From NCBI RefSeq assembly GCF_002280675.1, contig NZ_NCEN01000002.1:1-64000 (forward strand): DNA of 64,000 nucleotides, read 5' to 3'. The notes under the pieces were generated by a model. That model ran no database searches, was not told the DNA's origin, and saw nothing but the letters and a program-made list of their open reading frames with translations. The DNA is from Novosphingobium sp. 32-60-15 (GTDB lineage Bacteria > Pseudomonadota > Alphaproteobacteria > Sphingomonadales > Sphingomonadaceae). Below are positions 1-64,000 of the stretch, piece after piece. Position numbers and translations under genes: made by a program. Every line of letters begins with the position of its first letter. Position 1 is the first letter of the stretch.

Positions 1-688
1 GCGCTTGCGCTGCCGTATTGGTCAGCGCTGCGGTAACGCCGCCCATCGCGTTTGAGGCGACCTGCAGATTGGCGGCCTGGCGCTCATTGCGCTGGGCCAG
101 ATCGGCCGAAGCTGCGTTGATTTCATCACTGCCGCGCAGGACGTGCTCTGCCAGTTCGCGGATTTTGGACATGGTGGCCGAAACTGTGCCAAGGCCGCGA
201 TTGAAGTTCACCCGCATGTCTTCGTAATCGCCGGGGAAGGGCTCGCGAATTTCAGCAGTCAGATCGTTTTCTGCCAGACGCGAAAGCGCATGGTTCATCT
301 TTGCGATGATGCGCTGCTGCGTATCAAGGTCCGTTGTTTTTTCAATGGTTTCACCGAATTTGGTCATGGCCTTGGTCATCCGGCCAACGCAATCGGTATG
401 GTGGGTGTACTGGATCGGGCTGCGGGTATCGCCAGCGGCCAATGCCTCCATCCGCAAGACGGTGTTGACATAGGGCGTGCAGATGCGTTCGGCGGCCATG
501 ACCATGATGGTGATGACCAGCGCGAATGACAGCGCGGCAAAGCCCAATGAAACCGCCAGTCCCGCTTCGGGGAAAGCCCATGCCAGACCTATTCCGACAA
601 AGTTCAACGAAGCTGCAAACGCTAATGCCTTAAGCAGGAAGCCAAACTTCTGGCGGATCGGCGCGACGGCTTCGAACCAGGCTAGCAT
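1..688 (-). CDS. Methyl-accepting chemotaxis protein, C-terminus beyond window
   Basis: Reading the minus strand from the ATG at 688 gives about 229 open codons running off the left edge, so the 3' part is missing. The product starts MLAWFEAVAPIRQKFGFLLK and has two hydrophobic segments (about residues 19-38 and 45-65) with only a few residues between them, then a HAMP-like region (LRMEALAAGDTRSPI) and the start of a coiled-coil signalling domain (MNHALSRLAENDLTAEI, then SADLAQRNERQAANLQ). This is the layout of a chemoreceptor or related methyl-accepting transducer. There is almost no periplasmic loop, so it probably senses a cytoplasmic or membrane state rather than an external ligand. A purine-rich ribosome site (GAAGGGATG) precedes the ATG. 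The closest alternative is an MCP-like protein of another signalling role. Confidence 0.8.
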   Translation of the reverse strand, partial: MLAWFEAVAPIRQKFGFLLKALAFAASLNFVGIGLAWAFPEAGLAVSLGFAALSFALVITIMVMAAERICTPYVNTVLRMEALAAGDTRSPIQYTHHTDCVGRMTKAMTKFGETIEKTTDLDTQQRIIAKMNHALSRLAENDLTAEIREPFPGDYEDMRVNFNRGLGTVSATMSKIRELAEHVLRGSDEINAASADLAQRNERQAANLQVASNAMGGVTAALTNTAAQA

Positions 689-970
689 CTTGAAACATCC
701 CTTCGATGTTTGGAAACATGCGAATAAATTGCGATCTGTGGCGGCGCGTAGACATTTCTTGCTGAGGGAATAGGCTGCGACCTTGAAGATCAGTGTTAGG
801 GTCCGATGCGTAACAACCCTCACAGCACTCCATACGCGCCATTGCGCATGATCTTAGGGGCAGGTCTGGCGCAGCCTTTGCCTTTGTGGGCGCCTTCGCA
901 TTTGCGGTTTGCCTTGCCGGACATAAGGCCTAGAGACGGGCTAGGGGCGCGGGAAACTACGGAATTTCAT

Positions 971-1972
971 ATGGTTGCCAATGCTCCAATGCCGCATGAA
1001 TGGACGTCAAAGCAATTGGCGCGCGCGGTTGCGGCTGCAGGGGTGGCGCTGTGGGCATGGAACGTTGATACCGATGCCTTCACCATGGATGAAATGGGTT
1101 TCGAACTGTGGGGGATGAAACCCCATGACCATGTGACATTCGAACAGCTTTCGGCGCATGTCCACCCGGCTGACCGGGACCGGGTGCGATCAGCCTTTAC
1201 CGCCACCCGCGTTATTCTGGGCCCCTATGAAACCGATTTCCGCATCCTGATTGGCGATGAAGTGCGCTGGATTGCCGCGCGCGGGCAGGGCGAAGATGTG
1301 GGCATTGTCGGGCGCACGATGTTCGGCATTTTCCTGGATGTCACCGGGCGCAAGCAGGCCGAAGAGGGCCACGAATTGCTGGCAGGTGAAATGAGCCACC
1401 GGGTAAAGAACCTGCTGGCAATTGCCTCGGCACTGACCGCAATATCATCAAGATCGGCCAAGACGTGCGAGGAAATGGCGCGCGAATTGACCGAGCGTTT
1501 GTCGGCGCTGGGCCGTGCGCATGATCTGGTACGCCCCCTGCCCAATGGACAGGGCCAGGCCGCACTGCTGGGCGATCTGCTGTCATTGTTGCTGGCCCCT
1601 TATGACGAAAAAGGCGCGTTCATGGGCCGTATCCGCGTGGCGGTTGAGCGGATGGGCGTGGGCGAAAACGCGGCGACCGGCCTTGCGCTGGTGATCCACG
1701 AACTGGCGACCAATTCGATGAAATACGGCGCGCTATCGGTGCCGGTGGGCACGCTCGATGTTGCCAGCGAGGCGGTTGACGGCAAGATTGTGCTGACATG
1801 GACTGAACATGGCGGCCCCGAAGTTACCAGGCCCGATGGCAGCGAAGGCTTTGGCAGCAAATTGGTGCGACGCAGCGTTGCCGGGCAACTGGGCGGATCG
1901 ATAGCCTATGACTGGGCCAGTACCGGATTGATCGTAACGCTGACCATGGACCGGGCCATGCTAACCGGCTGA
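971..1972 (+). CDS. PAS-domain HWE-family sensor histidine kinase
   Basis: A 333-residue soluble sensor kinase. Residues about 25-128 form a PAS fold of the PAS_3 type, ending in the typical GIFLDVTGRKQAEE linker. The phospho-acceptor is His143 in EMSHRVKNLLA. The ATP-binding part carries the N-box IHELATNSMKYGAL and the WTEHGGP segment that, with the His box, define HWE kinases. In alphaproteobacteria such kinases often belong to light or general stress response circuits, but no response regulator is next to it, so the output is unknown. The frame is open back to 806. I chose the ATG at 971 because the PAS domain starts soon after it and the upstream residues look non-coding. It is divergent from the chemoreceptor, with a 282-bp shared upstream region. 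Confidence 0.85.
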   Translation: MVANAPMPHEWTSKQLARAVAAAGVALWAWNVDTDAFTMDEMGFELWGMKPHDHVTFEQLSAHVHPADRDRVRSAFTATRVILGPYETDFRILIGDEVRWIAARGQGEDVGIVGRTMFGIFLDVTGRKQAEEGHELLAGEMSHRVKNLLAIASALTAISSRSAKTCEEMARELTERLSALGRAHDLVRPLPNGQGQAALLGDLLSLLLAPYDEKGAFMGRIRVAVERMGVGENAATGLALVIHELATNSMKYGALSVPVGTLDVASEAVDGKIVLTWTEHGGPEVTRPDGSEGFGSKLVRRSVAGQLGGSIAYDWASTGLIVTLTMDRAMLTG

Positions 1973-2394
1973 ATTCCGTTTGAATCAAGCGCAAAAACGT
2001 TCCGTCCGAAATGGACAGGCTGCCTTTTGGCAGCGCCGCGCGGCCTGCGGCCATGTTTGCTAATGCATTCGATTGCTTACATAAATGTAATCAGTAATAG
2101 TCCATTTCCGATGCGCTAGGTGCTGCATTAACTAAAAATTAACCTATGCTCCGTTCATGTTCAGTGCAGGTTGGTGTTTGCGCCGGGCTGCACAATCTTA
2201 TCGCATGATGGCCCTTCGATCCTAAGGGCAAAAGCTTCGTAGGCGTGCCTTTGCCTCGCGCGCCTACACCGGCAGTCTCCCTTCGCTGGCCGCCCCGGCT
2301 GGCCGCGAAGGGAGACGCTTTCCCCGTATTACAATTCAATCTGCGCCGGGTTTGGGCATGATGATTCCGTGCGCATTTTGCGGCTGCGGGGGGA
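1973..2394. other. Intergenic region between convergent genes
   Basis: About 420 bases with no credible gene. It holds an A+T-richer stretch near 2080-2150, a small imperfect palindrome around 2070-2092 (GATTGCTTACAT then ATGTAATC), and the strong hairpin at 2275-2316 listed separately. The short open frames here have no ribosome sites or recognisable domains. Confidence 0.5.
2275..2316. terminator. 12-bp stem hairpin between convergent genes
   Basis: GTCTCCCTTCGC (2275-2286) pairs with GCGAAGGGAGAC (2305-2316) around an 18-base loop. It sits between the 3' ends of the sensor kinase and the VOC gene and could end transcription from both sides. There is no clear T-run, so the termination role is inferred. 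Confidence 0.45.
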
Positions 2395-2925
2395 TCAGCC
2401 CAGCTTGCGCAAGGGCTCCGATCCGTCCCAGTCCTTGCCGGCGTCCTTGATCATCTTGAAAATGCCGTCGGCACCGGTCATGTTCTGCAGCAGTTCGATG
2501 ACGTGGCCGGGGCCTTGGCCCGGATCGACATAGATCACCGCGCCATCTGCACCGACGGTTCCTTCGACGAGGATTTCCGCGCCCGCCTCGGCACAGGCCG
2601 CGCGCGCTTCTTCGATGGAATCCACGAAGATGCAGATGTGGTGCAGGCGGTCTGTCACCGCGTATTCGCCGGTATAGATTGAAGGTTCGGCATTTTCCGC
2701 GCGGATCAGCTCGATCTGGACATCACCCCAATAGGCGATGGCGATGGAGAAGACTGCGCCGGTGGGCACACCCTTATACTTGCAATCGCCCAGCGCCACG
2801 TTCTCCATCAGGTAGAACGGGCCGACGCCCATCGTTTCAGTCCAGTATTTTACCGCTGAATCAAAGTCTTGCGGCAAATAGGCAAGCTGGCCAACGGGGC
2901 CGAGGTCTGTAATCTTGCGGGTCAT
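2395..2925 (-). CDS. VOC (glyoxalase-fold) family protein
   Basis: A 176-residue vicinal-oxygen-chelate protein. It has the paired beta-alpha-beta-beta-beta layout with metal-ligand-like positions around VGQLAYLPQDF, VQIELI, LHHICIFV and VIELLQN. The segment MGVGPFYLMENV resembles that of two other VOC proteins in the window (IGPFYMVPHI at 27.5 kb and GSGPFFVADN at 55.0 kb), so the three look like paralogues. VOC enzymes can be epimerases, isomerases, lyases or dioxygenases; the reaction is not readable here. It is the last gene of the minus-strand acyl-CoA operon and its start overlaps the end of the E2 gene by 4 bases, so the two are probably translationally coupled. Methylmalonyl-CoA-epimerase-like chemistry is one possibility. 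Confidence 0.8.
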   Translation of the reverse strand: MTRKITDLGPVGQLAYLPQDFDSAVKYWTETMGVGPFYLMENVALGDCKYKGVPTGAVFSIAIAYWGDVQIELIRAENAEPSIYTGEYAVTDRLHHICIFVDSIEEARAACAEAGAEILVEGTVGADGAVIYVDPGQGPGHVIELLQNMTGADGIFKMIKDAGKDWDGSEPLRKLG

Positions 2926-4361
2926 GCGAACAGCCCTTCCGGTGCTTCGAGCAGGGACTTGAAGGTTTGCAGGAACTGCGCACCCGCCGCGCCATCAATT
3001 GCGCGGTGATCGACCGAGAGGGTGAAGGAGATGCGGCTTTCAAAGGCAATGTCGCCATTCTCCGCCTCTGTCGCCACGCGGTTCACCCCGCCCACGGCAA
3101 GGATCGCGCCTTGGGGCGGGTTGATGATCGCATCGAAGTTTTCGATGCCGAACATGCCGAGGTTGGAGACGGAGAAGGTGCCCCCGTCCATGTCTTCATA
3201 GCCGAGCTTGCCGGCTTGGGCCTTGTCGATCAGGGCACGGGTGGTGGCGGCAATCTGGGCGATATGCATACGGTCTGCCTGCCGCACGATGGGCGTGACC
3301 AGACCTTTGGGGCTGGCCACGGCGATCGACACATCGGCATGGGCAAAGCTGTGCACTGCATCGCCGTGCACCTGCACGTTCACTTCCGGGTGGCGCACCA
3401 GCGCGAGGGCGACGGCCTTGACGATGTAATCGTTGATCGATGCCTTCGTGCCCAACACGACATTGGCGGTTTTGCGCAAGGCCATCAGATCATCCACCCG
3501 CGCCGATGCGCGCAGATAGAAGTGCGGGATGGTCTGCTTGGCTTCGGTAAGGCGTTTGGCCACGACCTTGCGGATCTTGTCGAACGGCTGGACCGTGGCG
3601 GGATTGGCGACCAGTTCGAATGCCGCACCGAACACCGGCGCTGCCGCCGTGACCGGCTTGACCAGCGCCAGCACATCGGCCTTGGAAATGCGGCCCCGCG
3701 GGCCGGTGCCGGTGATGCCGGCAAGCGAAATGCCGTGGTGTGCGGCAAGGCGGCGGGCGAGGGGCGATGCGAAAGCTTCGGGGCTGTCTTCGACCAGTGT
3801 GGCGCTGCCCTTCAATGCGGCGGCGCGTTCGGGGCGGGTGGCCTGGACCACATCCTGATAGGTAATGCGGCCATTGCGGCCCGATCCGGCGATGGGTTCA
3901 ATGTCCACGCCTTCGGCCTCGGCAAGCTTCAAGGCTTCGGGGCTGATCGCGCGGTTGGTGACGATCTTCTTGGGCGCGCGAGCAGGTTCTGCCGCAGCCG
4001 GAGCGGGGGCAGCAGGGGCAGGCGCAGGTGCGCTGCCGCCTGATTTTGCCGCAACCGATGTTTCAGCGGGCTTGAAGCCTGCGATGAAGGCATCGATTTC
4101 AGCGTCGGGCGTATCGGCATCGGCAAACACGCCCAAGAGCGCGCCCACGGGATGCGCGTCTTCGCTGGCAGGCGTCAGCAGGCGCTTGAGCACCGCGTCA
4201 TATTCTGCCTCAACCTCGTTAGTGATCTTGGCGGTTTCGATCAGGCACAGGACCTGGCCCTTGGTAAAGGCGTCCCCTTCCTTGACCATCCATTCGGCGA
4301 TGGTGCCTTCTGTCATTTCGATGCCCCATTTGGGCATGCAGAACGGGCGTATATTGGCCAT
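2922..4361 (-). CDS. 2-oxoacid dehydrogenase E2 (dihydrolipoamide acyltransferase)
   Basis: A 479-residue acyltransferase core subunit. The N-terminus (MPKWGIEMTEG) begins a lipoyl domain with the lipoylated lysine at about residue 45 (IETAKITNEVEA). An Ala/Pro-rich linker follows, then two peripheral-subunit-binding-like segments (RAISPEALKLAEAEGVDIEP and SPLARRLAAHHGISLAGI) rather than the usual one. The catalytic domain ends with the DHRAIDG motif at about residue 451. The start at 4361 was chosen because it directly begins the lipoyl domain and has a GAGGAG ribosome site; the open frame continues upstream without meaning. It lies 11 bases after the E1beta stop. No E3 (dihydrolipoamide dehydrogenase) gene is in the window, so E3 would be borrowed. 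Acetoin, branched-chain or pathway-specific 2-oxoacids are all possible substrates. Confidence 0.9.
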   Translation of the reverse strand: MANIRPFCMPKWGIEMTEGTIAEWMVKEGDAFTKGQVLCLIETAKITNEVEAEYDAVLKRLLTPASEDAHPVGALLGVFADADTPDAEIDAFIAGFKPAETSVAAKSGGSAPAPAPAAPAPAAAEPARAPKKIVTNRAISPEALKLAEAEGVDIEPIAGSGRNGRITYQDVVQATRPERAAALKGSATLVEDSPEAFASPLARRLAAHHGISLAGITGTGPRGRISKADVLALVKPVTAAAPVFGAAFELVANPATVQPFDKIRKVVAKRLTEAKQTIPHFYLRASARVDDLMALRKTANVVLGTKASINDYIVKAVALALVRHPEVNVQVHGDAVHSFAHADVSIAVASPKGLVTPIVRQADRMHIAQIAATTRALIDKAQAGKLGYEDMDGGTFSVSNLGMFGIENFDAIINPPQGAILAVGGVNRVATEAENGDIAFESRISFTLSVDHRAIDGAAGAQFLQTFKSLLEAPEGLFA

Positions 4362-4372
4362 GTCGCGGCTCC

Positions 4373-5386
4373 TCAGCGGTAGGCCAGAACCTTGCGCACC
4401 GCCGCTTCGATCTTGTCGACCGAAGGAAGGTAGGCAGATTCCAGCTCGCGCGCGAATGGGACGGGGGTGTGTGGCGGATTGACGGCCAAAGGTGGCGCTT
4501 TGAGCGCGGCAAAGGCCTTTTCGGCCACCAGTGCGCAAATGTCGCCCGCAAGGCTGCACCGTGGCGGGGCTTCGTCCACCACGATCAGACGGCCGGTGAC
4601 TTCGACCGAATCCAGGATGGTTTCTTCATCGAGCGGGCTGGTGGTGCGAAGGTCGATCACGTCGCAGCCGATGCCTTCGGCGGCCAGCCTGTCGGCCACC
4701 GCTTCGCAGAAGCCGAGCAGAAGACCGGTGGAAACGATGGTGACGTCTTGTCCTGCACGGCTGAGGCGGGCGTGGCCGAACGGGATCATGTATTCAGGAT
4801 CGTCGGGCACTTCGCCGCTCATCCCGTAAAGCGCCTTGTGTTCAAGGAAGATCACCGGATCATCATCGCGGATGGCGGTGCGCAGCAGGCCCTTCACGTC
4901 GGCAGGGGTGCTGGGCATGACGACCTTCAGGCCGGGCATGCCGGTCAGGATCTGGTGCACGGCCTGGCTGTGCTGGGCCGCGGCGTTGTAGCCCGCGCCA
5001 TAGGCCATGCGGATGACCGCAGGGCATTTGGTCTTGCCGCCGAACATGTAGCGGAACTTGGCGAGCTGGTTCCAGATCTGGTCAAGCGACACGCCGATGA
5101 AATCGGCAAACATCAGCTCGGCAATCGGGCGCTTGCCCGAAAGCGCAAGGCCCGCTGCCGCGCCCATGATCGCGCTTTCCGAAATGGGCGTGTCGATCAC
5201 GCGGTCTGCGCCGAATTTGCCGAACAGGCCGGTCGATGTTGACCAGATGCCGCCGATGGCTTCGGGGCCGCCGGGCGTGCCCATGCCGCCGACAATATCT
5301 TCACCAAGGCAGACGACGTTTTCGTCGCGGGCCATTTCTTCTGCGATCGTTGTAACAACGGCGTCGCGGTACATCATTTTTGGCAT
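4373..5386 (-). CDS. 2-oxoacid/acetoin dehydrogenase E1 beta subunit
   Basis: A 337-residue transketolase-fold subunit (Transket_pyr plus Transketolase_C). Visible family segments are VVCLGEDIVGGMGTPGG near the N-terminus, DTPISESAIMGAAAGLALSGKRPIAELMFADF, and the C-terminal IDLRTTSPLDEETILDSVEVTGRLIVVDE. It pairs with the E1alpha gene just upstream to form the thiamine-diphosphate decarboxylase component and hands the acyl group to the E2 encoded downstream. The length is normal for the family. The sequence resembles the AcoB/PdhB group, but exact substrate class cannot be assigned. The gene lies between E1alpha (16 bases away) and E2 (11 bases away) on the minus strand, clearly one transcription unit. 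Confidence 0.9.
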   Translation of the reverse strand: MPKMMYRDAVVTTIAEEMARDENVVCLGEDIVGGMGTPGGPEAIGGIWSTSTGLFGKFGADRVIDTPISESAIMGAAAGLALSGKRPIAELMFADFIGVSLDQIWNQLAKFRYMFGGKTKCPAVIRMAYGAGYNAAAQHSQAVHQILTGMPGLKVVMPSTPADVKGLLRTAIRDDDPVIFLEHKALYGMSGEVPDDPEYMIPFGHARLSRAGQDVTIVSTGLLLGFCEAVADRLAAEGIGCDVIDLRTTSPLDEETILDSVEVTGRLIVVDEAPPRCSLAGDICALVAEKAFAALKAPPLAVNPPHTPVPFARELESAYLPSVDKIEAAVRKVLAYR

Positions 5387-5402
5387 AAGTCCGCTCCCCG
5401 GC

Positions 5403-6377
5403 TTAGTACGAGATATAGACGTCGGTCAGGACGTCTTCGGCGGTGGGACGATCAGCTGCCTTGGCTTGGCGCACGGACTCTTCGATGGCTTCCAATACTT
5501 CGGCATCCAGCGCATCAAGATCGGCGTGGTCAAGCACGCCTGCATCGGTCACGCTCTTGCGGAAGTTCTTGAGGCAATCGCGGAACTCGCGGATGCGGTC
5601 CAACTCGCCCGGGCCGCGATAGCGCTGCGGATCGCCTTCGAAGTGGCCGAAGAAGCGTTCGGTATCAAATTCGACCGCCGCCGGACCATTGCCGGGGGTG
5701 CGGACATATTCCAGCACTTCGCGCATGGTTTCAAACACGCTGAAGAAATCGGTGCCATCGCCGCGCCAGACCTTCATGCCGAATGCTTCGGCCCGGCTGG
5801 CGATGTCGCGCTGCGTGCCGACTGCGTATTCAAAGCCGGTGTGTTCTGAATAGTGGTTGTTTTCGAACACGAAAATTGTGGCCGCTTTTGTGACGACGGC
5901 CATGTTCATTGCTTCGAACGTGGTGCCCTGATTGCAGGCACCGTCGCCCGAAAAAGTGATGGCAACATGACCCTTGCCATCGATCTTGCAGGCAATCCCT
6001 GCGCCCACCGCGATGGGTGATCCTGCACCCACGATGCCGTTTGCGCCCAGCATGCCCTTGTCGATATCGGCAATGTGCATCGATCCGCCCTTGCCTTTGC
6101 AAAGACCTTCGCGGCTGCCCCAGATTTCCTTCATCATGCCGTTCACGTCACAGCCCTTGGCAAGGCAGTGGCCGTGGCCGCGATGGGTGGAGACGATCTT
6201 GTCCTCAACCGAAAGATGTTCGCACACACCGACCGCGACGGCTTCCTGCCCGCAATACAAGTGGGTGAACCCGGCGATTTCACCGGTCTGGATATCGGTA
6301 TGAAGGCGTTCCTCGAATTCGCGGATCACCTTCATCTGGCGGTAAGCGCGCAATAGCGCCTCGCGGCTCAGCTGCAT
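5403..6377 (-). CDS. 2-oxoacid/acetoin dehydrogenase E1 alpha subunit
   Basis: A 324-residue E1 alpha chain. The thiamine-diphosphate motif is visible as GDGACNQG followed about 25 residues later by ENNHYS, and the conserved GKGGSMH and GIVGAGSPIAVGAG stretches are present. It would decarboxylate a 2-oxoacid or cleave an acetoin-like substrate together with E1beta. The start at 6377 (MQLSREALLRAYRQM) is preferred over one 72 bases upstream, because the upstream residues overlap the preceding acyl-CoA dehydrogenase gene and do not look like the family. It lies 13 bases after that gene, inside the seven-gene operon. Placement beside thiolase and acyl-CoA dehydrogenase suggests it processes a 2-oxoacid released during side-chain or ring breakdown. 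Confidence 0.9.
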   Translation of the reverse strand: MQLSREALLRAYRQMKVIREFEERLHTDIQTGEIAGFTHLYCGQEAVAVGVCEHLSVEDKIVSTHRGHGHCLAKGCDVNGMMKEIWGSREGLCKGKGGSMHIADIDKGMLGANGIVGAGSPIAVGAGIACKIDGKGHVAITFSGDGACNQGTTFEAMNMAVVTKAATIFVFENNHYSEHTGFEYAVGTQRDIASRAEAFGMKVWRGDGTDFFSVFETMREVLEYVRTPGNGPAAVEFDTERFFGHFEGDPQRYRGPGELDRIREFRDCLKNFRKSVTDAGVLDHADLDALDAEVLEAIEESVRQAKAADRPTAEDVLTDVYISY

Positions 6378-6390
6378 CCTGTCAGTTCCC

Positions 6391-7605
6391 TTATAGGCCG
6401 AGCACAGTCCGGGCGATGATGCCCGACTGCACTTCGTTGGTTCCACCAAAAATTGTCCACGCGCGGCTGTTCAGATAGCGGGCCGAGGCGACTTGCGCCG
6501 CTTTGGAATGCACCGGGGCCGGAGCATTGTCGCCATAGAAGGGCCTTGCAAATTCAAGCTGCAAACCGGCGGTGCCGTAAAGATCGACGGCCAGCAGATC
6601 GACATCCTGCCGCAAGTTTGACGCCAGCAGCTTGCACAGCGACGTTTGCGGACCCGGCGGGCGGCCCTTGGCCACTTCCGACAGGATTTTCAGCTCGATC
6701 ATTTCCAGTGACTGGATGCCAAGGCGCACTTTGGCCATGCGGCGCTTCCATTCGGCATCATCGGCCAGCACACCGCCACGGCCATCGGGTTCGTGGGCTG
6801 CGGCGCTTTCAATCTGGCCAAGATCGTATTCCAGCTTTGGCGAATGGCATGATCCGCCGCGTTCGTTTTCCAGCAGGAACTTGGCCAGCTTCCAGCCATC
6901 GCCTTCTTGGGCCACGCGGTCTTCCACCGGCACGATCACGTCTTCAAGGAAGACCTGATTGACTTCATGATCGCCTGCGAGCGTCAGCAGCGGGCGCACC
7001 GATATTCCGGGCTGGTTCATATCGACCAGCAGGAACGAAATGCCCGCCTGCTTTTTGCCTTCGGTATCGGTGCGGACCAGCGCGAACATCTTGTTGGCCC
7101 AGTGCGCGTGCGTGGTCCAGATTTTCGAGCCGTTGAGTTTGTAATGCGTGCCATCATCCGAAAGCGTGGCGCGGCATTGCAGGCTGGCAAGGTCCGATCC
7201 GCTGCCGGGTTCGGAAAAGCCCTGACACCAGTAATCCTCGCCCGACAGGATGCGGGGCAGGTACTTGGCCTTCTGTTCGGGTGTGCCGAACGTATAAATC
7301 ACCGGCGCGACAAGCTTGAGGCCGAGCACGGTCAGGTTGGGAGCGCCTGCGAGTGCGCATTCCTTTTCAAAGATATAGCGCTGAACCGGGCTCCAGCCCG
7401 TGCCGCCTGCTTCGACAGGCCATTGATACCCGAGCCAGCCCTTTTCATTCAGGATCGCGTTCCAGCGCTGGCCGATATCGGGTTCGACGAACACGGTGGG
7501 CGATGCGGCGGCCCCGTCCTTGATTTCAGACGGCAACTTGGCGGCCAGAAAGGCGCGCACTTCGTCGCGGAAAGCCAGTTCTTCGGGTGAAAGGTTGATG
7601 TCCAT
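6391..7605 (-). CDS. Acyl-CoA dehydrogenase (long form)
   Basis: A 404-residue FAD-dependent acyl-CoA dehydrogenase. Typical segments are CQGFSEPGSGSDLASLQCRA and KLNGSKIWTTHAHWANKMFALVRTD (middle beta domain) and SRAWTIFGGTNEVQSGIIARTVLGL at the C-terminus. It would introduce an alpha,beta double bond into an acyl-CoA and pass electrons to ETF. The pattern IFGGTNEVQ is common in members that pair with a second, shorter acyl-CoA dehydrogenase. Such a short partner lies at 10.3 kb, divergently placed behind the LuxR regulator, which fits a heteromeric enzyme of the kind used in steroid side-chain degradation. That pairing is inferred. It sits 8 bases downstream of the thiolase gene. Confidence 0.9.
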   Translation of the reverse strand: MDINLSPEELAFRDEVRAFLAAKLPSEIKDGAAASPTVFVEPDIGQRWNAILNEKGWLGYQWPVEAGGTGWSPVQRYIFEKECALAGAPNLTVLGLKLVAPVIYTFGTPEQKAKYLPRILSGEDYWCQGFSEPGSGSDLASLQCRATLSDDGTHYKLNGSKIWTTHAHWANKMFALVRTDTEGKKQAGISFLLVDMNQPGISVRPLLTLAGDHEVNQVFLEDVIVPVEDRVAQEGDGWKLAKFLLENERGGSCHSPKLEYDLGQIESAAAHEPDGRGGVLADDAEWKRRMAKVRLGIQSLEMIELKILSEVAKGRPPGPQTSLCKLLASNLRQDVDLLAVDLYGTAGLQLEFARPFYGDNAPAPVHSKAAQVASARYLNSRAWTIFGGTNEVQSGIIARTVLGL

Positions 7606-7613
7606 CGGTTCTA

Positions 7614-8765
7614 TCAGCGTTCGAGGATGGTCACGGCCGAAACGCCCGGCGCGCCATAGACATGGGTGAATGCGGTTTTGGGATTGCCCGGAACCTGGCG
7701 TCCGCCGCCATCCCCGCGCAATTGCACGACGTTTTCGTAAACCTGACGCAGGCCCGATGCGCCGATTGGTTCACCGCAGGCAAGGCAGCCGCCATCGGTG
7801 TTGACGGGCAGTTTGCCGCTGATTTCGGTCAGCCCTTCGGCCAGCCAACGTTCCTGATCGCCGTCTGCGCAAAAGCCGTTTTCGGCCATGTGCATGATTT
7901 CGGCGCCCGCTTCGGTATCCTGCAATTGGGCAACGGCAATGTCTTCAGGCCCGATGCCGGCCATGCGGAAAGCATCGGCGCTGGCGATGCGGGTGGCCGT
8001 GGCCTTGCCGCCGCCAATGTCGATGGACGGGGCGAATACTTCAAAGCTGCCGGGCGGGCGTGTGCGCATCGCGGCGGCCTTGAGCCGGATCAGCGGCTTG
8101 CCCAGTTCGCGCGCCTTCTTTTCACTGGCAAGGATCAGCGCAACGCCGCCTTCTGCGGGCGAACAGAACATGTATTTGGTGTAAGGATCAGACACCAAGG
8201 GCGCATCAAGGATGGTCTGGATATCCACCGGTTCGCGCCGCCATGCGTGATCGGCGTGGACGGCATTGCGGAACGCCTTGTTGGCCACGCGCGCCAGCGA
8301 TGTCTGGCTGATCCCGTGTTCGTGCATGTAGCGCGTGATCTTGTTCGCAAAGAATTGCGTGGTGATCATGTAGCCGGCATCGCCGTACCATTCGGGCAGG
8401 TTATATTCGGACGGCAGGGCGTTGAACGCGCCGCGCGGGTGCTTGTCAAAGCCGACGGCCATGCCGATTTCAAATTCGCCCGACTTGATCGCCATCTGCG
8501 CCGAAAACAGGGCAGAGCCACCGGCCGCGCAGCCATTGCGCACGTTGATGAACTGCACGCCCGTCAGGCCGAGCCGTTCGACCATCGTATCGGGATTGCC
8601 CGCAGAATCCGATCCGCCATAGGCAAACTGGACGTCGGGCCATTCTATTCCGGCGTCGGCCAATGCCGTGCGTACGGCGGCCACGCCCTGATCAAGCCCG
8701 GACAGGCCATCGGTGCGGCCAAACGGGTGAATGCCGATGCCGACGATGCAGACGTCCCCGCTCAT
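7614..8765 (-). CDS. Thiolase-like (SCP2/lipid-transfer type) acyltransferase or aldolase
   Basis: A 383-residue thiolase-fold protein of the non-decarboxylating, lipid-transfer class. The nucleophile region reads VRNGCAAGGSALFSAQ, and the C-terminal motif reads GGCLACGEPIGASGLRQV, where the His of the classical GHP motif is replaced by Glu. Such proteins act as thiolases or, when bound to a DUF35 partner (Ltp2-type), as retro-aldolases that release a short acyl-CoA. A DUF35 gene lies immediately upstream with a 4-base ATGA overlap, supporting a complex. The replaced His argues against a simple acetyl-CoA acetyltransferase, but this variant is seen in this branch of the family, so it is not evidence of inactivity. 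Confidence 0.85.
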   Translation of the reverse strand: MSGDVCIVGIGIHPFGRTDGLSGLDQGVAAVRTALADAGIEWPDVQFAYGGSDSAGNPDTMVERLGLTGVQFINVRNGCAAGGSALFSAQMAIKSGEFEIGMAVGFDKHPRGAFNALPSEYNLPEWYGDAGYMITTQFFANKITRYMHEHGISQTSLARVANKAFRNAVHADHAWRREPVDIQTILDAPLVSDPYTKYMFCSPAEGGVALILASEKKARELGKPLIRLKAAAMRTRPPGSFEVFAPSIDIGGGKATATRIASADAFRMAGIGPEDIAVAQLQDTEAGAEIMHMAENGFCADGDQERWLAEGLTEISGKLPVNTDGGCLACGEPIGASGLRQVYENVVQLRGDGGGRQVPGNPKTAFTHVYGAPGVSAVTILER

Positions 8766-9169
8766 GCGCTGGCTCCGATGGGTTGAAAGGCGTAAATCCA
8801 GACCGGCTCTGCCGCATCGGGATCGAGCGGTATCAGGATCATTTCCAGCGGCATACCGATGGTGATGGCGTCAAAATCGACATTGGTGAGGCGCGCTTCG
8901 ACGATGACTTGTCCGGGCAGTTCGACATAGCCGACCGGCCAAGGGCGAAAGGCTTCGGGACCGGCGTAAGGCGGCGATTTGGGGCGATAGCGCTGGATAG
9001 TGTAGGACCACAACGTGCCGGTGCGGGACAACGGGATGGGGGCAAACCGGTCACCGGGGGGGCACGGAAAGACGATCCGCCCGCTCTCAAGGTCTTGTCC
9101 GCCGATCAGCCGGGGTTGGGCCTCATCGGTGAACAATCCGTCTGCAATGGCGTGCCCGGTGGTCTGCAT
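8762..9169 (-). CDS. OB-fold DUF35 protein, degenerate zinc ribbon
   Basis: A 135-residue protein of the DUF35 OB-fold type that partners thiolase-like proteins. The C-terminal OB part is recognisable (GTLWSYTIQRYRPKSPPY, then PWPVGYVELPGQVIVEARLTNVD and IGMPLEMILIPLD). The N-terminal rubredoxin-like ribbon of the family usually has four cysteines in two CxxC pairs; here only one Cys (VFPCPPGDR) remains, so it probably does not bind zinc. The ATG at 9169 has GGGAG close upstream; a TTG at 9184 is also possible. The gene heads the minus-strand acyl-CoA operon and overlaps the thiolase start, so the products are likely made in equal amounts and form one complex. Confidence 0.75.
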   Translation of the reverse strand: MQTTGHAIADGLFTDEAQPRLIGGQDLESGRIVFPCPPGDRFAPIPLSRTGTLWSYTIQRYRPKSPPYAGPEAFRPWPVGYVELPGQVIVEARLTNVDFDAITIGMPLEMILIPLDPDAAEPVWIYAFQPIGASA

Positions 9170-9238
9170 TACTCTCCCGATCAACTGCGATTCTTTAGTT
9201 GTCCCCTTAAGCCACCTGAAATGCCACTTTGCCGACTC

Positions 9239-9256
9239 TGCAAAACGCTAGGGTTG
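9239..9256 (-). promoter_or_regulatory. Candidate CTAG-containing promoter element
   Basis: On the minus strand this reads AACCCTAGCGTTTTGCAGAG, about 70-85 bases before the DUF35 start. Similar CCTAG-containing words precede several other operons (see 10192 and 50934). CTAG is scarce in this window overall, which makes the recurrence notable; a function is only inferred. Confidence 0.3.
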
Positions 9257-9349
9257 TCCCTTTTACCAGTATGACAGATTAAGGACGCGAACGCGCCGGT
9301 TCGCCGCAAGGCCAAAGATCGCCGCGAAGTCAAAGACCGGTGGGGCAGA

Positions 9350-10117
9350 TCAGGTGGCGAGCGAAATGTAGCCGAGCTGCGCCGCTTTGAACACGGTCTG
9401 GCTGCGGTTGACCGCGTTCAGCTTCATTGAGGCGTTGTGGATGTGGAAGCGCACAGTGGCGCGGCTGCGGCTCATGATCATCGAGATTTCGAGGTCGGTC
9501 TTGCCGATTGCGGCCCAGCGCAGACATTCCACTTCGCGTTTGGACAGGCGCGATCCTGATGGCAGGGCTTGGGCCGAACCCATCGCGTGGACATAGCTGG
9601 CGATGAACGTGCGCGCATAAATGCCCAGCGCATCGCCGATTTCGAGGAACACATCGTCCAGTTCGGTGATCGACGAATCCAGCGGATTGAAGCTGACCGC
9701 GCCGATCTGCCCGAACGGCAAGTGCACCGGCACAACGATGGCGCTGCGCGTCATCGCGCGGGTTTCAAAGTTCGTCAGGTCAATCGCGGTCAGGTAATGG
9801 TTGGGCTGGCGCGTGTGAAACCCGCTGGCATTGACCCAGAAGGGTTCGCTTTCAAACCGGCAGGCCGATGTGATGGGCGAATCGAGCGCGATGCGCGAAT
9901 TGCGCCACCACACTTTTTCATCATTCCAGCCAAAAACGTCACGCGCAAGGATGTTGCCATCGGCATCAACCGGCGTGCGTTTGTCAGCAATATCGTGGGC
10001 GGGGGCGGCGCGCAGCCCCGCTGCCATGGCGATCTTGTGCAGTTCCTCGGCCGCGCGGCGCACGTCTTGTGGACTTACGATCCGGACTGCGTCGATGGCT
10101 TCGACTGAAAGTTGCAC
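9350..10117 (-). CDS. LuxR-family regulator with ligand-binding domain (LuxR solo)
   Basis: A 255-residue regulator with an N-terminal autoinducer-binding-like domain (about residues 15-175) and a C-terminal LuxR/GerE helix-turn-helix (SRLSKREVECLRWAAIGKTDLEISMIMSRS, about 187-250). The pocket region (WNDEKVWWRNSRIALDSPITSACRFESEPFWVN) keeps aromatic and Asp-Pro-like positions in altered spacing. No luxI synthase is nearby, so this is a LuxR solo that may bind a catabolic intermediate or a foreign signal. It starts with GTG at 10117 behind a strong AGGAGAGG ribosome site. It lies between the acyl-CoA operon and the divergent acyl-CoA dehydrogenase, the usual place of a local regulator, with a 26-bp palindrome in the shared promoter. 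Confidence 0.85.
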   Translation of the reverse strand: MQLSVEAIDAVRIVSPQDVRRAAEELHKIAMAAGLRAAPAHDIADKRTPVDADGNILARDVFGWNDEKVWWRNSRIALDSPITSACRFESEPFWVNASGFHTRQPNHYLTAIDLTNFETRAMTRSAIVVPVHLPFGQIGAVSFNPLDSSITELDDVFLEIGDALGIYARTFIASYVHAMGSAQALPSGSRLSKREVECLRWAAIGKTDLEISMIMSRSRATVRFHIHNASMKLNAVNRSQTVFKAAQLGYISLAT

Positions 10118-10161
10118 AAACCTCTCCTGTTCTTATTGCCGTACCCATACCGGTCGCGGGC

Positions 10162-10187
10162 TTGCTAAACAACGCCGCGATTAGCAA
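10162..10187. promoter_or_regulatory. Inverted repeat, candidate operator of the LuxR-type regulator
   Basis: TTGCTAA (10162-10168) and TTAGCAA (10181-10187) form perfect 7-bp arms around a 12-base spacer, in the 142-base region shared by the luxR-type gene and the divergent acyl-CoA dehydrogenase gene. The position suits an operator controlling both. Binding is inferred. Confidence 0.45.
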
Positions 10188-10191
10188 AATT

Positions 10192-10209
10192 GCCTAGTCT
10201 TTTGCGCAG
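10192..10209 (+). promoter_or_regulatory. Candidate CTAG-containing promoter element
   Basis: GCCTAGTCTTTTGCGCAG lies 51-68 bases before the GTG of the acyl-CoA dehydrogenase. It resembles the element at 9239 on the other strand and CCCTAGCCAAAAGCGCAG at 41236-41253. The role is unproven. Confidence 0.3.
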
Positions 10210-10259
10210 CGTGGCGGGGCCTTGGACAGTGGTAAGGGTTGCCTCGGAGGAGAGGTTGC

Positions 10260-11357
10260 GTGAATTTTGACCTGAACGAAGACGAGGAAATGCTGAAGGC
10301 TTTGGCCGAGCGCTTCGTTGCCGATAATTACGACTTTGATTCCCGTCGCGGTTACCTGAACGGTGCCAATGGTTTTTCGCCCGAGATGTGGGCAATGCTT
10401 GGCGAACTGGGGCTGATTGCCGCGCCGTTGACCGAAGAGAGCGGCGGCATGTCGCTTGACGCCACGGCCATTGCCACGGTGTTTGAAGCGCTGGGCGCAG
10501 GGCTTGTGGTTGAACCGCTGATCGAAAACGTGATGGTGGCCGCGCGCCTTCTTGAACGGGTGGCGCCCGATGACATCAAGGCTGCGTGGATGGAAGCGCT
10601 GGCAATGGGCAGCCGCCGCATCGCGCTGGCCCATGCCGAACACCGCGCGCGTGGGGGCCGGACTTTTGTTGAAACCAGCGTTGATGCCAATGGCGCGTTG
10701 AACGGTGCAAAGTCTTGCGTACCGGCAGGTGCCGGGGTGGACGGCTATATCGTTTCAGTGCGTGAAAGCGGCGCTCCTGCCAGTGCTGATGGCGTGGCGA
10801 TGTACTTTGTCGCCGCTGATGCGCCGGGGCTGTCAGTCAATCCGTGGCGTATGGTGGATGGCACAGTTGCGGTGTCTTTGACGCTGAGCGCTGTACCTGC
10901 TGTCCGTCTTGGCGGATCGCTGGCAGACGTTGCCGACAATGATCTGCTGGCATCGCTGGCGCGGTCTGCCGAAGCGGTGGGGATCATGCAGTGCCTGTTT
11001 GATGCAACGCTGGATTATTTGCGGACGCGTGAACAGTTCGGCGTGACGCTGGGCAGCTTCCAGGCAATCCAGCACCGCATGGCCGCGCAATATGCAGCCA
11101 TCGAACAGGCGCGCGCGCTGCTCAATCTGGCCATCGTGTCTGCCGGATCGGACCGCTTTTCGTCTGCTGTGTTTGGCCTGCGCGCGTTTGTTGCGCCGGC
11201 GGCGGTGGAATTGGGGCACGAGATGATCCAGTTCCACGGCGGCATGGGCGTGACCGATGAACTGTTCATCGGTTCAGGCCACAAACGCCTGCTGGCGATT
11301 TCGCGCTGGCCCGATGATCCCGAAGTTGCGCTGGACCGGTTTGCCAAAGTGGCTTGA
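10260..11357 (+). CDS. Acyl-CoA dehydrogenase (short partner form)
   Basis: A 365-residue acyl-CoA dehydrogenase. The N-terminal helical domain begins NFDLNEDEEMLKALAERFV, and the C-terminal domain contains LRTREQFGVTLGSFQAIQHRMAAQYAAIEQARALL and EMIQFHGGMGVTDELFIGSGHKR. The middle domain is weakly conserved, as is common in the shorter chain of heteromeric acyl-CoA dehydrogenases, so it may work with the 404-residue enzyme at 6391-7605. The start is the GTG at 10260, which follows a strong GGAGGAGAGG site; the ATG-like start 21 bases upstream would lie before that site. It is transcribed away from the LuxR-type regulator and is followed by hairpins, so it seems monocistronic. Confidence 0.88.
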   Translation: MNFDLNEDEEMLKALAERFVADNYDFDSRRGYLNGANGFSPEMWAMLGELGLIAAPLTEESGGMSLDATAIATVFEALGAGLVVEPLIENVMVAARLLERVAPDDIKAAWMEALAMGSRRIALAHAEHRARGGRTFVETSVDANGALNGAKSCVPAGAGVDGYIVSVRESGAPASADGVAMYFVAADAPGLSVNPWRMVDGTVAVSLTLSAVPAVRLGGSLADVADNDLLASLARSAEAVGIMQCLFDATLDYLRTREQFGVTLGSFQAIQHRMAAQYAAIEQARALLNLAIVSAGSDRFSSAVFGLRAFVAPAAVELGHEMIQFHGGMGVTDELFIGSGHKRLLAISRWPDDPEVALDRFAKVA

Positions 11358-11387
11358 GGGAGGCGCATAGGCTTTAAGCCCACCCCC

Positions 11388-11414
11388 GCCCCCTCCCCGC
11401 AAGCGGGAGGGGGG
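11388..11414. terminator. G/C-rich hairpin after acyl-CoA dehydrogenase
   Basis: A C-run/G-run hairpin (CCCCCTCCCCGC, short AA loop, GCGGGAGGGGGG) with one bulge, 30 bases after the stop of the preceding gene. Similar short G/C hairpins are seen near 28454 and 57637. There is no T-run, so it may be a repeat rather than an intrinsic terminator. Confidence 0.35.
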
Positions 11415-11431
11415 AAAGAAGGAAAAACCAC

Positions 11432-11513
11432 TTCGTCATTGCGAGCGAAGCGAAGCAATCCAGAGCGCGGTGCAGTACCCTCTGGATTGCTTCGCTTCGC
11501 TCGCAATGACGAA
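11432..11513. repeat. Dispersed palindromic repeat, family 1, copy A (82 bp)
   Basis: An almost perfect long hairpin that begins CGTCATTGCGAGCGAAGCG and ends with its reverse complement, with inner arms GAAGCAATCCAGAG and CTCTGGATTGCTTC. Two related copies lie at 20724-20818 and 29926-30020. It sits between the convergent ends of the acyl-CoA dehydrogenase and ThuA genes, so it could also act as a bidirectional terminator or mRNA stabiliser. Confidence 0.85.
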
Positions 11514-11533
11514 CTAAAGGGTTTGCTAGGGGT

Positions 11534-12310
11534 TCAGGCCTTGGCCGGGCGGTCTTTCAGCCAGGCTATTCCGCGCCGGAGCAGGTCGTAGAACACCGGC
11601 AGATCCCAAGCGCAGCGATCCACCGTTGGCCACCAGTCGAGCATGGGTTGAAGGTCATAATGACCGCGACAATGGCCCAGTGTGTTATAAAGCACCGCAC
11701 CTGCGCCGTGGTCCTTCAGGTACATGACCGGATGGTTGCCGATGGCGTCTGCGGCCTCGACAAAGCCGGTGCCGGGGGCCGTGCATTCGGTTTCCAGCAG
11801 GACGTGCAGTTGCCCGTGGCATTCCATGTGGTACAACTCGTCCGTGGTTTCGAACGGTTCGATCCCTTGGGTCAGCGGATGATCGGGATCGGCCACGGTG
11901 ACGGTATAGGGCGCGATGGGCGGGTGGCTGATGAACTGGCTGCCGAGCATGTCCATCATCAAGGGGGCCCAGCGCGGCGCATCCCACAGGCCTTTGTTCG
12001 GCCCTTCCGACAGCAGGCGCAGCACCGAATTGGTGCCGTGTAGCGCGTACCAGCGCCCGCCCTTTTCCAGCCATGCCCGCAAAGCTTCCTGCGCTTTCAG
12101 CGAAGGGGTGACATCGCACGTATAGGTGATGAGAATGTCTGCCGCTTCGATGGCCGCGATGTTTTCGTAATCCTCGAACACGCGGGTGCACACGGATGGG
12201 TCCTCGGCCAGCAGCTTGAGCAGTTCAAGCCGTGCGAAGTCCATGTCGTGCCACACGCCGCCACAGATGAACACGCAGTTGATGCGGGGGGGATGCGCCG
12301 TATCGGTCAT
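11534..12310 (-). CDS. ThuA-like domain protein
   Basis: A 258-residue protein of the ThuA/trehalose-utilisation family (glutamine-amidotransferase-like fold). Recognisable parts are CVFICGGVWHDMDFARLELLKLL, ILITYTCDVTPSLKAQEALRAWLEKGGRWYALHGTNS, and the later DELYHMECH and NHPVMYLKDHGAGAVLYNTLGHCRGHY, with conserved His residues. Its biochemical role is poorly known. The gene overlaps the upstream Rieske oxygenase stop by 4 bases (ATGA), so the two are translationally coupled and probably act on the same pathway. A second ThuA gene is at 49.1 kb beside an MDR reductase. Repeated linkage of ThuA to oxidation enzymes hints at a role in handling polyoxygenated intermediates, which is inference. 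Confidence 0.8.
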   Translation of the reverse strand: MTDTAHPPRINCVFICGGVWHDMDFARLELLKLLAEDPSVCTRVFEDYENIAAIEAADILITYTCDVTPSLKAQEALRAWLEKGGRWYALHGTNSVLRLLSEGPNKGLWDAPRWAPLMMDMLGSQFISHPPIAPYTVTVADPDHPLTQGIEPFETTDELYHMECHGQLHVLLETECTAPGTGFVEAADAIGNHPVMYLKDHGAGAVLYNTLGHCRGHYDLQPMLDWWPTVDRCAWDLPVFYDLLRRGIAWLKDRPAKA

Positions 12311-13719
12311 TCAGCGGCCTCTGCGTTGATGTATTTGTCCAGCGTCTGGTGGAACTGGCGAATGCGGATTTCCTGATAATCGCCAAGGTTGATCTGGCCG
12401 GTTTTCGAGGCGTGGAGGCCGTCCTGCACATAAGGCAGGTTGTCCATGTCCTGTTCGAAGACGTGGCCCAACACGCCAAGTTCGGGCGCATCGGTCCACT
12501 TCTGGTCGTTGGACAACAGCTTCATGGGCACGCCGTGCGGCATGGGATCGCCCTTTTTGACACGGGCAAGGATGCGCACTTCCATCAGGCAGGTGTCAGG
12601 CGTTTTTCCGGGACGCCAGCGATAGACGATGTTCGGCATGAAGCCGCCCCACGGCGCGAAGTTGGGGAACACGTTGTAAACAAGGCCGTCCAGCAGTTCG
12701 GCGTCGGTGGCGTGATCATGGTCATAGCCGGTTTGCGCGGTGTAGCCTGCGCGCATCGCAGCACCAAGGGCTGCGCGCGCCGTCATGCCTTCGGGTACGC
12801 TGACGGCGAAAGGATCGCCCGATGCATCATAATTGTCAGCGCTGCGGCCATTGTATTTGCAGAATTCGTCAACGATCCACTGCTGCGTCTTGCCATCTGG
12901 GTCGACGTGCGGGGACATGATCCCGAACGGCACATGATTGACGTTCACATTGTCGCCATAGATCCAGTAGGCGCTGTTGGCATCACCGGTGAAAGGTAGC
13001 AATTGCGGATGCGTGACGACCGTGTGCCACGCTTCCATGAAGGCTTCTGCGGTGACTTTCCAGTTGGCCGGAACTTCTTTGGCCACCCAGATGACGGTGG
13101 TGCATTCTTCATGCCGCCAGCGTTTGAAAAAGTCGGGCAGGGGGGCAAGGTATTCCTCAAGGCTGGGGCCGCCCGCTTCTTCGCGCAGGAAGATATAGCC
13201 TGCCCAACGGCCCACTTCGGCTTGCGGCAGGGACATCTTTTCAGCCGACAAGTGCTTGAAGTCCCACGAACAGGGCATGCCGTCAAAACTGCCGTCCTTG
13301 TTCCAGGCAAAGCCGTGGAACGGGCAGGTGAATTTATCCGCCGTGCCATCTTCGGTGCGCAGCTTGCGGCCACGGTGCAGGCAGACGTTATGCATGGCCT
13401 TGACGCTGCCATCTTCCTGACGGCTGATCAGCCATGACCGGCCCGCGTTTTCAAACACGGTGTAATCGCCAGCTTCGGGGATGTCCTCTTCACGTGCGGC
13501 AAATTGCCAGACGTGGGGCCACATCTTTTCACGCTCAAGACGGGCGAAATCCTCGCTGGTATAGCGGGCTGCGTCCAAGGGTTCAGAGCCACGGTATTCG
13601 TAGCTTTCCTCGGTCAGGATGGCAGGTGCGGGACGCGAATCCTGCGCCAGCAGATCCTGCCAGCTGATTGCCTCGCAACGTGCCCTGCCACCACCCATGT
13701 TGGGATCGCTGTCAGCCAT
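12307..13719 (-). CDS. Rieske non-haem iron oxygenase alpha subunit, class A (470 aa)
   Basis: A ring-hydroxylating-type oxygenase alpha chain. The Rieske [2Fe-2S] ligands are Cys113, His115, Cys132 and His135 (CLHRGRKL...TCPFHGFAW). The catalytic iron site has Glu229, His232 and His237 (EAWHTVVTH), Glu replacing the electron-relay Asp of naphthalene dioxygenase. It would hydroxylate a substrate using O2 and electrons from a ferredoxin. The start at 13719 (MADSDPN) follows a GAGGAAA site. It closely resembles the gene at 41348-42757: both share SYEYRGSEPLDAARY/RYEYLGSEAIDAARY and VFPNFAPWGGFMPNIVYRWRP. No beta subunit or reductase is adjacent; a ThuA gene is coupled downstream. A candidate TetR-type operator lies upstream at 13757. 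Confidence 0.92.
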   Translation of the reverse strand: MADSDPNMGGGRARCEAISWQDLLAQDSRPAPAILTEESYEYRGSEPLDAARYTSEDFARLEREKMWPHVWQFAAREEDIPEAGDYTVFENAGRSWLISRQEDGSVKAMHNVCLHRGRKLRTEDGTADKFTCPFHGFAWNKDGSFDGMPCSWDFKHLSAEKMSLPQAEVGRWAGYIFLREEAGGPSLEEYLAPLPDFFKRWRHEECTTVIWVAKEVPANWKVTAEAFMEAWHTVVTHPQLLPFTGDANSAYWIYGDNVNVNHVPFGIMSPHVDPDGKTQQWIVDEFCKYNGRSADNYDASGDPFAVSVPEGMTARAALGAAMRAGYTAQTGYDHDHATDAELLDGLVYNVFPNFAPWGGFMPNIVYRWRPGKTPDTCLMEVRILARVKKGDPMPHGVPMKLLSNDQKWTDAPELGVLGHVFEQDMDNLPYVQDGLHASKTGQINLGDYQEIRIRQFHQTLDKYINAEAAE

Positions 13720-13756
13720 TTTCGTTTCCTCACCCACGATTCACGCCCGCATCTCG

Positions 13757-13774
13757 GGCAATGCTGCCGGTTTT
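13757..13774. promoter_or_regulatory. GGC-N6-GCC-GGTT motif, candidate TetR operator
   Basis: GGCAATGCTGCCGGTTTT lies 38 bases before the Rieske gene start (minus strand) and 110 bases before the divergent SDR. The 12-base core recurs exactly at 17468. The form GGC-N6-GCC followed by GGTT recurs at 18261 and 24040. The TetR gene at 17504-18175 lies in the middle of these sites. Confidence 0.5.
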
Positions 13775-13884
13775 GTCCCACCCGCGCGCCCGAGTCACCT
13801 TGCTGAAAGCATAGGTTGCACATGGGCGCGGCAGGCGTAACCACTCTATCCATAATTTCTTACGGATTCTCGCGGGAGAGAACA

Positions 13885-14667
13885 GTGTCTAAAAGACTTG
13901 AAGGCAAAGTCGCGCTTGTCACCGGTGGCACCACCGGCATCGGCGCAGCCACCGTTGCGCGGCTGACCACTGAGGGTGCCAAGGTGTGGTTCACCGGATC
14001 GAAGGAAGAGGCCGCTGCTGCCTTGGTGGCAGAAACCGGCGCGGTCTTTCGCAAGCACCGCGTGCAGGATGCAGCAGCCTGGGCGCCATTGATCGATGAA
14101 ATCATCGCCAGCGAAGGCCGGCTGGACATCGCCTTTGCCAATGCGGGCACCGAAAGCGGCGATGGCAGCATCGAGGATGTGGGGATCGAAGGCTGGGACA
14201 ATGTCGTGGCGGTCAACCAGACCGGCGTGATGCTGACCGTACAGAACGCCATCCTCGGCATGAAGCGCAATCCCGAAGGCCCTGCCGGTTCGATCATCGT
14301 CAATTCATCGATGAACGCCACGCGGCCCTTGGGCAATTATGTGACCTATTCCGTCACCAAGGCGGCAGTTTGCGCGCTGGCCAAATCAGCCGCGGTGCAT
14401 TGCGGGCAGCAGGGCTACAAGATCCGCGTCAATGCGATTTTGCCCGGCGTGGTGGAAACCCCGCTGATCCAGCAGATCATGAACGCGCAGCCCGATCCTG
14501 TGGCGGCGCGCGCGATGTATGAAGGCATGGCACCGTTGAAGCGCATGGCGCAGTTGAATGAAGTGGCGGGGCTGGTCGCTTATCTTTCCAGTGACGAGGC
14601 CGGGTTCATTTCCGGCGCGGAATACGCAATCGATGGCGCGACAACCGCCGGAATGATGGGGGTTTGA
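13885..14667 (+). CDS. Short-chain dehydrogenase/reductase (SDR)
   Basis: A 260-residue classical SDR, probably oxidising a secondary alcohol or reducing a ketone with NAD(P). The cofactor motif is TGGTTGIG, the NAG-type segment is FANAGTES, and the catalytic Ser/Tyr/Lys set is seen in NSSMNATRPL and YSVTKAAV. The start is taken as GTG at 13885 behind GGGAGAG; the frame is open further upstream but without a ribosome site. It leads a run of three tandem SDR genes that overlap or nearly touch, divergent from the Rieske-ThuA operon. The three are clearly different in sequence, so they probably act on different hydroxyl groups or steps. Confidence 0.88.
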   Translation: MSKRLEGKVALVTGGTTGIGAATVARLTTEGAKVWFTGSKEEAAAALVAETGAVFRKHRVQDAAAWAPLIDEIIASEGRLDIAFANAGTESGDGSIEDVGIEGWDNVVAVNQTGVMLTVQNAILGMKRNPEGPAGSIIVNSSMNATRPLGNYVTYSVTKAAVCALAKSAAVHCGQQGYKIRVNAILPGVVETPLIQQIMNAQPDPVAARAMYEGMAPLKRMAQLNEVAGLVAYLSSDEAGFISGAEYAIDGATTAGMMGV

Positions 14668-14672
14668 GCATT

Positions 14673-15488
14673 ATGGAATTATCTGCACAACGGCTGAAGG
14701 GCCGCGTTGCCTTCGTATCGGGCGGTCTTCGCGGGATCGGCCTTGCCTGCGCCCAGCGTTTTCTGGCCGAGGGTGCCGAAGTGGTGCTGTCGGACCTTGA
14801 CGCTGAAGACAGCGATACGGTGCAGGGCGTGATGGCACAGCTTGGTCAGGCCGCCAGCTATATCAGCGCGAACGTGGCCAAGGAAGAAGACTGGGAGCGC
14901 GCGGTTGCGCTGGTCAAGGAACGGCATGGCAAGTGCCACATCCTGGTGAACAATGCGGGCATCGATTTGACCGGCCCGGTTGAAGAGCTTTCGATGGACG
15001 GCTGGCGGCGGATCATGTCGATCAACGTCGATGGCGTGTTCCTTGGCACCAAGCATTTCGTGCCGTTGATGGCGCAAAGCGGCACCGAGTTTCGCGGTGG
15101 ATCATCGATCATCAATGTTAGCTCGATCATGGGGCTGGTGGGGATGAACGAGGTTTCGGCCTATAACGCCAGCAAGGGCGCGGTGCGGCTGTTTACCAAG
15201 GGCATCGCGATTGAATTTGCGCAGAAAAAGATGCCGATCCGCGCCAATTCGCTGCACCCCGGCTTTGTTGAAACGCCGTTGCTGAAGGCGGGCTTCCAGC
15301 GCTGGGTCGATCAGGGTTTTGCCGAAAAGCCTGATGATCTGGTGGCAGGTGTGGTGGGCATGACGCCGATTGGGCGGCTGGCCCAACCGGAGGAACTGGC
15401 ATCGGCTGCGTTCTTCCTGGCATCTGAAGATTCAAGCTACATGACCGGCACCGAACTGGTGATCGACGGGGGATATACGGCGCAATGA
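14673..15488 (+). CDS. Short-chain dehydrogenase/reductase (SDR)
   Basis: A 271-residue classical SDR, second of three in tandem. It has the nucleotide motif VSGGLRGIG, the NNAGID stretch, INVSSIMGLVG with the catalytic Ser, YNASKGAV with Tyr and Lys, and the C-terminal TGTELVIDGGYTAQ typical of the family. The ATG at 14673 lies 5 bases after the stop of the first SDR; a TTG at 14664 in frame is less likely. Its stop overlaps the start of the third SDR (ATGA), so translation is probably coupled. Family members of this type often act on cyclic alcohols or steroid hydroxyls, but the substrate is not shown here. Confidence 0.88.
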   Translation: MELSAQRLKGRVAFVSGGLRGIGLACAQRFLAEGAEVVLSDLDAEDSDTVQGVMAQLGQAASYISANVAKEEDWERAVALVKERHGKCHILVNNAGIDLTGPVEELSMDGWRRIMSINVDGVFLGTKHFVPLMAQSGTEFRGGSSIINVSSIMGLVGMNEVSAYNASKGAVRLFTKGIAIEFAQKKMPIRANSLHPGFVETPLLKAGFQRWVDQGFAEKPDDLVAGVVGMTPIGRLAQPEELASAAFFLASEDSSYMTGTELVIDGGYTAQ

Positions 15489-16264
15489 CAATCGCTTTGG
15501 ACAATGTGGTGGCTGTGGTCACCGGGGCCGCCGGCGGGATTGGCCGCGAACTGGTAAAGGCGATGAAGGCCGCCAATGCCGTGGTGATCGCCACGGATAT
15601 GGCGCCTTCCGCCGATATCGAAGGTGCGGACCATTATTTGCAGCATGACGTGACCAGCCAGGCCGGATGGCAGGCGGTGGCGGCGCTGGTGCAGGAAAAG
15701 TACGGGCGGCTGGATGCGCTGGTGAACAACGCCGGTATCTCCATCGTCACCAAGTTTGATGAAACGCCGCTTTCCGACTTTCACCGCGTGAATGCGGTGA
15801 ATGTGGATGCGGTGATCATCGGCACCCAGGTGTTGCTGCCGCTGCTGCGCGAGGGCGGCAAGGCGCGCAAGGGTGGCGCTTCGGTGGTCAACTTCTCAAG
15901 CGTTGGCGGATTGCGCGGCGCGGCCTTCAACGCGGCCTATTGCACCAGCAAGGCGGCGGTGATGATGCTGTCAAAGTGCCTTGGCGCGGAATTTGCGGCG
16001 CTGGGGTACAACATCCGCGTCAATTCTGTGCATCCCGGCGGGATCGATACCGGCATGCTGGGTTCGATCATGGACCGTTATGTTGAACTGGGCGCGGTGC
16101 CATCACGCGAAGTGGCGTTGCAGGGCATTGTGGCCAATCATCCGATTGGCCGCATGGGCCGCCCTGATGAAATGGGCGGCGGCGTGGTCTATCTGTGTTC
16201 GGAAGCGGCCAGCTTTGTCACTTGCACCGAATTCCTGATGGACGGCGGTTTCAGCCAGGTTTGA
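15485..16264 (+). CDS. Short-chain dehydrogenase/reductase (SDR)
   Basis: A 259-residue classical SDR, third of the tandem set, starting inside the stop codon of the previous gene. Motifs are VTGAAGGIG, NNAGIS, VNFSSVGGLRG, YCTSKAAV and the C-terminal CTEFLMDGGFSQV. The protein is rich in features of the 3-alpha/20-beta-hydroxysteroid-dehydrogenase-like group (IRVNSVHPGGIDTGML), a broad group, so the assignment to steroids is only suggestive. A strong hairpin follows at 16273, so the operon of three SDRs ends here. Confidence 0.88.
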   Translation: MTIALDNVVAVVTGAAGGIGRELVKAMKAANAVVIATDMAPSADIEGADHYLQHDVTSQAGWQAVAALVQEKYGRLDALVNNAGISIVTKFDETPLSDFHRVNAVNVDAVIIGTQVLLPLLREGGKARKGGASVVNFSSVGGLRGAAFNAAYCTSKAAVMMLSKCLGAEFAALGYNIRVNSVHPGGIDTGMLGSIMDRYVELGAVPSREVALQGIVANHPIGRMGRPDEMGGGVVYLCSEAASFVTCTEFLMDGGFSQV

Positions 16265-16272
16265 TGGGACAA

Positions 16273-16302
16273 GTGGGGCGGGGCATTGCTGCTCCGCCCC
16301 AC
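16273..16302. terminator. Hairpin between convergent SDR and NTF2-like genes
   Basis: GTGGGGCGG (16273-16281) pairs with CCGCCCCAC (16294-16302), followed by CCTTTTC. It lies between the plus-strand SDR operon and the minus-strand NTF2-like gene and probably terminates one or both. Confidence 0.6.
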
Positions 16303-16307
16303 CCTTT

Positions 16308-16742
16308 TCAATCCGCAAACACCGTGCGGTAGGACCGGCGCGTGAATTTCCACGCGCCGTCAATCTTGCGCAGTTCGTCGGTGTAGCGTCCGGTGGTGTG
16401 GATGCGTTTGCCCGTTGCGGGATCGTCGTAAATTTCGATGGTATAGGCGATGGCATTGGCCTTATCGCCGTCCACTTCGATGGATCCGGGCTGCATGAAG
16501 TAGATCATCGGTTTGGTGCAATTGTCCAAGCCGTAATGCTTCAACGATTCCACCCAGCCTGAAACGATCACGTCCTTGCCGGTAAAGCCGCCAAGATCGG
16601 GATAGTCGGGCAATTCCCAATAGGCGTCTTCTGCCCAGATCGATCCCCACAGGTCGGCGTCCTTGGTCATCACGCCGTGAGCGTGGGTATCCATCAATTC
16701 GCGGATGGCGGTGCGATCTTCGATTGGTCCGGTAAACGGCAT
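16308..16742 (-). CDS. NTF2-like (SnoaL-type) protein
   Basis: A 144-residue protein of the SnoaL/NTF2-like fold: helical start MPFTGPIEDRTAIRELMDTHAHGVMTKDADLWGSIWAEDAYWELPDYP, then beta strands ending HTTGRYTDELRKIDGAWKFTRRSYRTV. Members include ketosteroid-isomerase-like and dehydratase enzymes, and the beta subunits of Rieske dioxygenases share the fold. It is very similar to the NTF2-like protein at 53736-54164 (both start MPFTGP(I/A)EDR(T/L)AIREL and share WELPDYP/WSLPDYPEL). It follows an SDR gene by 12 bases on the minus strand, so the two form an operon. A dehydratase or isomerase role in the same pathway is plausible but unproven. Confidence 0.8.
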   Translation of the reverse strand: MPFTGPIEDRTAIRELMDTHAHGVMTKDADLWGSIWAEDAYWELPDYPDLGGFTGKDVIVSGWVESLKHYGLDNCTKPMIYFMQPGSIEVDGDKANAIAYTIEIYDDPATGKRIHTTGRYTDELRKIDGAWKFTRRSYRTVFAD

Positions 16743-16754
16743 TGTTGCGGCTCC

Positions 16755-17441
16755 TTACCAGGCGTGGGGTTCGCCGTTCCATTTCAGGAAATCGCCCGAT
16801 GTTTCGAGCGTCCAGTTGGCCGCGACATTGCGGATGCCGGTGGCGCTTTCTTGCGGCGTGATGTCGGCACCTTCGCCGCCCATATCGGTTTGCACCCAGC
16901 CCGGATGGACAAGGCCGATGATCACGCCGCGATCCTTGAGATCAATCGCGACAGAGCGCATCATGCGGTTAAGCCCGGCCTTGGCTGCAACATAAGCGTA
17001 GAACCCGCCATAAGGCCATGTGGATGCGGCAAGCTGGCTGGACAGGTTGATGACTTTTGCGCCTGCATGCAGACGGGGCAGGAATGCTTGCAACACGCGC
17101 AGCGGGCCTTGGACCATGATGCGCATGGCATCGTCCCATGCCGCCCAGTCCGCGCTTTCCAGTTCAGGCGCTACTGGTCCGGCGACACCGGCCACGTTGT
17201 AGAGGATGTCGATAGCATCGTTGCCGGTGTCGGCAGCACCGGCCTTCACCGAGGCATCGTTGCCGACGTCCATTTGATGGACTGTCAACTTGCCGCCCGA
17301 TGACGCAGCCAGAGCGGCCAGCGCGGTTGCACCTTGCGGATCGCGCACCAGCGCCAGCACACGGTCACCTGCTGCGACATGCTGCTTTGCCAGTTCCAGC
17401 CCGATCCCGCGCCCTGCGCCGGTAATTGCGATGGTAGCCAT
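16755..17441 (-). CDS. Short-chain dehydrogenase/reductase (SDR)
   Basis: A compact 228-residue SDR. Motifs are ITGAGRGIG at the N-terminus, NVAGVAG in the NAG position, VINLSSQLAAS and YVAAKAGL with the catalytic Tyr and Lys. The end (LKWNGEPHAW) lacks the usual DGG tail. It is more like the C-factor or sniffer-type carbonyl reductases than the classical 250-residue enzymes in the window. The start at 17441 follows GGGAGAA. It is first in a two-gene operon with the NTF2-like gene. A copy of the GGC-N6-GCC motif sits 27 bases upstream of the start, so the TetR-type regulator next door may control it. Confidence 0.85.
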   Translation of the reverse strand: MATIAITGAGRGIGLELAKQHVAAGDRVLALVRDPQGATALAALAASSGGKLTVHQMDVGNDASVKAGAADTGNDAIDILYNVAGVAGPVAPELESADWAAWDDAMRIMVQGPLRVLQAFLPRLHAGAKVINLSSQLAASTWPYGGFYAYVAAKAGLNRMMRSVAIDLKDRGVIIGLVHPGWVQTDMGGEGADITPQESATGIRNVAANWTLETSGDFLKWNGEPHAW

Positions 17442-17467
17442 TGGTGTGTTCTCCCACTTTCGTTCCG

Positions 17468-17479
17468 GGCAATGCTGCC
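17468..17479. promoter_or_regulatory. GGC-N6-GCC motif, candidate TetR operator
   Basis: GGGCAATGCTGCC (13 bases, core 17468-17479) is identical to the word at 13756-13768. It lies between the SDR start (17441) and the end of the TetR gene (17504). Confidence 0.45.
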
Positions 17480-17503
17480 AGTAATCGTAATGCCCGGTAA
17501 TCG

Positions 17504-18175
17504 TTATGATTTATAGAGCGCGCTGATGGCCTGCATCGACAGCTTGAGCACCATATCAATGCGGTCCTGCCCGAATACCGGGCGATGCAGCAGCAGGCCC
17601 GAATGCACCGCAATGGCAAAATCGCTGCCGAGCTTCATCGCGTGCCACTGGTCGCGCCATTGCGGGAAGGATTCAATCATCTCGGCGGTCCACACCTCGT
17701 CATAACGGCGTGCGGCGGGTTCGAATGCAGCGTTGAGCTCAGGATCGGTGCGCGCCGCGACGGCCAGTTCAAGATAGGCGGCATATTCACGCGTTTGCAC
17801 ACTGCGCCAATGCGCCTGCGTTGCCAGATCGATCAGTTCTTCATCACCGCGCTGCGCCATTGCCGCCAGATAATCGTCAAGGAACAGGCGGATGCGCTGG
17901 TAGAAGATGTGATCCACGACGGCGGCCACCAGATCGATACGGGTGGCAAAGTGGTGGTGCATGGCCCCACGTGACACGGCTGCGCGTTCCGCCACTTGCG
18001 CCGTGGTCAAACCTGCGTAGCCACCGCTGACCAGACAATCGACCGCCGCTTCCAGCATTTTAAGCCGTGTTTGCGCAGACTTGCGCTGCTGCCACCGCAC
18101 CGGCTCATCAGCCAACGGGGTGGGCCGCATTGCGGCGAGCATTCGCTTTTGCATGGTGGAACCGGGCATCGTCAT
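17504..18175 (-). CDS. TetR-family transcriptional regulator
   Basis: A 223-residue regulator. The N-terminal helix-turn-helix is RLKMLEAAVDCLVSGGYAGLTTAQVAERAAVSRGAMHHHFATRIDLVAAVVDHIF, with the classical GAMHHHF recognition helix. The remainder is a helical ligand-binding and dimer domain. The start is uncertain: the ATG at 18175 is chosen, but ATG at 18169 and non-ATG codons upstream are possible. It is divergent from a TonB-dependent receptor and upstream of the SDR-NTF2 pair. Four copies of a GGC-N6-GCC motif lie at 13757, 17468, 18261 and 24040, and the simplest reading is that this protein binds them and responds to a pathway intermediate. Confidence 0.87.
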   Translation of the reverse strand: MTMPGSTMQKRMLAAMRPTPLADEPVRWQQRKSAQTRLKMLEAAVDCLVSGGYAGLTTAQVAERAAVSRGAMHHHFATRIDLVAAVVDHIFYQRIRLFLDDYLAAMAQRGDEELIDLATQAHWRSVQTREYAAYLELAVAARTDPELNAAFEPAARRYDEVWTAEMIESFPQWRDQWHAMKLGSDFAIAVHSGLLLHRPVFGQDRIDMVLKLSMQAISALYKS

Positions 18176-18260
18176 TGTCCTGTCATGCCTTTTCACGCTT
18201 GCCAAGACCTCCTGACAAAACCGCTAGTAGGCACATAACCAAGGTTTGGATCATAAAACA

Positions 18261-18276
18261 GGCAGATTAGCCGGTT
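18261..18276. promoter_or_regulatory. CATAAAACA-GGC-N6-GCC-GGTT, candidate TetR operator
   Basis: GGCAGATTAGCCGGTT lies in the region between the TetR gene and the TonB-dependent receptor. It is preceded by CATAAAACA (18252-18260), exactly as at 24031. The near-palindrome AACAGGC-N6-GCCGGTT suits a TetR dimer. Confidence 0.55.
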
Positions 18277-18342
18277 ATTCGGTGATTCGAGAAATGAGGC
18301 GACCAGCGTGAAATGCTGGCGCCCTTACATGGGAGGGAAATG

Positions 18343-20640
18343 ATGAAAGCGAGACACGCCATTCGTCTGATGTCCGGTCTTTCGGCCTTGGCATTTGTTG
18401 CCGCGCCGACGTTCGCCGGGGCGCAAGAGGCGCAGGCCGAAGCCACTACGGGCGGCATCGGCGAAATCATCGTCACAGCGCAAAAGAAGGCCGAGAGCAT
18501 CCAGTCGGTGCCGATCTCGATTGCAGCGGTTAGCGGCGAACAGCTTTCAGCCATGAACGTGACCACGTTGCAGGCGCTGCAAGGTTCGGTTCCCAACGTG
18601 CAGATCGATAACTTTGCCAATACGCCCAACAATGCGGTGTTCACCATTCGCGGCATCGGCGTGATCGAACCCGATCCTTATGCCGGCAACACCGTGTCGA
18701 TCGTGGTCGATGGCGTGCCGCAGTTCTTCTCGATGGGCGCGCTGCTTGATACTTATGACACGGGCCGCGTTGAAATCTTGCGCGGGCCGCAGGGCACGTT
18801 GTTTGGTGCAAACACCACAGGCGGCGTTGTCAACGTCGTGACGAACCAGCCCACCGGCGAATTTGGCGGTTATCTGCGCGGCACATATGGCAACTGGAAC
18901 CGGTTTGATGTGAACGCTTCTATCGAAGCGCCGCTGGTTAAAGATGTCGTCAGCCTGAAAGTTTCGGGCATTCACACGCAGCGCGATGGCTGGGTAACGA
19001 ACGTCTGGAATGGCGAGGACATGGGCAGCAAGAACGTGGACGCGGTGCGCGGCCAGTTGCGCATCACGCCCAATTCCGATCTGACGGTCACGCTTCAGGG
19101 TGAATATGTGGCCGCACGCAATGGTGCGCCGGTTGTCGTCAACGGCGGTTTGCCCGGCGAGGCGAATTACGTTCCCGAAGGCACGTTCTGGAACGGTGCC
19201 AAGCTGCCGATGTATCGCAGCCCGTGCGCCGTGCCGAACCAGCCCTGCGTTGCGCCTGACGAATATTTCTCGGGCAACAACGAAGTGCCTGACCAGTCGG
19301 ACATGACGACCAAGTTCTTTATCGGCACGATCCAGTACGACAATACCGCGCTGGGCGATATTACGGCGATCACCGGCTACAAGCGTTTCACCCTGTTCGA
19401 ATATACTGATCAGGATGGCACCGCGAAAACCAACAACGCCACGCGCCGCCGCACGCAGGGCTGGCAGTTCAGCCAGGAACTGCGCAGTTCCTTCGATGTG
19501 GGTGATAGCTTCAATGCCGTGGCCGGTCTGTTTTACCTCAAGACGGACTATAACCACTACCAGATGTACCATCTGGACTTCGCGCTGCCAGGGTTGATCC
19601 AGTACAATGTGCAGGATCAGGGCACGGAATCGTTCTCGGCGTTTGTCCAGACTTATACCCAGCTGACCGACCGGTTGAAGCTTTCGGCAGGCATCCGCTA
19701 TACGCATGACAAGATCGATGCGCGCTCAACGCTCGACACCGGGCTTGGCAGTGAAGCGCTGACATCGGCGCAGTGGGACAAGTTCGATGTGGTGTTCCCC
19801 GGCAGCCTTGATGTGGGCGGCAAGAAAAGCTGGAACAATGTCGGCTGGAAAATCGGGCTTGATTACGAACTGGCGCAGAACCAGTTGCTTTATGCAAGCT
19901 GGGCGCGCGGGTTCAAATCGGGCGGCTTTACGGGCCGTATCGGTGTGGCAGCAGATGGCGACACGCCTTATGGTCCGGAAAAGGTCGATACATTCGAAGC
20001 CGGTCTGAAGGCCGACTTCTTTGACCGCCGTGTCCGCGCCAACGTGTCGGTGTTCTACACCAACTATCGCGACATGCAGGTTGCGCAGATCTATTTCGAT
20101 CCTGACACCAACGTGCAGGGCAACCGCATTCTCAATGCGGCGCAATCTGAAATCAAAGGCTTCGAGCTGGAAATGCAGGCCGTGCCGGTTGAAGGCCTGA
20201 CGCTGCGCGGATCGCTTGCCTACCTGGATACGAAGTACAAGAACTTCCTGTATTTCGATCCGGTAGCGGCGGCCACACTCGATCTGGAAGGCTTTGCCTT
20301 GCAGAATGCGCCGCGCTGGGCATCGACATTGGGCGCAAACTTTACCACGCAATTGCCCAATGACAGCAGCATCGTGGCCGATGTCAGCTGGATGTATACC
20401 GCATCGAAGTTCTACACCGCCGTGGTCAACACCCCGCGTTCGACCATCCAGCCCACGTACTATGTCGATGCGCTGCTGACATATTACGGGCCGGACAAGA
20501 AGTATTCGATCGGCCTGTGGGGCAAGAACCTGTTCGACAAGCGTTACATCTCGACCGTCTATGACAGCCCCGGTTACATGGGTCTGGTCGGCTACGCCCC
20601 GCCACGCCAGTTCGGCGTTTCGGCAGGCTTCAACTTCTGA
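18343..20640 (+). CDS. TonB-dependent outer-membrane receptor
   Basis: A receptor of about 765 residues. It has a signal peptide (MKARHAIRLMSGLSALAFVAAPTFAGAQ), a TonB-box-like EIIVTAQKKAESIQSVPISI, a plug domain (VEILRGPQGTLFGANTTGGVVNVVT) and a long beta-barrel ending in the aromatic PPRQFGVSAGFNF. It would import a scarce or bulky substrate across the outer membrane with TonB energy. ATG at 18343 is preferred because GGAGG is 6 bases upstream; ATG at 18340 is in frame. A strong intrinsic terminator follows at 20657. Position among oxygenase and dehydrogenase genes, with a shared operator-like motif upstream, points to uptake of the pathway substrate rather than of iron. Confidence 0.92.
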   Translation: MKARHAIRLMSGLSALAFVAAPTFAGAQEAQAEATTGGIGEIIVTAQKKAESIQSVPISIAAVSGEQLSAMNVTTLQALQGSVPNVQIDNFANTPNNAVFTIRGIGVIEPDPYAGNTVSIVVDGVPQFFSMGALLDTYDTGRVEILRGPQGTLFGANTTGGVVNVVTNQPTGEFGGYLRGTYGNWNRFDVNASIEAPLVKDVVSLKVSGIHTQRDGWVTNVWNGEDMGSKNVDAVRGQLRITPNSDLTVTLQGEYVAARNGAPVVVNGGLPGEANYVPEGTFWNGAKLPMYRSPCAVPNQPCVAPDEYFSGNNEVPDQSDMTTKFFIGTIQYDNTALGDITAITGYKRFTLFEYTDQDGTAKTNNATRRRTQGWQFSQELRSSFDVGDSFNAVAGLFYLKTDYNHYQMYHLDFALPGLIQYNVQDQGTESFSAFVQTYTQLTDRLKLSAGIRYTHDKIDARSTLDTGLGSEALTSAQWDKFDVVFPGSLDVGGKKSWNNVGWKIGLDYELAQNQLLYASWARGFKSGGFTGRIGVAADGDTPYGPEKVDTFEAGLKADFFDRRVRANVSVFYTNYRDMQVAQIYFDPDTNVQGNRILNAAQSEIKGFELEMQAVPVEGLTLRGSLAYLDTKYKNFLYFDPVAAATLDLEGFALQNAPRWASTLGANFTTQLPNDSSIVADVSWMYTASKFYTAVVNTPRSTIQPTYYVDALLTYYGPDKKYSIGLWGKNLFDKRYISTVYDSPGYMGLVGYAPPRQFGVSAGFNF

Positions 20641-20656
20641 TCTGAAATCCTCCCTG

Positions 20657-20692
20657 GCCCCGGTTGCTTCACTGTAACCGGGGCACTTTTTT
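20657..20692 (+). terminator. Rho-independent terminator
   Basis: GCCCCGGTT (20657-20665) pairs with AACCGGGGC (20676-20684) around a 10-base loop, followed by ACTTTTTTGG. It lies 17 bases after the stop of the TonB-dependent receptor. Confidence 0.85.
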
Positions 20693-20723
20693 GGCGGCTT
20701 TACTCTATGCAAACACTCTCCCT

Positions 20724-20818
20724 CGTCATTGCGAGGAGGCGAAGCCGACGAAGCAATCCAGAGGCGTTACACACCGCTCTGGATTGCTTCTCCCCGCTTC
20801 ACGGGGCTCGCAATGACG
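20724..20818. repeat. Dispersed palindromic repeat, family 1, copy B (95 bp)
   Basis: Starts CGTCATTGCGAG and ends CTCGCAATGACG, with inner arms GAAGCAATCCAGAG and CTCTGGATTGCTTC. It is close to the reverse complement of copy C at 29926-30020, so the two are inserted in opposite orientations. It lies between the receptor terminator and the double NTF2-like gene. Confidence 0.85.
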
Positions 20819-20873
20819 AAGGTGTGGCGACGACGCTACGGGACGCGTTTGCAAGCGACATGATCACCTTTTT

Positions 20874-21935
20874 ATGAGGACACCCGCCTTGATCGGGACT
20901 GACGATTTTATCGCCCGCGCTGGCATTGCCAATGCGCTGGCGCTGCACAGCCGGGGCGTTGACCGTGCCGATGCGAATTTGCTGGGCGCGGCCTATCATG
21001 ATGATGCCACCGTTGATTACGGCTTTTTCGCAGGCCCTGCGGCCACGCTGGTGGCGATATTGGCCGATGCGCAGAAGGGCACCTTGCCCACGTTGCACCG
21101 CACATCGAATTGCTGGATCAGGGTTGATGGCAACCGCGCCACGTCTGAATCCTATGTGATTGCTTATGTTGAAGAGGCAGAGCTGCAACGCTGGGTGTTC
21201 GGGCGCTACCTTGACCGCCACGAATGCCGCGACGGGCAATGGCGGCTTTCGCATCGCACATATGTGCTGGATGGCAACAGCAACCGCCCGAACACCGCCG
21301 TGCGCACCGATCCGCCCGTCGCGCTCGATCACTATGTGCCCGCAGGCGCAAAAGGCGCAGCCGATCCGGGCCGCGCGCTGCTCGCCTTTCACGCAGCCTC
21401 TGCACGAGGAACACACATGACTGCCACACCAGACCGCGAAGCTGCGCTTGAAGCAGCTTTGGCCAAAGCTGAAATCCACGATTTGTGCATGGCCTATGCG
21501 CGCGGGGTGGACCGCGCCGATGAAGCTTTGCTGGCATCGATATTTACCGATGATTCCACGGTTATTTCCGGCGTCGTCAACGGATCGGGCAAGGACTTTG
21601 CGCGCGATATTGCAGCGTTTGTGCAGGCCAACCTTGAAATGTGCTTTCATTCGGTGGCCAACGAATGGATCGATGTGCGCGGGCATGAAGCGGTGGGCGA
21701 GCATTACGCGATTGCGCAAATGGTGCAGGCCGGAACCGAAGTGCTGACCGGCGGGCGTTACATTGACCGCTATGTGAAGCGGGATGGCAAATGGCTGATC
21801 CAGTCGCGCACGTTCGTGGCGGATTGGACCCATTCGCACCCGTCAACGATGGAACGCGACGGCTTTTACGAAGCGCTGACCAACCGTGGCTGCTTTGGCA
21901 GTGCAGACCCCGTTTACGCCCACTGGGCAGCATAA
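20874..21935 (+). CDS. Tandem double NTF2-like (SnoaL_4) protein, possibly two genes fused in frame
   Basis: One uninterrupted 353-residue frame with two complete NTF2-like domains. Domain one (about 8-150) begins DFIARAGIANALALHSRGVDRADANLLGAAYHDDATVDYGF. Domain two (about 185-345) begins AALAKAEIHDLCMAYARGVDRADEALLASIFTDDSTVISG. Each has the SnoaL_4 layout (R.VDR.D, then GRYxDRxxxRDGxW and a C-terminal TxVxD). An ATG at 21417 with an upstream CACGAGGA site sits exactly at the domain boundary, so domain two may also be made as a separate protein of 172 residues. The first start is uncertain (ATG 20874 has a poor site; TTG 20889 has GAGGA upstream). Likely dehydratase, isomerase or hydratase-like function in the pathway. 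An SDR follows 11 bases later. Confidence 0.72.
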   Translation: MRTPALIGTDDFIARAGIANALALHSRGVDRADANLLGAAYHDDATVDYGFFAGPAATLVAILADAQKGTLPTLHRTSNCWIRVDGNRATSESYVIAYVEEAELQRWVFGRYLDRHECRDGQWRLSHRTYVLDGNSNRPNTAVRTDPPVALDHYVPAGAKGAADPGRALLAFHAASARGTHMTATPDREAALEAALAKAEIHDLCMAYARGVDRADEALLASIFTDDSTVISGVVNGSGKDFARDIAAFVQANLEMCFHSVANEWIDVRGHEAVGEHYAIAQMVQAGTEVLTGGRYIDRYVKRDGKWLIQSRTFVADWTHSHPSTMERDGFYEALTNRGCFGSADPVYAHWAA

Positions 21936-21946
21936 GGATAACCGAC

Positions 21947-22693
21947 ATGGGCAAAATGGAAGGTAAAGTTGCGCTGATTACCGGCGGCGCTTCGGGATTG
22001 GGGGCGGAAGACGCACGTTTGTTGGCCCGCGAGGGCGCAAAAGTGGTGATTACCGACATGCAGGCCGATCTTGGCGAGGCTGTTGCCGCCGAAATTCCCG
22101 GCTGCGTGTTCCTGCACCATGATGTGCGCGATGAAGCGCGCTGGAATGAAGTGGTGGCGCAAACCATCGCGCGATTCGGGCGGCTGGATACGCTGGTCAA
22201 CAATGCCGGGCTGGTGCGGTTCGGCACGGTCGAGGAATTGTCTTACGAGGAGTACAAGCTTCAGACCGATGTGATGGCGGGCGGCACGTTTCTGGGGTGC
22301 AAGGCGGCGATCCCGCACATGAGCAAGGATGGTTCGGGTTCGATCATCAACATGGCATCGGTTGGCGGGATAAAGGGCATCAGCGTGATCCCGGCCTATG
22401 CGGCTGCCAAGGCCGGCATCATCGGCATGACCCGTTCGATTGCGGTGCATTGCCGCGAACAGAACTATCGCATCCGTTGCAACTCCATCGCGCCAGGCGG
22501 CATTGTCACGCCGATGACCGCACAGGCGCTGGCGCAATTGCCCACCGATCACGCAGGCCTTGATCAGGCGAACAACCACGGCATGGGCCAGCCCATCGAT
22601 ATTGCCAACATGGTCCTGTACCTTGCCTGCGATGATGGCCGCCACATTACCGGCACGAACATCGTGATCGATAACGGCGAAACTATGGGGTGA
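21947..22693 (+). CDS. Short-chain dehydrogenase/reductase (SDR)
   Basis: A 248-residue classical SDR. It carries ITGGASGLG, NNAGLV, IINMASVGGIKG, YAAAKAGI and GTNIVIDNGETMG. The segment IAPGGIVTPM is the usual substrate-loop start. The ATG at 21947 has AAGGATA upstream; the open frame extends farther 5' inside the NTF2-like gene without meaning. It is co-transcribed with the double NTF2-like gene, and the P450 gene begins 101 bases downstream, possibly under its own promoter. Role inferred: oxidation of a hydroxyl to a ketone in the same route. Confidence 0.88.
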   Translation: MGKMEGKVALITGGASGLGAEDARLLAREGAKVVITDMQADLGEAVAAEIPGCVFLHHDVRDEARWNEVVAQTIARFGRLDTLVNNAGLVRFGTVEELSYEEYKLQTDVMAGGTFLGCKAAIPHMSKDGSGSIINMASVGGIKGISVIPAYAAAKAGIIGMTRSIAVHCREQNYRIRCNSIAPGGIVTPMTAQALAQLPTDHAGLDQANNHGMGQPIDIANMVLYLACDDGRHITGTNIVIDNGETMG

Positions 22694-22794
22694 CCGGGCG
22701 GGGCAGGGGTAACGCCCTATCCTAAACGCCAAGCGCCAGCGGCTTCGGAGTGAAGCATGATCCTTGGCAAAACAAGCAAAGAGGATCACCTGAC

Positions 22795-23994
22795 ATGATT
22801 GCTGCGCGCCCGGACAATGTGCCTGAAGACCGCGTTGTCGATATCGACATTTACATGCCGCCCGGCCTTGTGGAGCATGGTTTCCACAAGGCATGGAGCG
22901 ACCTGAGCGCGCATAATCCTGCCGTGGTGTGGACGGCGCGCAATGAAGGCCACTGGATTGCGCTGGGCGGCGAGGCGCTGCAGGAAGTGCAGTCTGATTC
23001 AGAGCGGTTTTCATCGCGCGTGATCGTGCTGCCCAAATCGATTGGCGAGCAGCATGGGTTGATCCCCACGACCATCGATCCGCCGCAGCACCGCCCCTAT
23101 CGCCAGTTGCTGAACGCGCACCTGAACCCTGCAACCATCCGTGGCCTGTCCGAAAGCATCCGCGCCACCGCGATTGAACTGATCGAAGGGTTTGCCGCGC
23201 GGGGGCACTGCAATTTCACCGCCGAATTTGCCGAACAATTCCCCATCCGCGTGTTCATGGCGCTGGTTGATATTGACGCATCCGAAGCGCCCAAGATCCG
23301 CCATTGGGCCGAATGCATGACGCGGCCCGGCATGGACATGACGTTCGAGCAGGGCAAAGCGGCGTTCTTTGAATATCTGGCCCCGCTGGTGGATGCCCGC
23401 CGCGCCCATCCCGGCGACGATATGCTGAGCGGGATGCTGAACGCCGATATCGGTGGCCGCACCCTGACCCGCGATGAAGCACTGTCACTGTCGACGCAAG
23501 TGCTGGTGGCGGGCCTTGATACGGTGGTCAACGTGCTGGGCTTCATCATGTGTGAACTGGCCGTCAACGCAGGGTTGCGCGCTGATCTGCGCGCGCGCGG
23601 GGCGGACACTTTGCCGGTGGTGAACGAATTGTTCCGACGCTTCGGGCTGGTGTCGATTGCGCGCGAGGTGCGCCATGACACCGAATTTTACGGCGTTCAC
23701 CTGAAGGCGGGAGACATGATTGCCATCCCGACACAAGTCCACGGGCTTGACGCTGCGGTAAACCCCGATCCGCTGGTAATTGATCCTGCGCGCAAACGTG
23801 CGCGCCATTCCACTTTCGGCAGCGGGGCGCATATGTGTCCGGGGCAGGAACTGGCGCGCAAGGAGGTGGCGATCACGCTGGAGGAGTGGCTGAAGCGCAT
23901 TCCCGACTTCGCAATCGGTGCGCAAAGCGATCTTTCGCCCGTGCCCGGCATTGTCGGTGCGCTGCGCCGGGTCGAGCTTGTCTGGCCTACCTAG
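22795..23994 (+). CDS. Cytochrome P450 monooxygenase
   Basis: A 399-residue bacterial class I P450. The I-helix is VLVAGLDTVVNVLGF with the acid-alcohol pair Asp-Thr, the K-helix ExxR is NELFRRF, and the haem-binding loop is FGSGAHMCPGQELAR with the cysteine ligand at about residue 348. It would hydroxylate a lipophilic substrate using electrons from a ferredoxin and ferredoxin reductase, neither of which is adjacent. The start at 22795 (MIAARPDNVPED) was chosen because AGAGGATCACC precedes it; a GTG 45 bases upstream is possible. The short 5' tail and the sequence around the haem resemble the CYP101/111-like group that acts on terpenoids, but the family assignment is tentative. Confidence 0.92.
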   Translation: MIAARPDNVPEDRVVDIDIYMPPGLVEHGFHKAWSDLSAHNPAVVWTARNEGHWIALGGEALQEVQSDSERFSSRVIVLPKSIGEQHGLIPTTIDPPQHRPYRQLLNAHLNPATIRGLSESIRATAIELIEGFAARGHCNFTAEFAEQFPIRVFMALVDIDASEAPKIRHWAECMTRPGMDMTFEQGKAAFFEYLAPLVDARRAHPGDDMLSGMLNADIGGRTLTRDEALSLSTQVLVAGLDTVVNVLGFIMCELAVNAGLRADLRARGADTLPVVNELFRRFGLVSIAREVRHDTEFYGVHLKAGDMIAIPTQVHGLDAAVNPDPLVIDPARKRARHSTFGSGAHMCPGQELARKEVAITLEEWLKRIPDFAIGAQSDLSPVPGIVGALRRVELVWPT

Positions 23995-24039
23995 TGCAAG
24001 AGACAGGTTGAGGCGAATCGGGGTACAGTTCATAAAACA

Positions 24040-24057
24040 GGCCAAGCTGCCGGTTTT
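24040..24057 (+). promoter_or_regulatory. CATAAAACA-GGC-N6-GCC-GGTTTT, candidate TetR operator
   Basis: GGCCAAGCTGCCGGTTTT, preceded by CATAAAACA at 24031-24039, lies 24-41 bases before the Rieske gene start at 24081. The 12-base left half is identical to that at 18252-18263. Confidence 0.55.
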
Positions 24058-24080
24058 AATTGGCGGCGTCGGAGAGAGTT

Positions 24081-25502
24081 ATGCTTGAAGCCATCAATCC
24101 CCACGGCCTGCCCGAACCTGCCGATGCCGATGATCTGGCAGGAATCCGCTGCCCCGGCGCGCCCAGCGTTCAGGAAATTGTGGGTCGCGATGCCATGCCG
24201 CCGCCTGCCGTACTGACAATGGAGCAGCCAGCCTATCTGGGCAGCGCGCCGGTTTCGGTTGAACGCTATTTCGATCAGGGCATTTTCGAGGCCGAGATCG
24301 AGAAGATCTGGAAAAAGACATGGCAGTGGGTCTGCCGTGAAGATCACATCCCTGAACCGGGCGATTTCTACACGTACGAAGTGGCGCATTTGTCTTATGT
24401 GGTGGTGCGCCAGGAGGACATGTCGGTCCGCGCATTCGTCAATTCGTGCCTGCACCGGTCGACCAAGTTCAAGCGCGGCGAGGGCGTGGGATCAGGTGAC
24501 AGCCTGCGCTGCCCCTATCACGGTTGGACGTGGTCCAATGACGGCGCGCTGAAGTCTGTCCCTTGCGCGTGGGATTTTGCCCATATCGATCCTGACAAGA
24601 CCGCGCTGCCGCAAGTGCGGGTGGGCCAATGGGGCGGCTTCATCTTCATCAATCCCAGTGCCTCAGGCCCAAGCCTTGAGGAATACCTCTCGCCCTTGCC
24701 CGAGCACTTCAAGGATTGGGACATCGCCAACCGCCATGTTGCGGTGCACGTGTCCAAGGAACTGCCGTGCAACTGGAAGACGGCGCAGGAAGCCTTCCTT
24801 GAATCGTACCACGTGCTGGAAACGCACCCGCAATTGCTGAAGGGCGTGGGCGATGCCAACGTACAATATGATTGCCATTCCGACACGGTAACGCGGTTCT
24901 ATGCCGCCAGTGGCGTCAATTCCCCGCACCTGGCCAAGCCGCTTTCCGAAAAGGAATTGCTGGCCACGATGATTCTTGGCGACAAGGATTCACGCGATGA
25001 CAGCCTTGATGTGAAGGAGGGCGAGACCGCCCGCACGGTCATGGCCCGTCATTTGCGCAAGGTGATGGGCGCGGTTTACAAGTGCGATCTGTCGACCGTT
25101 TCGGACAGCGAGATGATCGATACCATCGAATACCACGTGTTCCCCAACATGGTGCTGTTCCCCGGCCTGTCCTTGCCGATGGTCTATCGCTTCCGCCCGA
25201 TCGGCAGCGATCCGAACCGCACCTTGTTTGAAATCCTGTTCCTGCGGCCCAATCCGGAAAACGGGCAAGCGCCCGAACCGCCAGAACCGTTCCATGTGGC
25301 TGAACGCGACAGCTATGCGACCGCGCCAGGCTTTGATGCGGCGATGGGCCATGTCTATGATCAGGATACGGACAACTTGCGCGCCCAGCAGCAAGGCTTC
25401 CGCGCCAGTGTCACCGGCGTGCAGAACCTTGGCAATTATCAGGAATCGCGCATCCGGCACTTCCAGATGGTGATCGACAAATATCTGGCGGCAGAGGGCT
25501 GA
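24081..25502 (+). CDS. Rieske non-haem iron oxygenase alpha subunit, class A (473 aa)
   Basis: A class A oxygenase alpha chain. Rieske ligands are Cys123, His125, Cys144 and His147 (CLHRSTKF...RCPYHGWTW). Catalytic iron ligands are His244 and His249, with Glu241 in the relay position (ESYHVLETH). The C-terminus holds the typical VYDQDTDNLRAQQQGFRASVTGVQNLGNYQESRIRHFQ, also seen in the other class A members. It is the first gene of a run with an NTF2-like gene, a class B oxygenase, a VOC gene and another NTF2-like gene, all closely spaced. The NTF2-like protein just downstream is the size of a dioxygenase beta subunit, so an alpha-beta pair is possible. GGAGAG precedes the ATG. Confidence 0.92.
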   Translation: MLEAINPHGLPEPADADDLAGIRCPGAPSVQEIVGRDAMPPPAVLTMEQPAYLGSAPVSVERYFDQGIFEAEIEKIWKKTWQWVCREDHIPEPGDFYTYEVAHLSYVVVRQEDMSVRAFVNSCLHRSTKFKRGEGVGSGDSLRCPYHGWTWSNDGALKSVPCAWDFAHIDPDKTALPQVRVGQWGGFIFINPSASGPSLEEYLSPLPEHFKDWDIANRHVAVHVSKELPCNWKTAQEAFLESYHVLETHPQLLKGVGDANVQYDCHSDTVTRFYAASGVNSPHLAKPLSEKELLATMILGDKDSRDDSLDVKEGETARTVMARHLRKVMGAVYKCDLSTVSDSEMIDTIEYHVFPNMVLFPGLSLPMVYRFRPIGSDPNRTLFEILFLRPNPENGQAPEPPEPFHVAERDSYATAPGFDAAMGHVYDQDTDNLRAQQQGFRASVTGVQNLGNYQESRIRHFQMVIDKYLAAEG

Positions 25503-25506
25503 GCGG

Positions 25507-26025
25507 ATGGCATTCGATATGGAAGCCGAAGTACGCGATCTTTGTGCCCGCCGCGATATTCACGATTGCCTGTGCCGCTACATGCGCGGGCAGGACCGGC
25601 TTGATCCCGAACTGCACCGCAGCGCATTCCATGACGATGCCTGGGTGGATTGCGGGCTGATGCAGGGCACGGCGGATGAATTCGTTGCTTTTGCGCAAGG
25701 ATTTCTGGCCGATCTGGGCGGCAGCCAGCACATTATCGGGCAGGCGCAGATCGATGTGCGGGGCGATGAGGCATCGGGCGAGGTCTATTTCTATGCCTGG
25801 CATCGCACGGTTGAGGATGGCGAGGCCAAGGATCTGGTCGTCGCGGGGCGTTATGTTGACGAATACACCTGCAAGAATGGGCAGTGGCGCATTAGCTGCC
25901 GTCGCGAAATAGTGGACTGGGCGCGTACCGACCCGGCGGCTGACGGTTTCCTTGATGGCAACCCGTTGGTCAGACCGGGGCGGCGCGGAACCGACTTCAG
26001 CCAGACCCGCGATTGGCCGGTCTGA
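25507..26025 (+). CDS. NTF2-like protein, possible oxygenase beta-subunit analogue
   Basis: A 172-residue NTF2-like protein (MAFDMEAEVRDLCARRDIHDCLCRYMRGQDRLDPELHRSAFHDDAWVDCG, then GEVYFYAWHRTVEDGEAKDLVVAGRYVDEYTCKNGQWRISCRREIVDW). It belongs to the SnoaL_4-like group, as do the domains at 20874-21935. It starts 4 bases after the class A oxygenase stop and 25 bases before the class B oxygenase start. Since classical Rieske beta subunits are 160-190 residues and share this fold, it could be a structural partner, but the residues resemble dehydratase/isomerase-type SnoaL_4 proteins more than known beta subunits. Either reading is open. Confidence 0.78.
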   Translation: MAFDMEAEVRDLCARRDIHDCLCRYMRGQDRLDPELHRSAFHDDAWVDCGLMQGTADEFVAFAQGFLADLGGSQHIIGQAQIDVRGDEASGEVYFYAWHRTVEDGEAKDLVVAGRYVDEYTCKNGQWRISCRREIVDWARTDPAADGFLDGNPLVRPGRRGTDFSQTRDWPV

Positions 26026-26050
26026 CAAAGCGCTTCAAAAGGATGCCAAG

Positions 26051-27370
26051 ATGACCGTCCAAGACAAGATTTCCCGCTATTCACCGGACTTTGACGTTGC
26101 CGTGCGCGGCGATACGATCACGGCAGACCGTTACATCACGCGCGAGTGGATGGATCTGGAAAACAAGCACTTGTGGCCAAAGGTCTGGCACCTTGGCGGC
26201 GTGCTGGCCGATCTGGAAGAAGAGGGCGATTTCATCCGCCACAACTTCGGCAAGGAATCTGTCGTCATGGTCCGGCAGGAGGACGGCTCGGTCAAGGCGT
26301 TCTACAACACCTGCCCGCATCGCGGAAACCGGCTGGTGCTGGGTGATGCCGGATCAGCCCCGCGTCTGACCTGCGGTTATCACGGCTGGCAGTTCGATAC
26401 GGCAGGCACGCTGGTGCATGTGCAGGACCCCGATGACTTTGCAGGCGGCAACCCTTGCGGCAAAGTGAAGCTGGCACAATTGCGTTGCGAAACGTGGGGG
26501 CCGTTCGTGTTCTGGTGCATGGACGATGATGTTGCGCCGCTGAAGGAATGGCTGGCCCCGCTGACCGAGCGGCTGGCGGGCTACAAGCTGGACAACTGGG
26601 TGCGCGTATTTGCGGTTTCGGCAGATTGCGAATTCAACTGGAAGATCATCCGCGATAACTTCAACGAGAGCTACCACCTGCCCACGATCCATCCCGAACT
26701 GGCCACTTTCATCAACGACGGCCTGCCCACGACGCTGTTTGAAATGTATGAAAGCGGCCACAATTCGATGTGGATGATCGGCCATCAGGCCACGAGCCGC
26801 AAGGATTACGTGAGCGGCGATGTGCCGCCGGGCCTGTATGAAGCCGCCGAAGCTTGGGGCATCGATCCCAAGGAATATCGCGGCCGCACAGCGGACATCC
26901 GCGAGGCGGTTATCAAGGCCAAGCGCGAGCGCGGCGCGGATGCGGGATACGATTACAGCGCCATGACCGACCAGCAACTGGTCGATTATTTCCACTGCAC
27001 GCTGTTCCCCAATCTGACGATCACGATGTCGCCCGAACAGTGCCAGATCCTGCGCACCGAACCGCACCCGACAGACCCCGAAAAGTGCGTGTTCCAGCAC
27101 TGGTGCCTGTATCCGCAGAACGCAAAGATGACCGAAGTCATCACGCCGGTTGGCCCTGCACCGCTGCGTCATGACGCGATCACGCGGCATTCGGTTTACG
27201 GCGATGGCGTCTCGGTCGGCTATGTCGCGGATCAGGACTTGTCCATCGGCACCACGCAGCAGCAGGGCCTCAATTCGCGCGGCTTCAAGGGCTGCATCCT
27301 GCCGGGCCAGGAAAAGCGTGTGCAACGCTTCCATGAACGGCTGAACGATTTTGTCTTGAACAAGGATTGA
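26051..27370 (+). CDS. Rieske non-haem iron oxygenase alpha subunit, class B (439 aa)
   Basis: A class B oxygenase alpha chain. Rieske ligands are Cys88, His90, Cys108 and His111 (CPHRGNRL...TCGYHGWQF). The iron site is Glu206, His209 and His214 (NESYHLPTIHPEL). It shares with the class B gene at 28516 a different start (DTITADRYITREWMDLENKHLWPKVWHLGG), the segment PHRGNRLV, and FPNLTIT/FPNLTLT near the C-terminus, so the two are paralogues and differ from the class A pattern. AAAAGGA precedes the ATG at 26051; the open frame extends 99 bases upstream inside the NTF2-like gene. Its stop overlaps the start of the VOC gene. Confidence 0.92.
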   Translation: MTVQDKISRYSPDFDVAVRGDTITADRYITREWMDLENKHLWPKVWHLGGVLADLEEEGDFIRHNFGKESVVMVRQEDGSVKAFYNTCPHRGNRLVLGDAGSAPRLTCGYHGWQFDTAGTLVHVQDPDDFAGGNPCGKVKLAQLRCETWGPFVFWCMDDDVAPLKEWLAPLTERLAGYKLDNWVRVFAVSADCEFNWKIIRDNFNESYHLPTIHPELATFINDGLPTTLFEMYESGHNSMWMIGHQATSRKDYVSGDVPPGLYEAAEAWGIDPKEYRGRTADIREAVIKAKRERGADAGYDYSAMTDQQLVDYFHCTLFPNLTITMSPEQCQILRTEPHPTDPEKCVFQHWCLYPQNAKMTEVITPVGPAPLRHDAITRHSVYGDGVSVGYVADQDLSIGTTQQQGLNSRGFKGCILPGQEKRVQRFHERLNDFVLNKD

Positions 27371-27927
27371 TGGCGATGAGCGGAATCACGGTAACGCCGG
27401 GGCAGACCAGCCCCCATCTGATGCAGGTGGCCTTCATTGTCGATGACGTGGAAGCCGCAGCAAAGGCGTGGATCGCCACGACCGGCATCGGGCCGTTCTA
27501 CATGGTTCCGCACATCGAATTGACCGAAATGACCTATCGCGGGGAACCGGGTGAGGGGTGCGATTTTTCGGTGGCGCTGGCGCAATCAGGCGGGATGCAA
27601 GTGGAACTGATCCAGCAGCATTGCGACCGGCCCAGCGCCTATCGTGATACGATTGCCAAAGGTGCGCAGGGCTTCCACCACTTCTGCATCTATACCGACG
27701 ATTACGATGCCTGCCGCCAACGTTATGTCGATCAGGGCTTTGTTGTCGCGGTGGACAGCAAGTTCGGGAACATGCGCTTCTGCTATGTCGATACATCGCC
27801 TGCGCTTGGCTGCATGATCGAGATTGTCGAGCAGGACGATCTTGAAACCGAGGCGTTCACGAAGATCGCACAGGGCGCGGCTGACTGGGACGGCGTGACC
27901 GATCCGATCCGCCCTCTTTTCGCCTGA
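27370..27927 (+). CDS. VOC (glyoxalase-fold) family protein
   Basis: A 185-residue VOC protein. Metal-ligand-like positions occur in LMQVAFIVDDV, MQVELIQQH, HHFCIYTDDY and GCMIEIVEQD. It shares the IGPFYM stretch with the VOC proteins at 2395 and 54600. The ATG at 27370 overlaps the stop of the class B oxygenase (TGATG), so it is coupled to it. An epimerase, isomerase or ring-cleavage-like role after hydroxylation is possible; residues alone do not decide this. A second in-frame ATG at 27376 is an alternative start. Confidence 0.82.
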   Translation: MAMSGITVTPGQTSPHLMQVAFIVDDVEAAAKAWIATTGIGPFYMVPHIELTEMTYRGEPGEGCDFSVALAQSGGMQVELIQQHCDRPSAYRDTIAKGAQGFHHFCIYTDDYDACRQRYVDQGFVVAVDSKFGNMRFCYVDTSPALGCMIEIVEQDDLETEAFTKIAQGAADWDGVTDPIRPLFA

Positions 27928-27960
27928 AAACAAAAGTTTGCCCGAGAGGATTTGACGCCC

Positions 27961-28395
27961 ATGCAGTGCCCGATTGAAGACCGGTTCGCGATACAGGACC
28001 TTATGATCGCTTATGCCCACGCAGTGGATACGGTGAGCGACATTGACGCCGTGCTTGATGTGTTCACGCCCGATGCGGTGTTCGATCTTTCAGGCATCGG
28101 CCTGACGCCGCAAGTGGGGCACGCGGGCATTCGCGAATTCTTCACCAATGTTTTCGCCAATATGACGCACCATGCGCATTACCTGACCAACTTTGCGGTG
28201 ACCGCCTACGCCGGTGATACCGCCACGATGCGCGCTTATGTCATCGGCATGGGTGTGGGCAAGGATGGCAGCACGGTGACGGTGAATGGGCGCTATTACT
28301 TTGACGTTGTCCGCACCGATGCTGGCTGGAAAGCCACGCGCTATACCATGGACTTCCTGATGCCGCTGACCGGCACTTTGGAAAACGCCAAATAA
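27961..28395 (+). CDS. NTF2-like (SnoaL-type) protein
   Basis: A 144-residue SnoaL-like protein (MQCPIEDRFAIQDLMIAYAHAVDTVSDIDAVLDVFTPDAVFDLSGIG, then GRYYFDVVRTDAGWKATRYTMDFLMPLTG). It fits the fold of ketosteroid-isomerase-like enzymes and dehydratases. It is last of the operon started by the class A oxygenase at 24081. An AGAGGA site is 8-13 bases before ATG 27961; a TTG at 27952 is also possible. Downstream, a small hairpin (28454-28469) and a separate ribosome site lead into the next oxygenase, which may be a continuation of the same transcript. Confidence 0.8.
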   Translation: MQCPIEDRFAIQDLMIAYAHAVDTVSDIDAVLDVFTPDAVFDLSGIGLTPQVGHAGIREFFTNVFANMTHHAHYLTNFAVTAYAGDTATMRAYVIGMGVGKDGSTVTVNGRYYFDVVRTDAGWKATRYTMDFLMPLTGTLENAK

Positions 28396-28453
28396 GGACA
28401 GGTATGATGGCGCTGTGCTGAAAGTGCAGTGCCGGATCGCCCACCCCTGACCT

Positions 28454-28469
28454 CTCCCGCGTTCGGGAG
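28454..28469. terminator. Small G/C hairpin between operon parts
   Basis: CTCCCG (28454-28459) and CGGGAG (28464-28469) with a 4-base loop, followed by GGGG rather than T. It is the same short C/G hairpin type seen at 11388 and 57637. Its function as a terminator is doubtful. Confidence 0.3.
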
Positions 28470-28515
28470 GGGGATGAAGCACTGCGCCTAAGCCGCGCTA
28501 CATATGAGGCCCATC

Positions 28516-29862
28516 ATGGCGACATATATCGAAGTTCCCAATCCGCAGGCGAGCTATCCGACCCATCCCGATGCGCAGTTCCCGCAGGCGCGCGGCGATG
28601 CGATTACGGGCGACCGGTACTGGTGCAAGGATTTTTCCCGCCGCGAGTGGGACAAGATGTGGACGCGCATCTGGCATGTGGGCGGCCGCGCGGCGCAGTT
28701 GGAAGAGGCAGGCGATTTCATCACGCACAACTTCATGCGCCAGTCGGTCATGATGGTGCGCCAGAAGGACGGCAGCATCCGCGCCTTTCACAACGTCTGC
28801 CGCCATCGCGGCAACCGGCTGGTCGGCGTGTCGGAAGGCGGGGTGACCGATCACTTTACCTGCCCGTATCACGGCTGGAAATGGAACATCGACGGCGCGC
28901 TGGACCATGTGCAGGACGAGGAGGATTTCCCCCAAGGATCGCCATGCGAAAAATTGCGCCTGAAAGAAGTGCCGTGCGAAACATGGGGCGGGTTTGTCTT
29001 CTACAGCTTTGATCCCAATGCCGTGCCGTTGCAGGAATATCTGCATCCGGTGCCGGCGTTGCTGGCCAACCGCGATCTGGCCAACTGGAAGCGCGTTGTC
29101 TGGCGCACGCTGCGGGTGAACACCAACTGGAAGTTTGCGTCCGACAACTTCAACGAAGCCTATCACATCCCGGCGGTGCATCCGCAGTTCGAAGGGATGA
29201 TCGACGATCACTATTCGACCACCGTGTTCGAAATGTACCCCACCGGGCACAACCGCATGATCGAGAAGCTGCAACCATCAAGCCGCTATCCCGATGCGCA
29301 GCAGATGAAGCCGCTGTGGGCGCAAGTCCTGGCCGAATGGGATCTTGATCCGGCAGCGTTTGAAGGCCGTGCGCAAGAAGCGCGCATCGCCTTGCAGCAG
29401 GCGCGGCGTACGCTGGGGCCGCAGCGCGGCTTTGCCCACTTTGACAAACTGACCGATGACGAACTGACCGACCAGTTCCACCACACCTGCTTCCCCAACC
29501 TGACGCTGACCGGGACACCCGAAGGTCTGCACGTGTTCCGCACCGAACCCGATATGGAAGACCCCAACTGGTCCACGTTCGATTACTGGTATCTGGCACC
29601 GGAAGTGGCAGGCGGCGCTGATGTGCCGACGCTCTATGGCTTGCGTCCGTGGCAGGAAGCCGAACACCAGACCGGCGATTTTGCGGCCTATACCGCCGAA
29701 ATTCCGCAGGGCGATTTCCTGATTCAGGATCTGGAAGTGGCGGTGACGCAGCAGCAGGGCCTGCATTCGCTGGGCCATGATCAAGCCTATCTTGCCGGAC
29801 AGGAAACGCGCGTCGGGCGCTTTCATGAAGTGATCAACGATTACCTTGAAGGGCGGCGTTGA
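28516..29862 (+). CDS. Rieske non-haem iron oxygenase alpha subunit, class B (448 aa)
   Basis: A second class B oxygenase alpha chain. Rieske ligands are Cys95, His97, Cys116 and His119 (CRHRGNRL...TCPYHGWKW). The iron site is Glu214, His217 and His222 (NEAYHIPAVHPQF). The N-terminus (GDAITGDRYWCKDFSRREWDKMWTRIWHVGG) and C-terminus (EVAVTQQQGLHSLGHDQAYLAGQETRVGRFHEVINDY) align well with the gene at 26051. The ATG at 28516 has GAGG 7 bases upstream; an ATG at 28504 is less likely. It is followed by a palindromic repeat (copy C) and then the Tat flavoprotein gene. Substrate unknown; pairs of class B oxygenases suggest successive hydroxylations of related positions. Confidence 0.92.
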   Translation: MATYIEVPNPQASYPTHPDAQFPQARGDAITGDRYWCKDFSRREWDKMWTRIWHVGGRAAQLEEAGDFITHNFMRQSVMMVRQKDGSIRAFHNVCRHRGNRLVGVSEGGVTDHFTCPYHGWKWNIDGALDHVQDEEDFPQGSPCEKLRLKEVPCETWGGFVFYSFDPNAVPLQEYLHPVPALLANRDLANWKRVVWRTLRVNTNWKFASDNFNEAYHIPAVHPQFEGMIDDHYSTTVFEMYPTGHNRMIEKLQPSSRYPDAQQMKPLWAQVLAEWDLDPAAFEGRAQEARIALQQARRTLGPQRGFAHFDKLTDDELTDQFHHTCFPNLTLTGTPEGLHVFRTEPDMEDPNWSTFDYWYLAPEVAGGADVPTLYGLRPWQEAEHQTGDFAAYTAEIPQGDFLIQDLEVAVTQQQGLHSLGHDQAYLAGQETRVGRFHEVINDYLEGRR

Positions 29863-29925
29863 GGCGATCGGCCGATACCATGAAATAATCGGGATTATGT
29901 TGTTCGCAAATACGACCCTTACTTT

Positions 29926-30020
29926 CGTCATTGCGAGCCCCGCGAAGCGGGGAGAAGCAATCCAGAGCGGTGTGTAACAACTCTGGATTGCTTCGTCGGC
30001 TCCGCCTCCTCGCAATGACG
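29926..30020. repeat. Dispersed palindromic repeat, family 1, copy C (95 bp)
   Basis: Begins CGTCATTGCGAG and ends CTCGCAATGACG with inner arms GAAGCAATCCAGAG and CTCTGGATTGCTTC. Reverse-complemented it nearly equals copy B; several differences are paired across the stem, as expected for a structure kept by selection. It lies between the class B oxygenase and the flavoprotein gene. Confidence 0.85.
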
Positions 30021-30074
30021 AAGTGATGTTTGCAAACGACACAAGCGCCAAAATGACAACGGGAGAACTTTCCA

Positions 30075-31832
30075 ATGACTGAAAAGACCACCAAGGTTGG
30101 CCGCCGTCAGGTTCTGGCAGGTGCTGGTATTGCGGCAGCCGCCGCCGCATCGGGCGGAATTGCCACTGCGGCGCGCGCGGCAGATGCACCGGCAGCGGCA
30201 GGATCATCGTCAACCTGGGATCACGAATGTGACCTGTTGTGCATTGGCAGCGGCGCGGCTGCGGGTACGGCGGCGGTCACCGCGCTGGCCGCCGGGGCCA
30301 AAGTGATGATGGTTGAAAAGATGCCCATTCTTGGCGGCACCACCGCCAAATCGGGCGGCGTGACATGGGTGTTCAATCACTTCATTTTCCGCGAACAGGG
30401 CATTGCCGATCCCAAGGCCGATGCACTGCGCTATACCGTGCGTTATGGCTATCCGCGCCAGTACAATCCCGACAGCCCGACGCTGGGCCTTGATGAAAAC
30501 CGCTTCCGCGTGGTTGAGGCGTTCTACGATCATGGATCGGCGGCGGTGGACCATTTGCGCGCATTGGACGCGGTGCAGTTCAAGCAGTTCCGCCTGTTTC
30601 AGGTGGACAAGCCCGCGCCCGATTATGCCGACCATCTGCCCGAAAACAAGGTGCCGACAGGCCGCGCATTGGAACCGGCGGTCGGGTCTGGATCATCGCA
30701 GGGCGGCGGCAGCCTTGCCAGCCAGATGCACGCTTATCTGAAGGCCAAGGCCGTGCCGATCTTGACGCGCACCCGCGTGACGCGCGTGATCAAGGACGCA
30801 TCGGGCCGCGTGATTGGCGCAGAAGCGGTGCAGGGCGACAAGACGCTGCGCATCAAGGCCAACAAGGGCGTGGTGTTCGGCACCGGCGGTTACAGCCACA
30901 ATGTGCAATTGTGCGATGTGCACCAGCCAGCGGTTTACGGATCATGCTCGACGCCGGGATCGACCGGCGATTTCATCCCGATTGCGCAGGAAGCTGGCGC
31001 GATGATGGGCAATCTGGGGCTGGGCTGGCGCACGCAAGTGGTGCTGGGCGAGGCGTTGAAGACCCGCGCCATCGGCCTTGGTGCATTTGTGCTGCCGGGC
31101 GATTCCATGATCCTTGTCAACAAATACGGCAAACGCGTGGTCAACGAAAAGCGCGATTACAATGACCGCACGCAAGCGCATTTCAGCTATGATCCGGCGC
31201 ATGAGGAATATCCCAACCACCTGATGTTCATGCTGTTTGACGAACGCAGCATCGATGCTTTCGGCGGCGCATTCCCGTTCCCTGCCAACAAGGCCGAACA
31301 GCCGCACCTTATTGAAGGGATGAGCTGGGACGAAGTGTTCACCAAGATTGATGCACAACTGGCCGAGTGGACCGGCCGCACCGGCGGCGCGCGGCTTGCG
31401 AGCGAATTTGCGGGCAATGCCAAACAGACGATCAGCAATTTCAACGCTTATGCCAAAAAGGGTGTCGATCCTGAATTCGGGCGCGGCAAGTATCTGTATG
31501 ACCGCGAATGGCACTTGCTGTTTTCGGCCCGTCGCGCCGGCACGACCCAGCCCGAAAACCCGCATCCCAACAATACGATGCACCCGTTCGCGCCCAAGGG
31601 GCCATATTATGCGATCATCCTTGCGCCGGGCACGCTCGACACCGCAGGCGGGCCACAGATCAACGCCAATGCGCAAGTGCTGGCGGCAAACGGACAGCCG
31701 ATCCCCGGCCTATATGCTGCGGGCAATTGCATTTCTGCACCCACCGGCCAGGCCTATCTGGGCGCAGGCGGCACGATCGGTCCGGCTGTGACCTTCGGCT
31801 ATATCGCGGCAAACCATGCGGTGAAGGCATGA
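30075..31832 (+). CDS. Tat-exported FAD-dependent dehydrogenase (KstD/fumarate reductase-like)
   Basis: A 585-residue flavoprotein of the FAD_binding_2 family. The N-terminus GRRQVLAGAGIAAAAAASGGIATAARA is a twin-arginine signal, so the mature enzyme is periplasmic. After it the FAD motif is CIGSGAAAGTAAVTALAAGAKVMMVEK, and the C-terminal family block is GQPIPGLYAAGNCISAPTGQAYLGAGGTIGPAVTFGYIAANHAV. Relatives include 3-ketosteroid dehydrogenases, flavocytochrome c and fumarate reductases. An exported member next to a cytochrome c-like lipoprotein suggests dehydrogenation in the periplasm with electrons passing to a cytochrome. The stop overlaps the next gene's start (ATGA), a strong sign of partnership. 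GGGAGAAC precedes the ATG. Confidence 0.88.
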   Translation: MTEKTTKVGRRQVLAGAGIAAAAAASGGIATAARAADAPAAAGSSSTWDHECDLLCIGSGAAAGTAAVTALAAGAKVMMVEKMPILGGTTAKSGGVTWVFNHFIFREQGIADPKADALRYTVRYGYPRQYNPDSPTLGLDENRFRVVEAFYDHGSAAVDHLRALDAVQFKQFRLFQVDKPAPDYADHLPENKVPTGRALEPAVGSGSSQGGGSLASQMHAYLKAKAVPILTRTRVTRVIKDASGRVIGAEAVQGDKTLRIKANKGVVFGTGGYSHNVQLCDVHQPAVYGSCSTPGSTGDFIPIAQEAGAMMGNLGLGWRTQVVLGEALKTRAIGLGAFVLPGDSMILVNKYGKRVVNEKRDYNDRTQAHFSYDPAHEEYPNHLMFMLFDERSIDAFGGAFPFPANKAEQPHLIEGMSWDEVFTKIDAQLAEWTGRTGGARLASEFAGNAKQTISNFNAYAKKGVDPEFGRGKYLYDREWHLLFSARRAGTTQPENPHPNNTMHPFAPKGPYYAIILAPGTLDTAGGPQINANAQVLAANGQPIPGLYAAGNCISAPTGQAYLGAGGTIGPAVTFGYIAANHAVKA

Positions 31833-32242
31833 GGCGTATTGCCCTTGGCGGCGCGGCGTTGCTGGCTGCTGCGTGCAGCGCGCAGGCCGAAGTGGCGGCG
31901 GTTCCCGCTGCCTCGGTTGCAGTTTCCTATCAGGCGGACATCGTGCCGCTGCTCGAAAGCCAGTGCGCCACTTGTCATCTGACGGGTGAGGAAGCGGGCG
32001 GCATGTCGCTGGTGGGCGATGTGGCGCGTGATTTCCTGGTCGGCAAACCATCGCAGGAAGCACCCGCCATCATGCGTGTGGTGGCAGGCAATCCTGATGC
32101 CAGCTATCTGGTAATGAAGCTGGAAGGCACGCATCTGGCCAATGGCGGATCGGGCGGGCAAATGCCGTTCGGCGCGCCGCCTTTACCCCCTGAACAGATC
32201 ACCAAAGTCCGCCAGTGGATTGCGGAGGGAGCAAAACCGTGA
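31829..32242 (+). CDS. Cytochrome c-like lipoprotein (CxxCH)
   Basis: A 137-residue exported protein. The signal MRRIALGGAALLAAACSAQA ends in a lipobox-like LLAAAC, so it is probably a lipid-anchored protein. The mature part has one haem c-binding motif, CATCH (from ESQCATCHLTGEEAGG), and a likely distal Met in GGQMPFG, as in small mono-haem or planctomycete-type cytochrome c domains. It starts in the stop codon of the Tat flavoprotein gene and its stop overlaps the GTG start of the next SDR, so all three are translationally coupled. The likely job is to accept electrons from the flavoprotein and pass them to the respiratory chain, which is inferred. Confidence 0.85.
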   Translation: MRRIALGGAALLAAACSAQAEVAAVPAASVAVSYQADIVPLLESQCATCHLTGEEAGGMSLVGDVARDFLVGKPSQEAPAIMRVVAGNPDASYLVMKLEGTHLANGGSGGQMPFGAPPLPPEQITKVRQWIAEGAKP

Positions 32243-33015
32243 ACGCCAATCTTGTGAACCTTGCCGGAAAAGTCGCCATCGTCACCGGCGCGGGCGTTGG
32301 CATGGGCGCGGCAACCGCGCGCCTGCTGGCAGCGCGCGGGGCCGAAGTCATCGTATCGGACATCAACGATGAAACTGGCGCTGAAACGGTTGCTGCGATC
32401 AGGGCTGATGGCGGCACGGCGCATTTCGTCATGGCCAACGTGGCTGACGAAGCGCAAGTCGAGGCGCTGGTGGCGCAAACCGTTGCCACGTACGGGCGGC
32501 TTGATTGCGCGGTGAACAATGCCGCGATTACGCCCGACATCCTGCCCATCCACGAAGCGGATATGGCGGTGTTTGATCGTGTGCTGAATGTCGATCTGCG
32601 CTCGGTCATGTTGTGCATGAAGTATGAAATCCGGCAGTTGCTGGCGCAGGGCTCTGCCGGTTCCATCGTCAATATCGGGTCGGTCAGCTCATTCCGGCCC
32701 CAGCCCAACAACGCGGCTTATGTTGCGGCAAAGCACGGCGTCATCGGCCTGACCAAGACCGGCAGCCTTGAATATGCCGGCCGCAATATCCGCGTGAACG
32801 CAGTGCTGCCCGGTGCGATTGATACGCCGATGCTGCGCGGCGCGCTGGAAACCACCGGCTTTACCGAAGCAGACTTTGCCCCCGCGCTCAGCCTGTTCGG
32901 GCGCTTCGGACGGCCTGAAGAAGTGGCCGAAGCCAGCGCGTGGCTGTGTTCGGACGCATCAAGCTATGTCACCGGCCACAGTCTGGCGGTTGAGGGGGGT
33001 TATCTGACGCGGTAA
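32239..33015 (+). CDS. Short-chain dehydrogenase/reductase (SDR)
   Basis: A 258-residue classical SDR with VTGAGVGMG, NNAAIT, IVNIGSVSSFRP, YVAAKHGVIG and the C-terminal TGHSLAVEGGYLTR. It starts with GTG at 32239 inside the end of the cytochrome gene, behind a strong GGAGGGAG site. Being cytoplasmic while its two coupled neighbours are exported, it could carry out the reaction before or after the periplasmic dehydrogenation, or simply share expression. The substrate is not readable. The operon ends here, followed by a family 2 repeat. Confidence 0.88.
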   Translation: MNANLVNLAGKVAIVTGAGVGMGAATARLLAARGAEVIVSDINDETGAETVAAIRADGGTAHFVMANVADEAQVEALVAQTVATYGRLDCAVNNAAITPDILPIHEADMAVFDRVLNVDLRSVMLCMKYEIRQLLAQGSAGSIVNIGSVSSFRPQPNNAAYVAAKHGVIGLTKTGSLEYAGRNIRVNAVLPGAIDTPMLRGALETTGFTEADFAPALSLFGRFGRPEEVAEASAWLCSDASSYVTGHSLAVEGGYLTR

Positions 33016-33077
33016 TATCTTGATGGCTTGGGGAAGCATATCGCCGCTGCGGTGAGTTTATTTTGGTACCCGTTGGC

Positions 33078-33215
33078 CGTTATCCCCTTCGGCAAGGCAG
33101 TCGCCCAATCCTGTCATGCTGAACTCGTTTCAGCATCCATTCCTCCCCACGCACCGCCGTGTGATTGGAGAGATGGACCCTGAAGCAAGTTCAGGGTGAC
33201 GAAATGGGGATAACG
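33078..33215. repeat. Dispersed repeat, family 2, copy A
   Basis: The core at 33113-33200 runs from GTCATGCTGAACTCGTTTC to GCAAGTTCAGGGTGAC as imperfect inverted arms around GGTCC-like sequence and a GGAGAGATGGACCC stretch. Outer arms CGTTATCCCC (33078-33087) and GGGGATAACG (33206-33215) are perfect inverse copies. Related cores lie at 53576-53666 and 55923-56012. Confidence 0.7.
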
Positions 33216-33259
33216 TAGGCGAATGGGGAACGCGCTAACCGAGTGCAGCTATAAATTAC

Positions 33260-33616
33260 CTAAACTTGCGGCAGCGCTGATGCGTGTGCCTCAACCGCGT
33301 AAGTGCGCATCCGCGAACGGTCGAACAGGCGCTCCTCGTCCGTAACGATTTCGGCCATTGTTGCCGGATCGGCCATCGCGGCAAAGCAGGCGTCGCAAGT
33401 GGCCTGATCGGGGAAGTCGATCTCCAGCACCACGTCGAAATCGAGCGCGGCGTCTGTTCCGTCCAGCGGGTGCAGGTGTTTGCGGACATAGCGCGTGGCC
33501 CAGCCCGACAGGACTTTCTCACCGATCAGCCGGTGGCGCGTTTCATAGTACGCGATGAAATCGGCCTTGGTCATGCCTTCGCGGCGTTTGAGCAGGGTGA
33601 GCACGGTTACCGTCAT
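33260..33616 (-). CDS. EthD-domain protein
   Basis: A 118-residue EthD/ferredoxin-like-fold protein (MTVTVLTLLKRREGMTKADFIAYYETRHRLIGEKVL, then YVRKHLHPLDGT and FDVVLEIDFPDQATCDACFAAMADPATMAEIVTDEERLFDR). Such small proteins occur beside degradative operons and may act as dimeric isomerase-like or accessory enzymes; the family's activity is mostly undefined. It overlaps the TIM-barrel gene stop by 4 bases, and is last in a minus-strand operon of Rieske oxygenase, isomerase-like protein and EthD. It may act on the product of the oxygenase. Confidence 0.8.
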   Translation of the reverse strand: MTVTVLTLLKRREGMTKADFIAYYETRHRLIGEKVLSGWATRYVRKHLHPLDGTDAALDFDVVLEIDFPDQATCDACFAAMADPATMAEIVTDEERLFDRSRMRTYAVEAHASALPQV

Positions 33617-34404
33617 GCATAAGCCTCAAGCCAGCGGCGCGTTGCATCGGCCACGGCGCGGGCGCGCAGGGCGGGGTGGGGGAAGGCATCGCGCAGGGCC
33701 TCTGACCGCAATTCGATGGCCAGCGGGATGTTGGCGGGAAGTGCGTGGTAGAGCGCGGCCAACGGAAGCGCACCTTCGCCGCATTGTTCGCGCAAGTTGA
33801 TGGCGTCGTGGATCACCGCGTCGAAATCTGCGGGATCGGGGCGCAGGGCACGGGCATCGCAGAATTGGGCGTAAGGCAGCAGAGCGGGGTCCACTTTGGC
33901 GATTTGCGCCACGGTGGTGCCTGACCGGTCAACATGGATCGGATCAATCAGCAACGCGCGCAAGGGGTGCGCCACCTGATCAAGGATGGTGAGTGCCGTA
34001 GCCAGGTTCTTCACCTCGGTAAAGATGCCGAACTCCAAGGCGACGCGCATGCCCGATGCTTCGGCGTGGCGGCACAAGGCGGCCAGATGCGCGGCGGTGC
34101 GGGCATGATCGGGATCGGACGATACGCACAGCACATTGGCCGCGCCCAGTTCTGCGCCCACGTCGATGATCTTGCGGTGATCGTCAATTATGCTGTCGGG
34201 CTTGATCCAGACCACTTCGACATCGAGCAGCGGCAGGCCGGTTGCGGCCAGCGCGGCGCGGGCATCGCGGGTGTGGGCGGGGGTCCATTCAAGGGGATCG
34301 ACCCACAGCCCGACCATATCGAAGCCGCCCGCGCGGGCAGCTTCGATGGTATCAACCGGGCCAAATTCGGGCACGATGCCCGATGCGAACGAGATCGGGT
34401 TCAT
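33613..34404 (-). CDS. Sugar phosphate isomerase/epimerase-like TIM-barrel protein
   Basis: A 263-residue protein of the xylose-isomerase-like TIM-barrel family (AP endonuclease 2 type). Characteristic strands are DTIEAARAGGFDMVGLWVDPLEW, LPLLDVEVVWIKPDS, ANVLCVSSDPDHARTAAHLAALCRHAEASGMRVALEFGIF, and ALLIDPIHVDRSG, with metal-ligand-like Glu and Asp/His at strand ends. It would isomerise or dehydrate an oxygenated substrate. The ATG at 34404 is taken; a GTG at 34416 is also possible. It sits 8 bases from the Rieske gene upstream and overlaps the EthD gene downstream. Odd company for a sugar enzyme, suggesting that the substrate is a polyhydroxylated or enolic ring fragment. Confidence 0.78.
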   Translation of the reverse strand: MNPISFASGIVPEFGPVDTIEAARAGGFDMVGLWVDPLEWTPAHTRDARAALAATGLPLLDVEVVWIKPDSIIDDHRKIIDVGAELGAANVLCVSSDPDHARTAAHLAALCRHAEASGMRVALEFGIFTEVKNLATALTILDQVAHPLRALLIDPIHVDRSGTTVAQIAKVDPALLPYAQFCDARALRPDPADFDAVIHDAINLREQCGEGALPLAALYHALPANIPLAIELRSEALRDAFPHPALRARAVADATRRWLEAYA

Positions 34405-34412
34405 CACCCTGA

Positions 34413-35591
34413 TCACATCACAGGTTCGGGCAAGTCCTTGTCATCTTGCAAGTACCAGTCCAGCCATTCGTGGAAGAACTGGTTACCGCGTTCGTTCCGG
34501 CCGAACATCAGTTCATCATGCGCGCCTGATTCAAGACCCTTCTGGATTTCAAGACCGATCACGTAATCTTCGGTGTAGGTCACATCGCGGAAGAAGTTCA
34601 TCGCCGCTTCGACATTGGCGCGGTCTTCCTCATCGCGGATCGGTTCGCGGCGGAGGTAATTGAGGACGGTGCGGTTTTCGCCCGGCGTGGGTCCGGGGAA
34701 AAGCTGTGCCACTTGCGTGATTTCGGGCGCGATAAAGGCCGACACGTTGGGGAACATGATCCGCACGAAATCAAAGCCGTTGTTTTCCTGTGTGCCCCAA
34801 TTATCGCGCGGCACGTCCTTCAACGCTTCGGCAATGCGGTGGTGCGGAAAGCCGATGCGCTGGTGCGGGCCGAAACCTTCGTAATGCATGCAATTGGATG
34901 GCGTGCGCGGGAAAATGGTTTCGGGGTGCAACGATGCGAAGTGATAGCCTTCAAGATAGCCGTCATAGGCCACTTTCCAGTTGGCACCGTGAATCGTGCG
35001 GCTGCCCATATAGGTCCAGTTGCCGAAATCGAGGGCCTGGAAATCGTCAAGGAAACCACGGAAATAGGCATCAACGTCAATCGGTGCATTGGGCGTCAGC
35101 ACGACGAAAATCATGCCCGCGCGCTCTTCACACGGCAATTCGCGCAGGCCCATTTCAGACTTCTGCACTTCGCCGAACTTGCTGGCTTCGGAAACGCCGA
35201 TCAACTTGCCATCGGCGCCATAAGTCCAGCCGTGGTATTTGCAGGTGAAGCGCGGGCAATTGCCGTGGCCTTCGGAGGCTACGGGCGCGGCACGGTGCGA
35301 ACACACGTTGAGGAACGCGCGGACTTTGCCCGCCTTGTCGCGGTTGATCAGCACCGGCATGCCAACGGCATCCATCGCCTTGTAATCACCCGCATTGGGC
35401 AATTCGGCGGTGAAGGCGAGCATCAGCGGCACGCGCTTGAAAATCAGCTCCATTTCCGCCTTCCACTGATCGGGATCAGTATAGCTGCGGGCCGGTACGC
35501 GCATGGTAGTATCGGTGAGGAAGGTCTCTTTGTTTTCGACATAGTCGCGCATGATGGCGGCGACATTCCCGATACGCTCAATTCTGTTCAT
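34413..35591 (-). CDS. Rieske non-haem iron oxygenase alpha subunit, class C (392 aa)
   Basis: A class C oxygenase alpha chain. Rieske ligands are Cys97, His99, Cys117 and His120 (CSHRAAPV...TCKYHGWTY). The iron site is Glu214, His217 and His222 (LEGYHFASLHPET). It shares the segment IFKR(V/L)PLMLA, KAMD, GANWKVAYDGYLEGYHF, RFGFP-like and NNG(F/Y)DF(V/I)R with the gene at 42768, so they are paralogues. Class C chains lack the N-terminal extension of classes A and B. It starts an operon with TIM-barrel and EthD genes. No ferredoxin or reductase is adjacent. GGAGAGGCC lies upstream of the ATG. Confidence 0.92.
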   Translation of the reverse strand: MNRIERIGNVAAIMRDYVENKETFLTDTTMRVPARSYTDPDQWKAEMELIFKRVPLMLAFTAELPNAGDYKAMDAVGMPVLINRDKAGKVRAFLNVCSHRAAPVASEGHGNCPRFTCKYHGWTYGADGKLIGVSEASKFGEVQKSEMGLRELPCEERAGMIFVVLTPNAPIDVDAYFRGFLDDFQALDFGNWTYMGSRTIHGANWKVAYDGYLEGYHFASLHPETIFPRTPSNCMHYEGFGPHQRIGFPHHRIAEALKDVPRDNWGTQENNGFDFVRIMFPNVSAFIAPEITQVAQLFPGPTPGENRTVLNYLRREPIRDEEDRANVEAAMNFFRDVTYTEDYVIGLEIQKGLESGAHDELMFGRNERGNQFFHEWLDWYLQDDKDLPEPVM

Positions 35592-35784
35592 CTGGTATGG
35601 CCTCTCCGTGCCCGCTTGGCGGGTTCAGATGACAACCATGCCTTGCATGCGCGCGCGGGGGAAGCTGTGACAGGGGTTAGGTTTTGGGTTTGACGGGCTG
35701 CCTTTACGGGAAGGGCGTGGGAGAAGGCCCGAACTCGCCTTTTCGCCAATTGCAGGGCAACGGGCGGGCGGGGGACAGGGGGTT

Positions 35785-37410
35785 ATGATCAAAGATACTG
35801 CAAAACCGTGGGACTGGCTCCCGATTCCGGCACCGCATCAACTGGCTTTTGCCCGTGATGGCGTTTGGGGGATGAAGACGCTGGCCGATCTGGCGCGCGA
35901 ACGGGCGCAGCAAACGCCTGATTTCGTGTGCTTTATCGATGGCGAGGGCAGCTATACTTTTGCGCAAGTGCTGGCGCAGGCGCAAAGCCTGGCCGCAGCG
36001 CTGCAGGCGCGCGGGATTGGCGCGGGCGATGTGATCGCGTTTCAGGTGCCGAACTGGCGCGAGGCGGCGGTGATCAATCTGGCGGCGGTCATCGGCGGGA
36101 TGATCGTCAACCCGATTGTGCCGATCTATCGCGACGCTGAAATGCTGATGATGCTGGGCGATTGCCGCGCCAAGGCGATCTTTGTGCCGCAGCAATGGCG
36201 GCGGGTGGACTATGCCGCAATGGCGGTCCGTTGCCGCGATGCGCTGCCCGATCTTGAGCATGTTTTCACCGTGCGCGGCGATGGTCCGGACGATTTTGCT
36301 GCGCTGGTTGCTGCGGGCGAAAGTGCAGCATTTTTCGCGCCGGTGGTGGACCCCATGGGCGTAAAGATGGTGCTTTACACATCGGGCACTACGGGACGGC
36401 CCAAGGGCGTGTTGCACAGCCATTGCACGCTGGCACACATCGTTGCGCAAAGCGGGCGGCACTGGGGCATGCAGGCGGGCGAGGCGACGCTGATGCCTTC
36501 GCCGGTCACGCATGTATCGGGCTATGCCAACGGGCTGGAAGCGCCGTTCATTTGCGGCATCCGGTCGGTGCTGATGGAGGCGTGGAACGCGAACGAGGCG
36601 CTGGCGCTGATCGAGCAGCACAGTTGCGTGGGCACCGTGGCGGCAACGCCGTTTCTGGTGGAACTGGCAGCAGCGGCGCGCGCGGCGGGCAAGGGCTTGC
36701 CCAAGTTCCGCTTCTTTGCCTGTGGCGGGGCGGCGGTTCCGGCAGACCTGATCCCCGCAGCCAATGCCGCGTTTGAAAACGCCCGCGCTTTCCGTGTGTT
36801 CGGTGCATCTGAAGTGCCGCTGGTATCATTCGGGTGGCCGCAGGATGAACGCCTTGCCGCGACGACCGATGGCGAAGTGGTGGATTATGACGTGCGGATT
36901 GTGGACCATAATGACCATGATCTGCCGCGCGGGACCGAGGGCGAAATTCTGGCGCGTGGGCCGGGGATGATGATGGGCTATGCCGATCAGGCGCAGACAG
37001 CAGAAGCGATTACGCCCGATGGCTATTTCCGGACAGGCGATCTGGGCGTGCTGTCCGCCGATGGCGCGATTACCATCACCGGACGCAAGAAGGACCTGAT
37101 CATCCGGGGCGGCGAGAATATCTCGGCCAAGGAGATCGAGGACGTGCTGCACAGCCACCCCGCCGTGCGCGAAGCCGCTGTTGTTGCCATGCCGCATGAC
37201 CGGTTGGGCGAGGGCGTGTGCGCCTACGTTATCCTGTGCGGCGATGCCGATGCAGCCGCGCTGGCCGCACATGTGGGCGCATCGGGCATGGCCAAACAGA
37301 AAATCCCCGAACGCTTCGAGATGGTCGACGATTTCCCGCGCACTGCCAGCGGCAAAGTGCGCAAGGACCAGTTGCGCGCTGCAATCAAGGATCTGCTGGC
37401 AGCGGGATGA
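35785..37410 (+). CDS. Acyl-CoA synthetase / AMP-dependent ligase
   Basis: A 541-residue ANL-superfamily ligase. It carries the P-loop MVLYTSGTTGRPKGVLH (about residues 195-210), the core GYFRTGDLGVLSADGAITITGRKKDLIIRGGENISAKEIEDVL, and the C-terminal catalytic lysine in TASGKVRKDQLR at about residue 524. It would activate a carboxylate as CoA thioester with ATP. Similar proteins are cyclohexanecarboxylate or steroid side-chain CoA ligases; the exact substrate is unknown. It links the oxygenase cluster to the acyl-CoA dehydrogenase and thiolase genes at 2-11 kb. It is monocistronic with a strong hairpin (37411-37438) after it, and AGGGGG before the ATG. Confidence 0.9.
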   Translation: MIKDTAKPWDWLPIPAPHQLAFARDGVWGMKTLADLARERAQQTPDFVCFIDGEGSYTFAQVLAQAQSLAAALQARGIGAGDVIAFQVPNWREAAVINLAAVIGGMIVNPIVPIYRDAEMLMMLGDCRAKAIFVPQQWRRVDYAAMAVRCRDALPDLEHVFTVRGDGPDDFAALVAAGESAAFFAPVVDPMGVKMVLYTSGTTGRPKGVLHSHCTLAHIVAQSGRHWGMQAGEATLMPSPVTHVSGYANGLEAPFICGIRSVLMEAWNANEALALIEQHSCVGTVAATPFLVELAAAARAAGKGLPKFRFFACGGAAVPADLIPAANAAFENARAFRVFGASEVPLVSFGWPQDERLAATTDGEVVDYDVRIVDHNDHDLPRGTEGEILARGPGMMMGYADQAQTAEAITPDGYFRTGDLGVLSADGAITITGRKKDLIIRGGENISAKEIEDVLHSHPAVREAAVVAMPHDRLGEGVCAYVILCGDADAAALAAHVGASGMAKQKIPERFEMVDDFPRTASGKVRKDQLRAAIKDLLAAG

Positions 37411-37438
37411 AGCGGCGGTTCAGGCCCGAACCGCCGCT
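37411..37438. terminator. Intrinsic hairpin between convergent genes
   Basis: AGCGGCGGTT (37411-37420) pairs with AACCGCCGCT (37429-37438) around an 8-base loop, followed by TTGCC. It begins directly after the ligase stop and lies before the stop of the convergent flavoprotein gene. Confidence 0.7.
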
Positions 37439-37452
37439 TTGCCGCGCATTTG

Positions 37453-38928
37453 TCAGCCCCAGTTTGCCCCGGCGGCATGGCGCCCGGCACGACGGCCGAA
37501 ATAGCTGCCCGGCCCGAGGCTGAGGCCGCTGGCATAGGCTTTGCCGGTGCGCGGGATGTGTGCCGCGCTTGCGCCTACAACGTAGAGGCCCGGAACCACG
37601 TTCGAATGCAGGTCCAGCGCGCGGCCCAGCGCGTCTGTCTTGATCCCGCCCAGCGTGATGAACAGGTAGTGCGATTTGTCAAAGCTGATGTCGAAGGCGG
37701 CATATGGCCCCTGATCGAGCGGCTTGATCCAGTCAGGGTGCTTGTGAAAGCGCGAATCCTGTCCCTTGGCGGCATCGGCATTGTAAGTGCGCATGGTTTG
37801 CACCAGTGATCCGGCGGGCAGGCCAAGGCCCGCTTCCATTTCCTCGACCGTTTCCCAACCATCGACCAGCGTATGCTTGGCCAGCGGGTTTTCGGGATAG
37901 GCAAAGATTTCGCTGTCAACGATCAGGTATGCCGTCTGGCCCGGTTGCTCCATCACAAAGTTGCCAAGGCGGCCGTGATAGACATCCTCGCTGACAAAGC
38001 GTTCGCCGTTGCGGTTGATGACGATGCCCTTGATCAGCTGGCCGGGCGGATAGATTGACGCGGTGGGGATCACCCCGTCCATCGCCACGGCATGTGCGCC
38101 CGCCGAAAGGCCAAGGCGCACGCCCGCGCCGTCGTTGCTGGGTATGCCAAGCGGTTCGCTGGTTTCGGTCAAAAGCGGCAAGTGCTGTTTGATCAGCGGT
38201 TCGCACATGTTGTGGCTGCCGCACGCCACGATCACCCCGCGCCGCGCCTTGATAAACAGTTCCGCGCCCGGTTGCTTCACCTTGACGCCGATAACCCTGC
38301 CATCAGCCTCGTCCTGCACCAGTGCGATGACCGCGCTGTCGTAAATGGCGGCAATGCCTTCGGCCTCGCAGCGTTCCAGCAGCGGCTTCATGCCTGCCGA
38401 TCCGGCATTTTCGCCCACGCCTGCAACTTTGTGGCCACGCGGGGCGGGACGGGCGGCTTCGCGATAAGGCCACGCCTTTTCGTTCCCGGTCCACATCAGG
38501 CACGTGGTGTCTTCCAGCCAGACCGCTTTGCCGGGGAAGTATGTGCGCTCGAACGGGACGCCTTGCGCTTCGAGCCAGTCGAAGTGGTCCTTGCAGTCGT
38601 TGGCGAAGGCAATCGCGGCATTCGGATCGAGCGGATCGCAGCTGGCCAGCAGGAAGGCGGCGAGCTGTTCGGCATCATCATCATAGCCTGCGGCCTGTTG
38701 CACAGCAGTGCCACCGCCCAGATACCAGATGCCCGATGACAGCGCGCTTGCGCCACCGCCGCCTGAGGCACGTTCAATGATCAGCACTTTTGCGCCCGCG
38801 CGATGGGCCTCAAGCGCGGCACAAGTGCCGGCGGCGCCTTGGCCCGCGACGACAACGTCAACTTCCTCGTCCCACTGTGCAACATCGGCAGGGCGGATCA
38901 CGGCCGGAATATCAGCATTTTGCGTCAT
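37453..38928 (-). CDS. FAD-dependent dehydrogenase (FAD_binding_2, KstD-like), cytoplasmic
   Basis: A 491-residue flavoprotein without signal peptide. The FAD motif is VVVAGQGAAGTCAALEAHRAGAKVLIIER, followed by a GGGGASALSSGIWYLGGG segment, and the C-terminal block LDLHSNVVPGLYVVGASAAHIPRTGKAYASGLSLGPGSYFGRRAGR. This is the layout of 3-ketosteroid dehydrogenases and related ring-desaturating enzymes. It differs from the exported enzyme at 30075 in having no export signal and being shorter. It follows an SDR gene by 4 bases, so they share an operon. Likely introduces a C-C double bond in a ring ketone, as in Delta1- or Delta4-type dehydrogenation, inferred from family only. Confidence 0.88.
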   Translation of the reverse strand: MTQNADIPAVIRPADVAQWDEEVDVVVAGQGAAGTCAALEAHRAGAKVLIIERASGGGGASALSSGIWYLGGGTAVQQAAGYDDDAEQLAAFLLASCDPLDPNAAIAFANDCKDHFDWLEAQGVPFERTYFPGKAVWLEDTTCLMWTGNEKAWPYREAARPAPRGHKVAGVGENAGSAGMKPLLERCEAEGIAAIYDSAVIALVQDEADGRVIGVKVKQPGAELFIKARRGVIVACGSHNMCEPLIKQHLPLLTETSEPLGIPSNDGAGVRLGLSAGAHAVAMDGVIPTASIYPPGQLIKGIVINRNGERFVSEDVYHGRLGNFVMEQPGQTAYLIVDSEIFAYPENPLAKHTLVDGWETVEEMEAGLGLPAGSLVQTMRTYNADAAKGQDSRFHKHPDWIKPLDQGPYAAFDISFDKSHYLFITLGGIKTDALGRALDLHSNVVPGLYVVGASAAHIPRTGKAYASGLSLGPGSYFGRRAGRHAAGANWG

Positions 38929-38932
38929 GGGT

Positions 38933-39739
38933 TCACTCCTTGCCCGTCGCCTTTGCCACGCTGGCGCTGATTTCCTCGCGCGTCGGGTTGCGGCGCAGGG
39001 TGAGGCCGCCGTTCACTTGCAGGTTCTCGCCGGTCATGAAGCATTCGTCACTGGCAAGGAATGCCACGGCGGCAGCGACATCTTCGGACGTGCCCCAGCG
39101 GCCAAGCGGATAGCTGTTGCGGAAGCTTTCAAACAGGCCGGGGACGCCCTTGGCAGCTTCATTCATCGGCGTGTCGGTAAGGCCGGGCGAGATCGAGTTG
39201 GCGCGGATGCCTTCGCTGCCGAATTCATGCGCGATGCAGCGCACGATGTGATCGGTGCCCGCTTTTGTGCCCATGTAAATGGCGTGATCGTTCAGCATGA
39301 TCGTTGCGGTGGCCGAACTGATGGTGATGAGCGATCCGCCGCGTCCGCCAAGCGACGTGGCCATTTTGCGAACCATGGCCTGAAAGAACTGGTGCGGGCC
39401 GACCAATTGCAGCGCGGTCATCGCGTCCAGCTCTTCACGCGTCACATCAAGAAACGGTTTGAGCAGGCCCCATCCGGTGGCGTTGACGGCAATGTCAATG
39501 CCGCCCATTTGCGCCACAGCGGTATCGGCAAGCGCGTTGACGCTGGCTTCATCGGTAATGTCGCAAGGTGCCCACAAACAGCCGGTGGCGGCGGCAAAAT
39601 CGGCCAGAACGCTTTCCTTGCGGCCTGCGACAAGGACGGTTGCGCCTTCATCCATCAGGCGCTGTGCGATGACCTGTCCCATGTTTCCGGCGCTGCTGGC
39701 GCCAAGCACTACGGCGGTTTTGCCATCCAGACGTTTCAT
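38933..39739 (-). CDS. Short-chain dehydrogenase/reductase (SDR)
   Basis: A 268-residue SDR with an altered nucleotide loop (LGASSAGNMG) and NATGWG instead of NNAG. The catalytic part reads LITISSATATIMLNDHAIYMGTKAGTDHIV. Its end is longer than usual (NGGLTLRRNPTREEISASVAKATGKE). It starts at 39739, with GGAGAT upstream; the open frame extends further 5' into the intergenic region. The pairing with the FAD dehydrogenase (4-base spacing) suggests they act in sequence, for example alcohol oxidation then desaturation, or saturation of a ketone product. That order is inferred. Confidence 0.86.
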   Translation of the reverse strand: MKRLDGKTAVVLGASSAGNMGQVIAQRLMDEGATVLVAGRKESVLADFAAATGCLWAPCDITDEASVNALADTAVAQMGGIDIAVNATGWGLLKPFLDVTREELDAMTALQLVGPHQFFQAMVRKMATSLGGRGGSLITISSATATIMLNDHAIYMGTKAGTDHIVRCIAHEFGSEGIRANSISPGLTDTPMNEAAKGVPGLFESFRNSYPLGRWGTSEDVAAAVAFLASDECFMTGENLQVNGGLTLRRNPTREEISASVAKATGKE

Positions 39740-39881
39740 GCAGTATCTCCCGATCCGTGTTTCATTCATGCTATCATCGGGCGCGCAATCGCTGTTCCTG
39801 TTCAAAAGGGGAGTAGTGGCGCTGCCGTGCCCCCTTCAAGGAAGGTAGCAACGTATTTTCGGGATTTGAGGAGCAAAGCGC

Positions 39882-40643
39882 ATGGATCTGGGTCTAAAAG
39901 GCAAGAAGGTTATCCTTACCGGCGGCAGCCGCGGCATTGGCCGGGCGACGTTGGAAATTCTTGCGGCAGAAGGCGCGGATATAGCTTTTTGTTCACGCAA
40001 TGCCGAACAGGTTGCCGAAGCAGCGGCATCATTTGGCAAGCACGGCGGTAAAGTGTTCGGCTCGGCCTTCGACATGGATTCAGGCCCTGACGCTTACCGT
40101 GCCTGGCTATCGGATGCTGCCGAAAAGCTGGGTGGCTGCGATATCTTCATCCCGATGATTTCAACTTCGGGATCGGGCCAGACCGGCGATTGGCAAAAGG
40201 GCCTTGATCACGACATCATGGGTTCGGTCATCGGCGTTGAAGTGCTGGAACCGTTCCTTGAAAAATCGGAAGACGGTTCGATTGTCATTCTTTCGTCCAC
40301 CGCAGGGCTGGAAACCTTTATCGTGCCGCAGGGCTACAATGCCTTGAAGGGCGCTTTGATCGTTTATGCCGGCCAGCTGAGCCAGGCACTTGGCCCCAAG
40401 GGCATACGCGTAAATGCGGTTTCGCCCGGCCCGATCAAGTTTACCGGCGGCAGCTGGGACGTGATCGAAGGCGCCGTTCCCGAATTGTATAAATCGGTTG
40501 AATCCGGGTTCGCGCTGGGCCGTTTCGGTGCACCAGATGACGTGGCAAAGGCTGTGGTATTCCTTGCAAGTCCGGCTTCATCGTATACGACGGGCACCAA
40601 TCTGGTCGTCGATGGCGGCTTCACCAAGCGCGTGCAGTTCTAA
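39882..40643 (+). CDS. Short-chain dehydrogenase/reductase (SDR)
   Basis: A 253-residue SDR. The nucleotide motif is LTGGSRGIG and the catalytic Tyr/Lys are in YNALKGALIV, but the usual NNAG is replaced by DIFIPMISTSGSG, an unusual variant. ILSSTAGLE supplies the Ser. The C-terminus is TGTNLVVDGGFTKRVQF. GAGGAG lies before the ATG. It begins a plus-strand operon with a VOC gene (12 bases away) and then, after a gap of about 150 bases, class A and class C oxygenases. It is divergent from the SDR-flavoprotein operon with a 142-base shared upstream region. Confidence 0.86.
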   Translation: MDLGLKGKKVILTGGSRGIGRATLEILAAEGADIAFCSRNAEQVAEAAASFGKHGGKVFGSAFDMDSGPDAYRAWLSDAAEKLGGCDIFIPMISTSGSGQTGDWQKGLDHDIMGSVIGVEVLEPFLEKSEDGSIVILSSTAGLETFIVPQGYNALKGALIVYAGQLSQALGPKGIRVNAVSPGPIKFTGGSWDVIEGAVPELYKSVESGFALGRFGAPDDVAKAVVFLASPASSYTTGTNLVVDGGFTKRVQF

Positions 40644-40655
40644 GGAATAGCGATT

Positions 40656-41198
40656 ATGACGAGCGGGGCCGGAAACGTGGGTGCGGTGGCAATCCAGCAC
40701 ATCGGCGTTTCTGTCCCCGATCTTGCAAAAGCGCGCGAATTCTACATCGATCTGCTGGGCGCGGTAGAGGTGGGCACGCCTCTGCAATGGCGGGCCAATC
40801 CGTTCATCGATGCGATTGTCGGATTGAAAGACAGCGCGGCGCGGCAGTTTATGTGCCGGTTGGGCAATGCCTTTATCGAAGTGTTCGAATATTCCTCCCC
40901 GCAACCAGCGCCACAAGACCCGGATCAGGGGGTAAACCGCTATGGTTACACGCATTTTGCGGTGCAGGTTGAAGATGTGCAGGCCTGCTATGAACGCCTG
41001 TTAGCAGCGGGCATCCGGGTCCATGCGCCACCTTCCTTACCCGGCATAACGGTTGACGCAGACGGCACCAAACATGGCTATGCCGCCACATATTGCCGCG
41101 ATTTCTTCGGCAATGTCTTCGAGATCATGGAAATCTATGACCATGAACAGATCCACCCTGTGTGGCGGGCGGGCGAAGGCGTGATCACGCCGGACTGA
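40656..41198 (+). CDS. VOC (glyoxalase-fold) family protein
   Basis: A 180-residue VOC protein. Metal-ligand-like positions: AIQHIGVSVPD, EVFEYSSP, YGYTHFAVQVED and FEIMEIYD. These His/Glu positions match VOC enzymes that bind a divalent metal. It differs from the other three VOC proteins in the window, having the classical HIGVSVPDLAKAREFYIDLLG start. An epimerase, lyase or isomerase role is possible. It is coupled to the upstream SDR (12-base spacing), and the class A oxygenase gene lies 149 bases downstream with its own promoter-like CTAG element. Confidence 0.82.
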   Translation: MTSGAGNVGAVAIQHIGVSVPDLAKAREFYIDLLGAVEVGTPLQWRANPFIDAIVGLKDSAARQFMCRLGNAFIEVFEYSSPQPAPQDPDQGVNRYGYTHFAVQVEDVQACYERLLAAGIRVHAPPSLPGITVDADGTKHGYAATYCRDFFGNVFEIMEIYDHEQIHPVWRAGEGVITPD

Positions 41199-41235
41199 GG
41201 GGTTGGGGTCAGGCTTCTGGGCCTCGTCAAAACGC

Positions 41236-41253
41236 CAGTCCCTAGCCAAAAGC
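41236..41253 (+). promoter_or_regulatory. Candidate CTAG-containing promoter element
   Basis: CCCTAGCCAAAAGCGCAG lies about 95-110 bases before the class A oxygenase start at 41348. It resembles GCCTAGTCTTTTGCGCAG at 10192. Function unproven. Confidence 0.25.
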
Positions 41254-41347
41254 GCAGGGGTGTGGGCCCCTCGTTCTTGACCTTGATCAAACGGTGATAG
41301 CGCAGTCCATGAGACAATCCGCTTCGTAACAAACGGAGAGGAAAATC

Positions 41348-42757
41348 ATGGCTGACCGCGATCCCGGCGACTTTCAGGCCGCACGCTGCCCCGGTACAAG
41401 CTGGGAAGACATCCTGCGCAATGATGATGTGCAGCCGCCTGCGTTCATGACCGAAGACCGGTACGAATATCTGGGGTCTGAGGCGATTGATGCGGCGCGC
41501 TATTACAGCCCCGAATTTTTCAAGGCCGAGTGCGAGAAGATGTGGCCCAACGTGTGGCAATTTGCCGCGCGCGAGGAAGACCTGCCCGAAGCGGGGGATT
41601 ACGTCACTTATGATAACGCAGGCCGGTCCTACCTGATCGTGCGGCAGGAGGATGGCAGCGTAAAAGCCTTCCATAACGTCTGCCTGCATCGCGGACGCAA
41701 GCTGAAAACCGATAGCGGCAGCGCCGAACAGTTCCTGTGCCCGTTCCACGGCTTTTCGTGGAACCCCGACGGATCATTGCGCAACATTCCGTGCCGCTGG
41801 GACTTTGCCCATCTGACCGACAGCAAGATGCAATTGCCGCAAGCCAGCCTTGCGCAATGGGGCGGCTATATCTTTGTGCGCGAGGCTGAGGATGGCCCGA
41901 CCATCGAGGAGTTCCTGGCCCCGCTGCCCGAATTTTTCAAACGCTGGAAGCACGAAGGATGCGTGACCGTGGCATGGGTTGCCAAAGTGATCCCGGCCAA
42001 CTGGAAAATCACGATGGAGGCTTTCATGGAAAGCTACCATGCACTGATAACACACCCGCAATTGATGCCGTTCACCGGCGATGCCAACGCGGCCTATCAC
42101 GTGCTGGGAACGCACGTGAACGTCAATTATACCCCGTTCGGCGTGATCAGCCCGCATATCGAGGCGCAGGCAAAGGCCGAACATTGGCCCGAGCAGCGCA
42201 TCATTGACGAATTTCGCAAATACAACGGCCGCAGCGCCGACAATTATGACGCGGACAAGGACAATTACGCCATCACCGTGCCAGAAGGCAGCACCGCGCG
42301 CGCCGCACTGGGCGCAATGATGCGCGAAGTTTCCGAAAAGCAGTACGGCGGCGATTACGCGGGCGTATCGGAAAGCGAGTTGCTGGATGCGCTGGTTTAC
42401 AACGTGTTCCCCAATTTTGCGCCGTGGGGCGGGTTCATGCCCAACATCGTCTATCGCTGGCGGCCCTGGCCCGATCAGGACAAATGCCTGATGGAAGTCC
42501 GCGTCATCGCCCGCGTACCGCAGGGTGAAGCGCGTCCAGTCGGTGTGCCGATGCACATGCTTCGCGATGACCAGATCTGGGCCGATGCGCCGGAACTGGG
42601 CGTGCTGGGCGCGGTGCTGGATCAGGACAGCGAGAACATGGAATTGTGCCACGAAGGGCTGAAGGCTTCCAAAAATCAGGCCGTCGAACTCGCCGATTAT
42701 CAGGAAGTGCGCATCCGCCACCTGCACCAGACGCTTGACCGCTATTTGAACGCTTGA
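41348..42757 (+). CDS. Rieske non-haem iron oxygenase alpha subunit, class A (469 aa)
   Basis: A class A oxygenase alpha chain and close paralogue of the gene at 12307-13719. Rieske ligands are Cys112, His114, Cys131 and His134 (CLHRGRKL...LCPFHGFSW). The iron site is Glu228, His231 and His236 (MESYHALITHPQL). Shared text with its paralogue includes WPNVWQFAAREED, FPNFAPWGGFMPNIVYRWRP and LGVLGAVLDQDSENM. Here it is followed 10 bases later by a class C oxygenase, whereas its paralogue is followed by a ThuA gene. A class A plus class C pair, like an oxygenase set with two specificities, is unusual. GGAGAGGAAAATC precedes the ATG. Confidence 0.92.
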   Translation: MADRDPGDFQAARCPGTSWEDILRNDDVQPPAFMTEDRYEYLGSEAIDAARYYSPEFFKAECEKMWPNVWQFAAREEDLPEAGDYVTYDNAGRSYLIVRQEDGSVKAFHNVCLHRGRKLKTDSGSAEQFLCPFHGFSWNPDGSLRNIPCRWDFAHLTDSKMQLPQASLAQWGGYIFVREAEDGPTIEEFLAPLPEFFKRWKHEGCVTVAWVAKVIPANWKITMEAFMESYHALITHPQLMPFTGDANAAYHVLGTHVNVNYTPFGVISPHIEAQAKAEHWPEQRIIDEFRKYNGRSADNYDADKDNYAITVPEGSTARAALGAMMREVSEKQYGGDYAGVSESELLDALVYNVFPNFAPWGGFMPNIVYRWRPWPDQDKCLMEVRVIARVPQGEARPVGVPMHMLRDDQIWADAPELGVLGAVLDQDSENMELCHEGLKASKNQAVELADYQEVRIRHLHQTLDRYLNA

Positions 42758-42767
42758 GGGCCACGCC

Positions 42768-43952
42768 ATGACCGAACTTTACGATAAATACGCCAATGCC
42801 GCCGAACGGATGCTGCATTTTGTCGAGACAAAGACGACCGATCAGGCGTCTGACATCATGCGCGTGCCGGTGGCCGATTATCTGGATGAAGGCCGCTTCA
42901 ACCGCGAGATCGAGCGCATCTTCAAGCGGCTGCCGCTGATGCTGGCGCTGACTATCGAATTGCAAAAGCCCAATGATTACAAGGCGATGGATGTGATGGG
43001 CAAGCCGGTGCTGATAACGCGCGGCAAGGATGGCAAGGCGCGCGCGTTCCTGAATGTGTGCAAGCACCGCGCCATGCATCTGGCAGCAGAGGGCAAGGGC
43101 AATTGCGCGCGCTTTGCCTGCCAGTACCACGGCTGGACATATGCCAATGACGGCAAGCTGATCGGCATTGCCGAGGCCAGCACCTTCGGCGATCCCGACC
43201 GGTCGACCCTGCACCTGACCGAACTGCCCTGCGATGAGGCAGCGGGGCTGATCTTTGTCATTCTGACGCCCGATCTGCCGATCAATGCGGTGGAATGGAT
43301 GGGTGGCATGTACGAAGACTTTGCCGCGCTGAAGCTGGAAACGTGGTATTACCACAAGAGCAAGGCGATGAAGGGGGCGAACTGGAAGGTGGCCTATGAC
43401 GGCTATCTTGAAGGCTATCATTTTCAGGCCGCGCACACCAATACGGTTGCAACGCGCAGCCCTTCTAACCGGGCCAGTTACGAAGGGTTCGGCCCGCACA
43501 TCCGGCTGGGCTTTCCGCAAAATTCGATCACCCGCCTGAAAGACCTGCCGCGTGACCAATGGGGGCATCAGGAAAACAACGGCTATGATTTTATCCGCAT
43601 GCTGTTTCCCAACATGAGCTTCTTCCTTGCGCCCGAAATGGGCCAGTTGGCGCAACTGTTTCCGGGGCCGGACGCCAACCAGAATACCACCGTGATGAAT
43701 TACATCTTTCCGGTAACGCCCGACACGCCAGCGGCGCTGGAACAGTTGGACAAGATGTGTGATTTCTTCTTCGATGTGGTGGAAGAAGAGGATTATTTCC
43801 TCGGCCTGAAAGTGCAGAACGGGCTGGAATCAGGCGCGATGACGCACCAGACGTTCGGGCGCAACGAACCGGGCAACCAGTTCTTCCACAAATGGGTGGC
43901 CTATTACCTTGATGAAACGGGGCAGACCCCAGTGCCGGTGATGAAGGGGTAG
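42768..43952 (+). CDS. Rieske non-haem iron oxygenase alpha subunit, class C (394 aa)
   Basis: A class C oxygenase alpha chain, paralogue of the gene at 34413. Rieske ligands are Cys98, His100, Cys118 and His121 (CKHRAMHL...ACQYHGWTY). The iron site is Glu215, His218 and His223 (LEGYHFQAAHTNT). It starts 10 bases after the class A oxygenase, so both are on one transcript. No beta subunit follows. The two alpha chains may form a hetero-oligomer or act at different positions of the same substrate; the sequence does not settle this. A hairpin (43967-43992) follows the stop. Confidence 0.92.
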   Translation: MTELYDKYANAAERMLHFVETKTTDQASDIMRVPVADYLDEGRFNREIERIFKRLPLMLALTIELQKPNDYKAMDVMGKPVLITRGKDGKARAFLNVCKHRAMHLAAEGKGNCARFACQYHGWTYANDGKLIGIAEASTFGDPDRSTLHLTELPCDEAAGLIFVILTPDLPINAVEWMGGMYEDFAALKLETWYYHKSKAMKGANWKVAYDGYLEGYHFQAAHTNTVATRSPSNRASYEGFGPHIRLGFPQNSITRLKDLPRDQWGHQENNGYDFIRMLFPNMSFFLAPEMGQLAQLFPGPDANQNTTVMNYIFPVTPDTPAALEQLDKMCDFFFDVVEEEDYFLGLKVQNGLESGAMTHQTFGRNEPGNQFFHKWVAYYLDETGQTPVPVMKG

Positions 43953-43966
43953 GCGTGGTATCGATG

Positions 43967-43992
43967 CCCCCTTCCGCCGTGCCGGAAGGGGG
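43967..43992. terminator. Hairpin between convergent genes
   Basis: CCCCCTTCCG (43967-43976) pairs with CGGAAGGGGG (43983-43992) around a 6-base loop, between the class C oxygenase stop (43952) and the convergent SDR stop (43999). No T-run follows, so it may act bidirectionally with weak efficiency. Confidence 0.5.
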
Positions 43993-43998
43993 ATCGCA

Positions 43999-44727
43999 TC
44001 AGTGCCGCACCATCGCGCCGCCATCGACCCAGACCCCGTGGCCCGACATGAAGCGCGCATCATCGCTGCACAGGAATGCGATAACATCGGCGATGTCTTC
44101 GGGCTGGCCCAACCGGCGCAGCGGGGCCTTGTTTTCCCAGAACGTCTTGAATTCGGGCATCTGTTCGAATGCAGGCGCGGTCATCGCGGTGGCAATCGCC
44201 CCGGGCTGCACGCAGTTTACGGTGATGCCGAACGGCCCGAGTTCTGCCGCGGCAGATTTGGTAAAGCCCAGCACGGCGTGTTTCGATGCGGAATAGGCGC
44301 ATAGCCCTTCATCGCCGTGGCTGGAGGTGGTGGACCCGATGGTGACGATGCGGCCTTTGCCCGCCGCCTTGAGATGCGGCACCGCATCACGCACAAGCCG
44401 GAAGACGGTCATCACGTTCACTTCCAGCACCCGCGCAAAATAGGCATCGTCGTGGTTTTCAAGCGGGTGGAAGGCGCTTATTCCGGCACAAGGCACCAGC
44501 GTATCCAGCCCGCCCATCGCGGCGACGGCAGCTTCGACCAGCCTCGCATTCGCGTTTGCGCCGGTCAGGTCCGCCACGAAATCAACGCCTTGTGCCGTAT
44601 CGGCGGTGAACACTTGCGCGCCATCTGCGCGCAACCGTGCCGCCGTGGCCGCGCCAATGCCCGAAGCTGCGCCGGTGACAATCGCGCGGCGACCGCTCAA
44701 TCGGCCTGCCATCGGTTCAAAGGCCAT
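43999..44727 (-). CDS. Short-chain dehydrogenase/reductase (SDR)
   Basis: A 242-residue classical SDR: VTGAASGIG, VPCAGIS in place of NNAG, VTIGSTTSSHGDEG, YSASKHAVLG and GHGVWVDGGAMVRH. The start is uncertain: ATG 44727 overlaps the end of the MDR gene by 11 bases, and MAGRLSG at 44712 lies within the stop region; the first is taken. Translational coupling with the upstream MDR reductase is likely. The pair may carry out ketone reduction or alcohol oxidation together with enone reduction. Confidence 0.85.
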   Translation of the reverse strand: MAFEPMAGRLSGRRAIVTGAASGIGAATAARLRADGAQVFTADTAQGVDFVADLTGANANARLVEAAVAAMGGLDTLVPCAGISAFHPLENHDDAYFARVLEVNVMTVFRLVRDAVPHLKAAGKGRIVTIGSTTSSHGDEGLCAYSASKHAVLGFTKSAAAELGPFGITVNCVQPGAIATAMTAPAFEQMPEFKTFWENKAPLRRLGQPEDIADVIAFLCSDDARFMSGHGVWVDGGAMVRH

Positions 44728-45739
44728 CGGCGATTTTCAGCACGAGTTTGCCGGTGTTTGCGCCAGTGAACAGTCGCATGAAAATGGCATAGGCGTTTTC
44801 GAGGCCGTCCTGCACATCTTCATCGATGCGCAGTTTCCCCTGCGCCATCCATTCGGCCATCACCGCACCACCTTCTGCAAAGCGCGGCACATAATCCATG
44901 ATAAGATAGCCGTGGATCGTGGCCTGTTGCGCCAGCACTTGCCACAAGTTGCGGATGCCGATTTTGGTGGGGGAATTGTATTCGCTGATCAATCCGCACA
45001 ATACGATGCGCGCATGCTTGGCAAGGTTCAGCAGTTCGGCATCAAACACATCGCCGCCCACGTTTTCAAAGATAACGTCAACGCCATCGGGTGCGGCCTG
45101 CCGGATTTCGGCGCTAAGTTCCTCGACCGATTTGCCTTTGTAATCAATGCTGACGTCAAAGCCGTAATCTTCTGTCAGGCGGCGGCATTTTTCAGCGCCA
45201 CCGGCAATGCCGATCACGCGCGCGCCCATGATCTTGCCGATCTGGCCCACCGCTGATCCGACCGCGCCCGCCGCACCCGAAACGAGCAGGGTTTCGCCCG
45301 GCTGTGGCTTTGCGACATCAGTCAGCCCGAAATAGGCCGTCAGGCCAACCGCGCCCATCGCTGAAAGGAACCGCGATGGCGAATCAGTGATGGCCGGATC
45401 AACCTTCATGGTGAAGCCGCCGGCGTGATTGATCGAGTAATCCTCAAGCCCGTTCATGCCCAAAACCCAATCGCCCACAGCGAAATCGGAGGTATCCGAG
45501 GCGGCGACGATGCCAACCGTGGTGGCGCGCACCGGATCACCCAACGCAATGGGCGGCATGTAACTGGGCGCATCATCCATCCACCCACGCTGCGCCGGAT
45601 CAAGCGAGGCGTAGCAATTGCGGACCACGAAGCCGCCTTTGGGAGCTTGGGGAACTGGTTGTTCTACAAATGAAAAGTCATCGGGGACCGGGGTGCCGAC
45701 AGGGCGTCTGGCCAGCAGGAATCGGCGGTTTACAGTCAT
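44717..45739 (-). CDS. Zinc-free MDR NADP-dependent oxidoreductase (PTGR/CurA-like)
   Basis: A 340-residue medium-chain reductase of the leukotriene B4 dehydrogenase type. The nucleotide-binding segment is LLVSGAAGAVGSAVGQIGKIMGARVIGIAGG, followed by IDYKGKSVEEL and DGVDVIFENVGGDVFDAELLNL. There are no zinc-binding cysteines. It would reduce the double bond of an enone with NADPH. It resembles the MDR proteins at 49872 and 56080 closely, so the window has three paralogues. The start at 45739 (MTVNRRFLLARR) follows GGAGAGAGCCC; an upstream extension of the frame is ignored. It is divergent from a TonB-dependent receptor. Confidence 0.88.
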   Translation of the reverse strand: MTVNRRFLLARRPVGTPVPDDFSFVEQPVPQAPKGGFVVRNCYASLDPAQRGWMDDAPSYMPPIALGDPVRATTVGIVAASDTSDFAVGDWVLGMNGLEDYSINHAGGFTMKVDPAITDSPSRFLSAMGAVGLTAYFGLTDVAKPQPGETLLVSGAAGAVGSAVGQIGKIMGARVIGIAGGAEKCRRLTEDYGFDVSIDYKGKSVEELSAEIRQAAPDGVDVIFENVGGDVFDAELLNLAKHARIVLCGLISEYNSPTKIGIRNLWQVLAQQATIHGYLIMDYVPRFAEGGAVMAEWMAQGKLRIDEDVQDGLENAYAIFMRLFTGANTGKLVLKIADGL

Positions 45740-45856
45740 CGGGCTCTCTCCGGGTTGTTGGCGCAAGGATGCAGGATGATTTGTGGATCGCACCTGTAAC
45801 AAGTCGCAGTTGGATCGGGAAACAGCAACGTGGATTAAGGTAACGAGTCATCGTCC

Positions 45857-45868
45857 GAAATGAGGCGA
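45857..45868 (+). promoter_or_regulatory. Shared 12-mer upstream of TonB receptor
   Basis: GAAATGAGGCGA, 25-36 bases before the receptor start, is identical to 18291-18302 upstream of the first receptor. Whether it is a promoter part, a regulator site or chance is unknown. Confidence 0.25.
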
Positions 45869-45892
45869 GGCGACCCATCAGGGAGGATACCG

Positions 45893-48220
45893 ATGAAAGC
45901 CCATACTACGCGGCATATGCTTGCCGTTGCATTGTCCACAACCGCGCTTGGTCTGGCTATGCCTGCCTACGCTGCGGACGGACCCCAGGACGCGGCACAG
46001 GCCGATACTGTAAGCGAAGCGCCTGCCGAAACCGGCGCGATCATCGTCACCGCGCGTCGCCGTTCGGAAACGCTGCAATCAACGCCAGTGGCAATCACCG
46101 CCGTCAACACCGCGATGCTCGAAGCCAAGGCCGCCGTAAACATCGGCGATCTGCAAGGCGCGGCACCGGGCCTGTTGATCACACAACAGAATTCAGGCGC
46201 ACAAGCAGCCAACATTTCCATTCGCGGCCTGACGTACGCCGACATTGAAAAGTCGCAGACGCCAACTGTTGGCGTGCTGGTAGACGGCGTGGTGATTGGC
46301 ACCAACACCGGCCAGTTGCAGGACGCATTCGACATTGCCCAGCTTGAAGTCCTGCGCGGCCCGCAAGGCACGCTGTTCGGTGCCAACACCATCGGCGGCG
46401 TTATCAGCATCACCCGTTCAAAGCCGACGATGCAGCCGGGCCTCAAGGCCGAGGTGACGTATGGCCGGTTCAACTCGCTGGCGGTCAAGGCGATTGCCAA
46501 TTACGGCGATGGTGACACGTGGGGCGTCAAGGCGTTCTATTTCCACAACGAAACCGACGGCTTTTACAACAACGTCATCCAGGGCAAGAATGGCGGTTGG
46601 AGCAAGGGCGACACATACGGCGGATCATTGCTGTTCAAGCCCGCCGGCACCGGTTTTGAAGCCCAGTTCACCATCGAAAACGTCAAGCAGAAGTTCGATC
46701 CGGTGGTGGCCAACATCACCAATAGCAGCGAAGTATTCTGCGGCTTCATCGCCACGCGCGAATGCAACCGCAACACCACCAGCGACTTGTACACCGTGTT
46801 CAGCGCGCCTGCTGAAAGCACGTACAGCGCGCCTGATGCGACGCTGGAACTGAACTATGATCTGGACGCGGTAAAGCTGACCTCGATCACGGGCTGGCGC
46901 AAGAGCACCGAAGCCCAGACGCAGGATTTCGACGGTTCATCGACCGATCTTTACTATGTTGACCGTCGCCAGCACTACGAACAGTGGAGCCAGGAAATCC
47001 GCGCTGCGGGTGAAATGTTTGACGGTTTCGATTACGTGGTTGGCGCATTCTACTTCAAATCGAAGTACGATCTGACCCAATGGAGCCGCGTATTCGGCTT
47101 CAGCCCGAACACTCCGCCCACCACGTTTGACCTCAATTCACAGCATGTTGAAGGTGAAACCGAAAGCTATGCGTTCTTCGGTGACTTCAACTGGGCATTG
47201 ACCGATACCGTACGTCTGGCATTCGGTGGCCGGTGGAGCCATGACAACAAGCAGCTGTTCAACGGTTTTGCCGGTGGCAAGCTGATTGATCCGAACACTG
47301 TCCAGCGCAGCCAGTATGTGCCGGTGGGTACAGGCAACGCCAATTTCAGCAAGTTCACGCCAAAGGTAGGCATTGACTGGCGGCCCAGCAACGACGTGAT
47401 GGTCTATGCATCATGGTCGCGCGGCTATCGTTCGGGCGGCTTCAGCCCGCGCGCTGCAACCGCTGCAACCGCCAGCACGCCATTCCAGCCGGAAACGGTT
47501 GATTCGTATGAAGTCGGTGCAAAGTTCTCTGCCCTCGACAACCGTCTGGAAGTGAACATTGCAGGCTTCGTGTCCGATTATAAGGACATGCAGCAGAACC
47601 TGACCCTGCCCGGCGGCCCCACCGGCAACCAGACAGTGACCGGCAACGTGGCTGGTGGCGCGTTGATCAAGGGCGTCGAACTTGACGGTTCGCTGCGCAT
47701 TACCGACAATCTGCGCCTTACCGGATCGCTGGCAGTGCTGGATTCAAAGTTCCGCAACTTCGTGGCCAATGGCGTATTCGGAACGGCCATCGTGCCCTTC
47801 GATTATTCGGCAAACCGTCTGATCTACGCGCCTGATTTCACTGCTTCGCTGGGTGCAGAATATACCCAGCCCACCAGCTTTGGCGATATTTCGGCAAATC
47901 TGGGCTGGCGCCACATCACGCCATACGACCAGCAGTTGTCGGCAGCATCGCTGACGCCAACGACTGTGGGCGGCAACGTGACGAAGGTTACGGTCAACGG
48001 CAACGATCCGCGCGTGCGCACAACCACGCAGGACCTGATCGATGCCAGCCTTACCTTCAACTTCGATCTGAACAACACCAAGGCCTATGTCCGCGTGTTC
48101 GGACGCAACCTTGGCAATGAGCGCACATCGACTCACGCATTCACCGTGGCGGGCCTGTGGTCCTTTGCCATGGCGCTTGAGCCACGCACGTATGGCGCGA
48201 CGATCGGCTTCAAATACTGA
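45893..48220 (+). CDS. TonB-dependent outer-membrane receptor
   Basis: A 775-residue receptor with signal peptide (MKAHTTRHMLAVALSTTALGLAMPAYAA), a TonB-box-like AIIVTARRRSETLQSTPVAITAV, a plug with VLRGPQGTLFGANTIGGVISIT, and a barrel ending in EPRTYGATIGFKY. The barrel has the repeating alternating strands and terminal aromatic expected for outer-membrane insertion. It is the first gene of an operon with an SDR gene (48320) on the plus strand, divergent from an MDR-SDR operon, so substrate import and its first oxidation may be made together. GGGAGGA precedes the ATG. It is clearly different from the receptors at 18.3 and 51.0 kb. Confidence 0.92.
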   Translation: MKAHTTRHMLAVALSTTALGLAMPAYAADGPQDAAQADTVSEAPAETGAIIVTARRRSETLQSTPVAITAVNTAMLEAKAAVNIGDLQGAAPGLLITQQNSGAQAANISIRGLTYADIEKSQTPTVGVLVDGVVIGTNTGQLQDAFDIAQLEVLRGPQGTLFGANTIGGVISITRSKPTMQPGLKAEVTYGRFNSLAVKAIANYGDGDTWGVKAFYFHNETDGFYNNVIQGKNGGWSKGDTYGGSLLFKPAGTGFEAQFTIENVKQKFDPVVANITNSSEVFCGFIATRECNRNTTSDLYTVFSAPAESTYSAPDATLELNYDLDAVKLTSITGWRKSTEAQTQDFDGSSTDLYYVDRRQHYEQWSQEIRAAGEMFDGFDYVVGAFYFKSKYDLTQWSRVFGFSPNTPPTTFDLNSQHVEGETESYAFFGDFNWALTDTVRLAFGGRWSHDNKQLFNGFAGGKLIDPNTVQRSQYVPVGTGNANFSKFTPKVGIDWRPSNDVMVYASWSRGYRSGGFSPRAATAATASTPFQPETVDSYEVGAKFSALDNRLEVNIAGFVSDYKDMQQNLTLPGGPTGNQTVTGNVAGGALIKGVELDGSLRITDNLRLTGSLAVLDSKFRNFVANGVFGTAIVPFDYSANRLIYAPDFTASLGAEYTQPTSFGDISANLGWRHITPYDQQLSAASLTPTTVGGNVTKVTVNGNDPRVRTTTQDLIDASLTFNFDLNNTKAYVRVFGRNLGNERTSTHAFTVAGLWSFAMALEPRTYGATIGFKY

Positions 48221-48319
48221 GGCCTATCGTTCGCCTGAGTTAATCCACCTTGTCGGGGGGAGGGGCATGGAGGTTTGCTCCTTTGTCTCTCCTCCCGCTT
48301 TCTTTTGGAGTTGCAGCCC

Positions 48320-49084
48320 ATGTCTCGTCTTTCCGGTAAAATTGCGTTGATCACCGGCGGCGCGTCTGTCCCCGGTCTTGGCAGCGCTACCGCGCAGCGC
48401 TTTGCCGAAGAAGGCTGCAAGGTGTGGCTGACCGACCGTGATCTGGCCGGTGCCGAAAAGGTGGCCGAAGGCATTCGTGCAGCGGGCGGACAGGCCAAGG
48501 CCATGCTGCACGATGTGACCGATGAAGCGCAGTGGGATGCCGTGTTTGCCGCTATCGAAGCTGAAGACGGCAAGCTGGACGTCTGCGTGAACAACGCCGG
48601 GATCGCGGTTTTGCGGCCAATCGAGGACATGACGACGGCGGACTGGCGTTTGCAGAATTCGGTCAATCTTGAAAGCGTGTTTCAGGGCACCAAACGTGCC
48701 GTGGTGATGATGCGCAAGACCGGCACCAAGGGTTCGATCATCAATATCTCGTCCGTTGCGGGCTTGATCGGTGTGCCTGCATGTGGCGCTTATGCTGCGG
48801 CCAAGGGCGGTGTGCGGCTGTTTTCAAAGACCATCGCAGTGGAAACCGCAAAGGACGGCATCCGCGTCAATTCGGTCCACCCCGGCATGATCCTGACCAA
48901 CATCCAGGGCGTGGCGATGGAAGACAACGCTGCCAATTACGATGCCACGCTGGCTTTGGTGCCAATGGGTTACATGGGCGATCCACTGGACATCGCGAAC
49001 ATGAACCTGTTCCTGGCGTCAGATGAATCGCGTTATGTCACCGGCACCGAACTGGTCGTCGATGGCGGTATGACCGCTCTTTAA
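48320..49084 (+). CDS. Short-chain dehydrogenase/reductase (SDR)
   Basis: A 254-residue classical SDR: ITGGASVPGLG with a slightly long nucleotide loop, NNAGIA, IINISSVAGLIG, YAAAKGGV and TGTELVVDGGMTAL. The ATG at 48320 lies 99 bases after the receptor stop, with TTGGAG upstream. It is the likely second gene of the receptor operon. Its last bases overlap the stop of the convergent ThuA gene by 4 bases, leaving no room for a terminator between them. Its function would be oxidation of an alcohol in the imported compound. Confidence 0.88.
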   Translation: MSRLSGKIALITGGASVPGLGSATAQRFAEEGCKVWLTDRDLAGAEKVAEGIRAAGGQAKAMLHDVTDEAQWDAVFAAIEAEDGKLDVCVNNAGIAVLRPIEDMTTADWRLQNSVNLESVFQGTKRAVVMMRKTGTKGSIINISSVAGLIGVPACGAYAAAKGGVRLFSKTIAVETAKDGIRVNSVHPGMILTNIQGVAMEDNAANYDATLALVPMGYMGDPLDIANMNLFLASDESRYVTGTELVVDGGMTAL

Positions 49085-49872
49085 GCCACCCAGCGGATCG
49101 CGTTTTCTACCAACCGGCGATAGTCCGGGCTGTCATAGGCAGCCGGACCATCGCCGGGTTGCAAATAGACCACACGGCTGTTGATGGCGTTTTTCGCCCA
49201 GCCGACAAGGTTCGATCCGGGCGGGTGTTCCCAGCCTTCGCGTGAATACATGGCGCCCCGCAACGCATTTTCTGCGGACCAGAAGTGATCGCGGGTGAAG
49301 CTGGCCGATGATCGCAGCAATGGCGTGACGCTGTCTTCGTAGACTTGGCCGAGATAGAGTTCGTCCGTCAGCGTAAAGCTGGCGGGCAAGCCTGCGGTGA
49401 CAGGATGATTGGCGGCGACGGTCACTTCATGGGTTACATCGTGGCAATAGCCGCTGTCGCTTACCCGATGCCCGCGCGATGTGCCGGGGTGATAGTGGAA
49501 CTGCCCGCCCAGCCATTCGTGATATTCGGCCCATGTGGGCCAGCCTGCCAGCGCATGATGCAGCGCGACAACGCCGGTGCCCTGTTCCAGCAACGCACGA
49601 AAGCCGGATTTCAGCGCATCATCGGGTTCAAGGTACAGCGGCGCATTTTCCGGAGCTTCGAAATCGAGGCCGGGCATATCGTAAAGGACCAGCACATCGA
49701 AGCCGCGCATGCCTTCGGGGTTCATCAGGCGCGCTGCGGCGGGTTGATCGACCATCGTTGCGGTGATCCCGTCCATCGCCTGAAACATCGCATCAAATGC
49801 CGTGCGATCAAACGGATGGCCGCGCACCGCAACAAGGCATTTCAGGGGTGCGCGATGGTGGATGATCGGCAT
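49081..49872 (-). CDS. ThuA-like domain protein
   Basis: A 263-residue ThuA-family protein (LKCLVAVRGHPFDRTAFDAMFQAM, then GFDVLVLYDMPGL, EQGTGVVALHHALAGWPTWAEYHEWLGGQFHYHPG, HVVTHEV-like, NHPVTAGLPASFTLTDELYLGQVY and WAKNAINSRVVYLQPGDG). His-rich segments match the metal or substrate site of the family. It is the second such gene in the window, and it is joined to an MDR reductase: its start shares a base with the MDR stop (position 49872). The sequence is quite different from the ThuA at 11534, so it is not a recent copy. Function unknown. Confidence 0.8.
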   Translation of the reverse strand: MPIIHHRAPLKCLVAVRGHPFDRTAFDAMFQAMDGITATMVDQPAAARLMNPEGMRGFDVLVLYDMPGLDFEAPENAPLYLEPDDALKSGFRALLEQGTGVVALHHALAGWPTWAEYHEWLGGQFHYHPGTSRGHRVSDSGYCHDVTHEVTVAANHPVTAGLPASFTLTDELYLGQVYEDSVTPLLRSSASFTRDHFWSAENALRGAMYSREGWEHPPGSNLVGWAKNAINSRVVYLQPGDGPAAYDSPDYRRLVENAIRWVA

Positions 49873-50882
49873 TATGGGCCGACTTTCACGATGACTTTGC
49901 CGATGGCTTTGCCGGTCAACATCCGGGCATAAGCAGTGAGGGTGTTTTCAAGCCCTGCGGTCTCATCAAGGTTCACCGTCAGGCGTCCCTCAGCCTCCCA
50001 GCCACGCAGCACAGGCAGAAATTCAGCGCCACGGTGCAGGAAATCGGGGATGAAGAAGCCTTCGATGCGCAAGCGCCGCATCAGCACCTGATCGAACCGC
50101 GCAGGGCCGGGCAGGGGCGCATCGTTATCATAGGCCGCCACCATGCCGCACACTGCCACGCGGCCATAGTGCGCCATGTTGGGCAGGACGGCATCCAGCA
50201 ACGGACCGCCCACATTGTCGAAATAGGCATGGACGCCGCCGTCCACGCTGGCGAGGCGGGCGGCGACATCTTCGGATTTGTAATCAATCGCCATGTCCAC
50301 GCCCAACTGGTCGGTAAGGTAGCGGCACTTGTCAGGCCCGCCTGCAATGCCGATGACTTTCGCGCCAAGGTTGCGCCCGACCTGACAGGCGAGCGATCCG
50401 GTTGCGCCCGCCGCCGCCGATACGACCAGCCATTCGCCGGGCTTGATTGCGGCCACTTCCTTGACGCCCACATAGGCCGTCCACGCATTCATGCCCAGCG
50501 CGCCAAAGTGCTGGCGGATATCTGCCACATCCTCGTCCAGCGCTTCCAGCCCGGACAATGCAGGCACAACCGTTGCGTAATCGGCCCACTGCCCGAAACC
50601 GCGCACCAGCGTGCCGACCGGCCATGCCGCATCACGGCTTTCGCTGATACGGCCAAGGACGAGGCCCACCATTTTGGCCCCAAGCGGCAGGGGTGGCTGA
50701 TAACCATCGGTGCGCGGGCTCATCCACATGCGCGTGCCCGCATCCATCGAAAGCCAGCCCACTTTCACGCGAACTTCCCCGTCCTCCAGCGCGGCCAAAT
50801 CTTCCTTTTGCAGGCTCAGTGCGCTTGCAAAGTCCGATCCTTGGGGATGGCGGTCTAGCTGCCAAAAGCGATTTGCGATCAT
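49872..50882 (-). CDS. Zinc-free MDR NADP-dependent oxidoreductase (PTGR/CurA-like)
   Basis: A 336-residue MDR reductase: WLVVSAAAGATGSLACQVGRNLGAKVIGIAGG, IDYKSEDVAARL, VHAYFDNVGGPLLDAVLPNMAHYGRVAVCGM. No zinc-binding cysteines. It would reduce an enone C=C bond. It is a paralogue of the genes at 44717 and 56080. GAGAGGA precedes the ATG at 50882. It is followed by the ThuA gene and lies divergent from the third receptor, separated by 158 bases that contain the palindrome at 50934-50954. Confidence 0.88.
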   Translation of the reverse strand: MIANRFWQLDRHPQGSDFASALSLQKEDLAALEDGEVRVKVGWLSMDAGTRMWMSPRTDGYQPPLPLGAKMVGLVLGRISESRDAAWPVGTLVRGFGQWADYATVVPALSGLEALDEDVADIRQHFGALGMNAWTAYVGVKEVAAIKPGEWLVVSAAAGATGSLACQVGRNLGAKVIGIAGGPDKCRYLTDQLGVDMAIDYKSEDVAARLASVDGGVHAYFDNVGGPLLDAVLPNMAHYGRVAVCGMVAAYDNDAPLPGPARFDQVLMRRLRIEGFFIPDFLHRGAEFLPVLRGWEAEGRLTVNLDETAGLENTLTAYARMLTGKAIGKVIVKVGP

Positions 50883-50933
50883 CCAGAATTCCTCTCAATC
50901 GCATGGGTTGCCGCCACGACAAGCTTGCCACAC

Positions 50934-50954
50934 CTAGCCAATTGATCAGGCTAG
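50934..50954. promoter_or_regulatory. 21-bp palindrome in divergent promoter
   Basis: CTAGCC (50934-50939) and GGCTAG (50949-50954) are perfect arms around a 9-base spacer, between the MDR-ThuA operon and the third receptor gene. The two CTAG words fit the pattern of CTAG elements found at other operons of the island. Confidence 0.4.
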
Positions 50955-51040
50955 TCGATTAGTGAGGCGTCGTTTGCGATGCGAAAAACTAAAGCCGTGC
51001 GCGATAAACGGTTGTGATAAAATTTACGGGAGGAACAACG

Positions 51041-53494
51041 ATGCGTTCACTTAAAAAGCTTTTGTTGGCAACGTGCGCACTAAGCGCTGCCACACCGGCA
51101 TTTGCCCAAGACGCAGCGCAAGATGGGGCCAGCGCAGGCGGACTTGAAGAAATCATCGTAACCGCACGCAAGCGCGAAGAATCGGTCCAGACGGTGCCGG
51201 TTGCGGTCACCGCCATTTCCGAACGCGTCATCCAGCAGCGCGATATTACCAGCATCGAAAAGATCGCAGGCGCAACGCCGAACCTTTCGGTCGGTCGTGC
51301 TTCAAACGGTTCGGGCGCGCAGCTGACGATGCGCGGCATCGGTTCGTCATCAACCTCGATCGGTATCGAACAGTCGGTCGCTGTGGTTGTCGATGGCGCC
51401 TATTATGGCCAGGGCCGCGTCATTCAGGAAGGCTTCTTCGATCTCAAGCGCGTTGAAGTGCTCAAAGGTCCGCAGGCGCTGTTCTTCGGCAAGAACGCCA
51501 CCGCTGGCGTGATTTCGCTGACCACCAACGATCCGGGCCAGGACCGCGAATTCATCGCGCGTGCCGGTTACGAATTCCGCTCGCAGCAATACCTTGGCGA
51601 ATTTATCGCGTCGGTTCCGCTGTCCGATACCTTTGGCGTGCGCCTTGCCGTGCGCGGTTCGATGATGGACAAGGGCTATTACCGCAACGTATCGGTCAAC
51701 CGCACTTATACCACACTCGACATCCAGAACCTGCTGACCGGCGGTGCGGGCAATCCTGTTGGCCATCTTGCTTTGCCTGCTGCTGCCAATGCGCCGGGCG
51801 AAGATGAACTGCTGGGCCGCATCACCTTGAAGTACACGCCGGACGACAAGCTGACCGTGACGGTCAAGGGCATGTTCGATCACAACGAAGTGAACAACTC
51901 GTCGTGGAATTATGTGGCGTACAATTGCGGCAACGCAAACGGCATCAGCCAGTTGACCGGCTATGCTTGCGGCACGGATTTCGTCACCAATCAAAACAAC
52001 ATGCCGGCTGATATTGCCGCCAACTTCCCGTTCGCAAAGAGCGATGGCGCGCTTTACAACCGCTATCGGTCATGGGCGCTGAACGGCAATATCACTTATG
52101 CCGTCAACGATAACCTGACGATCAGCTCGGTTACCAATTACAACACCAACAACAACCGCTGGGCCTGCGCCTGCGATTTCCAATCAAGCAACAACGGCAC
52201 GTGGGCGACGGAAAATTCCACATGGCGCGCGTTCTCGCAGGAACTGCGTGCGCAGACTGCGTTCGATGGGCCAATCAACCTGATGGTTGGCGGCCTGTAC
52301 CAGAAGACCAAGCGCGAATTTGCACAGTATGTGATGTTCGCAGGCCTGCGCGACGATGCAGCATCGGCGGCAAACCGCTATGTCGCCTCGTCCAAGACCA
52401 GCTTCACCGATGGTGAAACCACCGCTCTGTTCGGTCAGGTAACATGGGAAATCGTTGACCGGCTCGAACTGGCAGGCGGCGTGCGCTACACGCATGAAAC
52501 CAAGGACAGCTATTTCACGCAGCCTTACAACAACATCGGCGTGCAGGGCATCTTCCGTGACAAGGCTGATCCGGATGGCCAGGGCGAAATCACCGCGCAG
52601 CAAACCTTCAACGACTGGTCGCCTGAAGTCACGCTGACGTGGAAGCCGGTTGATGACGTGCTGGTCTATGGTGCGTACAAGACGGCCTATAAGTCGGGCG
52701 GTTTCTCGAACGGCGGTATCAACTCTAAGTTCTCGGCTGATCCGCTGGCCGATCTGACCTTCAACCCTGAAAAGGCGCGCGGGTTTGAATTCGGTATCAA
52801 GTCAACCGTTCTGGACAACCAGTTGCGCCTGAACCTTGGCCTGTTCAGCTATGCCTATGATGATTTGCAGGTCGATTTCTTCAACTCGCCGATCTTCGCC
52901 TTCCAGACGCTGACCGCCGATGCGCGCACCAAGGGCATCGAAGTTGAATTCGAATATGCACCGCGCAGCCTTGATGGTCTGAACGTGCATGGTTCGGTCA
53001 ATTACACTCACGCCCGCTACACCAACTTCCCCTCGGCACCATGCTATGCAGGCCAGACACCTGCACAGGGCTGCACGCTGGTGGCCGGTGCTCCGCGCCA
53101 GAACCTGAATGGCAAGCCATTGTCGGTTGCGCCTGAATGGACCGGCGCTTTCGGCATCGGTTATGATGCGGCAATGGGCAACGGCATGAAGCTGGGTCTC
53201 AATGTCGATACGCGCTATTCCGGCGCTTATCTCGCATCGGGCTTCGGCAATCCGTTCTCTGAACAAAGCAAATATGCCGTGCTTGATGCCGGTATCCGTT
53301 TTGGCGCAGAAGACGATAACTGGCAGATCGCGCTAATCGGCAAGAACCTGACCAACCGCTTCTTCGTAAGCGGTGTGGTTGATGGCCCGTCGACCGGTGG
53401 CGGCACCGGAACGCCAGCAGGCATCCGCGCCGACCAGCTGGGCTTCGGCAACCTGCCACGCACCGTGCAGGTAACGGTGACCAAGCGCTTCTGA
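51041..53494 (+). CDS. TonB-dependent outer-membrane receptor
   Basis: An 817-residue receptor, the largest of the three. It has a signal peptide (MRSLKKLLLATCALSAATPAFAQ), a TonB-box-like EIIVTARKREESVQTVPVAVTAI, a plug segment VEVLKGPQALFFGKNATAGVISLTT, and a barrel ending in NLPRTVQVTVTKRF. GGGAGGA precedes the ATG. It is followed by a strong intrinsic terminator. The conserved plug text is typical of sphingomonad receptors that import aromatic or lipid substrates. It stands alone on the plus strand, divergent from the MDR-ThuA operon and convergent with the SDR-VOC-ferredoxin-NTF2 operon. Confidence 0.92.
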   Translation: MRSLKKLLLATCALSAATPAFAQDAAQDGASAGGLEEIIVTARKREESVQTVPVAVTAISERVIQQRDITSIEKIAGATPNLSVGRASNGSGAQLTMRGIGSSSTSIGIEQSVAVVVDGAYYGQGRVIQEGFFDLKRVEVLKGPQALFFGKNATAGVISLTTNDPGQDREFIARAGYEFRSQQYLGEFIASVPLSDTFGVRLAVRGSMMDKGYYRNVSVNRTYTTLDIQNLLTGGAGNPVGHLALPAAANAPGEDELLGRITLKYTPDDKLTVTVKGMFDHNEVNNSSWNYVAYNCGNANGISQLTGYACGTDFVTNQNNMPADIAANFPFAKSDGALYNRYRSWALNGNITYAVNDNLTISSVTNYNTNNNRWACACDFQSSNNGTWATENSTWRAFSQELRAQTAFDGPINLMVGGLYQKTKREFAQYVMFAGLRDDAASAANRYVASSKTSFTDGETTALFGQVTWEIVDRLELAGGVRYTHETKDSYFTQPYNNIGVQGIFRDKADPDGQGEITAQQTFNDWSPEVTLTWKPVDDVLVYGAYKTAYKSGGFSNGGINSKFSADPLADLTFNPEKARGFEFGIKSTVLDNQLRLNLGLFSYAYDDLQVDFFNSPIFAFQTLTADARTKGIEVEFEYAPRSLDGLNVHGSVNYTHARYTNFPSAPCYAGQTPAQGCTLVAGAPRQNLNGKPLSVAPEWTGAFGIGYDAAMGNGMKLGLNVDTRYSGAYLASGFGNPFSEQSKYAVLDAGIRFGAEDDNWQIALIGKNLTNRFFVSGVVDGPSTGGGTGTPAGIRADQLGFGNLPRTVQVTVTKRF

Positions 53495-53516
53495 TTGCAC
53501 TGGTTCAGACGCAAAG

Positions 53517-53549
53517 AAAAAGGCGGAGCCCGCAAGCTCCGCCTTTTTT
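53517..53549 (+). terminator. Rho-independent terminator
   Basis: GGCGGAGC (53522-53529) pairs with GCTCCGCC (53536-53543) and is framed by AAAAA and TTTTTT. It lies 22 bases after the receptor stop. Confidence 0.9.
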
Positions 53550-53575
53550 GTTTGGCAATGTAAATCCCCAGCCCC

Positions 53576-53666
53576 GTCACCCCGGACTTGATCCGGGGTC
53601 CATTTCTCCCCAAGCACCGGCGGTCTGAATGGAGGGATGGACCCTGAAACAAGTTACAAGGGTGAC
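53576..53666. repeat. Dispersed repeat, family 2, copy B
   Basis: Starts GTCACCCCGGACTTGATCC and ends AAGGGTGAC; it contains GGTCCATTTCTCC and GGAGGGATGGACCC, the inner inverted part shared with copies at 33113 and 55923. A CCCCAG/TAGGGA-type flank continues on both sides. It lies between the receptor terminator and the convergent NTF2-like gene. Confidence 0.7.
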
Positions 53667-53735
53667 GAAATAGGGATGACGTTTGCTGACGGGATAGAAG
53701 CCAAACAACTTCGGGGATGATAAATCCTGTCCGGT

Positions 53736-54164
53736 TCAGCAGCCCTTGGGCGCGTGCTGGCGGTGGATGTTGCGGAAGCTGCGTGATTTGAACAGCCATT
53801 TGCCGTCAATCTTCACGCAAGTATCGTCATACTGCCCGCGATCGCGCATGGTTATGCCGTTCTGGTCATAAACCTCTGCGGTATAGCTGCGCATTACGGC
53901 GGTATCGCCGGTCACTTCGATAGAGCCGGGCCATGCTTCGAACATGATGCCGGGATAGCCCTTCATCGCCTCTATCCACATCGCCTTGATCGCGGCGCGG
54001 CCCCGCGTCGTGCCAAGCTCGGGATAATCGGGAAGCGACCATTCCGCGTCCTCAGCCCAGGTTGCCGCCCAATCATCGGCGTCAATGCGCGTCACCGCAT
54101 CGGCATAAGTTTCAAGCAGTTCGCGAATGGCAAGGCGGTCTTCGGCAGGGCCAGTGAACGGCAT
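53736..54164 (-). CDS. NTF2-like (SnoaL-type) protein
   Basis: A 142-residue NTF2-like protein (MPFTGPAEDRLAIRELLETYADAVTRIDADDWAATWAEDAEWSLPDYPELG, then KAMWIEAMKGYPGIMFEAWPGSIEVTGDTAVMRSYTAEVYD and DGKWLFKSRSFRN). It is a close paralogue of the protein at 16308. It lies downstream of the Rieske ferredoxin gene on the same strand. A ketosteroid-isomerase-like or dehydratase function is possible. GGAGAGAAAC precedes the start. Confidence 0.8.
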   Translation of the reverse strand: MPFTGPAEDRLAIRELLETYADAVTRIDADDWAATWAEDAEWSLPDYPELGTTRGRAAIKAMWIEAMKGYPGIMFEAWPGSIEVTGDTAVMRSYTAEVYDQNGITMRDRGQYDDTCVKIDGKWLFKSRSFRNIHRQHAPKGC

Positions 54165-54239
54165 CGGTTTCTCTCCATCTTATCGTTGGTATTGGCAGAG
54201 AGTAACGCGGCACCGGCCCTTGTGAACCTGTGGGATTGG

Positions 54240-54590
54240 TTAGATCTGGATCGGCAGTTCATCCATGCCGGGTTGCGCGTCGGGCACGCACACTTCGATC
54301 TGGCCACCTTCCACGCGCACGGCGAACGTACGCAAATCCTTGTAAGCGCCGCCCACGCAACGCCCCGTCGCCATTTCAAAGCGCGCGCCGTGCAGCGGAC
54401 ACATGACCGCACCACGGCGGATGCGTCCGGTGGAAACCAGCGCGGCCTGATGCGTGCAGCGGTCATTTACCGCAAACAGGCCGTCATCGGTTTTGGCCAC
54501 CAGCACATGCCAGCCGCCCAGCTTTGCAGCAATCTTGCCTTCTGCCGGAAATTCAGCCTCGGGGATCAGGGAATGCCAGGTCTCGCTCAC
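54240..54590 (-). CDS. Rieske-type [2Fe-2S] ferredoxin
   Basis: A 116-residue small Rieske protein. The two cluster motifs are CTHQAAL and CPLHGARF, with Cys/His pairs as in the ferredoxin components of ring-hydroxylating dioxygenases. It lacks a signal peptide and is soluble. It is the only ferredoxin in the window, so it may serve several of the seven Rieske oxygenases. No ferredoxin reductase gene is present. It starts with GTG behind GAGGA. It stands in a minus-strand operon after SDR and VOC genes and before an NTF2-like gene. The C-terminal VCVPDAQPGMDELPIQI is of typical length. Confidence 0.88.
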   Translation of the reverse strand: MSETWHSLIPEAEFPAEGKIAAKLGGWHVLVAKTDDGLFAVNDRCTHQAALVSTGRIRRGAVMCPLHGARFEMATGRCVGGAYKDLRTFAVRVEGGQIEVCVPDAQPGMDELPIQI

Positions 54591-54599
54591 AAAAAGTCC

Positions 54600-55133
54600 T
54601 CAAGTCATGCGGATGGTATGGATCGGGTCAGTGCCGCGATAGTCCTTTGCGGCTTGCGCGACCATTGCATAGAAATCAACCAGCGCTTTGGTAGGGGCGT
54701 AAAGTTCGGTCATCAGGCCCAGCGTTGCAGTGGTATCGGCAAAGGCAAAGAGGAAGCCGTCGTTCATCTCTGCGCGCAAGGCACAGGCCGCGCCTTGTGC
54801 TTCAAACCGCGCGATTTCGGCGTCAACGTCGTCCACAAAGACAGCCGCGTGATGCATGCCCCACTTGCCCGAACCTTCAGGATAGATGTCGCGGAATGGC
54901 GATGGGCCGGGATTGTTCTGCGCGACAAATTCCACCATCACATCGCCCCACTGGCCATAGGCAGACGTGTGATCGAGCAAGCGTTCGGTGCCGCGATGGA
55001 CCGCGCGTTTAAGCGGAATGTTGTCCGCCACGAAAAATGGCCCCGATCCGAAAGCGGCGTGATGGGCGCGCGCGGCGCTGCGCACATCTTCAACAAAGAA
55101 CGCAACCTGCCGGATGGGGAGCGCGGCCGTCAT
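54600..55133 (-). CDS. VOC (glyoxalase-fold) family protein
   Basis: A 177-residue VOC protein: IRQVAFFVEDVRSAARAHHAAFGSGPFFVADNIPLKRA, VMVEFVAQNNPGPSPFRD, GMHHAAVFVDDVDAEIARFEAQGAA and ATLGLMTELYAPT. It shares the GSGPFF/IGPFY text with the VOC genes at 2395 and 27370. The start overlaps the SDR stop by 4 bases (ATGA). The Rieske ferredoxin gene follows 9 bases after its stop. Position in one operon with an SDR and a ferredoxin suggests that it acts near an oxygenation step. Confidence 0.82.
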   Translation of the reverse strand: MTAALPIRQVAFFVEDVRSAARAHHAAFGSGPFFVADNIPLKRAVHRGTERLLDHTSAYGQWGDVMVEFVAQNNPGPSPFRDIYPEGSGKWGMHHAAVFVDDVDAEIARFEAQGAACALRAEMNDGFLFAFADTTATLGLMTELYAPTKALVDFYAMVAQAAKDYRGTDPIHTIRMT

Positions 55134-55867
55134 ATCGACGCGCCACCATCAATGCGGAATTCGGCACCGGTGGCAAAGGCGCTGGCATCGCTGGCAAGAT
55201 AGACGGCGATGGCTGCGATTTCCTCGGGCCGTCCCAGACGCCCCACGGGGTGAACATCGACAAAGCTGCGGTAAAGCGCATCGGGGTTGTCAGATTGCGC
55301 CAGCACCTTGTCGATGATCGGGGTGTGGATCGCGCCCGGATGGATCGAATTGCAGCGGATGTTGTAGCCTTTTTCGGCAAAGTGCAGCGCACACGATTTG
55401 GTCATCAGCGTGACCGCTGCCTTGGCCGCGTTATAGGCGACCAGATTGGACGCAGCTTTGATGCCCGACAGCGACGACATGTTGATGATCGATCCACCGT
55501 GCGCCTTCATCTTGGGCAGTGCGGCCTGAATGCCCATGAACACGCCCAGCACATCGATATCCAGTTCGTGGCGGAACTGGTCCAGCGTAACCTCTTCAAT
55601 CGACCCCAGCGTGGTTATCCCGGCATTGTTGACCAGCACATCGATCCGGTCACACGTGGCGACGGCGTTGGCCCATGATGCCTCCTGCGTCACGTCCAAG
55701 GTGATGAACCATGTGCCCAGTTCGCTGGCCAATGCTTGCGCGCGTTCGCTGTCGATGTCGGCGATGATGACATCTGCGCCCTCTGCGACATAAGCGCGGG
55801 CTATAGCCTCACCCAGGCCCGATGCGCCGCCAGTAACGAACGCGGTCTTGCCGTCCAGAACTCCCAT
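55130..55867 (-). CDS. Short-chain dehydrogenase/reductase (SDR)
   Basis: A 245-residue classical SDR: VTGGASGLG, NNAGIT, IINMSSLSGIKA, YNAAKAAVTLM and ATGAEFRIDGGASI. It has the IHPGAIHTPI substrate-loop start. The ATG at 55867 follows AAAGGGATAGGG. It heads the minus-strand operon SDR-VOC-ferredoxin-NTF2. The ORF extends upstream but the added residues are lysine-rich and non-family. Oxidation of a ring hydroxyl is the probable task. Confidence 0.88.
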   Translation of the reverse strand: MGVLDGKTAFVTGGASGLGEAIARAYVAEGADVIIADIDSERAQALASELGTWFITLDVTQEASWANAVATCDRIDVLVNNAGITTLGSIEEVTLDQFRHELDIDVLGVFMGIQAALPKMKAHGGSIINMSSLSGIKAASNLVAYNAAKAAVTLMTKSCALHFAEKGYNIRCNSIHPGAIHTPIIDKVLAQSDNPDALYRSFVDVHPVGRLGRPEEIAAIAVYLASDASAFATGAEFRIDGGASI

Positions 55868-55922
55868 TACCCTATCCCTTTTTTTCGGCGTTTTTCCCGC
55901 TTGCATGTGTTACCCCTTTTTC

Positions 55923-56012
55923 GTCACCCTGAACTTGTTTCAGGGTCCATCTCTCCATTCAAAGCGGCGGTGCTAGGGGGAGAAATGGACCCCGGATCAT
56001 GTCCGGGGTGAC
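55923..56012. repeat. Dispersed repeat, family 2, copy C
   Basis: Starts GTCACCCTGAACTTGTTTC and ends GTCCGGGGTGAC; it holds GGTCCATCTCTCC and GGAGAAATGGACCCC-type inner arms. It resembles the copies at 33113 and 53576 and lies between the SDR start and the MDR stop. Outer GGGGATGGGGATTTACG resembles the flank of copy B in reverse. Confidence 0.7.
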
Positions 56013-56079
56013 GGGGATGGGGATTTACGTTGCCGAAAGTATCGTGTTTGCAAACGACATAGAGCCCTTGCTCTACGCC

Positions 56080-57087
56080 TTAAATCAGGACGAGCGTCTT
56101 GCCGGTTGTCCGCCCGCTCATCAGATCGATGAAGGCCTCGGGCAGCTTTTCCAGTCCCTCGCGCACGTTCTCCAGCGGCTTCAGCTTGCCTTCGATGAAC
56201 AGGCGATCCAGCATGGCTTGCGCTTCGCCCAGCACTTCGGGATGATCATACGTGATGAAGCCGCGCATGGTCAGGCGGTTGACCACCAGTTGCCACAAGT
56301 TGCGGTTGCCGTGCGGGTTGTCGGCATCGTTATATTGCGCAATCATGCCGCACACCGCAATCCGGCCATGCAGGCGCATCAGCGGCATGACCGCTTCAAG
56401 CGTTTCTGCGCCGACATTGTCAAAATAGACGTCGATGCCTTCTGGTGCGGCCTTGGCGATAGCGGCGGCAAGGTCAGGCTCGGCCTTGTAATCAATCGCC
56501 ACGTCTGCGCCCAGATCGGCCACGATTTGCGCCTTGGCCGGACCACCGGCAAGGCCGATCACGCGGCATCCGGCGGCCTTGGCCAGTTGCACCACGGTGC
56601 TTCCCGTGGCGCCCGCAGCGGCGCTGACCAGCACGGTTTCACCCGCCTTGGCCTTGCCGATTTCAAACAGGCCGACCCATGCCGTCAGGCCAACCGGGCC
56701 AAGCGCGCCCATATAGTGCTGCAACGGCACGCCGGACACAGGCTCGACCTTTTCGATGCCAAGGGCATCTGCACCAACCACATAGTATTCCGACCATACC
56801 GCAAAGGTGCGCAGAAGCGTGCCAACCGGCCAATCAGGGTTGTTCGATTCGACCACTTCGCCCAGCGACATGCCATTGATCGGTGCGCCCAGTGCAACCG
56901 GCGGCAAATAGCTTGGCCTGTCGTCCAGAAACCCGCGAATGGCCGGATCGCACGAACAAACCCGCATCTTTACAAGGATTTCGCCGGGGCCTGGCACCGG
57001 GCGGGGGGCTGTGGTCAGCGCAAAGTCTGCGGGAACGGGCACGCCGGTGGGGCGGCGGGCGAGGGTGATCTGGCGGGTTGTTTCCAT
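56080..57087 (-). CDS. Zinc-free MDR NADP-dependent oxidoreductase (PTGR/CurA-like)
   Basis: A 335-residue MDR reductase: ILVKMRVCSCDPAIRGFLDDRPSYLPPVALGAPINGMSLGEVVESN, VLVSAAAGATGSTVVQLAKAAGCRVIGLAGG, IDYKAEPDLAAAI, IDVYFDNVGAETLEAVMPLMRLHGRIAVCGM. It is the third such paralogue in the window. The open frame begins far upstream at 57633, but that part is antisense to the NTF2-like gene at 57199; the METTRQITLARRP start at 57087 fits the family. A CTAG-containing element lies about 40 bases upstream. It probably reduces an enone in the pathway. Confidence 0.88.
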   Translation of the reverse strand: METTRQITLARRPTGVPVPADFALTTAPRPVPGPGEILVKMRVCSCDPAIRGFLDDRPSYLPPVALGAPINGMSLGEVVESNNPDWPVGTLLRTFAVWSEYYVVGADALGIEKVEPVSGVPLQHYMGALGPVGLTAWVGLFEIGKAKAGETVLVSAAAGATGSTVVQLAKAAGCRVIGLAGGPAKAQIVADLGADVAIDYKAEPDLAAAIAKAAPEGIDVYFDNVGAETLEAVMPLMRLHGRIAVCGMIAQYNDADNPHGNRNLWQLVVNRLTMRGFITYDHPEVLGEAQAMLDRLFIEGKLKPLENVREGLEKLPEAFIDLMSGRTTGKTLVLI

Positions 57088-57124
57088 GGGGCCGCACCTT
57101 AGCGCCTGCGCGCGCTGCGCCGCG

Positions 57125-57140
57125 CTAGCTATATCGCTAG
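57125..57140. promoter_or_regulatory. CTAGC-N6-GCTAG palindrome in divergent promoter
   Basis: CTAGC (57125-57129) and GCTAG (57136-57140) are perfect inverse 5-bp arms, between the MDR gene and the NTF2-like gene. On the minus strand it reads AAACCTAGCG, like the word at 9239. It is a candidate regulator site. Confidence 0.3.
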
Positions 57141-57198
57141 GTTTCGCGCAAGCCACACATGGTGGATCGTTGCCAAAATTTGGGAAGAGGGTTTTACC

Positions 57199-57606
57199 AT
57201 GAGCATGACCGCAGCAGAAATGATCAAATTCGTCGACGATCTTTACGCGGCGACCGGCGCGGGCGATTTCGACACCGCCGAAACGATGCTGACCGATGAT
57301 TTTTTCATCACCGAAGCTGACGGCCTGCCCATGGCGGGCGTTTATCGTGGCAAGACAGCTTTGCGCGAATTGTACAGCAAAGTGATGGGCATCGTTGATG
57401 TCGTCGGGCTTGACCGCGTCGAAACAACTGCAGGCAAAGACCACGCCGTGACGATTCTGTCGTTCCGTTTTGCCGATCCGTCGCTGCCGCCTGCTGAACT
57501 GTGCGAACTGTTCCGCTTCCGCGATGGCAAGTGCTGCGAAATCAAGCCGTTCTACTTTGACCCCGCCGTTTTCCAAGCAGCGGCGAAGCTGAAAGCATCC
57601 GCCTGA
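57199..57606 (+). CDS. NTF2-like (SnoaL-type) protein
   Basis: A 135-residue NTF2-like protein (MSMTAAEMIKFVDDLYAATGAGDFDTAETMLTDDFFITEADGLPMAGVYRGKTALRELYSKVM, then AVTILSFRFADPSLPPAELCELFRFRDGKCCEIKPFYFDPAVF). It is divergent from the MDR reductase and ends the catabolic island. GGGAAGAGGG precedes the ATG. It could be a small isomerase or binding protein. A G/C hairpin follows (57637-57659). Confidence 0.8.
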   Translation: MSMTAAEMIKFVDDLYAATGAGDFDTAETMLTDDFFITEADGLPMAGVYRGKTALRELYSKVMGIVDVVGLDRVETTAGKDHAVTILSFRFADPSLPPAELCELFRFRDGKCCEIKPFYFDPAVFQAAAKLKASA

Positions 57607-57636
57607 TTTAAGGTGGAAATTGTCGTGACGCATGTT

Positions 57637-57659
57637 CCCCCCTCTCGCTGGCGGGAGGG
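57637..57659. terminator. G/C hairpin between convergent genes
   Basis: A C-run (CCCCCCTC, from 57637) and G-run (GGGAGGGGG) hairpin between the NTF2-like gene and the convergent Rap1a/Tai-like gene. It resembles the hairpins at 11388 and 28454. No T-run follows. Confidence 0.35.
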
Positions 57660-57667
57660 GGCGAGCT

Positions 57668-58042
57668 TTAGCGTTTCTTGATGCGCGGTTTTGGTTTTTG
57701 GGCTGGTTTGGGCTGCAATTCCGGCCATGCGGATGCTACTGCCGCGCGGACGAGTATGCGCGCTTGTTGATCGCGCATTTCAGGGTGGTCGATCAGGTAT
57801 TTGGCCACGACATCGCGTACCTGGCCCGCGGTTGCGCCTTTGGGGGTGACCGGGGGTTGGGGCAAGTAGCGCAAGCCGTCAAGGACGCCGATGACGTAGG
57901 ACAGGCACATCGCACGATCAAGCGGGGCGGGGGTGGCGCAGGTATCGTGAAGCTGGTTGCCGTCCATCCATTCCGCATGGGCGGGCGTGGATAGCGCGGC
58001 TAGGGATGCGACGAGCGTCAGGCGCAGTCTGGTTTTGGGCAT
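57668..58042 (-). CDS. Secreted Rap1a/Tai-like small protein
   Basis: A 124-residue exported protein with a signal peptide (MPKTRLRLTLVASLAALSTPAHAE). The mature part (WMDGNQLHDTCATPAPLDRAMCLSYVIGVLDGLRYLPQPP, then VRDVVAKYLIDHPEMRDQQARILVRAAVASAWPEL) fits the Rap1a/Tai immunity-protein family, with two conserved cysteines (positions about 35 and 45). The C-terminus is Lys/Pro-rich (KPAQKPKPRIKKR). Family members give self-immunity to type VI effectors or have unknown roles; no effector gene is next to it, so the role here is open. It lies at the border between the catabolic island and ordinary genes. Confidence 0.6.
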   Translation of the reverse strand: MPKTRLRLTLVASLAALSTPAHAEWMDGNQLHDTCATPAPLDRAMCLSYVIGVLDGLRYLPQPPVTPKGATAGQVRDVVAKYLIDHPEMRDQQARILVRAAVASAWPELQPKPAQKPKPRIKKR

Positions 58043-58118
58043 TGGCGTTAACCCTTTCCGGTTATTTGCTGAAACGCCCTGTTCGGGTCAGGCGTTCCCC
58101 ATCGGCGTGTTGGACAGA

Positions 58119-58301
58119 TCATGGCTGATGGCTGATGGCTGCGGCTTTGAAGTCTTCCATGCACATTTCCGGCGCTGGCGAAAGTTTCATGGCGGCTTCG
58201 AAGTTGTCGTTCTTGAAGCTGTACACAACGATGCACGACTGTTCGGCCGACGTTCCCTTCTGGGACCGCGATACGGTGCCCGGAAAACCTGTTGCAATCA
58301 T
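58119..58301 (-). CDS. Small hypothetical ORF, coding-like, start uncertain
   Basis: A 60-codon minus-strand frame with codon usage like the real genes here (ending ...CIVVYSFKNDNFEAAMKLSPAPEMCMEDFKAAAISHQP). It overlaps the remnant of a polysaccharide deacetylase on the other strand for about 60 bases, and has no ribosome site at the ATG (58301). It may be a 5'-truncated fragment or a small gene with another start. No family was recognised. Confidence 0.3.
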   Translation of the reverse strand: MIATGFPGTVSRSQKGTSAEQSCIVVYSFKNDNFEAAMKLSPAPEMCMEDFKAAAISHQP

Positions 58302-58587
58302 GCGGTATCGCGTTGATTTCGATAGTATGCAGATATGGACAGACCAGGCATTTGGCCCCGGGCAGTGGCTGGCCTATGCGGTGCGCAACTTTGATCAGGT
58401 GCTGCGTGAAGGACGCGAGGGGAACCCGAAGATGATGAGCCTTGGATTGGATTTGCAGATCATTGGCTGCGCGGGACGGATTTGGGCGCTGGGGCAATGC
58501 TTTGCCCATGTGCGCAAACACGATGACAGGTGGGGTGCCACGCGTCACCAGATTGCACCAGGCTTGGCCGTGGTTGATCCGGCATGA
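58135..58587 (+). pseudogene. 5'-truncated polysaccharide deacetylase remnant
   Basis: The plus-strand frame ends in the text PKMMSLGLDLQIIGCAGRIWALGQCFAHVRKHDDRWGATRH, which fits the C-terminal part of the polysaccharide deacetylase/PuuE-type family (usually MMS.GLH.R.IGRPGR...L..FL.HV..HD.VW..RR). The upstream portion around VPFWDRDTVPGKPVAIMRYRVDFDSM corresponds to the DLPYW...PYTLDINDM region. The rest of the domain, including the catalytic Asp and His-x-His, is missing; the frame before about 58243 overlaps a coding-like minus-strand frame. Full-length members are about 300 residues, so this is likely a gene fragment. Its stop overlaps the start of the enoyl-CoA hydratase gene (ATGA). 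Confidence 0.5.
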
Positions 58588-59339
58588 CGCTGCGTCTGGA
58601 AAAGAACGGGCCGGTTGCACATCTGCTGATTGACCGCGCGGACAAACGCAACGCATTCACCATCGCGATGTGGCAATTGCTGCCGGAATTGCTGGCGCAG
58701 GCGGCAGCTGATCCGGCGCTCCGCGTGCTGGTTGTGAAATCGGCTGCGGGCGGGGCGTTCTGTGCTGGCGCGGATATTGCTGAACTGTTGGCGAACAAGG
58801 ACGATGCCATCTGGCGCGCGGAAAACCAGAAGGCGCTGAACCGCGCGCAATATGAACTCACGCGCTTTCCCTTGCCCACCGTGGCGATGGTTGAGGGTGA
58901 TTGTGTGGGCGGCGGCTGCGGCATTGCGCTGGCCTGCGATATTCGCGTGGCGGGGCCAAAGGCGCGGTTGGGGATTACGCCTGCCAAGCTGGGGCTGGTT
59001 TACCCGTTGCATGATATCAAACTGCTGGTCGATCTGGTGGGGCCGGGGCAGGCGCGCCGGATGCTGTACACCGGCATGTTGTTGAGCGCGGATGAAGCGC
59101 GGGCGATCGGGTTGGTGGAAGAACTGGCCGATGATGAAGCGGCACTGGTTGCACAATTGACCAGCGTATCGCCGTTTTCGACACAGGCCATCAAGGGACT
59201 GGTCCGCCGCGTTCTGGATGGACAAGTGGCTGATGATGCGGAAAGCTTGCGCATTTTTGCTTCCGCGTTCGAAGGCGCTGACTTCCGCGAAGGCACGACC
59301 GCGTTTGTAGAAAAGCGCGCGCCTGTTTTTGGCCGGTAA
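58584..59339 (+). CDS. Enoyl-CoA hydratase/isomerase family protein
   Basis: A 251-residue crotonase-fold protein: VAHLLIDRADKRNAFTIAMW, then GGAFCAGADIAELL (oxyanion-hole Gly region), TVAMVEGDCVGGGCGIALACDIRVAGPKARLGITPAKLGLVYP. The usual catalytic Glu positions (in E...CVGGGCGIAL and the AKLGL segment) seem mostly replaced (TPAKLGLVYP has Lys and Leu), so it may be an isomerase or a non-hydratase member. It begins in the stop codon of the deacetylase remnant. It lies just outside the island, and a link with the pathway is uncertain. GGCCGTGGTTGATCC precedes the ATG with no clear ribosome site. Confidence 0.82.
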   Translation: MTLRLEKNGPVAHLLIDRADKRNAFTIAMWQLLPELLAQAAADPALRVLVVKSAAGGAFCAGADIAELLANKDDAIWRAENQKALNRAQYELTRFPLPTVAMVEGDCVGGGCGIALACDIRVAGPKARLGITPAKLGLVYPLHDIKLLVDLVGPGQARRMLYTGMLLSADEARAIGLVEELADDEAALVAQLTSVSPFSTQAIKGLVRRVLDGQVADDAESLRIFASAFEGADFREGTTAFVEKRAPVFGR

Positions 59340-59365
59340 GGCAAAGCGCTACTAGAGGCGGGCTA

Positions 59366-59632
59366 GAGCGCTTTCCGACCAATCTGGATCACCGTGATTG
59401 ACGCAGGAAGCCCCTCGGCAAGGCACATTGTGCAGGGCGGGCTGGTTGCCCGTCCAAACAAGGTAACGCTGTCCGAGGGGCTTCCTGCGCCAACCCCTCC
59501 GGGGCGGGCCCCTTTTGGCCGATTGCTGCGTCTTTCGTCGGTCACTATGCGATGGCATGGCTCCCTCCTCAATCCGTGCACTCGGCCAAAATCGGCTCCG
59601 TCACGGTGAGCCAGATTGGTCGGAAAGCGCTC
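59366..59632. mobile_element. MITE-like element, 267 bp with 32-bp TIRs and TA flanks
   Basis: The left end GAGCGCTTTCCGACCAATCT (from 59366) continues to 59397 and the right end (59601-59632) is its inverse; 31 of 32 bases match, with one mismatch (A/C). Both sides are flanked by TA (59364-59365 and 59633-59634), the target duplication typical of IS630/mariner-like elements. An inner inverted repeat, GCAGGAAGCCCCTCGG (59403-59418) with CCGAGGGGCTTCCTGC (59473-59488), adds a second stem. There is no transposase, so it would be a non-autonomous element moved by an enzyme elsewhere. Confidence 0.8.
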
Positions 59633-60132
59633 TAACCCCGCTTCTCAACGTGGATGTGGGGGTGGGCGCGCTGGAATGTCTCGGCCCAGCTATCGCATGG
59701 CCAGGGGACCAGTTCCTCGTCGAAAAAGGCGAGGCGTTCCCCGTCCTGGCCAATCAGGCTAAGGGTCATGCCATCATCGTATATGATCCGGATGCTGGCG
59801 ATTTGTGATGGATGGATGCGGCCCATATCGCCCTGCGTGCGCGAAGTACGGCTCTGCCACCACACCAGATCGCCCGTCTGCGCGTCGATTTGGTATCCCC
59901 GGCGCGGATTGACCCACAATTGGCCCAGCGCCGCAGCCACGATGAACCAACCCGCCATTGCCGCCACCGGCACCAGCCAAGGCGCACATTCCTTGCCGGT
60001 TTCATCGCAGTTCTTCTGGGGATCGACGGTATAACCCGCATAGAGGAACGCCGCGCCAACCAGCAACATCGCCCAGAACATCACCCCTTTGCGGGCGGAT
60101 CGTTCAAAGGCCAAAGGCGGGGTTGTGGTCAT
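59632..60132 (-). CDS. Small membrane protein, hypothetical
   Basis: A 166-residue protein with two membrane segments (about residues 17-35 MFWAMLLVGAAFLYAGYTV and 50-70 WLVPVAAMAGWFIVAAALGQLWV), a short extracytoplasmic loop containing CDETGKEC, and a cytoplasmic PH-like C-terminal part (YQIDAQTGDLVWWQSRTSRTQGDMGRIHPSQIASIRIIYDDGMTLSLIGQDGERLAFFDEEL). No family was recognised. Its stop codon TAG (59634-59632) lies exactly at the edge of the MITE-like element: T and A belong to the TA flank and the G to the element's terminal base, so the insertion may have shortened the reading frame. The length before insertion is unknown. Confidence 0.65.
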   Translation of the reverse strand: MTTTPPLAFERSARKGVMFWAMLLVGAAFLYAGYTVDPQKNCDETGKECAPWLVPVAAMAGWFIVAAALGQLWVNPRRGYQIDAQTGDLVWWQSRTSRTQGDMGRIHPSQIASIRIIYDDGMTLSLIGQDGERLAFFDEELVPWPCDSWAETFQRAHPHIHVEKRG

Positions 60133-60242
60133 TGGCCTCTGTTCGGGTGTGGGTGCTTATGCGCAATCTATCGCGCTAATGTTAAGAATGTGTCTGCCGG
60201 GTCTGGCAGGCGGCCATGCAGTCCGGCCATTATTCCGGCCAT

Positions 60243-60542
60243 TCATTCGTATTGGCCTGCTTGTGGCCAGTTGCGTGCGGTGTGGATGACCTGAAGGATC
60301 GTCACGGCGGTGTCGTTGTCGGTCAACGCGTAGACAATGATGTAGGGCAGGCGGGTAACAGACTTTTCGTACGTGCCGCTGACGCGCCCGGGATGGCCGG
60401 TGGCGAATGTGCCAAGCGCATTGCCGGTTTCCCGTAAACGCTTTGACACCTGACGGGCAGCAACAGGATTATCCAGCGCAATATAGACGACTTGATCTTC
60501 AATATCATCAATCGCCGAATCCGACCATTGAACACGTCTCAT
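60243..60542 (-). CDS. ParE/RelE-type toxin of a type II toxin-antitoxin system
   Basis: A 99-residue toxin-like protein (MRRVQWSDSAIDDIEDQVVYIALDNPVAARQVSKRLRETGNALGTFATGHPGRVSGTYEKSVTRLPYIIVYALTDNDTAVTILQVIHTARNWPQ). The pattern W...A..DL..I..YI...NP.AA, followed by R.....PYIIVY and VLRVIH..R.WP, is that of the ParE family. It starts inside the antitoxin stop codon (4-base ATGA overlap), as usual for such pairs. ParE toxins act on DNA gyrase; here that target is inferred from the family. Confidence 0.85.
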   Translation of the reverse strand: MRRVQWSDSAIDDIEDQVVYIALDNPVAARQVSKRLRETGNALGTFATGHPGRVSGTYEKSVTRLPYIIVYALTDNDTAVTILQVIHTARNWPQAGQYE

Positions 60543-60799
60543 GCAGCATTTTTGGTTTGCGCGGCTTCAATTGCGGCATCGATCCTGTCCATCACCTCGT
60601 CATGCGGGGTGACGCGGCCGGCTTTCATATCGGCAAGCCCGCGTTCGATGCCTTCGATGATCGCCAGTTCGTGTTCGACATAAGCGGCCACCGCCTCGCC
60701 TGCGAGGTACGACCGGCTGCGCTTGGTGCTTTGGGACAGGCGTGCCAATTGTTCCTGTACGGCCAATGGCACGCGGATTGTCATGGTTGTGCTGGTCAT
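60539..60799 (-). CDS. ParD-like ribbon-helix-helix antitoxin
   Basis: An 86-residue antitoxin. The N-terminal MTIRVPLAVQEQLARLSQSTKRSRSYLAGEAVAAYVEHEL is a ribbon-helix-helix DNA-binding domain (CopG/ParD type), and the C-terminal GLADMKAGRVTPHDEVMDRIDAAI fits the toxin-binding tail. The toxin gene follows with a 4-base overlap. An inverted repeat at 60821-60840 lies 22-41 bases before its start and probably serves as operator for autoregulation. Confidence 0.87.
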   Translation of the reverse strand: MTSTTMTIRVPLAVQEQLARLSQSTKRSRSYLAGEAVAAYVEHELAIIEGIERGLADMKAGRVTPHDEVMDRIDAAIEAAQTKNAA

Positions 60800-60820
60800 T
60801 GGCAGGGCCTTTGTGTTTGG

Positions 60821-60840
60821 TTGTGTACATTATCACACAA
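60821..60840. promoter_or_regulatory. Inverted repeat, candidate toxin-antitoxin operator
   Basis: TTGTGT (60821-60826) and ACACAA (60835-60840) are perfect arms around an 8-base spacer, in front of the antitoxin gene. Ribbon-helix-helix antitoxins bind such palindromes. Confidence 0.55.
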
Positions 60841-60940
60841 AATGCGCGTTTGCCAACAGCTGCCCGCTCTAATCCCGCATAGTGCGCTTCTTGATGGCAT
60901 AGGGTATGCAGGGTAATCCGAACTGTCAAAGGCCAGTGCC

Positions 60941-61408
60941 ATGTCTGAAACCCTGATCATTTGCTGCCCGGCCTGCGCCAGCCGCAACCGCGTGCCTGCC
61001 ACAAAGCTGGGCGGCGGCACTTGCGGCAAGTGCGGGGCCGCGCTGTTCATGGGCAGGCCGCTGGTGCTGAACGCTGCCAACTTTGATGCCCATGCCGCAA
61101 AAAGCGATATTCCGCTGGTGGTGGATTTCTGGGCGGCGTGGTGCGGGCCCTGCCGCCAGATGGCCCCCGCGTTCGAAGCCGCCGCCGTGCAGCTTGAACC
61201 GCGCGTGCGCTTGGGCAAGCTGGATACCGAGGCCGAGCAGGCCATTGCCACGCGCTATGCCATCCGGTCCATCCCGTCGCTGGTCGTGATCCATCGGGGG
61301 AACGAGATTGCGCGGCAAGCAGGCGCCATGCCCGTCAGCGCGATTGTGCAATGGGTACGCGGGGTAATTCAGGCGGCCTTGCCGTATTCTTTCAGCCAGG
61401 CGCGGTAA
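60941..61408 (+). CDS. trxC: Thioredoxin 2 (zinc-binding thioredoxin)
   Basis: A 155-residue thioredoxin. It has an N-terminal zinc ribbon (CCPACASRNRVPATKLGGGTCGKCGAALF, two CxxC pairs) and the active site VDFWAAWCGPCRQMAPAF. This is the TrxC layout. It reduces disulfides in the cytoplasm and is often linked to oxidative stress, which suits an oxygenase-rich neighbourhood, though the gene is unlikely to be part of the island. Its last 40 bases overlap, tail to tail, the end of the EAL-domain gene. The tail VIQAALPYSFSQAR seems slightly longer than usual. Confidence 0.9.
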   Translation: MSETLIICCPACASRNRVPATKLGGGTCGKCGAALFMGRPLVLNAANFDAHAAKSDIPLVVDFWAAWCGPCRQMAPAFEAAAVQLEPRVRLGKLDTEAEQAIATRYAIRSIPSLVVIHRGNEIARQAGAMPVSAIVQWVRGVIQAALPYSFSQAR

Positions 61409-63036
61409 TCTTCGAAGCGGACAGGGCGCGAGATCATGTAGCCTTGCAGCGTGTCGCAAGCGTTAAGCGCAAGCCACGCGCGTTGTGATTCAAGCTCTAC
61501 GCCCTCGGCCACGGTTTCCATGCCCAGCATGCGGGCAATGCCGATAATGCCCAGCACGATGGTCTGTTCAGGCCCTGCCTCTGCCACCCGCGTCACAAAA
61601 CTGCGGTCGATCTTGATCGTGTCGATCGTGCAGTTTTGCAGGTGCGACAGCGAGGAATAGCCGGTGCCGAAATCATCCAGCGCCACGGTGATACCGCGCG
61701 CATGAAGCGCCTGGACAATGGCCTCGGCCGCAGCAGGATCGGTCAGGACGGATGTTTCGGTGACTTCCACTTCAAGCAGGCTTTCATCCGCGCCGTATTC
61801 CTTAAAAATGCGGGCGATGCGGTCAGGCAAGTTGGCGTTGAATTCGCTGGCGCCAATGTTCACCGCAAGGCGCGCGGGCAGGCCATCGCGCACCAGCGCC
61901 ACTTGCGCCAGCGCGGTTTGCTGCAACACCCAATCGGTGACGTGCGGCAACAGGCCAGCGCGTTCCACCACGGGAATGAACATTGCAGGAGACAGGTGGC
62001 CCAGCAGCGGGCTTTGCCAGCGCACCAGCACTTCGCCCGAACGCGGCAGGCCGGTTTCGGCATCCACCTTCGGCTGGAAGTGGACGTGCAATTCGCCCTG
62101 ATCAATCGCGCCGACCAGCTCGGACCGGATGGCCCCGGCAAGCCGCATTTCGGACAATTCCGGCCCTTCCAGCTCCAGCATCCGCGCGCCGCCTTCGCGT
62201 TGCAGCAAGCGGGCAGATTCCATCATGCGGTCAATCAGGGCCGAGTGGGTTTCATCACAACCAGTCTGGGCAAAGACGACCGAATGGGTGATGCGGGCAA
62301 GTCCGTTGCCGGGTGAAACGCGATCACGCAGATCCATCCGGATCATCGGTTCAAGCGCGGTGTGAAGGCGGGCGGCATCTGCCATCGTTGCCACCCAGAC
62401 ATGAGGCTTCAGGCGGAAGGCATGCAGTTCGTTGGCCCTGGCAAGGCGCAGCATCAGGGCGTTGAAATGTTTCCTGTTCTTGCCATCAAACCGGCGGGAA
62501 AGTTCGGGCTGGGTGTCTATTTTGATAACGGCCAGCGCAGTGCCGACCGGCTGTGCGGCAAGGTGATCAAGCAGTTGATCGTACCCCGGGACCAGCGGTT
62601 CGGCATCGAGACTGGCGGCGGTGCGGGTGGCCGCTTCACGTTGGGCGGCGTTGCGCAAATGGCTTTCCACCGCCGCGATCAGCAGATCGAAATCCACCGG
62701 CTTCACCAGATAGTCATCCGCGCCCGCCTTGCGCCCGTGAATGGCGGTTTCGCGATCCCCGAAAGCGGTCAGGAAAACGAACGGCACATTGGCCATGGCA
62801 TCACCGCGCGCGCGCAATTTTTGCAGCAATTGCAGCCCGTTCATCCCCGGCATTTGCATGTCGCAAATGATCAGATCGGGCGCGCCTGTATCAATACAGG
62901 GAAGCGCTGCTTCGGCGCTGGCGGCCTGATCGACCATAAAGCCGTGATCGGCCAGTTCGTCGGCAATATCGCGCAGGATTTCCGGCTCGTCCTCAATGCA
63001 CAGGACTTTAAACTGCTGGGGCGAATAGACAGACAT
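61369..63036 (-). CDS. Response regulator with EAL-type phosphodiesterase output
   Basis: A 555-residue protein. The receiver domain is LCIEDEPEILRDIADELADHGF...LIICDMQMPGMNG...FVFLTAFGD...DDYLVKPVDFDLL (phospho-acceptor Asp in DLIICDMQ). A middle region of about 150 residues is followed by an EAL domain: IRSELVGAIDQGELHVHFQPKVDAETGLPRSGEVLVRWQSPLLGHLSPAMFIPV, NIGASEFNANLPDRI, EVTETSVL, ALDDFGTGYSSLSHLQNCTIDTIKIDRSFV, ETVAEGVELESQR and LQGYMISRP. EAL is changed to EVL but the other metal and catalytic residues are present, so c-di-GMP phosphodiesterase activity is likely. Its start shares a base with the stop of the histidine kinase gene, forming a two-component pair. Confidence 0.9.
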   Translation of the reverse strand: MSVYSPQQFKVLCIEDEPEILRDIADELADHGFMVDQAASAEAALPCIDTGAPDLIICDMQMPGMNGLQLLQKLRARGDAMANVPFVFLTAFGDRETAIHGRKAGADDYLVKPVDFDLLIAAVESHLRNAAQREAATRTAASLDAEPLVPGYDQLLDHLAAQPVGTALAVIKIDTQPELSRRFDGKNRKHFNALMLRLARANELHAFRLKPHVWVATMADAARLHTALEPMIRMDLRDRVSPGNGLARITHSVVFAQTGCDETHSALIDRMMESARLLQREGGARMLELEGPELSEMRLAGAIRSELVGAIDQGELHVHFQPKVDAETGLPRSGEVLVRWQSPLLGHLSPAMFIPVVERAGLLPHVTDWVLQQTALAQVALVRDGLPARLAVNIGASEFNANLPDRIARIFKEYGADESLLEVEVTETSVLTDPAAAEAIVQALHARGITVALDDFGTGYSSLSHLQNCTIDTIKIDRSFVTRVAEAGPEQTIVLGIIGIARMLGMETVAEGVELESQRAWLALNACDTLQGYMISRPVRFEDYRAWLKEYGKAA

Positions 63037-64000
63037 TATGCAGCTTCCCACAATTCGGTAACAGTGGCGCGGGCCAAAGGCAGGCTGGCGGTAACGGTTG
63101 TGCCAGCATCGGTGGATGAGGTGATGTCCAGCAGGCCGCCATTGGCATCAAGCAAGGTGGTGGCAAGGTACAGGCCGGTGCCCGCACCCGGAACGGCGGT
63201 GCTGTTCGATCCCCGGAAGAACCGCTCGCACACCAGCGGCAATTCGTCGGCCGGGATGCCCGACCCCTTGTCCGTAATCGTCACGCTGCAACGGTCACCC
63301 TCGACCATGGCTTTCACGGTGATCGCGGTGTGGTCCGGAGAATAGCGGCAGGCGTTTTCGATGATCGCGGCAAGCGCTGTGTGGACCAGGGTGCGGTCTG
63401 CATAAATGGCCGCGCGTTCAGCTTCTTCGGCAACTTCGACATCGACTGCGCGGTTGCCTTGTGCCGATGACACCGCTTGCCGCACCAACGGTCCAAACGC
63501 GACAGAGGTTGGCTTGCAGACGGTTTCGCCATTTTCCATGCGCACCAGTTGCATCGCGCTTTCCATCACTTCGCCAATGCGTGCAGCCGCACGGCGGATC
63601 ATGTCGGACCGTTCGATGACCGTTTCTTCGGTCAGCCGTGCCGCGCGGCGCTTCAGGATCTGGCCGGAACTGTCGATCACCGTCAATGGCGTGCGGAATT
63701 CGTGGCTGAGGATATTGATGAAGCGGCGTTGCCCGACGGTCACGCGGCGTTCGCTGTCCAGCGCGCTGCGCATCTTGTCTTCCTGTTCCACGATCTTGCG
63801 GTGTGCAGAGCCCAGACTGTGGCCCATCTCTACCAACCGGTCGGCAAGGCTATCGATTTCGGTCACGCCAAAGCGCGGGGCCTCATGATCATAGTCGCCC
63901 TCGCCAATCCGGTTCATCACGTTTTCCACCGCAAGCAGCGGTTCGGCCACCCGCGCGCTCATCTCCCGCGCACGCGCCAGCAGGAAAACAAAGAACGCGG
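63036..64000 (-). CDS. Sensor histidine kinase, N-terminus beyond window
   Basis: At least 321 codons, open to the right edge. The end of a membrane segment is visible (AFFVFLLARARE), then a HAMP-like region (AEPLLAVENVMNRIGEGDYDHEAPRFG), a coiled coil, the HisKA domain with the phospho-acceptor in INILSHEFRTPLTVID, and the HATPase_c domain (IIENACRYSPDH, TDKGSGIPADEL, GAGTGLYLATTLLDANGG). It should phosphorylate the adjacent response regulator-EAL protein and so control c-di-GMP. The sensing part is outside the window. Confidence 0.9.
   Translation of the reverse strand, partial: AFFVFLLARAREMSARVAEPLLAVENVMNRIGEGDYDHEAPRFGVTEIDSLADRLVEMGHSLGSAHRKIVEQEDKMRSALDSERRVTVGQRRFINILSHEFRTPLTVIDSSGQILKRRAARLTEETVIERSDMIRRAAARIGEVMESAMQLVRMENGETVCKPTSVAFGPLVRQAVSSAQGNRAVDVEVAEEAERAAIYADRTLVHTALAAIIENACRYSPDHTAITVKAMVEGDRCSVTITDKGSGIPADELPLVCERFFRGSNSTAVPGAGTGLYLATTLLDANGGLLDITSSTDAGTTVTASLPLARATVTELWEAA

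Follow-up and report, generated by a model that had tools for sequence, protein, structure and literature searches.

A flavoprotein and a small cytochrome encoded by overlapping genes in Novosphingobium sp. 32-60-15 probably work as a periplasmic ring-ketone α,β-desaturase and the dedicated cytochrome c to which it passes its electrons (rough probability 0.8). The genes lie in a window of 64,000 nucleotides (contig NZ_NCEN01000002.1), which is the whole stretch of DNA that was analysed. A preliminary description of this DNA had proposed that a substrate is dehydrogenated in the periplasm and that the electrons leave through the cytochrome. This is the best-supported reading, since the flavoprotein has the active site of a ketone desaturase, every cytochrome-linked member with a readable N-terminus has a Tat leader, and in members that lack the leader the coupled carrier is a ferredoxin or a rubredoxin.

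The chemistry of cyclohexanone dehydrogenase (CDH) and flavoprotein-cytochrome pairs as such are already known. No description of this particular combination, of the cytochrome family or of the swapping of carriers was found in the open-access papers searched, where absence is weak evidence, and within that literature the earlier remark that no catabolic module of this form has been well described still stands. Assays of KstD and CDH enzymes rely on artificial dyes, and what accepts their electrons in nature is poorly established. The conserved pair points to a specific acceptor for a whole branch of these enzymes and to ketone desaturation in the periplasm, which could pass electrons straight to the respiratory chain and spare the cytoplasm from bulky hydrophobic ketones. 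For the desaturation of ring ketones by biocatalysis, the exchanged carriers could also serve as redox partners that are ready for use.

The gene block

The features of the window that are discussed here are as follows.

27952..28395, + strand: SnoaL/NTF2-like protein, upstream of the Rieske gene
28504..29862, + strand: Rieske non-haem iron oxygenase alpha subunit, upstream of the flavoprotein
30075..31832, + strand: predicted FAD_binding_2 flavoprotein with Tat leader, a CDH/KstD-type ketone α,β-desaturase; 585 aa, ATG at 30075, TGA ending at 31832
30075..30179, + strand: twin-arginine leader of the flavoprotein, GRRQVLAG...ATAARA, its RR conserved in cytochrome-linked relatives with a readable N-terminus
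31829..32242, + strand: predicted monohaem c-type cytochrome; 137 aa, ATG at 31829, TGA ending at 32242, CATCH at residues 46-50
32239..33015, + strand: SDR dehydrogenase, cytoplasmic (no leader); 258 aa, GTG at 32239, TAA ending at 33015
37456-38928: KstD4-like gene; closest solved structure 4AT0 (E 4e-97)

The flavoprotein begins with MTEKTTKVGRRQVLAGAGIAAAAAASGG, and its leader reads MTEKTTKVGRRQVLAGAGIAAAAAASGGIATAARA. The cytochrome begins with MRRIALGGAALLAAACSAQAEV and continues to the CATCH motif. The two genes share four nucleotides (ATGA), so that the cytochrome gene does start inside the stop codon of the flavoprotein gene, as had been described. A further four nucleotides (GTGA) are shared between the end of the cytochrome gene and the start of the SDR gene. 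The SDR is thus coupled as well, in agreement with the preliminary description, yet a comparison of loci with the pair shows it to be an optional member of the operon, which need not accompany the other two genes. Inverted repeats at 29924-30022, able to form hairpins, sit between the Rieske gene and the flavoprotein, and by parting the block from the Rieske gene they suggest that flavoprotein, cytochrome and SDR may be a transcription unit of their own.

Family and active site of the flavoprotein

The flavoprotein matches Pfam family PF00890 (FAD_binding_2) over residues 53-567 with an E-value of 2e-50. Its best relatives of solved structure are the CDH entries 8am8, 8am3 and 8am6 (E about 1e-107; best 2e-107), and KstD sequences follow far behind (E 5e-39 and weaker). 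The same order is found with the AlphaFold model (mean pLDDT 85, leader disordered), where CDH is the top structural match (TM 0.84/0.92), KstD is second (TM about 0.73/0.8), and urocanate reductase and flavocytochrome c (TM 0.58) rank below KstD. The KstD equivalog cut-offs of NCBIfam are clearly missed, with 245.7 bits against 789 for NF009478 and 213 against 788 for NF005882. KstD enzymes (4C3X, 7P18) share with the flavoprotein the fold, the catalytic logic and the α,β-desaturation of ketones, at about 27% identity in the structural match, but differ in that no cytochrome partner has been reported for them in the papers searched. The first description as a KstD-like flavoprotein is therefore right as to fold and catalysis, while the nearest characterised relative is CDH and not a steroid KstD.

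CDH from Alicycliphilus denitrificans K601 (EC 1.3.99.14; 8AM3/8AM6/8AM8) is 38% identical to the flavoprotein in the alignment, and the two are alike in predicted fold, in the catalytic residues and in having an RR-type N-terminal leader. In CDH, the catalytic residues are Tyr195, Tyr376, Tyr570 and Gly574, and Trp113, Leu530 and Phe352 form a hydrophobic pocket (PMC10966990). In the alignment, the catalytic residues correspond to Y184, Y362, Y561 and G565, a quartet without variation in all 81 sequences compared. The pocket residues correspond to V96, L521 and F338, so the substrate gate W113 that would mark a CDH in the strict sense is a valine here. Across the 81 sequences, valine is the usual residue at the gate, and tryptophan is found solely in CDH and its orthologues (CDH, NK8, PGU19). 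Judged by these residues, the active site is of the ketone desaturase type rather than of the fumarate reductase type. Fumarate reductases have different active-site residues.

This bears on the direction of electron flow. The cytochrome could instead feed the flavoprotein, which would then reduce an enone, in the manner of flavocytochrome c fumarate reductase, of urocanate reductase or of the Eggerthella system Cgr1/Cgr2. These systems belong to the same flavoprotein superfamily, have a haem partner and in some cases are exported by Tat; Tat flavoprotein and cytochrome modules for reduction are well known, and Cgr1/Cgr2 is such a module, a reductive mirror image of the pair (PMC5953540). The flavocytochrome c model TIGR01813 does give 160.4 bits, but its cut-off is 285.45, and the structure is closer to CDH. 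The active site holds the complete CDH desaturase set, there is no CxxCH in the flavoprotein chain itself, the partner is a small monohaem protein where the reductases have multihaem donors, and it is not a NapC-type quinol oxidase. Since the surroundings are also an oxygenase-rich catabolic cluster, we consider a reductive role improbable.

The cytochrome

On sequence criteria, the CxxCH protein is a c-type cytochrome, with the haem-binding motif, a conserved sixth ligand and an export signal. In 51 aligned members, the residues that never vary are C46, C49, H50, V71, S92, Y93, K97, G107, G109, M112, P113, W130, G134 and A135, and the invariance of Met112 makes it the likely sixth (axial) haem ligand. 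Hydrophobic export signal sequences are present throughout the 51. The predicted structure is confident from residue 31 onwards, in the mature protein, where the block pLDDT is 94 to 99. The preliminary description had seen a lipoprotein-like signal on this protein. A lipobox-like AAAC is indeed present in the window, though it is ambiguous with an alternative signal peptidase I site, and as a family trait it falls away: a lipobox-like cysteine is found in 16 of the 51 cytochromes, that of the window included, and the remainder have an ordinary signal peptide. A lipoprotein anchor was consequently dropped as a defining trait of the family.

Profile and fold searches with the cytochrome give weak, distant links to FoxE, to the haem domain of hydrazine synthase alpha and to PSCyt1, all below the family cut-offs; these proteins have functions other than the one proposed here. 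For PSCyt1 (PF07635), five of 42 members match (best E 0.0016), and the window's own protein does not. Within the genus, the family is sharply bounded. A cytochrome profile run on 150 genomes found 16 positives with one copy each, all near 1e-50, and nothing between these and the limit of 1e-6. Annotation pipelines label the cytochrome as a hypothetical protein, as for SARO_RS18580 on plasmid pNL2.

Conservation of the pair

Named genomes were scanned with an alignment of five sequences, which yielded 79 flavoprotein loci in alpha-, beta- and gammaproteobacteria, four of which end too early to judge. In 50 of the 79, the cytochrome lies directly 3' of the flavoprotein, with the same 4-nt overlap in 32. 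The pair is found in Novosphingobium, Sphingobium, Croceicoccus, Thauera, Zoogloea, Aromatoleum, Azoarcus, Massilia, Pseudomonas and further gammaproteobacteria. In the genus sample of 150 genomes, 15 have the flavoprotein, each as a single copy, and the cytochrome adjoins it in all 15. The two-gene block first seen in the window thus recurs in other genomes, in 50 further loci and in every flavoprotein-bearing genome of the genus sample, which makes it more than a chance arrangement. The sixteenth genome with the cytochrome (G116) has an in-frame deletion that removes the flavoprotein gene between leader and C-terminus, unless a collapse in the assembly has produced the look of one. In a family sample of 299 genomes, the cytochrome adjoins ten of the 11 close flavoproteins (at least 57% identity), the exception being G451. 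Distance matrices of flavoprotein and cytochrome correlate with r 0.82 over 49 pairs, uncorrected for species history, against a permuted maximum of 0.26. In L046, L050, L055 and others, the two seemed to be fused into one flavocytochrome, but these were long open frames in GC-rich DNA, and the real start gives separate proteins. No relative was found in viral contigs.

The partnership is not absolute, as some Tat-bearing relatives lack an adjacent cytochrome and genome G405 has a cytochrome with no flavoprotein nearby. The former are a minority (e.g. L041, L054, L061, L090, EbN1 plasmid 2 and G451), and about half of them have a lipobox-like cysteine after the Tat motif, which may place these carrier-less flavoproteins at the membrane.

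Such cases leave some room for a flavoprotein that donates to quinone, O2 or a general carrier, with a cytochrome that serves another enzyme of the cluster and is adjacent through shared regulation. Vitamin K2 has been suggested as the natural acceptor of KstD (PMC5385177). However, the cytochrome is a more constant neighbour than any other catabolic gene that was compared: it is adjacent in 50 loci, and a relative of the Rieske gene is near the pair in 31 of 45 gene-rich loci. In addition, the small protein coupled to the flavoprotein is a one-electron carrier whose type tracks the compartment, and we hold this alternative to be quite unlikely.

Carriers and compartments

The swap of carriers can be followed beyond the close relatives of the window's pair. 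Four orthologues of CDH, 58-64% identical to the enzyme, come from Caballeronia NK8, Paraburkholderia PGU19 and two members of a betaproteobacterial family. Each has a Tat leader, and its gene overlaps or adjoins that of a cytochrome of another family (PF00034). The gene neighbourhood of CDH was read from these four, the genome of Alicycliphilus K601 itself not being among the 393 sampled. The Rhodococcus flavoproteins (L118, L119 and L121) lack a Tat leader; Rieske and NTF2 genes precede them, just as they do in the window, and the gene that follows with an overlap encodes a ferredoxin. A leaderless flavoprotein with one to three rubredoxin-like domains at its own N-terminus is found in Clostridiales and Methanomassiliicoccaceae. 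The carriers in this reading are two cytochrome c families in Proteobacteria, a ferredoxin in Rhodococcus and a fused rubredoxin in anaerobic bacteria and archaea. That carriers of different ancestry occupy the same slot and match the compartment is the strongest argument for the coupled cytochrome as the electron acceptor. It also seems reasonably probable that the CDH branch as a whole swaps its dedicated one-electron carrier according to compartment, in which case the native acceptor of CDH would be a periplasmic cytochrome c.

The leader and export

The Tat call for the flavoprotein rests on the RR motif, a mildly hydrophobic stretch and conservation. A Tat RR leader is present in every one of the 49 cytochrome-linked flavoproteins whose N-terminus can be read, and relatives with ferredoxin or rubredoxin have none. 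Two relatives pass the Tat-signal model TIGR01409 (cut-off 16.7 bits), L050 with 24.2 bits and L117 with 23.2 bits. The twin-arginine leader of the preliminary description is borne out by the motif GRRQVLAG, the hydrophobic stretch and the conservation in the family; the window's own leader scores below a Tat-signal HMM. The host encodes TatC, cytochrome c assembly proteins and two haem-copper oxidases. The leader could instead be vestigial or uncleaved, with a flavoprotein that is cytoplasmic like ordinary KstD enzymes. In favour of this, the CDH that was crystallised had been made in E. coli with a His-tag in front of its N-terminal extension and was active (PMC10966990), and the leader of the window is below the Tat HMM. 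The combination of RR and hydrophobic stretch in all 49 readable cytochrome-linked relatives and its absence beside ferredoxin or rubredoxin speak against it, and we consider this alternative very improbable.

Proposed mechanism

With the pair as a periplasmic desaturase and its acceptor, the leader suggests that the flavoprotein would fold with FAD in the cytoplasm and then be exported by Tat, and haem would be inserted into the cytochrome. The ketone might enter through TonB-dependent receptors of the same cluster. In the periplasm, Tyr362 and Tyr184, both present in the sequence, would remove the α-proton of the ketone, while Tyr561 and the backbone of Gly565 hold the carbonyl oxygen, and hydride would pass from the β-carbon to N5 of FAD, as proposed for cyclohexanone dehydrogenase. 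The co-translated monohaem cytochrome (His50/Met112) would then reoxidise the flavin in two steps, with one electron going to each of two cytochromes, and would deliver the electrons to a cytochrome c oxidase. The SDR and Rieske enzymes may carry out downstream steps in the cytoplasm.

Precedents for the wiring

A similar arrangement is known from the flavoenzymes NicA2 and Pnao of Pseudomonas putida S16, which are operon partners of the cytochrome CycN, all predicted to be periplasmic; the flavin of Pnao is oxidised 50- to 230-fold faster by CycN than by O2 (PMC9396064). As in the proposed pair, a catabolic flavoprotein dehydrogenase depends on a dedicated cytochrome c from its own operon. 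This is the closest precedent for the wiring, and no membership is claimed: NicA2 has the flavin amine oxidoreductase fold and oxidises C-N bonds, whereas the flavoprotein here is of the FAD_binding_2 type and a predicted ketone desaturase. For the lignan pathway of Novosphingobium, the cytochrome c6 PinV is listed beside the oxidase PinW (PMC12997858). For CDH, the structure study used DCPIP as acceptor, and its main text does not mention a signal, the periplasm, Tat or a cytochrome (PMC10966990). The cytochrome beside the CDH orthologues is, as noted, of a different family.

Substrate and genomic context

The cluster around the pair contains Rieske oxygenases, SDRs, a P450, SnoaL/NTF2 proteins, an AMP ligase and TonB receptors. 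SARO_RS18525-18585 on pNL2 of Novosphingobium aromaticivorans DSM 12444 correspond to much of this cluster, with SARO_RS18575 and SARO_RS18580 as the orthologues of the flavoprotein and the cytochrome. The W113A variant of CDH takes a bulkier ring, dihydrocoumarin (PMC10966990), and together with V96 at the gate position this suggests a larger substrate. The substrate is likely bulkier than cyclohexanone, and perhaps a terpenoid or steroid-like cyclic ketone. Steroids are just one candidate class, and a steroid-only reading was not adopted, because the KstD equivalog cut-offs are missed and the gene blocks examined show no complete steroid pathway. Polycyclic 3-ketones stay among the candidates through the KstD4-like gene, a close relative of which accompanies the pair in five other loci.

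The neighbours of the CDH-type pair in Caballeronia NK8 are genes for a hydroxyquinol dioxygenase and a maleylacetate reductase, which point to ring aromatisation in that organism. DUF1302 and DUF1329 genes accompany the pair in several betaproteobacterial and Pseudomonas loci, and YCF48-like and MMPL genes do so in some; all four are the usual company of hydrophobic-substrate catabolism.

Genomic neighbourhood of the pair

The 64-kb window is a dense catabolic island with at least seven Rieske alpha subunits and three TonB-dependent receptors. About 5 kb separates the flavoprotein–cytochrome pair from a second FAD_binding_2 protein, and a close relative of this protein is also found near the pair at five other loci, L034, L058, L069, L070 and L098. 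The repeat listed here has a 20-nt piece with an exact second copy on the opposite strand, at 20744-20763.

18313-20640, TonB-dependent receptor
29924-30022, intergenic repeat that can fold into a hairpin, lying upstream of the flavoprotein gene
37456-38928, minus strand, second FAD_binding_2 protein, close to 4AT0, 3-ketosteroid delta4-(5alpha)-dehydrogenase
45860-48220, TonB-dependent receptor
51014-53494, TonB-dependent receptor

Variation among relatives

In same-genus genome G116 the flavoprotein retains its leader and C-terminus after an in-frame internal deletion, while the cytochrome and SDR are intact despite it. Either the gene was knocked out naturally or the assembly collapsed at this point. 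In G405 no pair-type flavoprotein was found in the 11 kb fetched around an orphan cytochrome, and on a conjugative plasmid (Aromatoleum aromaticum EbN1 plasmid 2) a Tat-leader relative is followed by acyl-CoA dehydrogenase genes, without a cytochrome.

L109 (G116), 5500-5792, shortened flavoprotein with the deletion
L110 (G405), 5517-5846, orphan cytochrome-family member adjoining a Rieske gene
L115 (plasmid 2), 105-1877, Tat-leader flavoprotein relative (about 57%)

Clostridial desaturase relatives (L096, L101, L103) carry up to three tandem rubredoxin-like domains N-terminal to the FAD domain.
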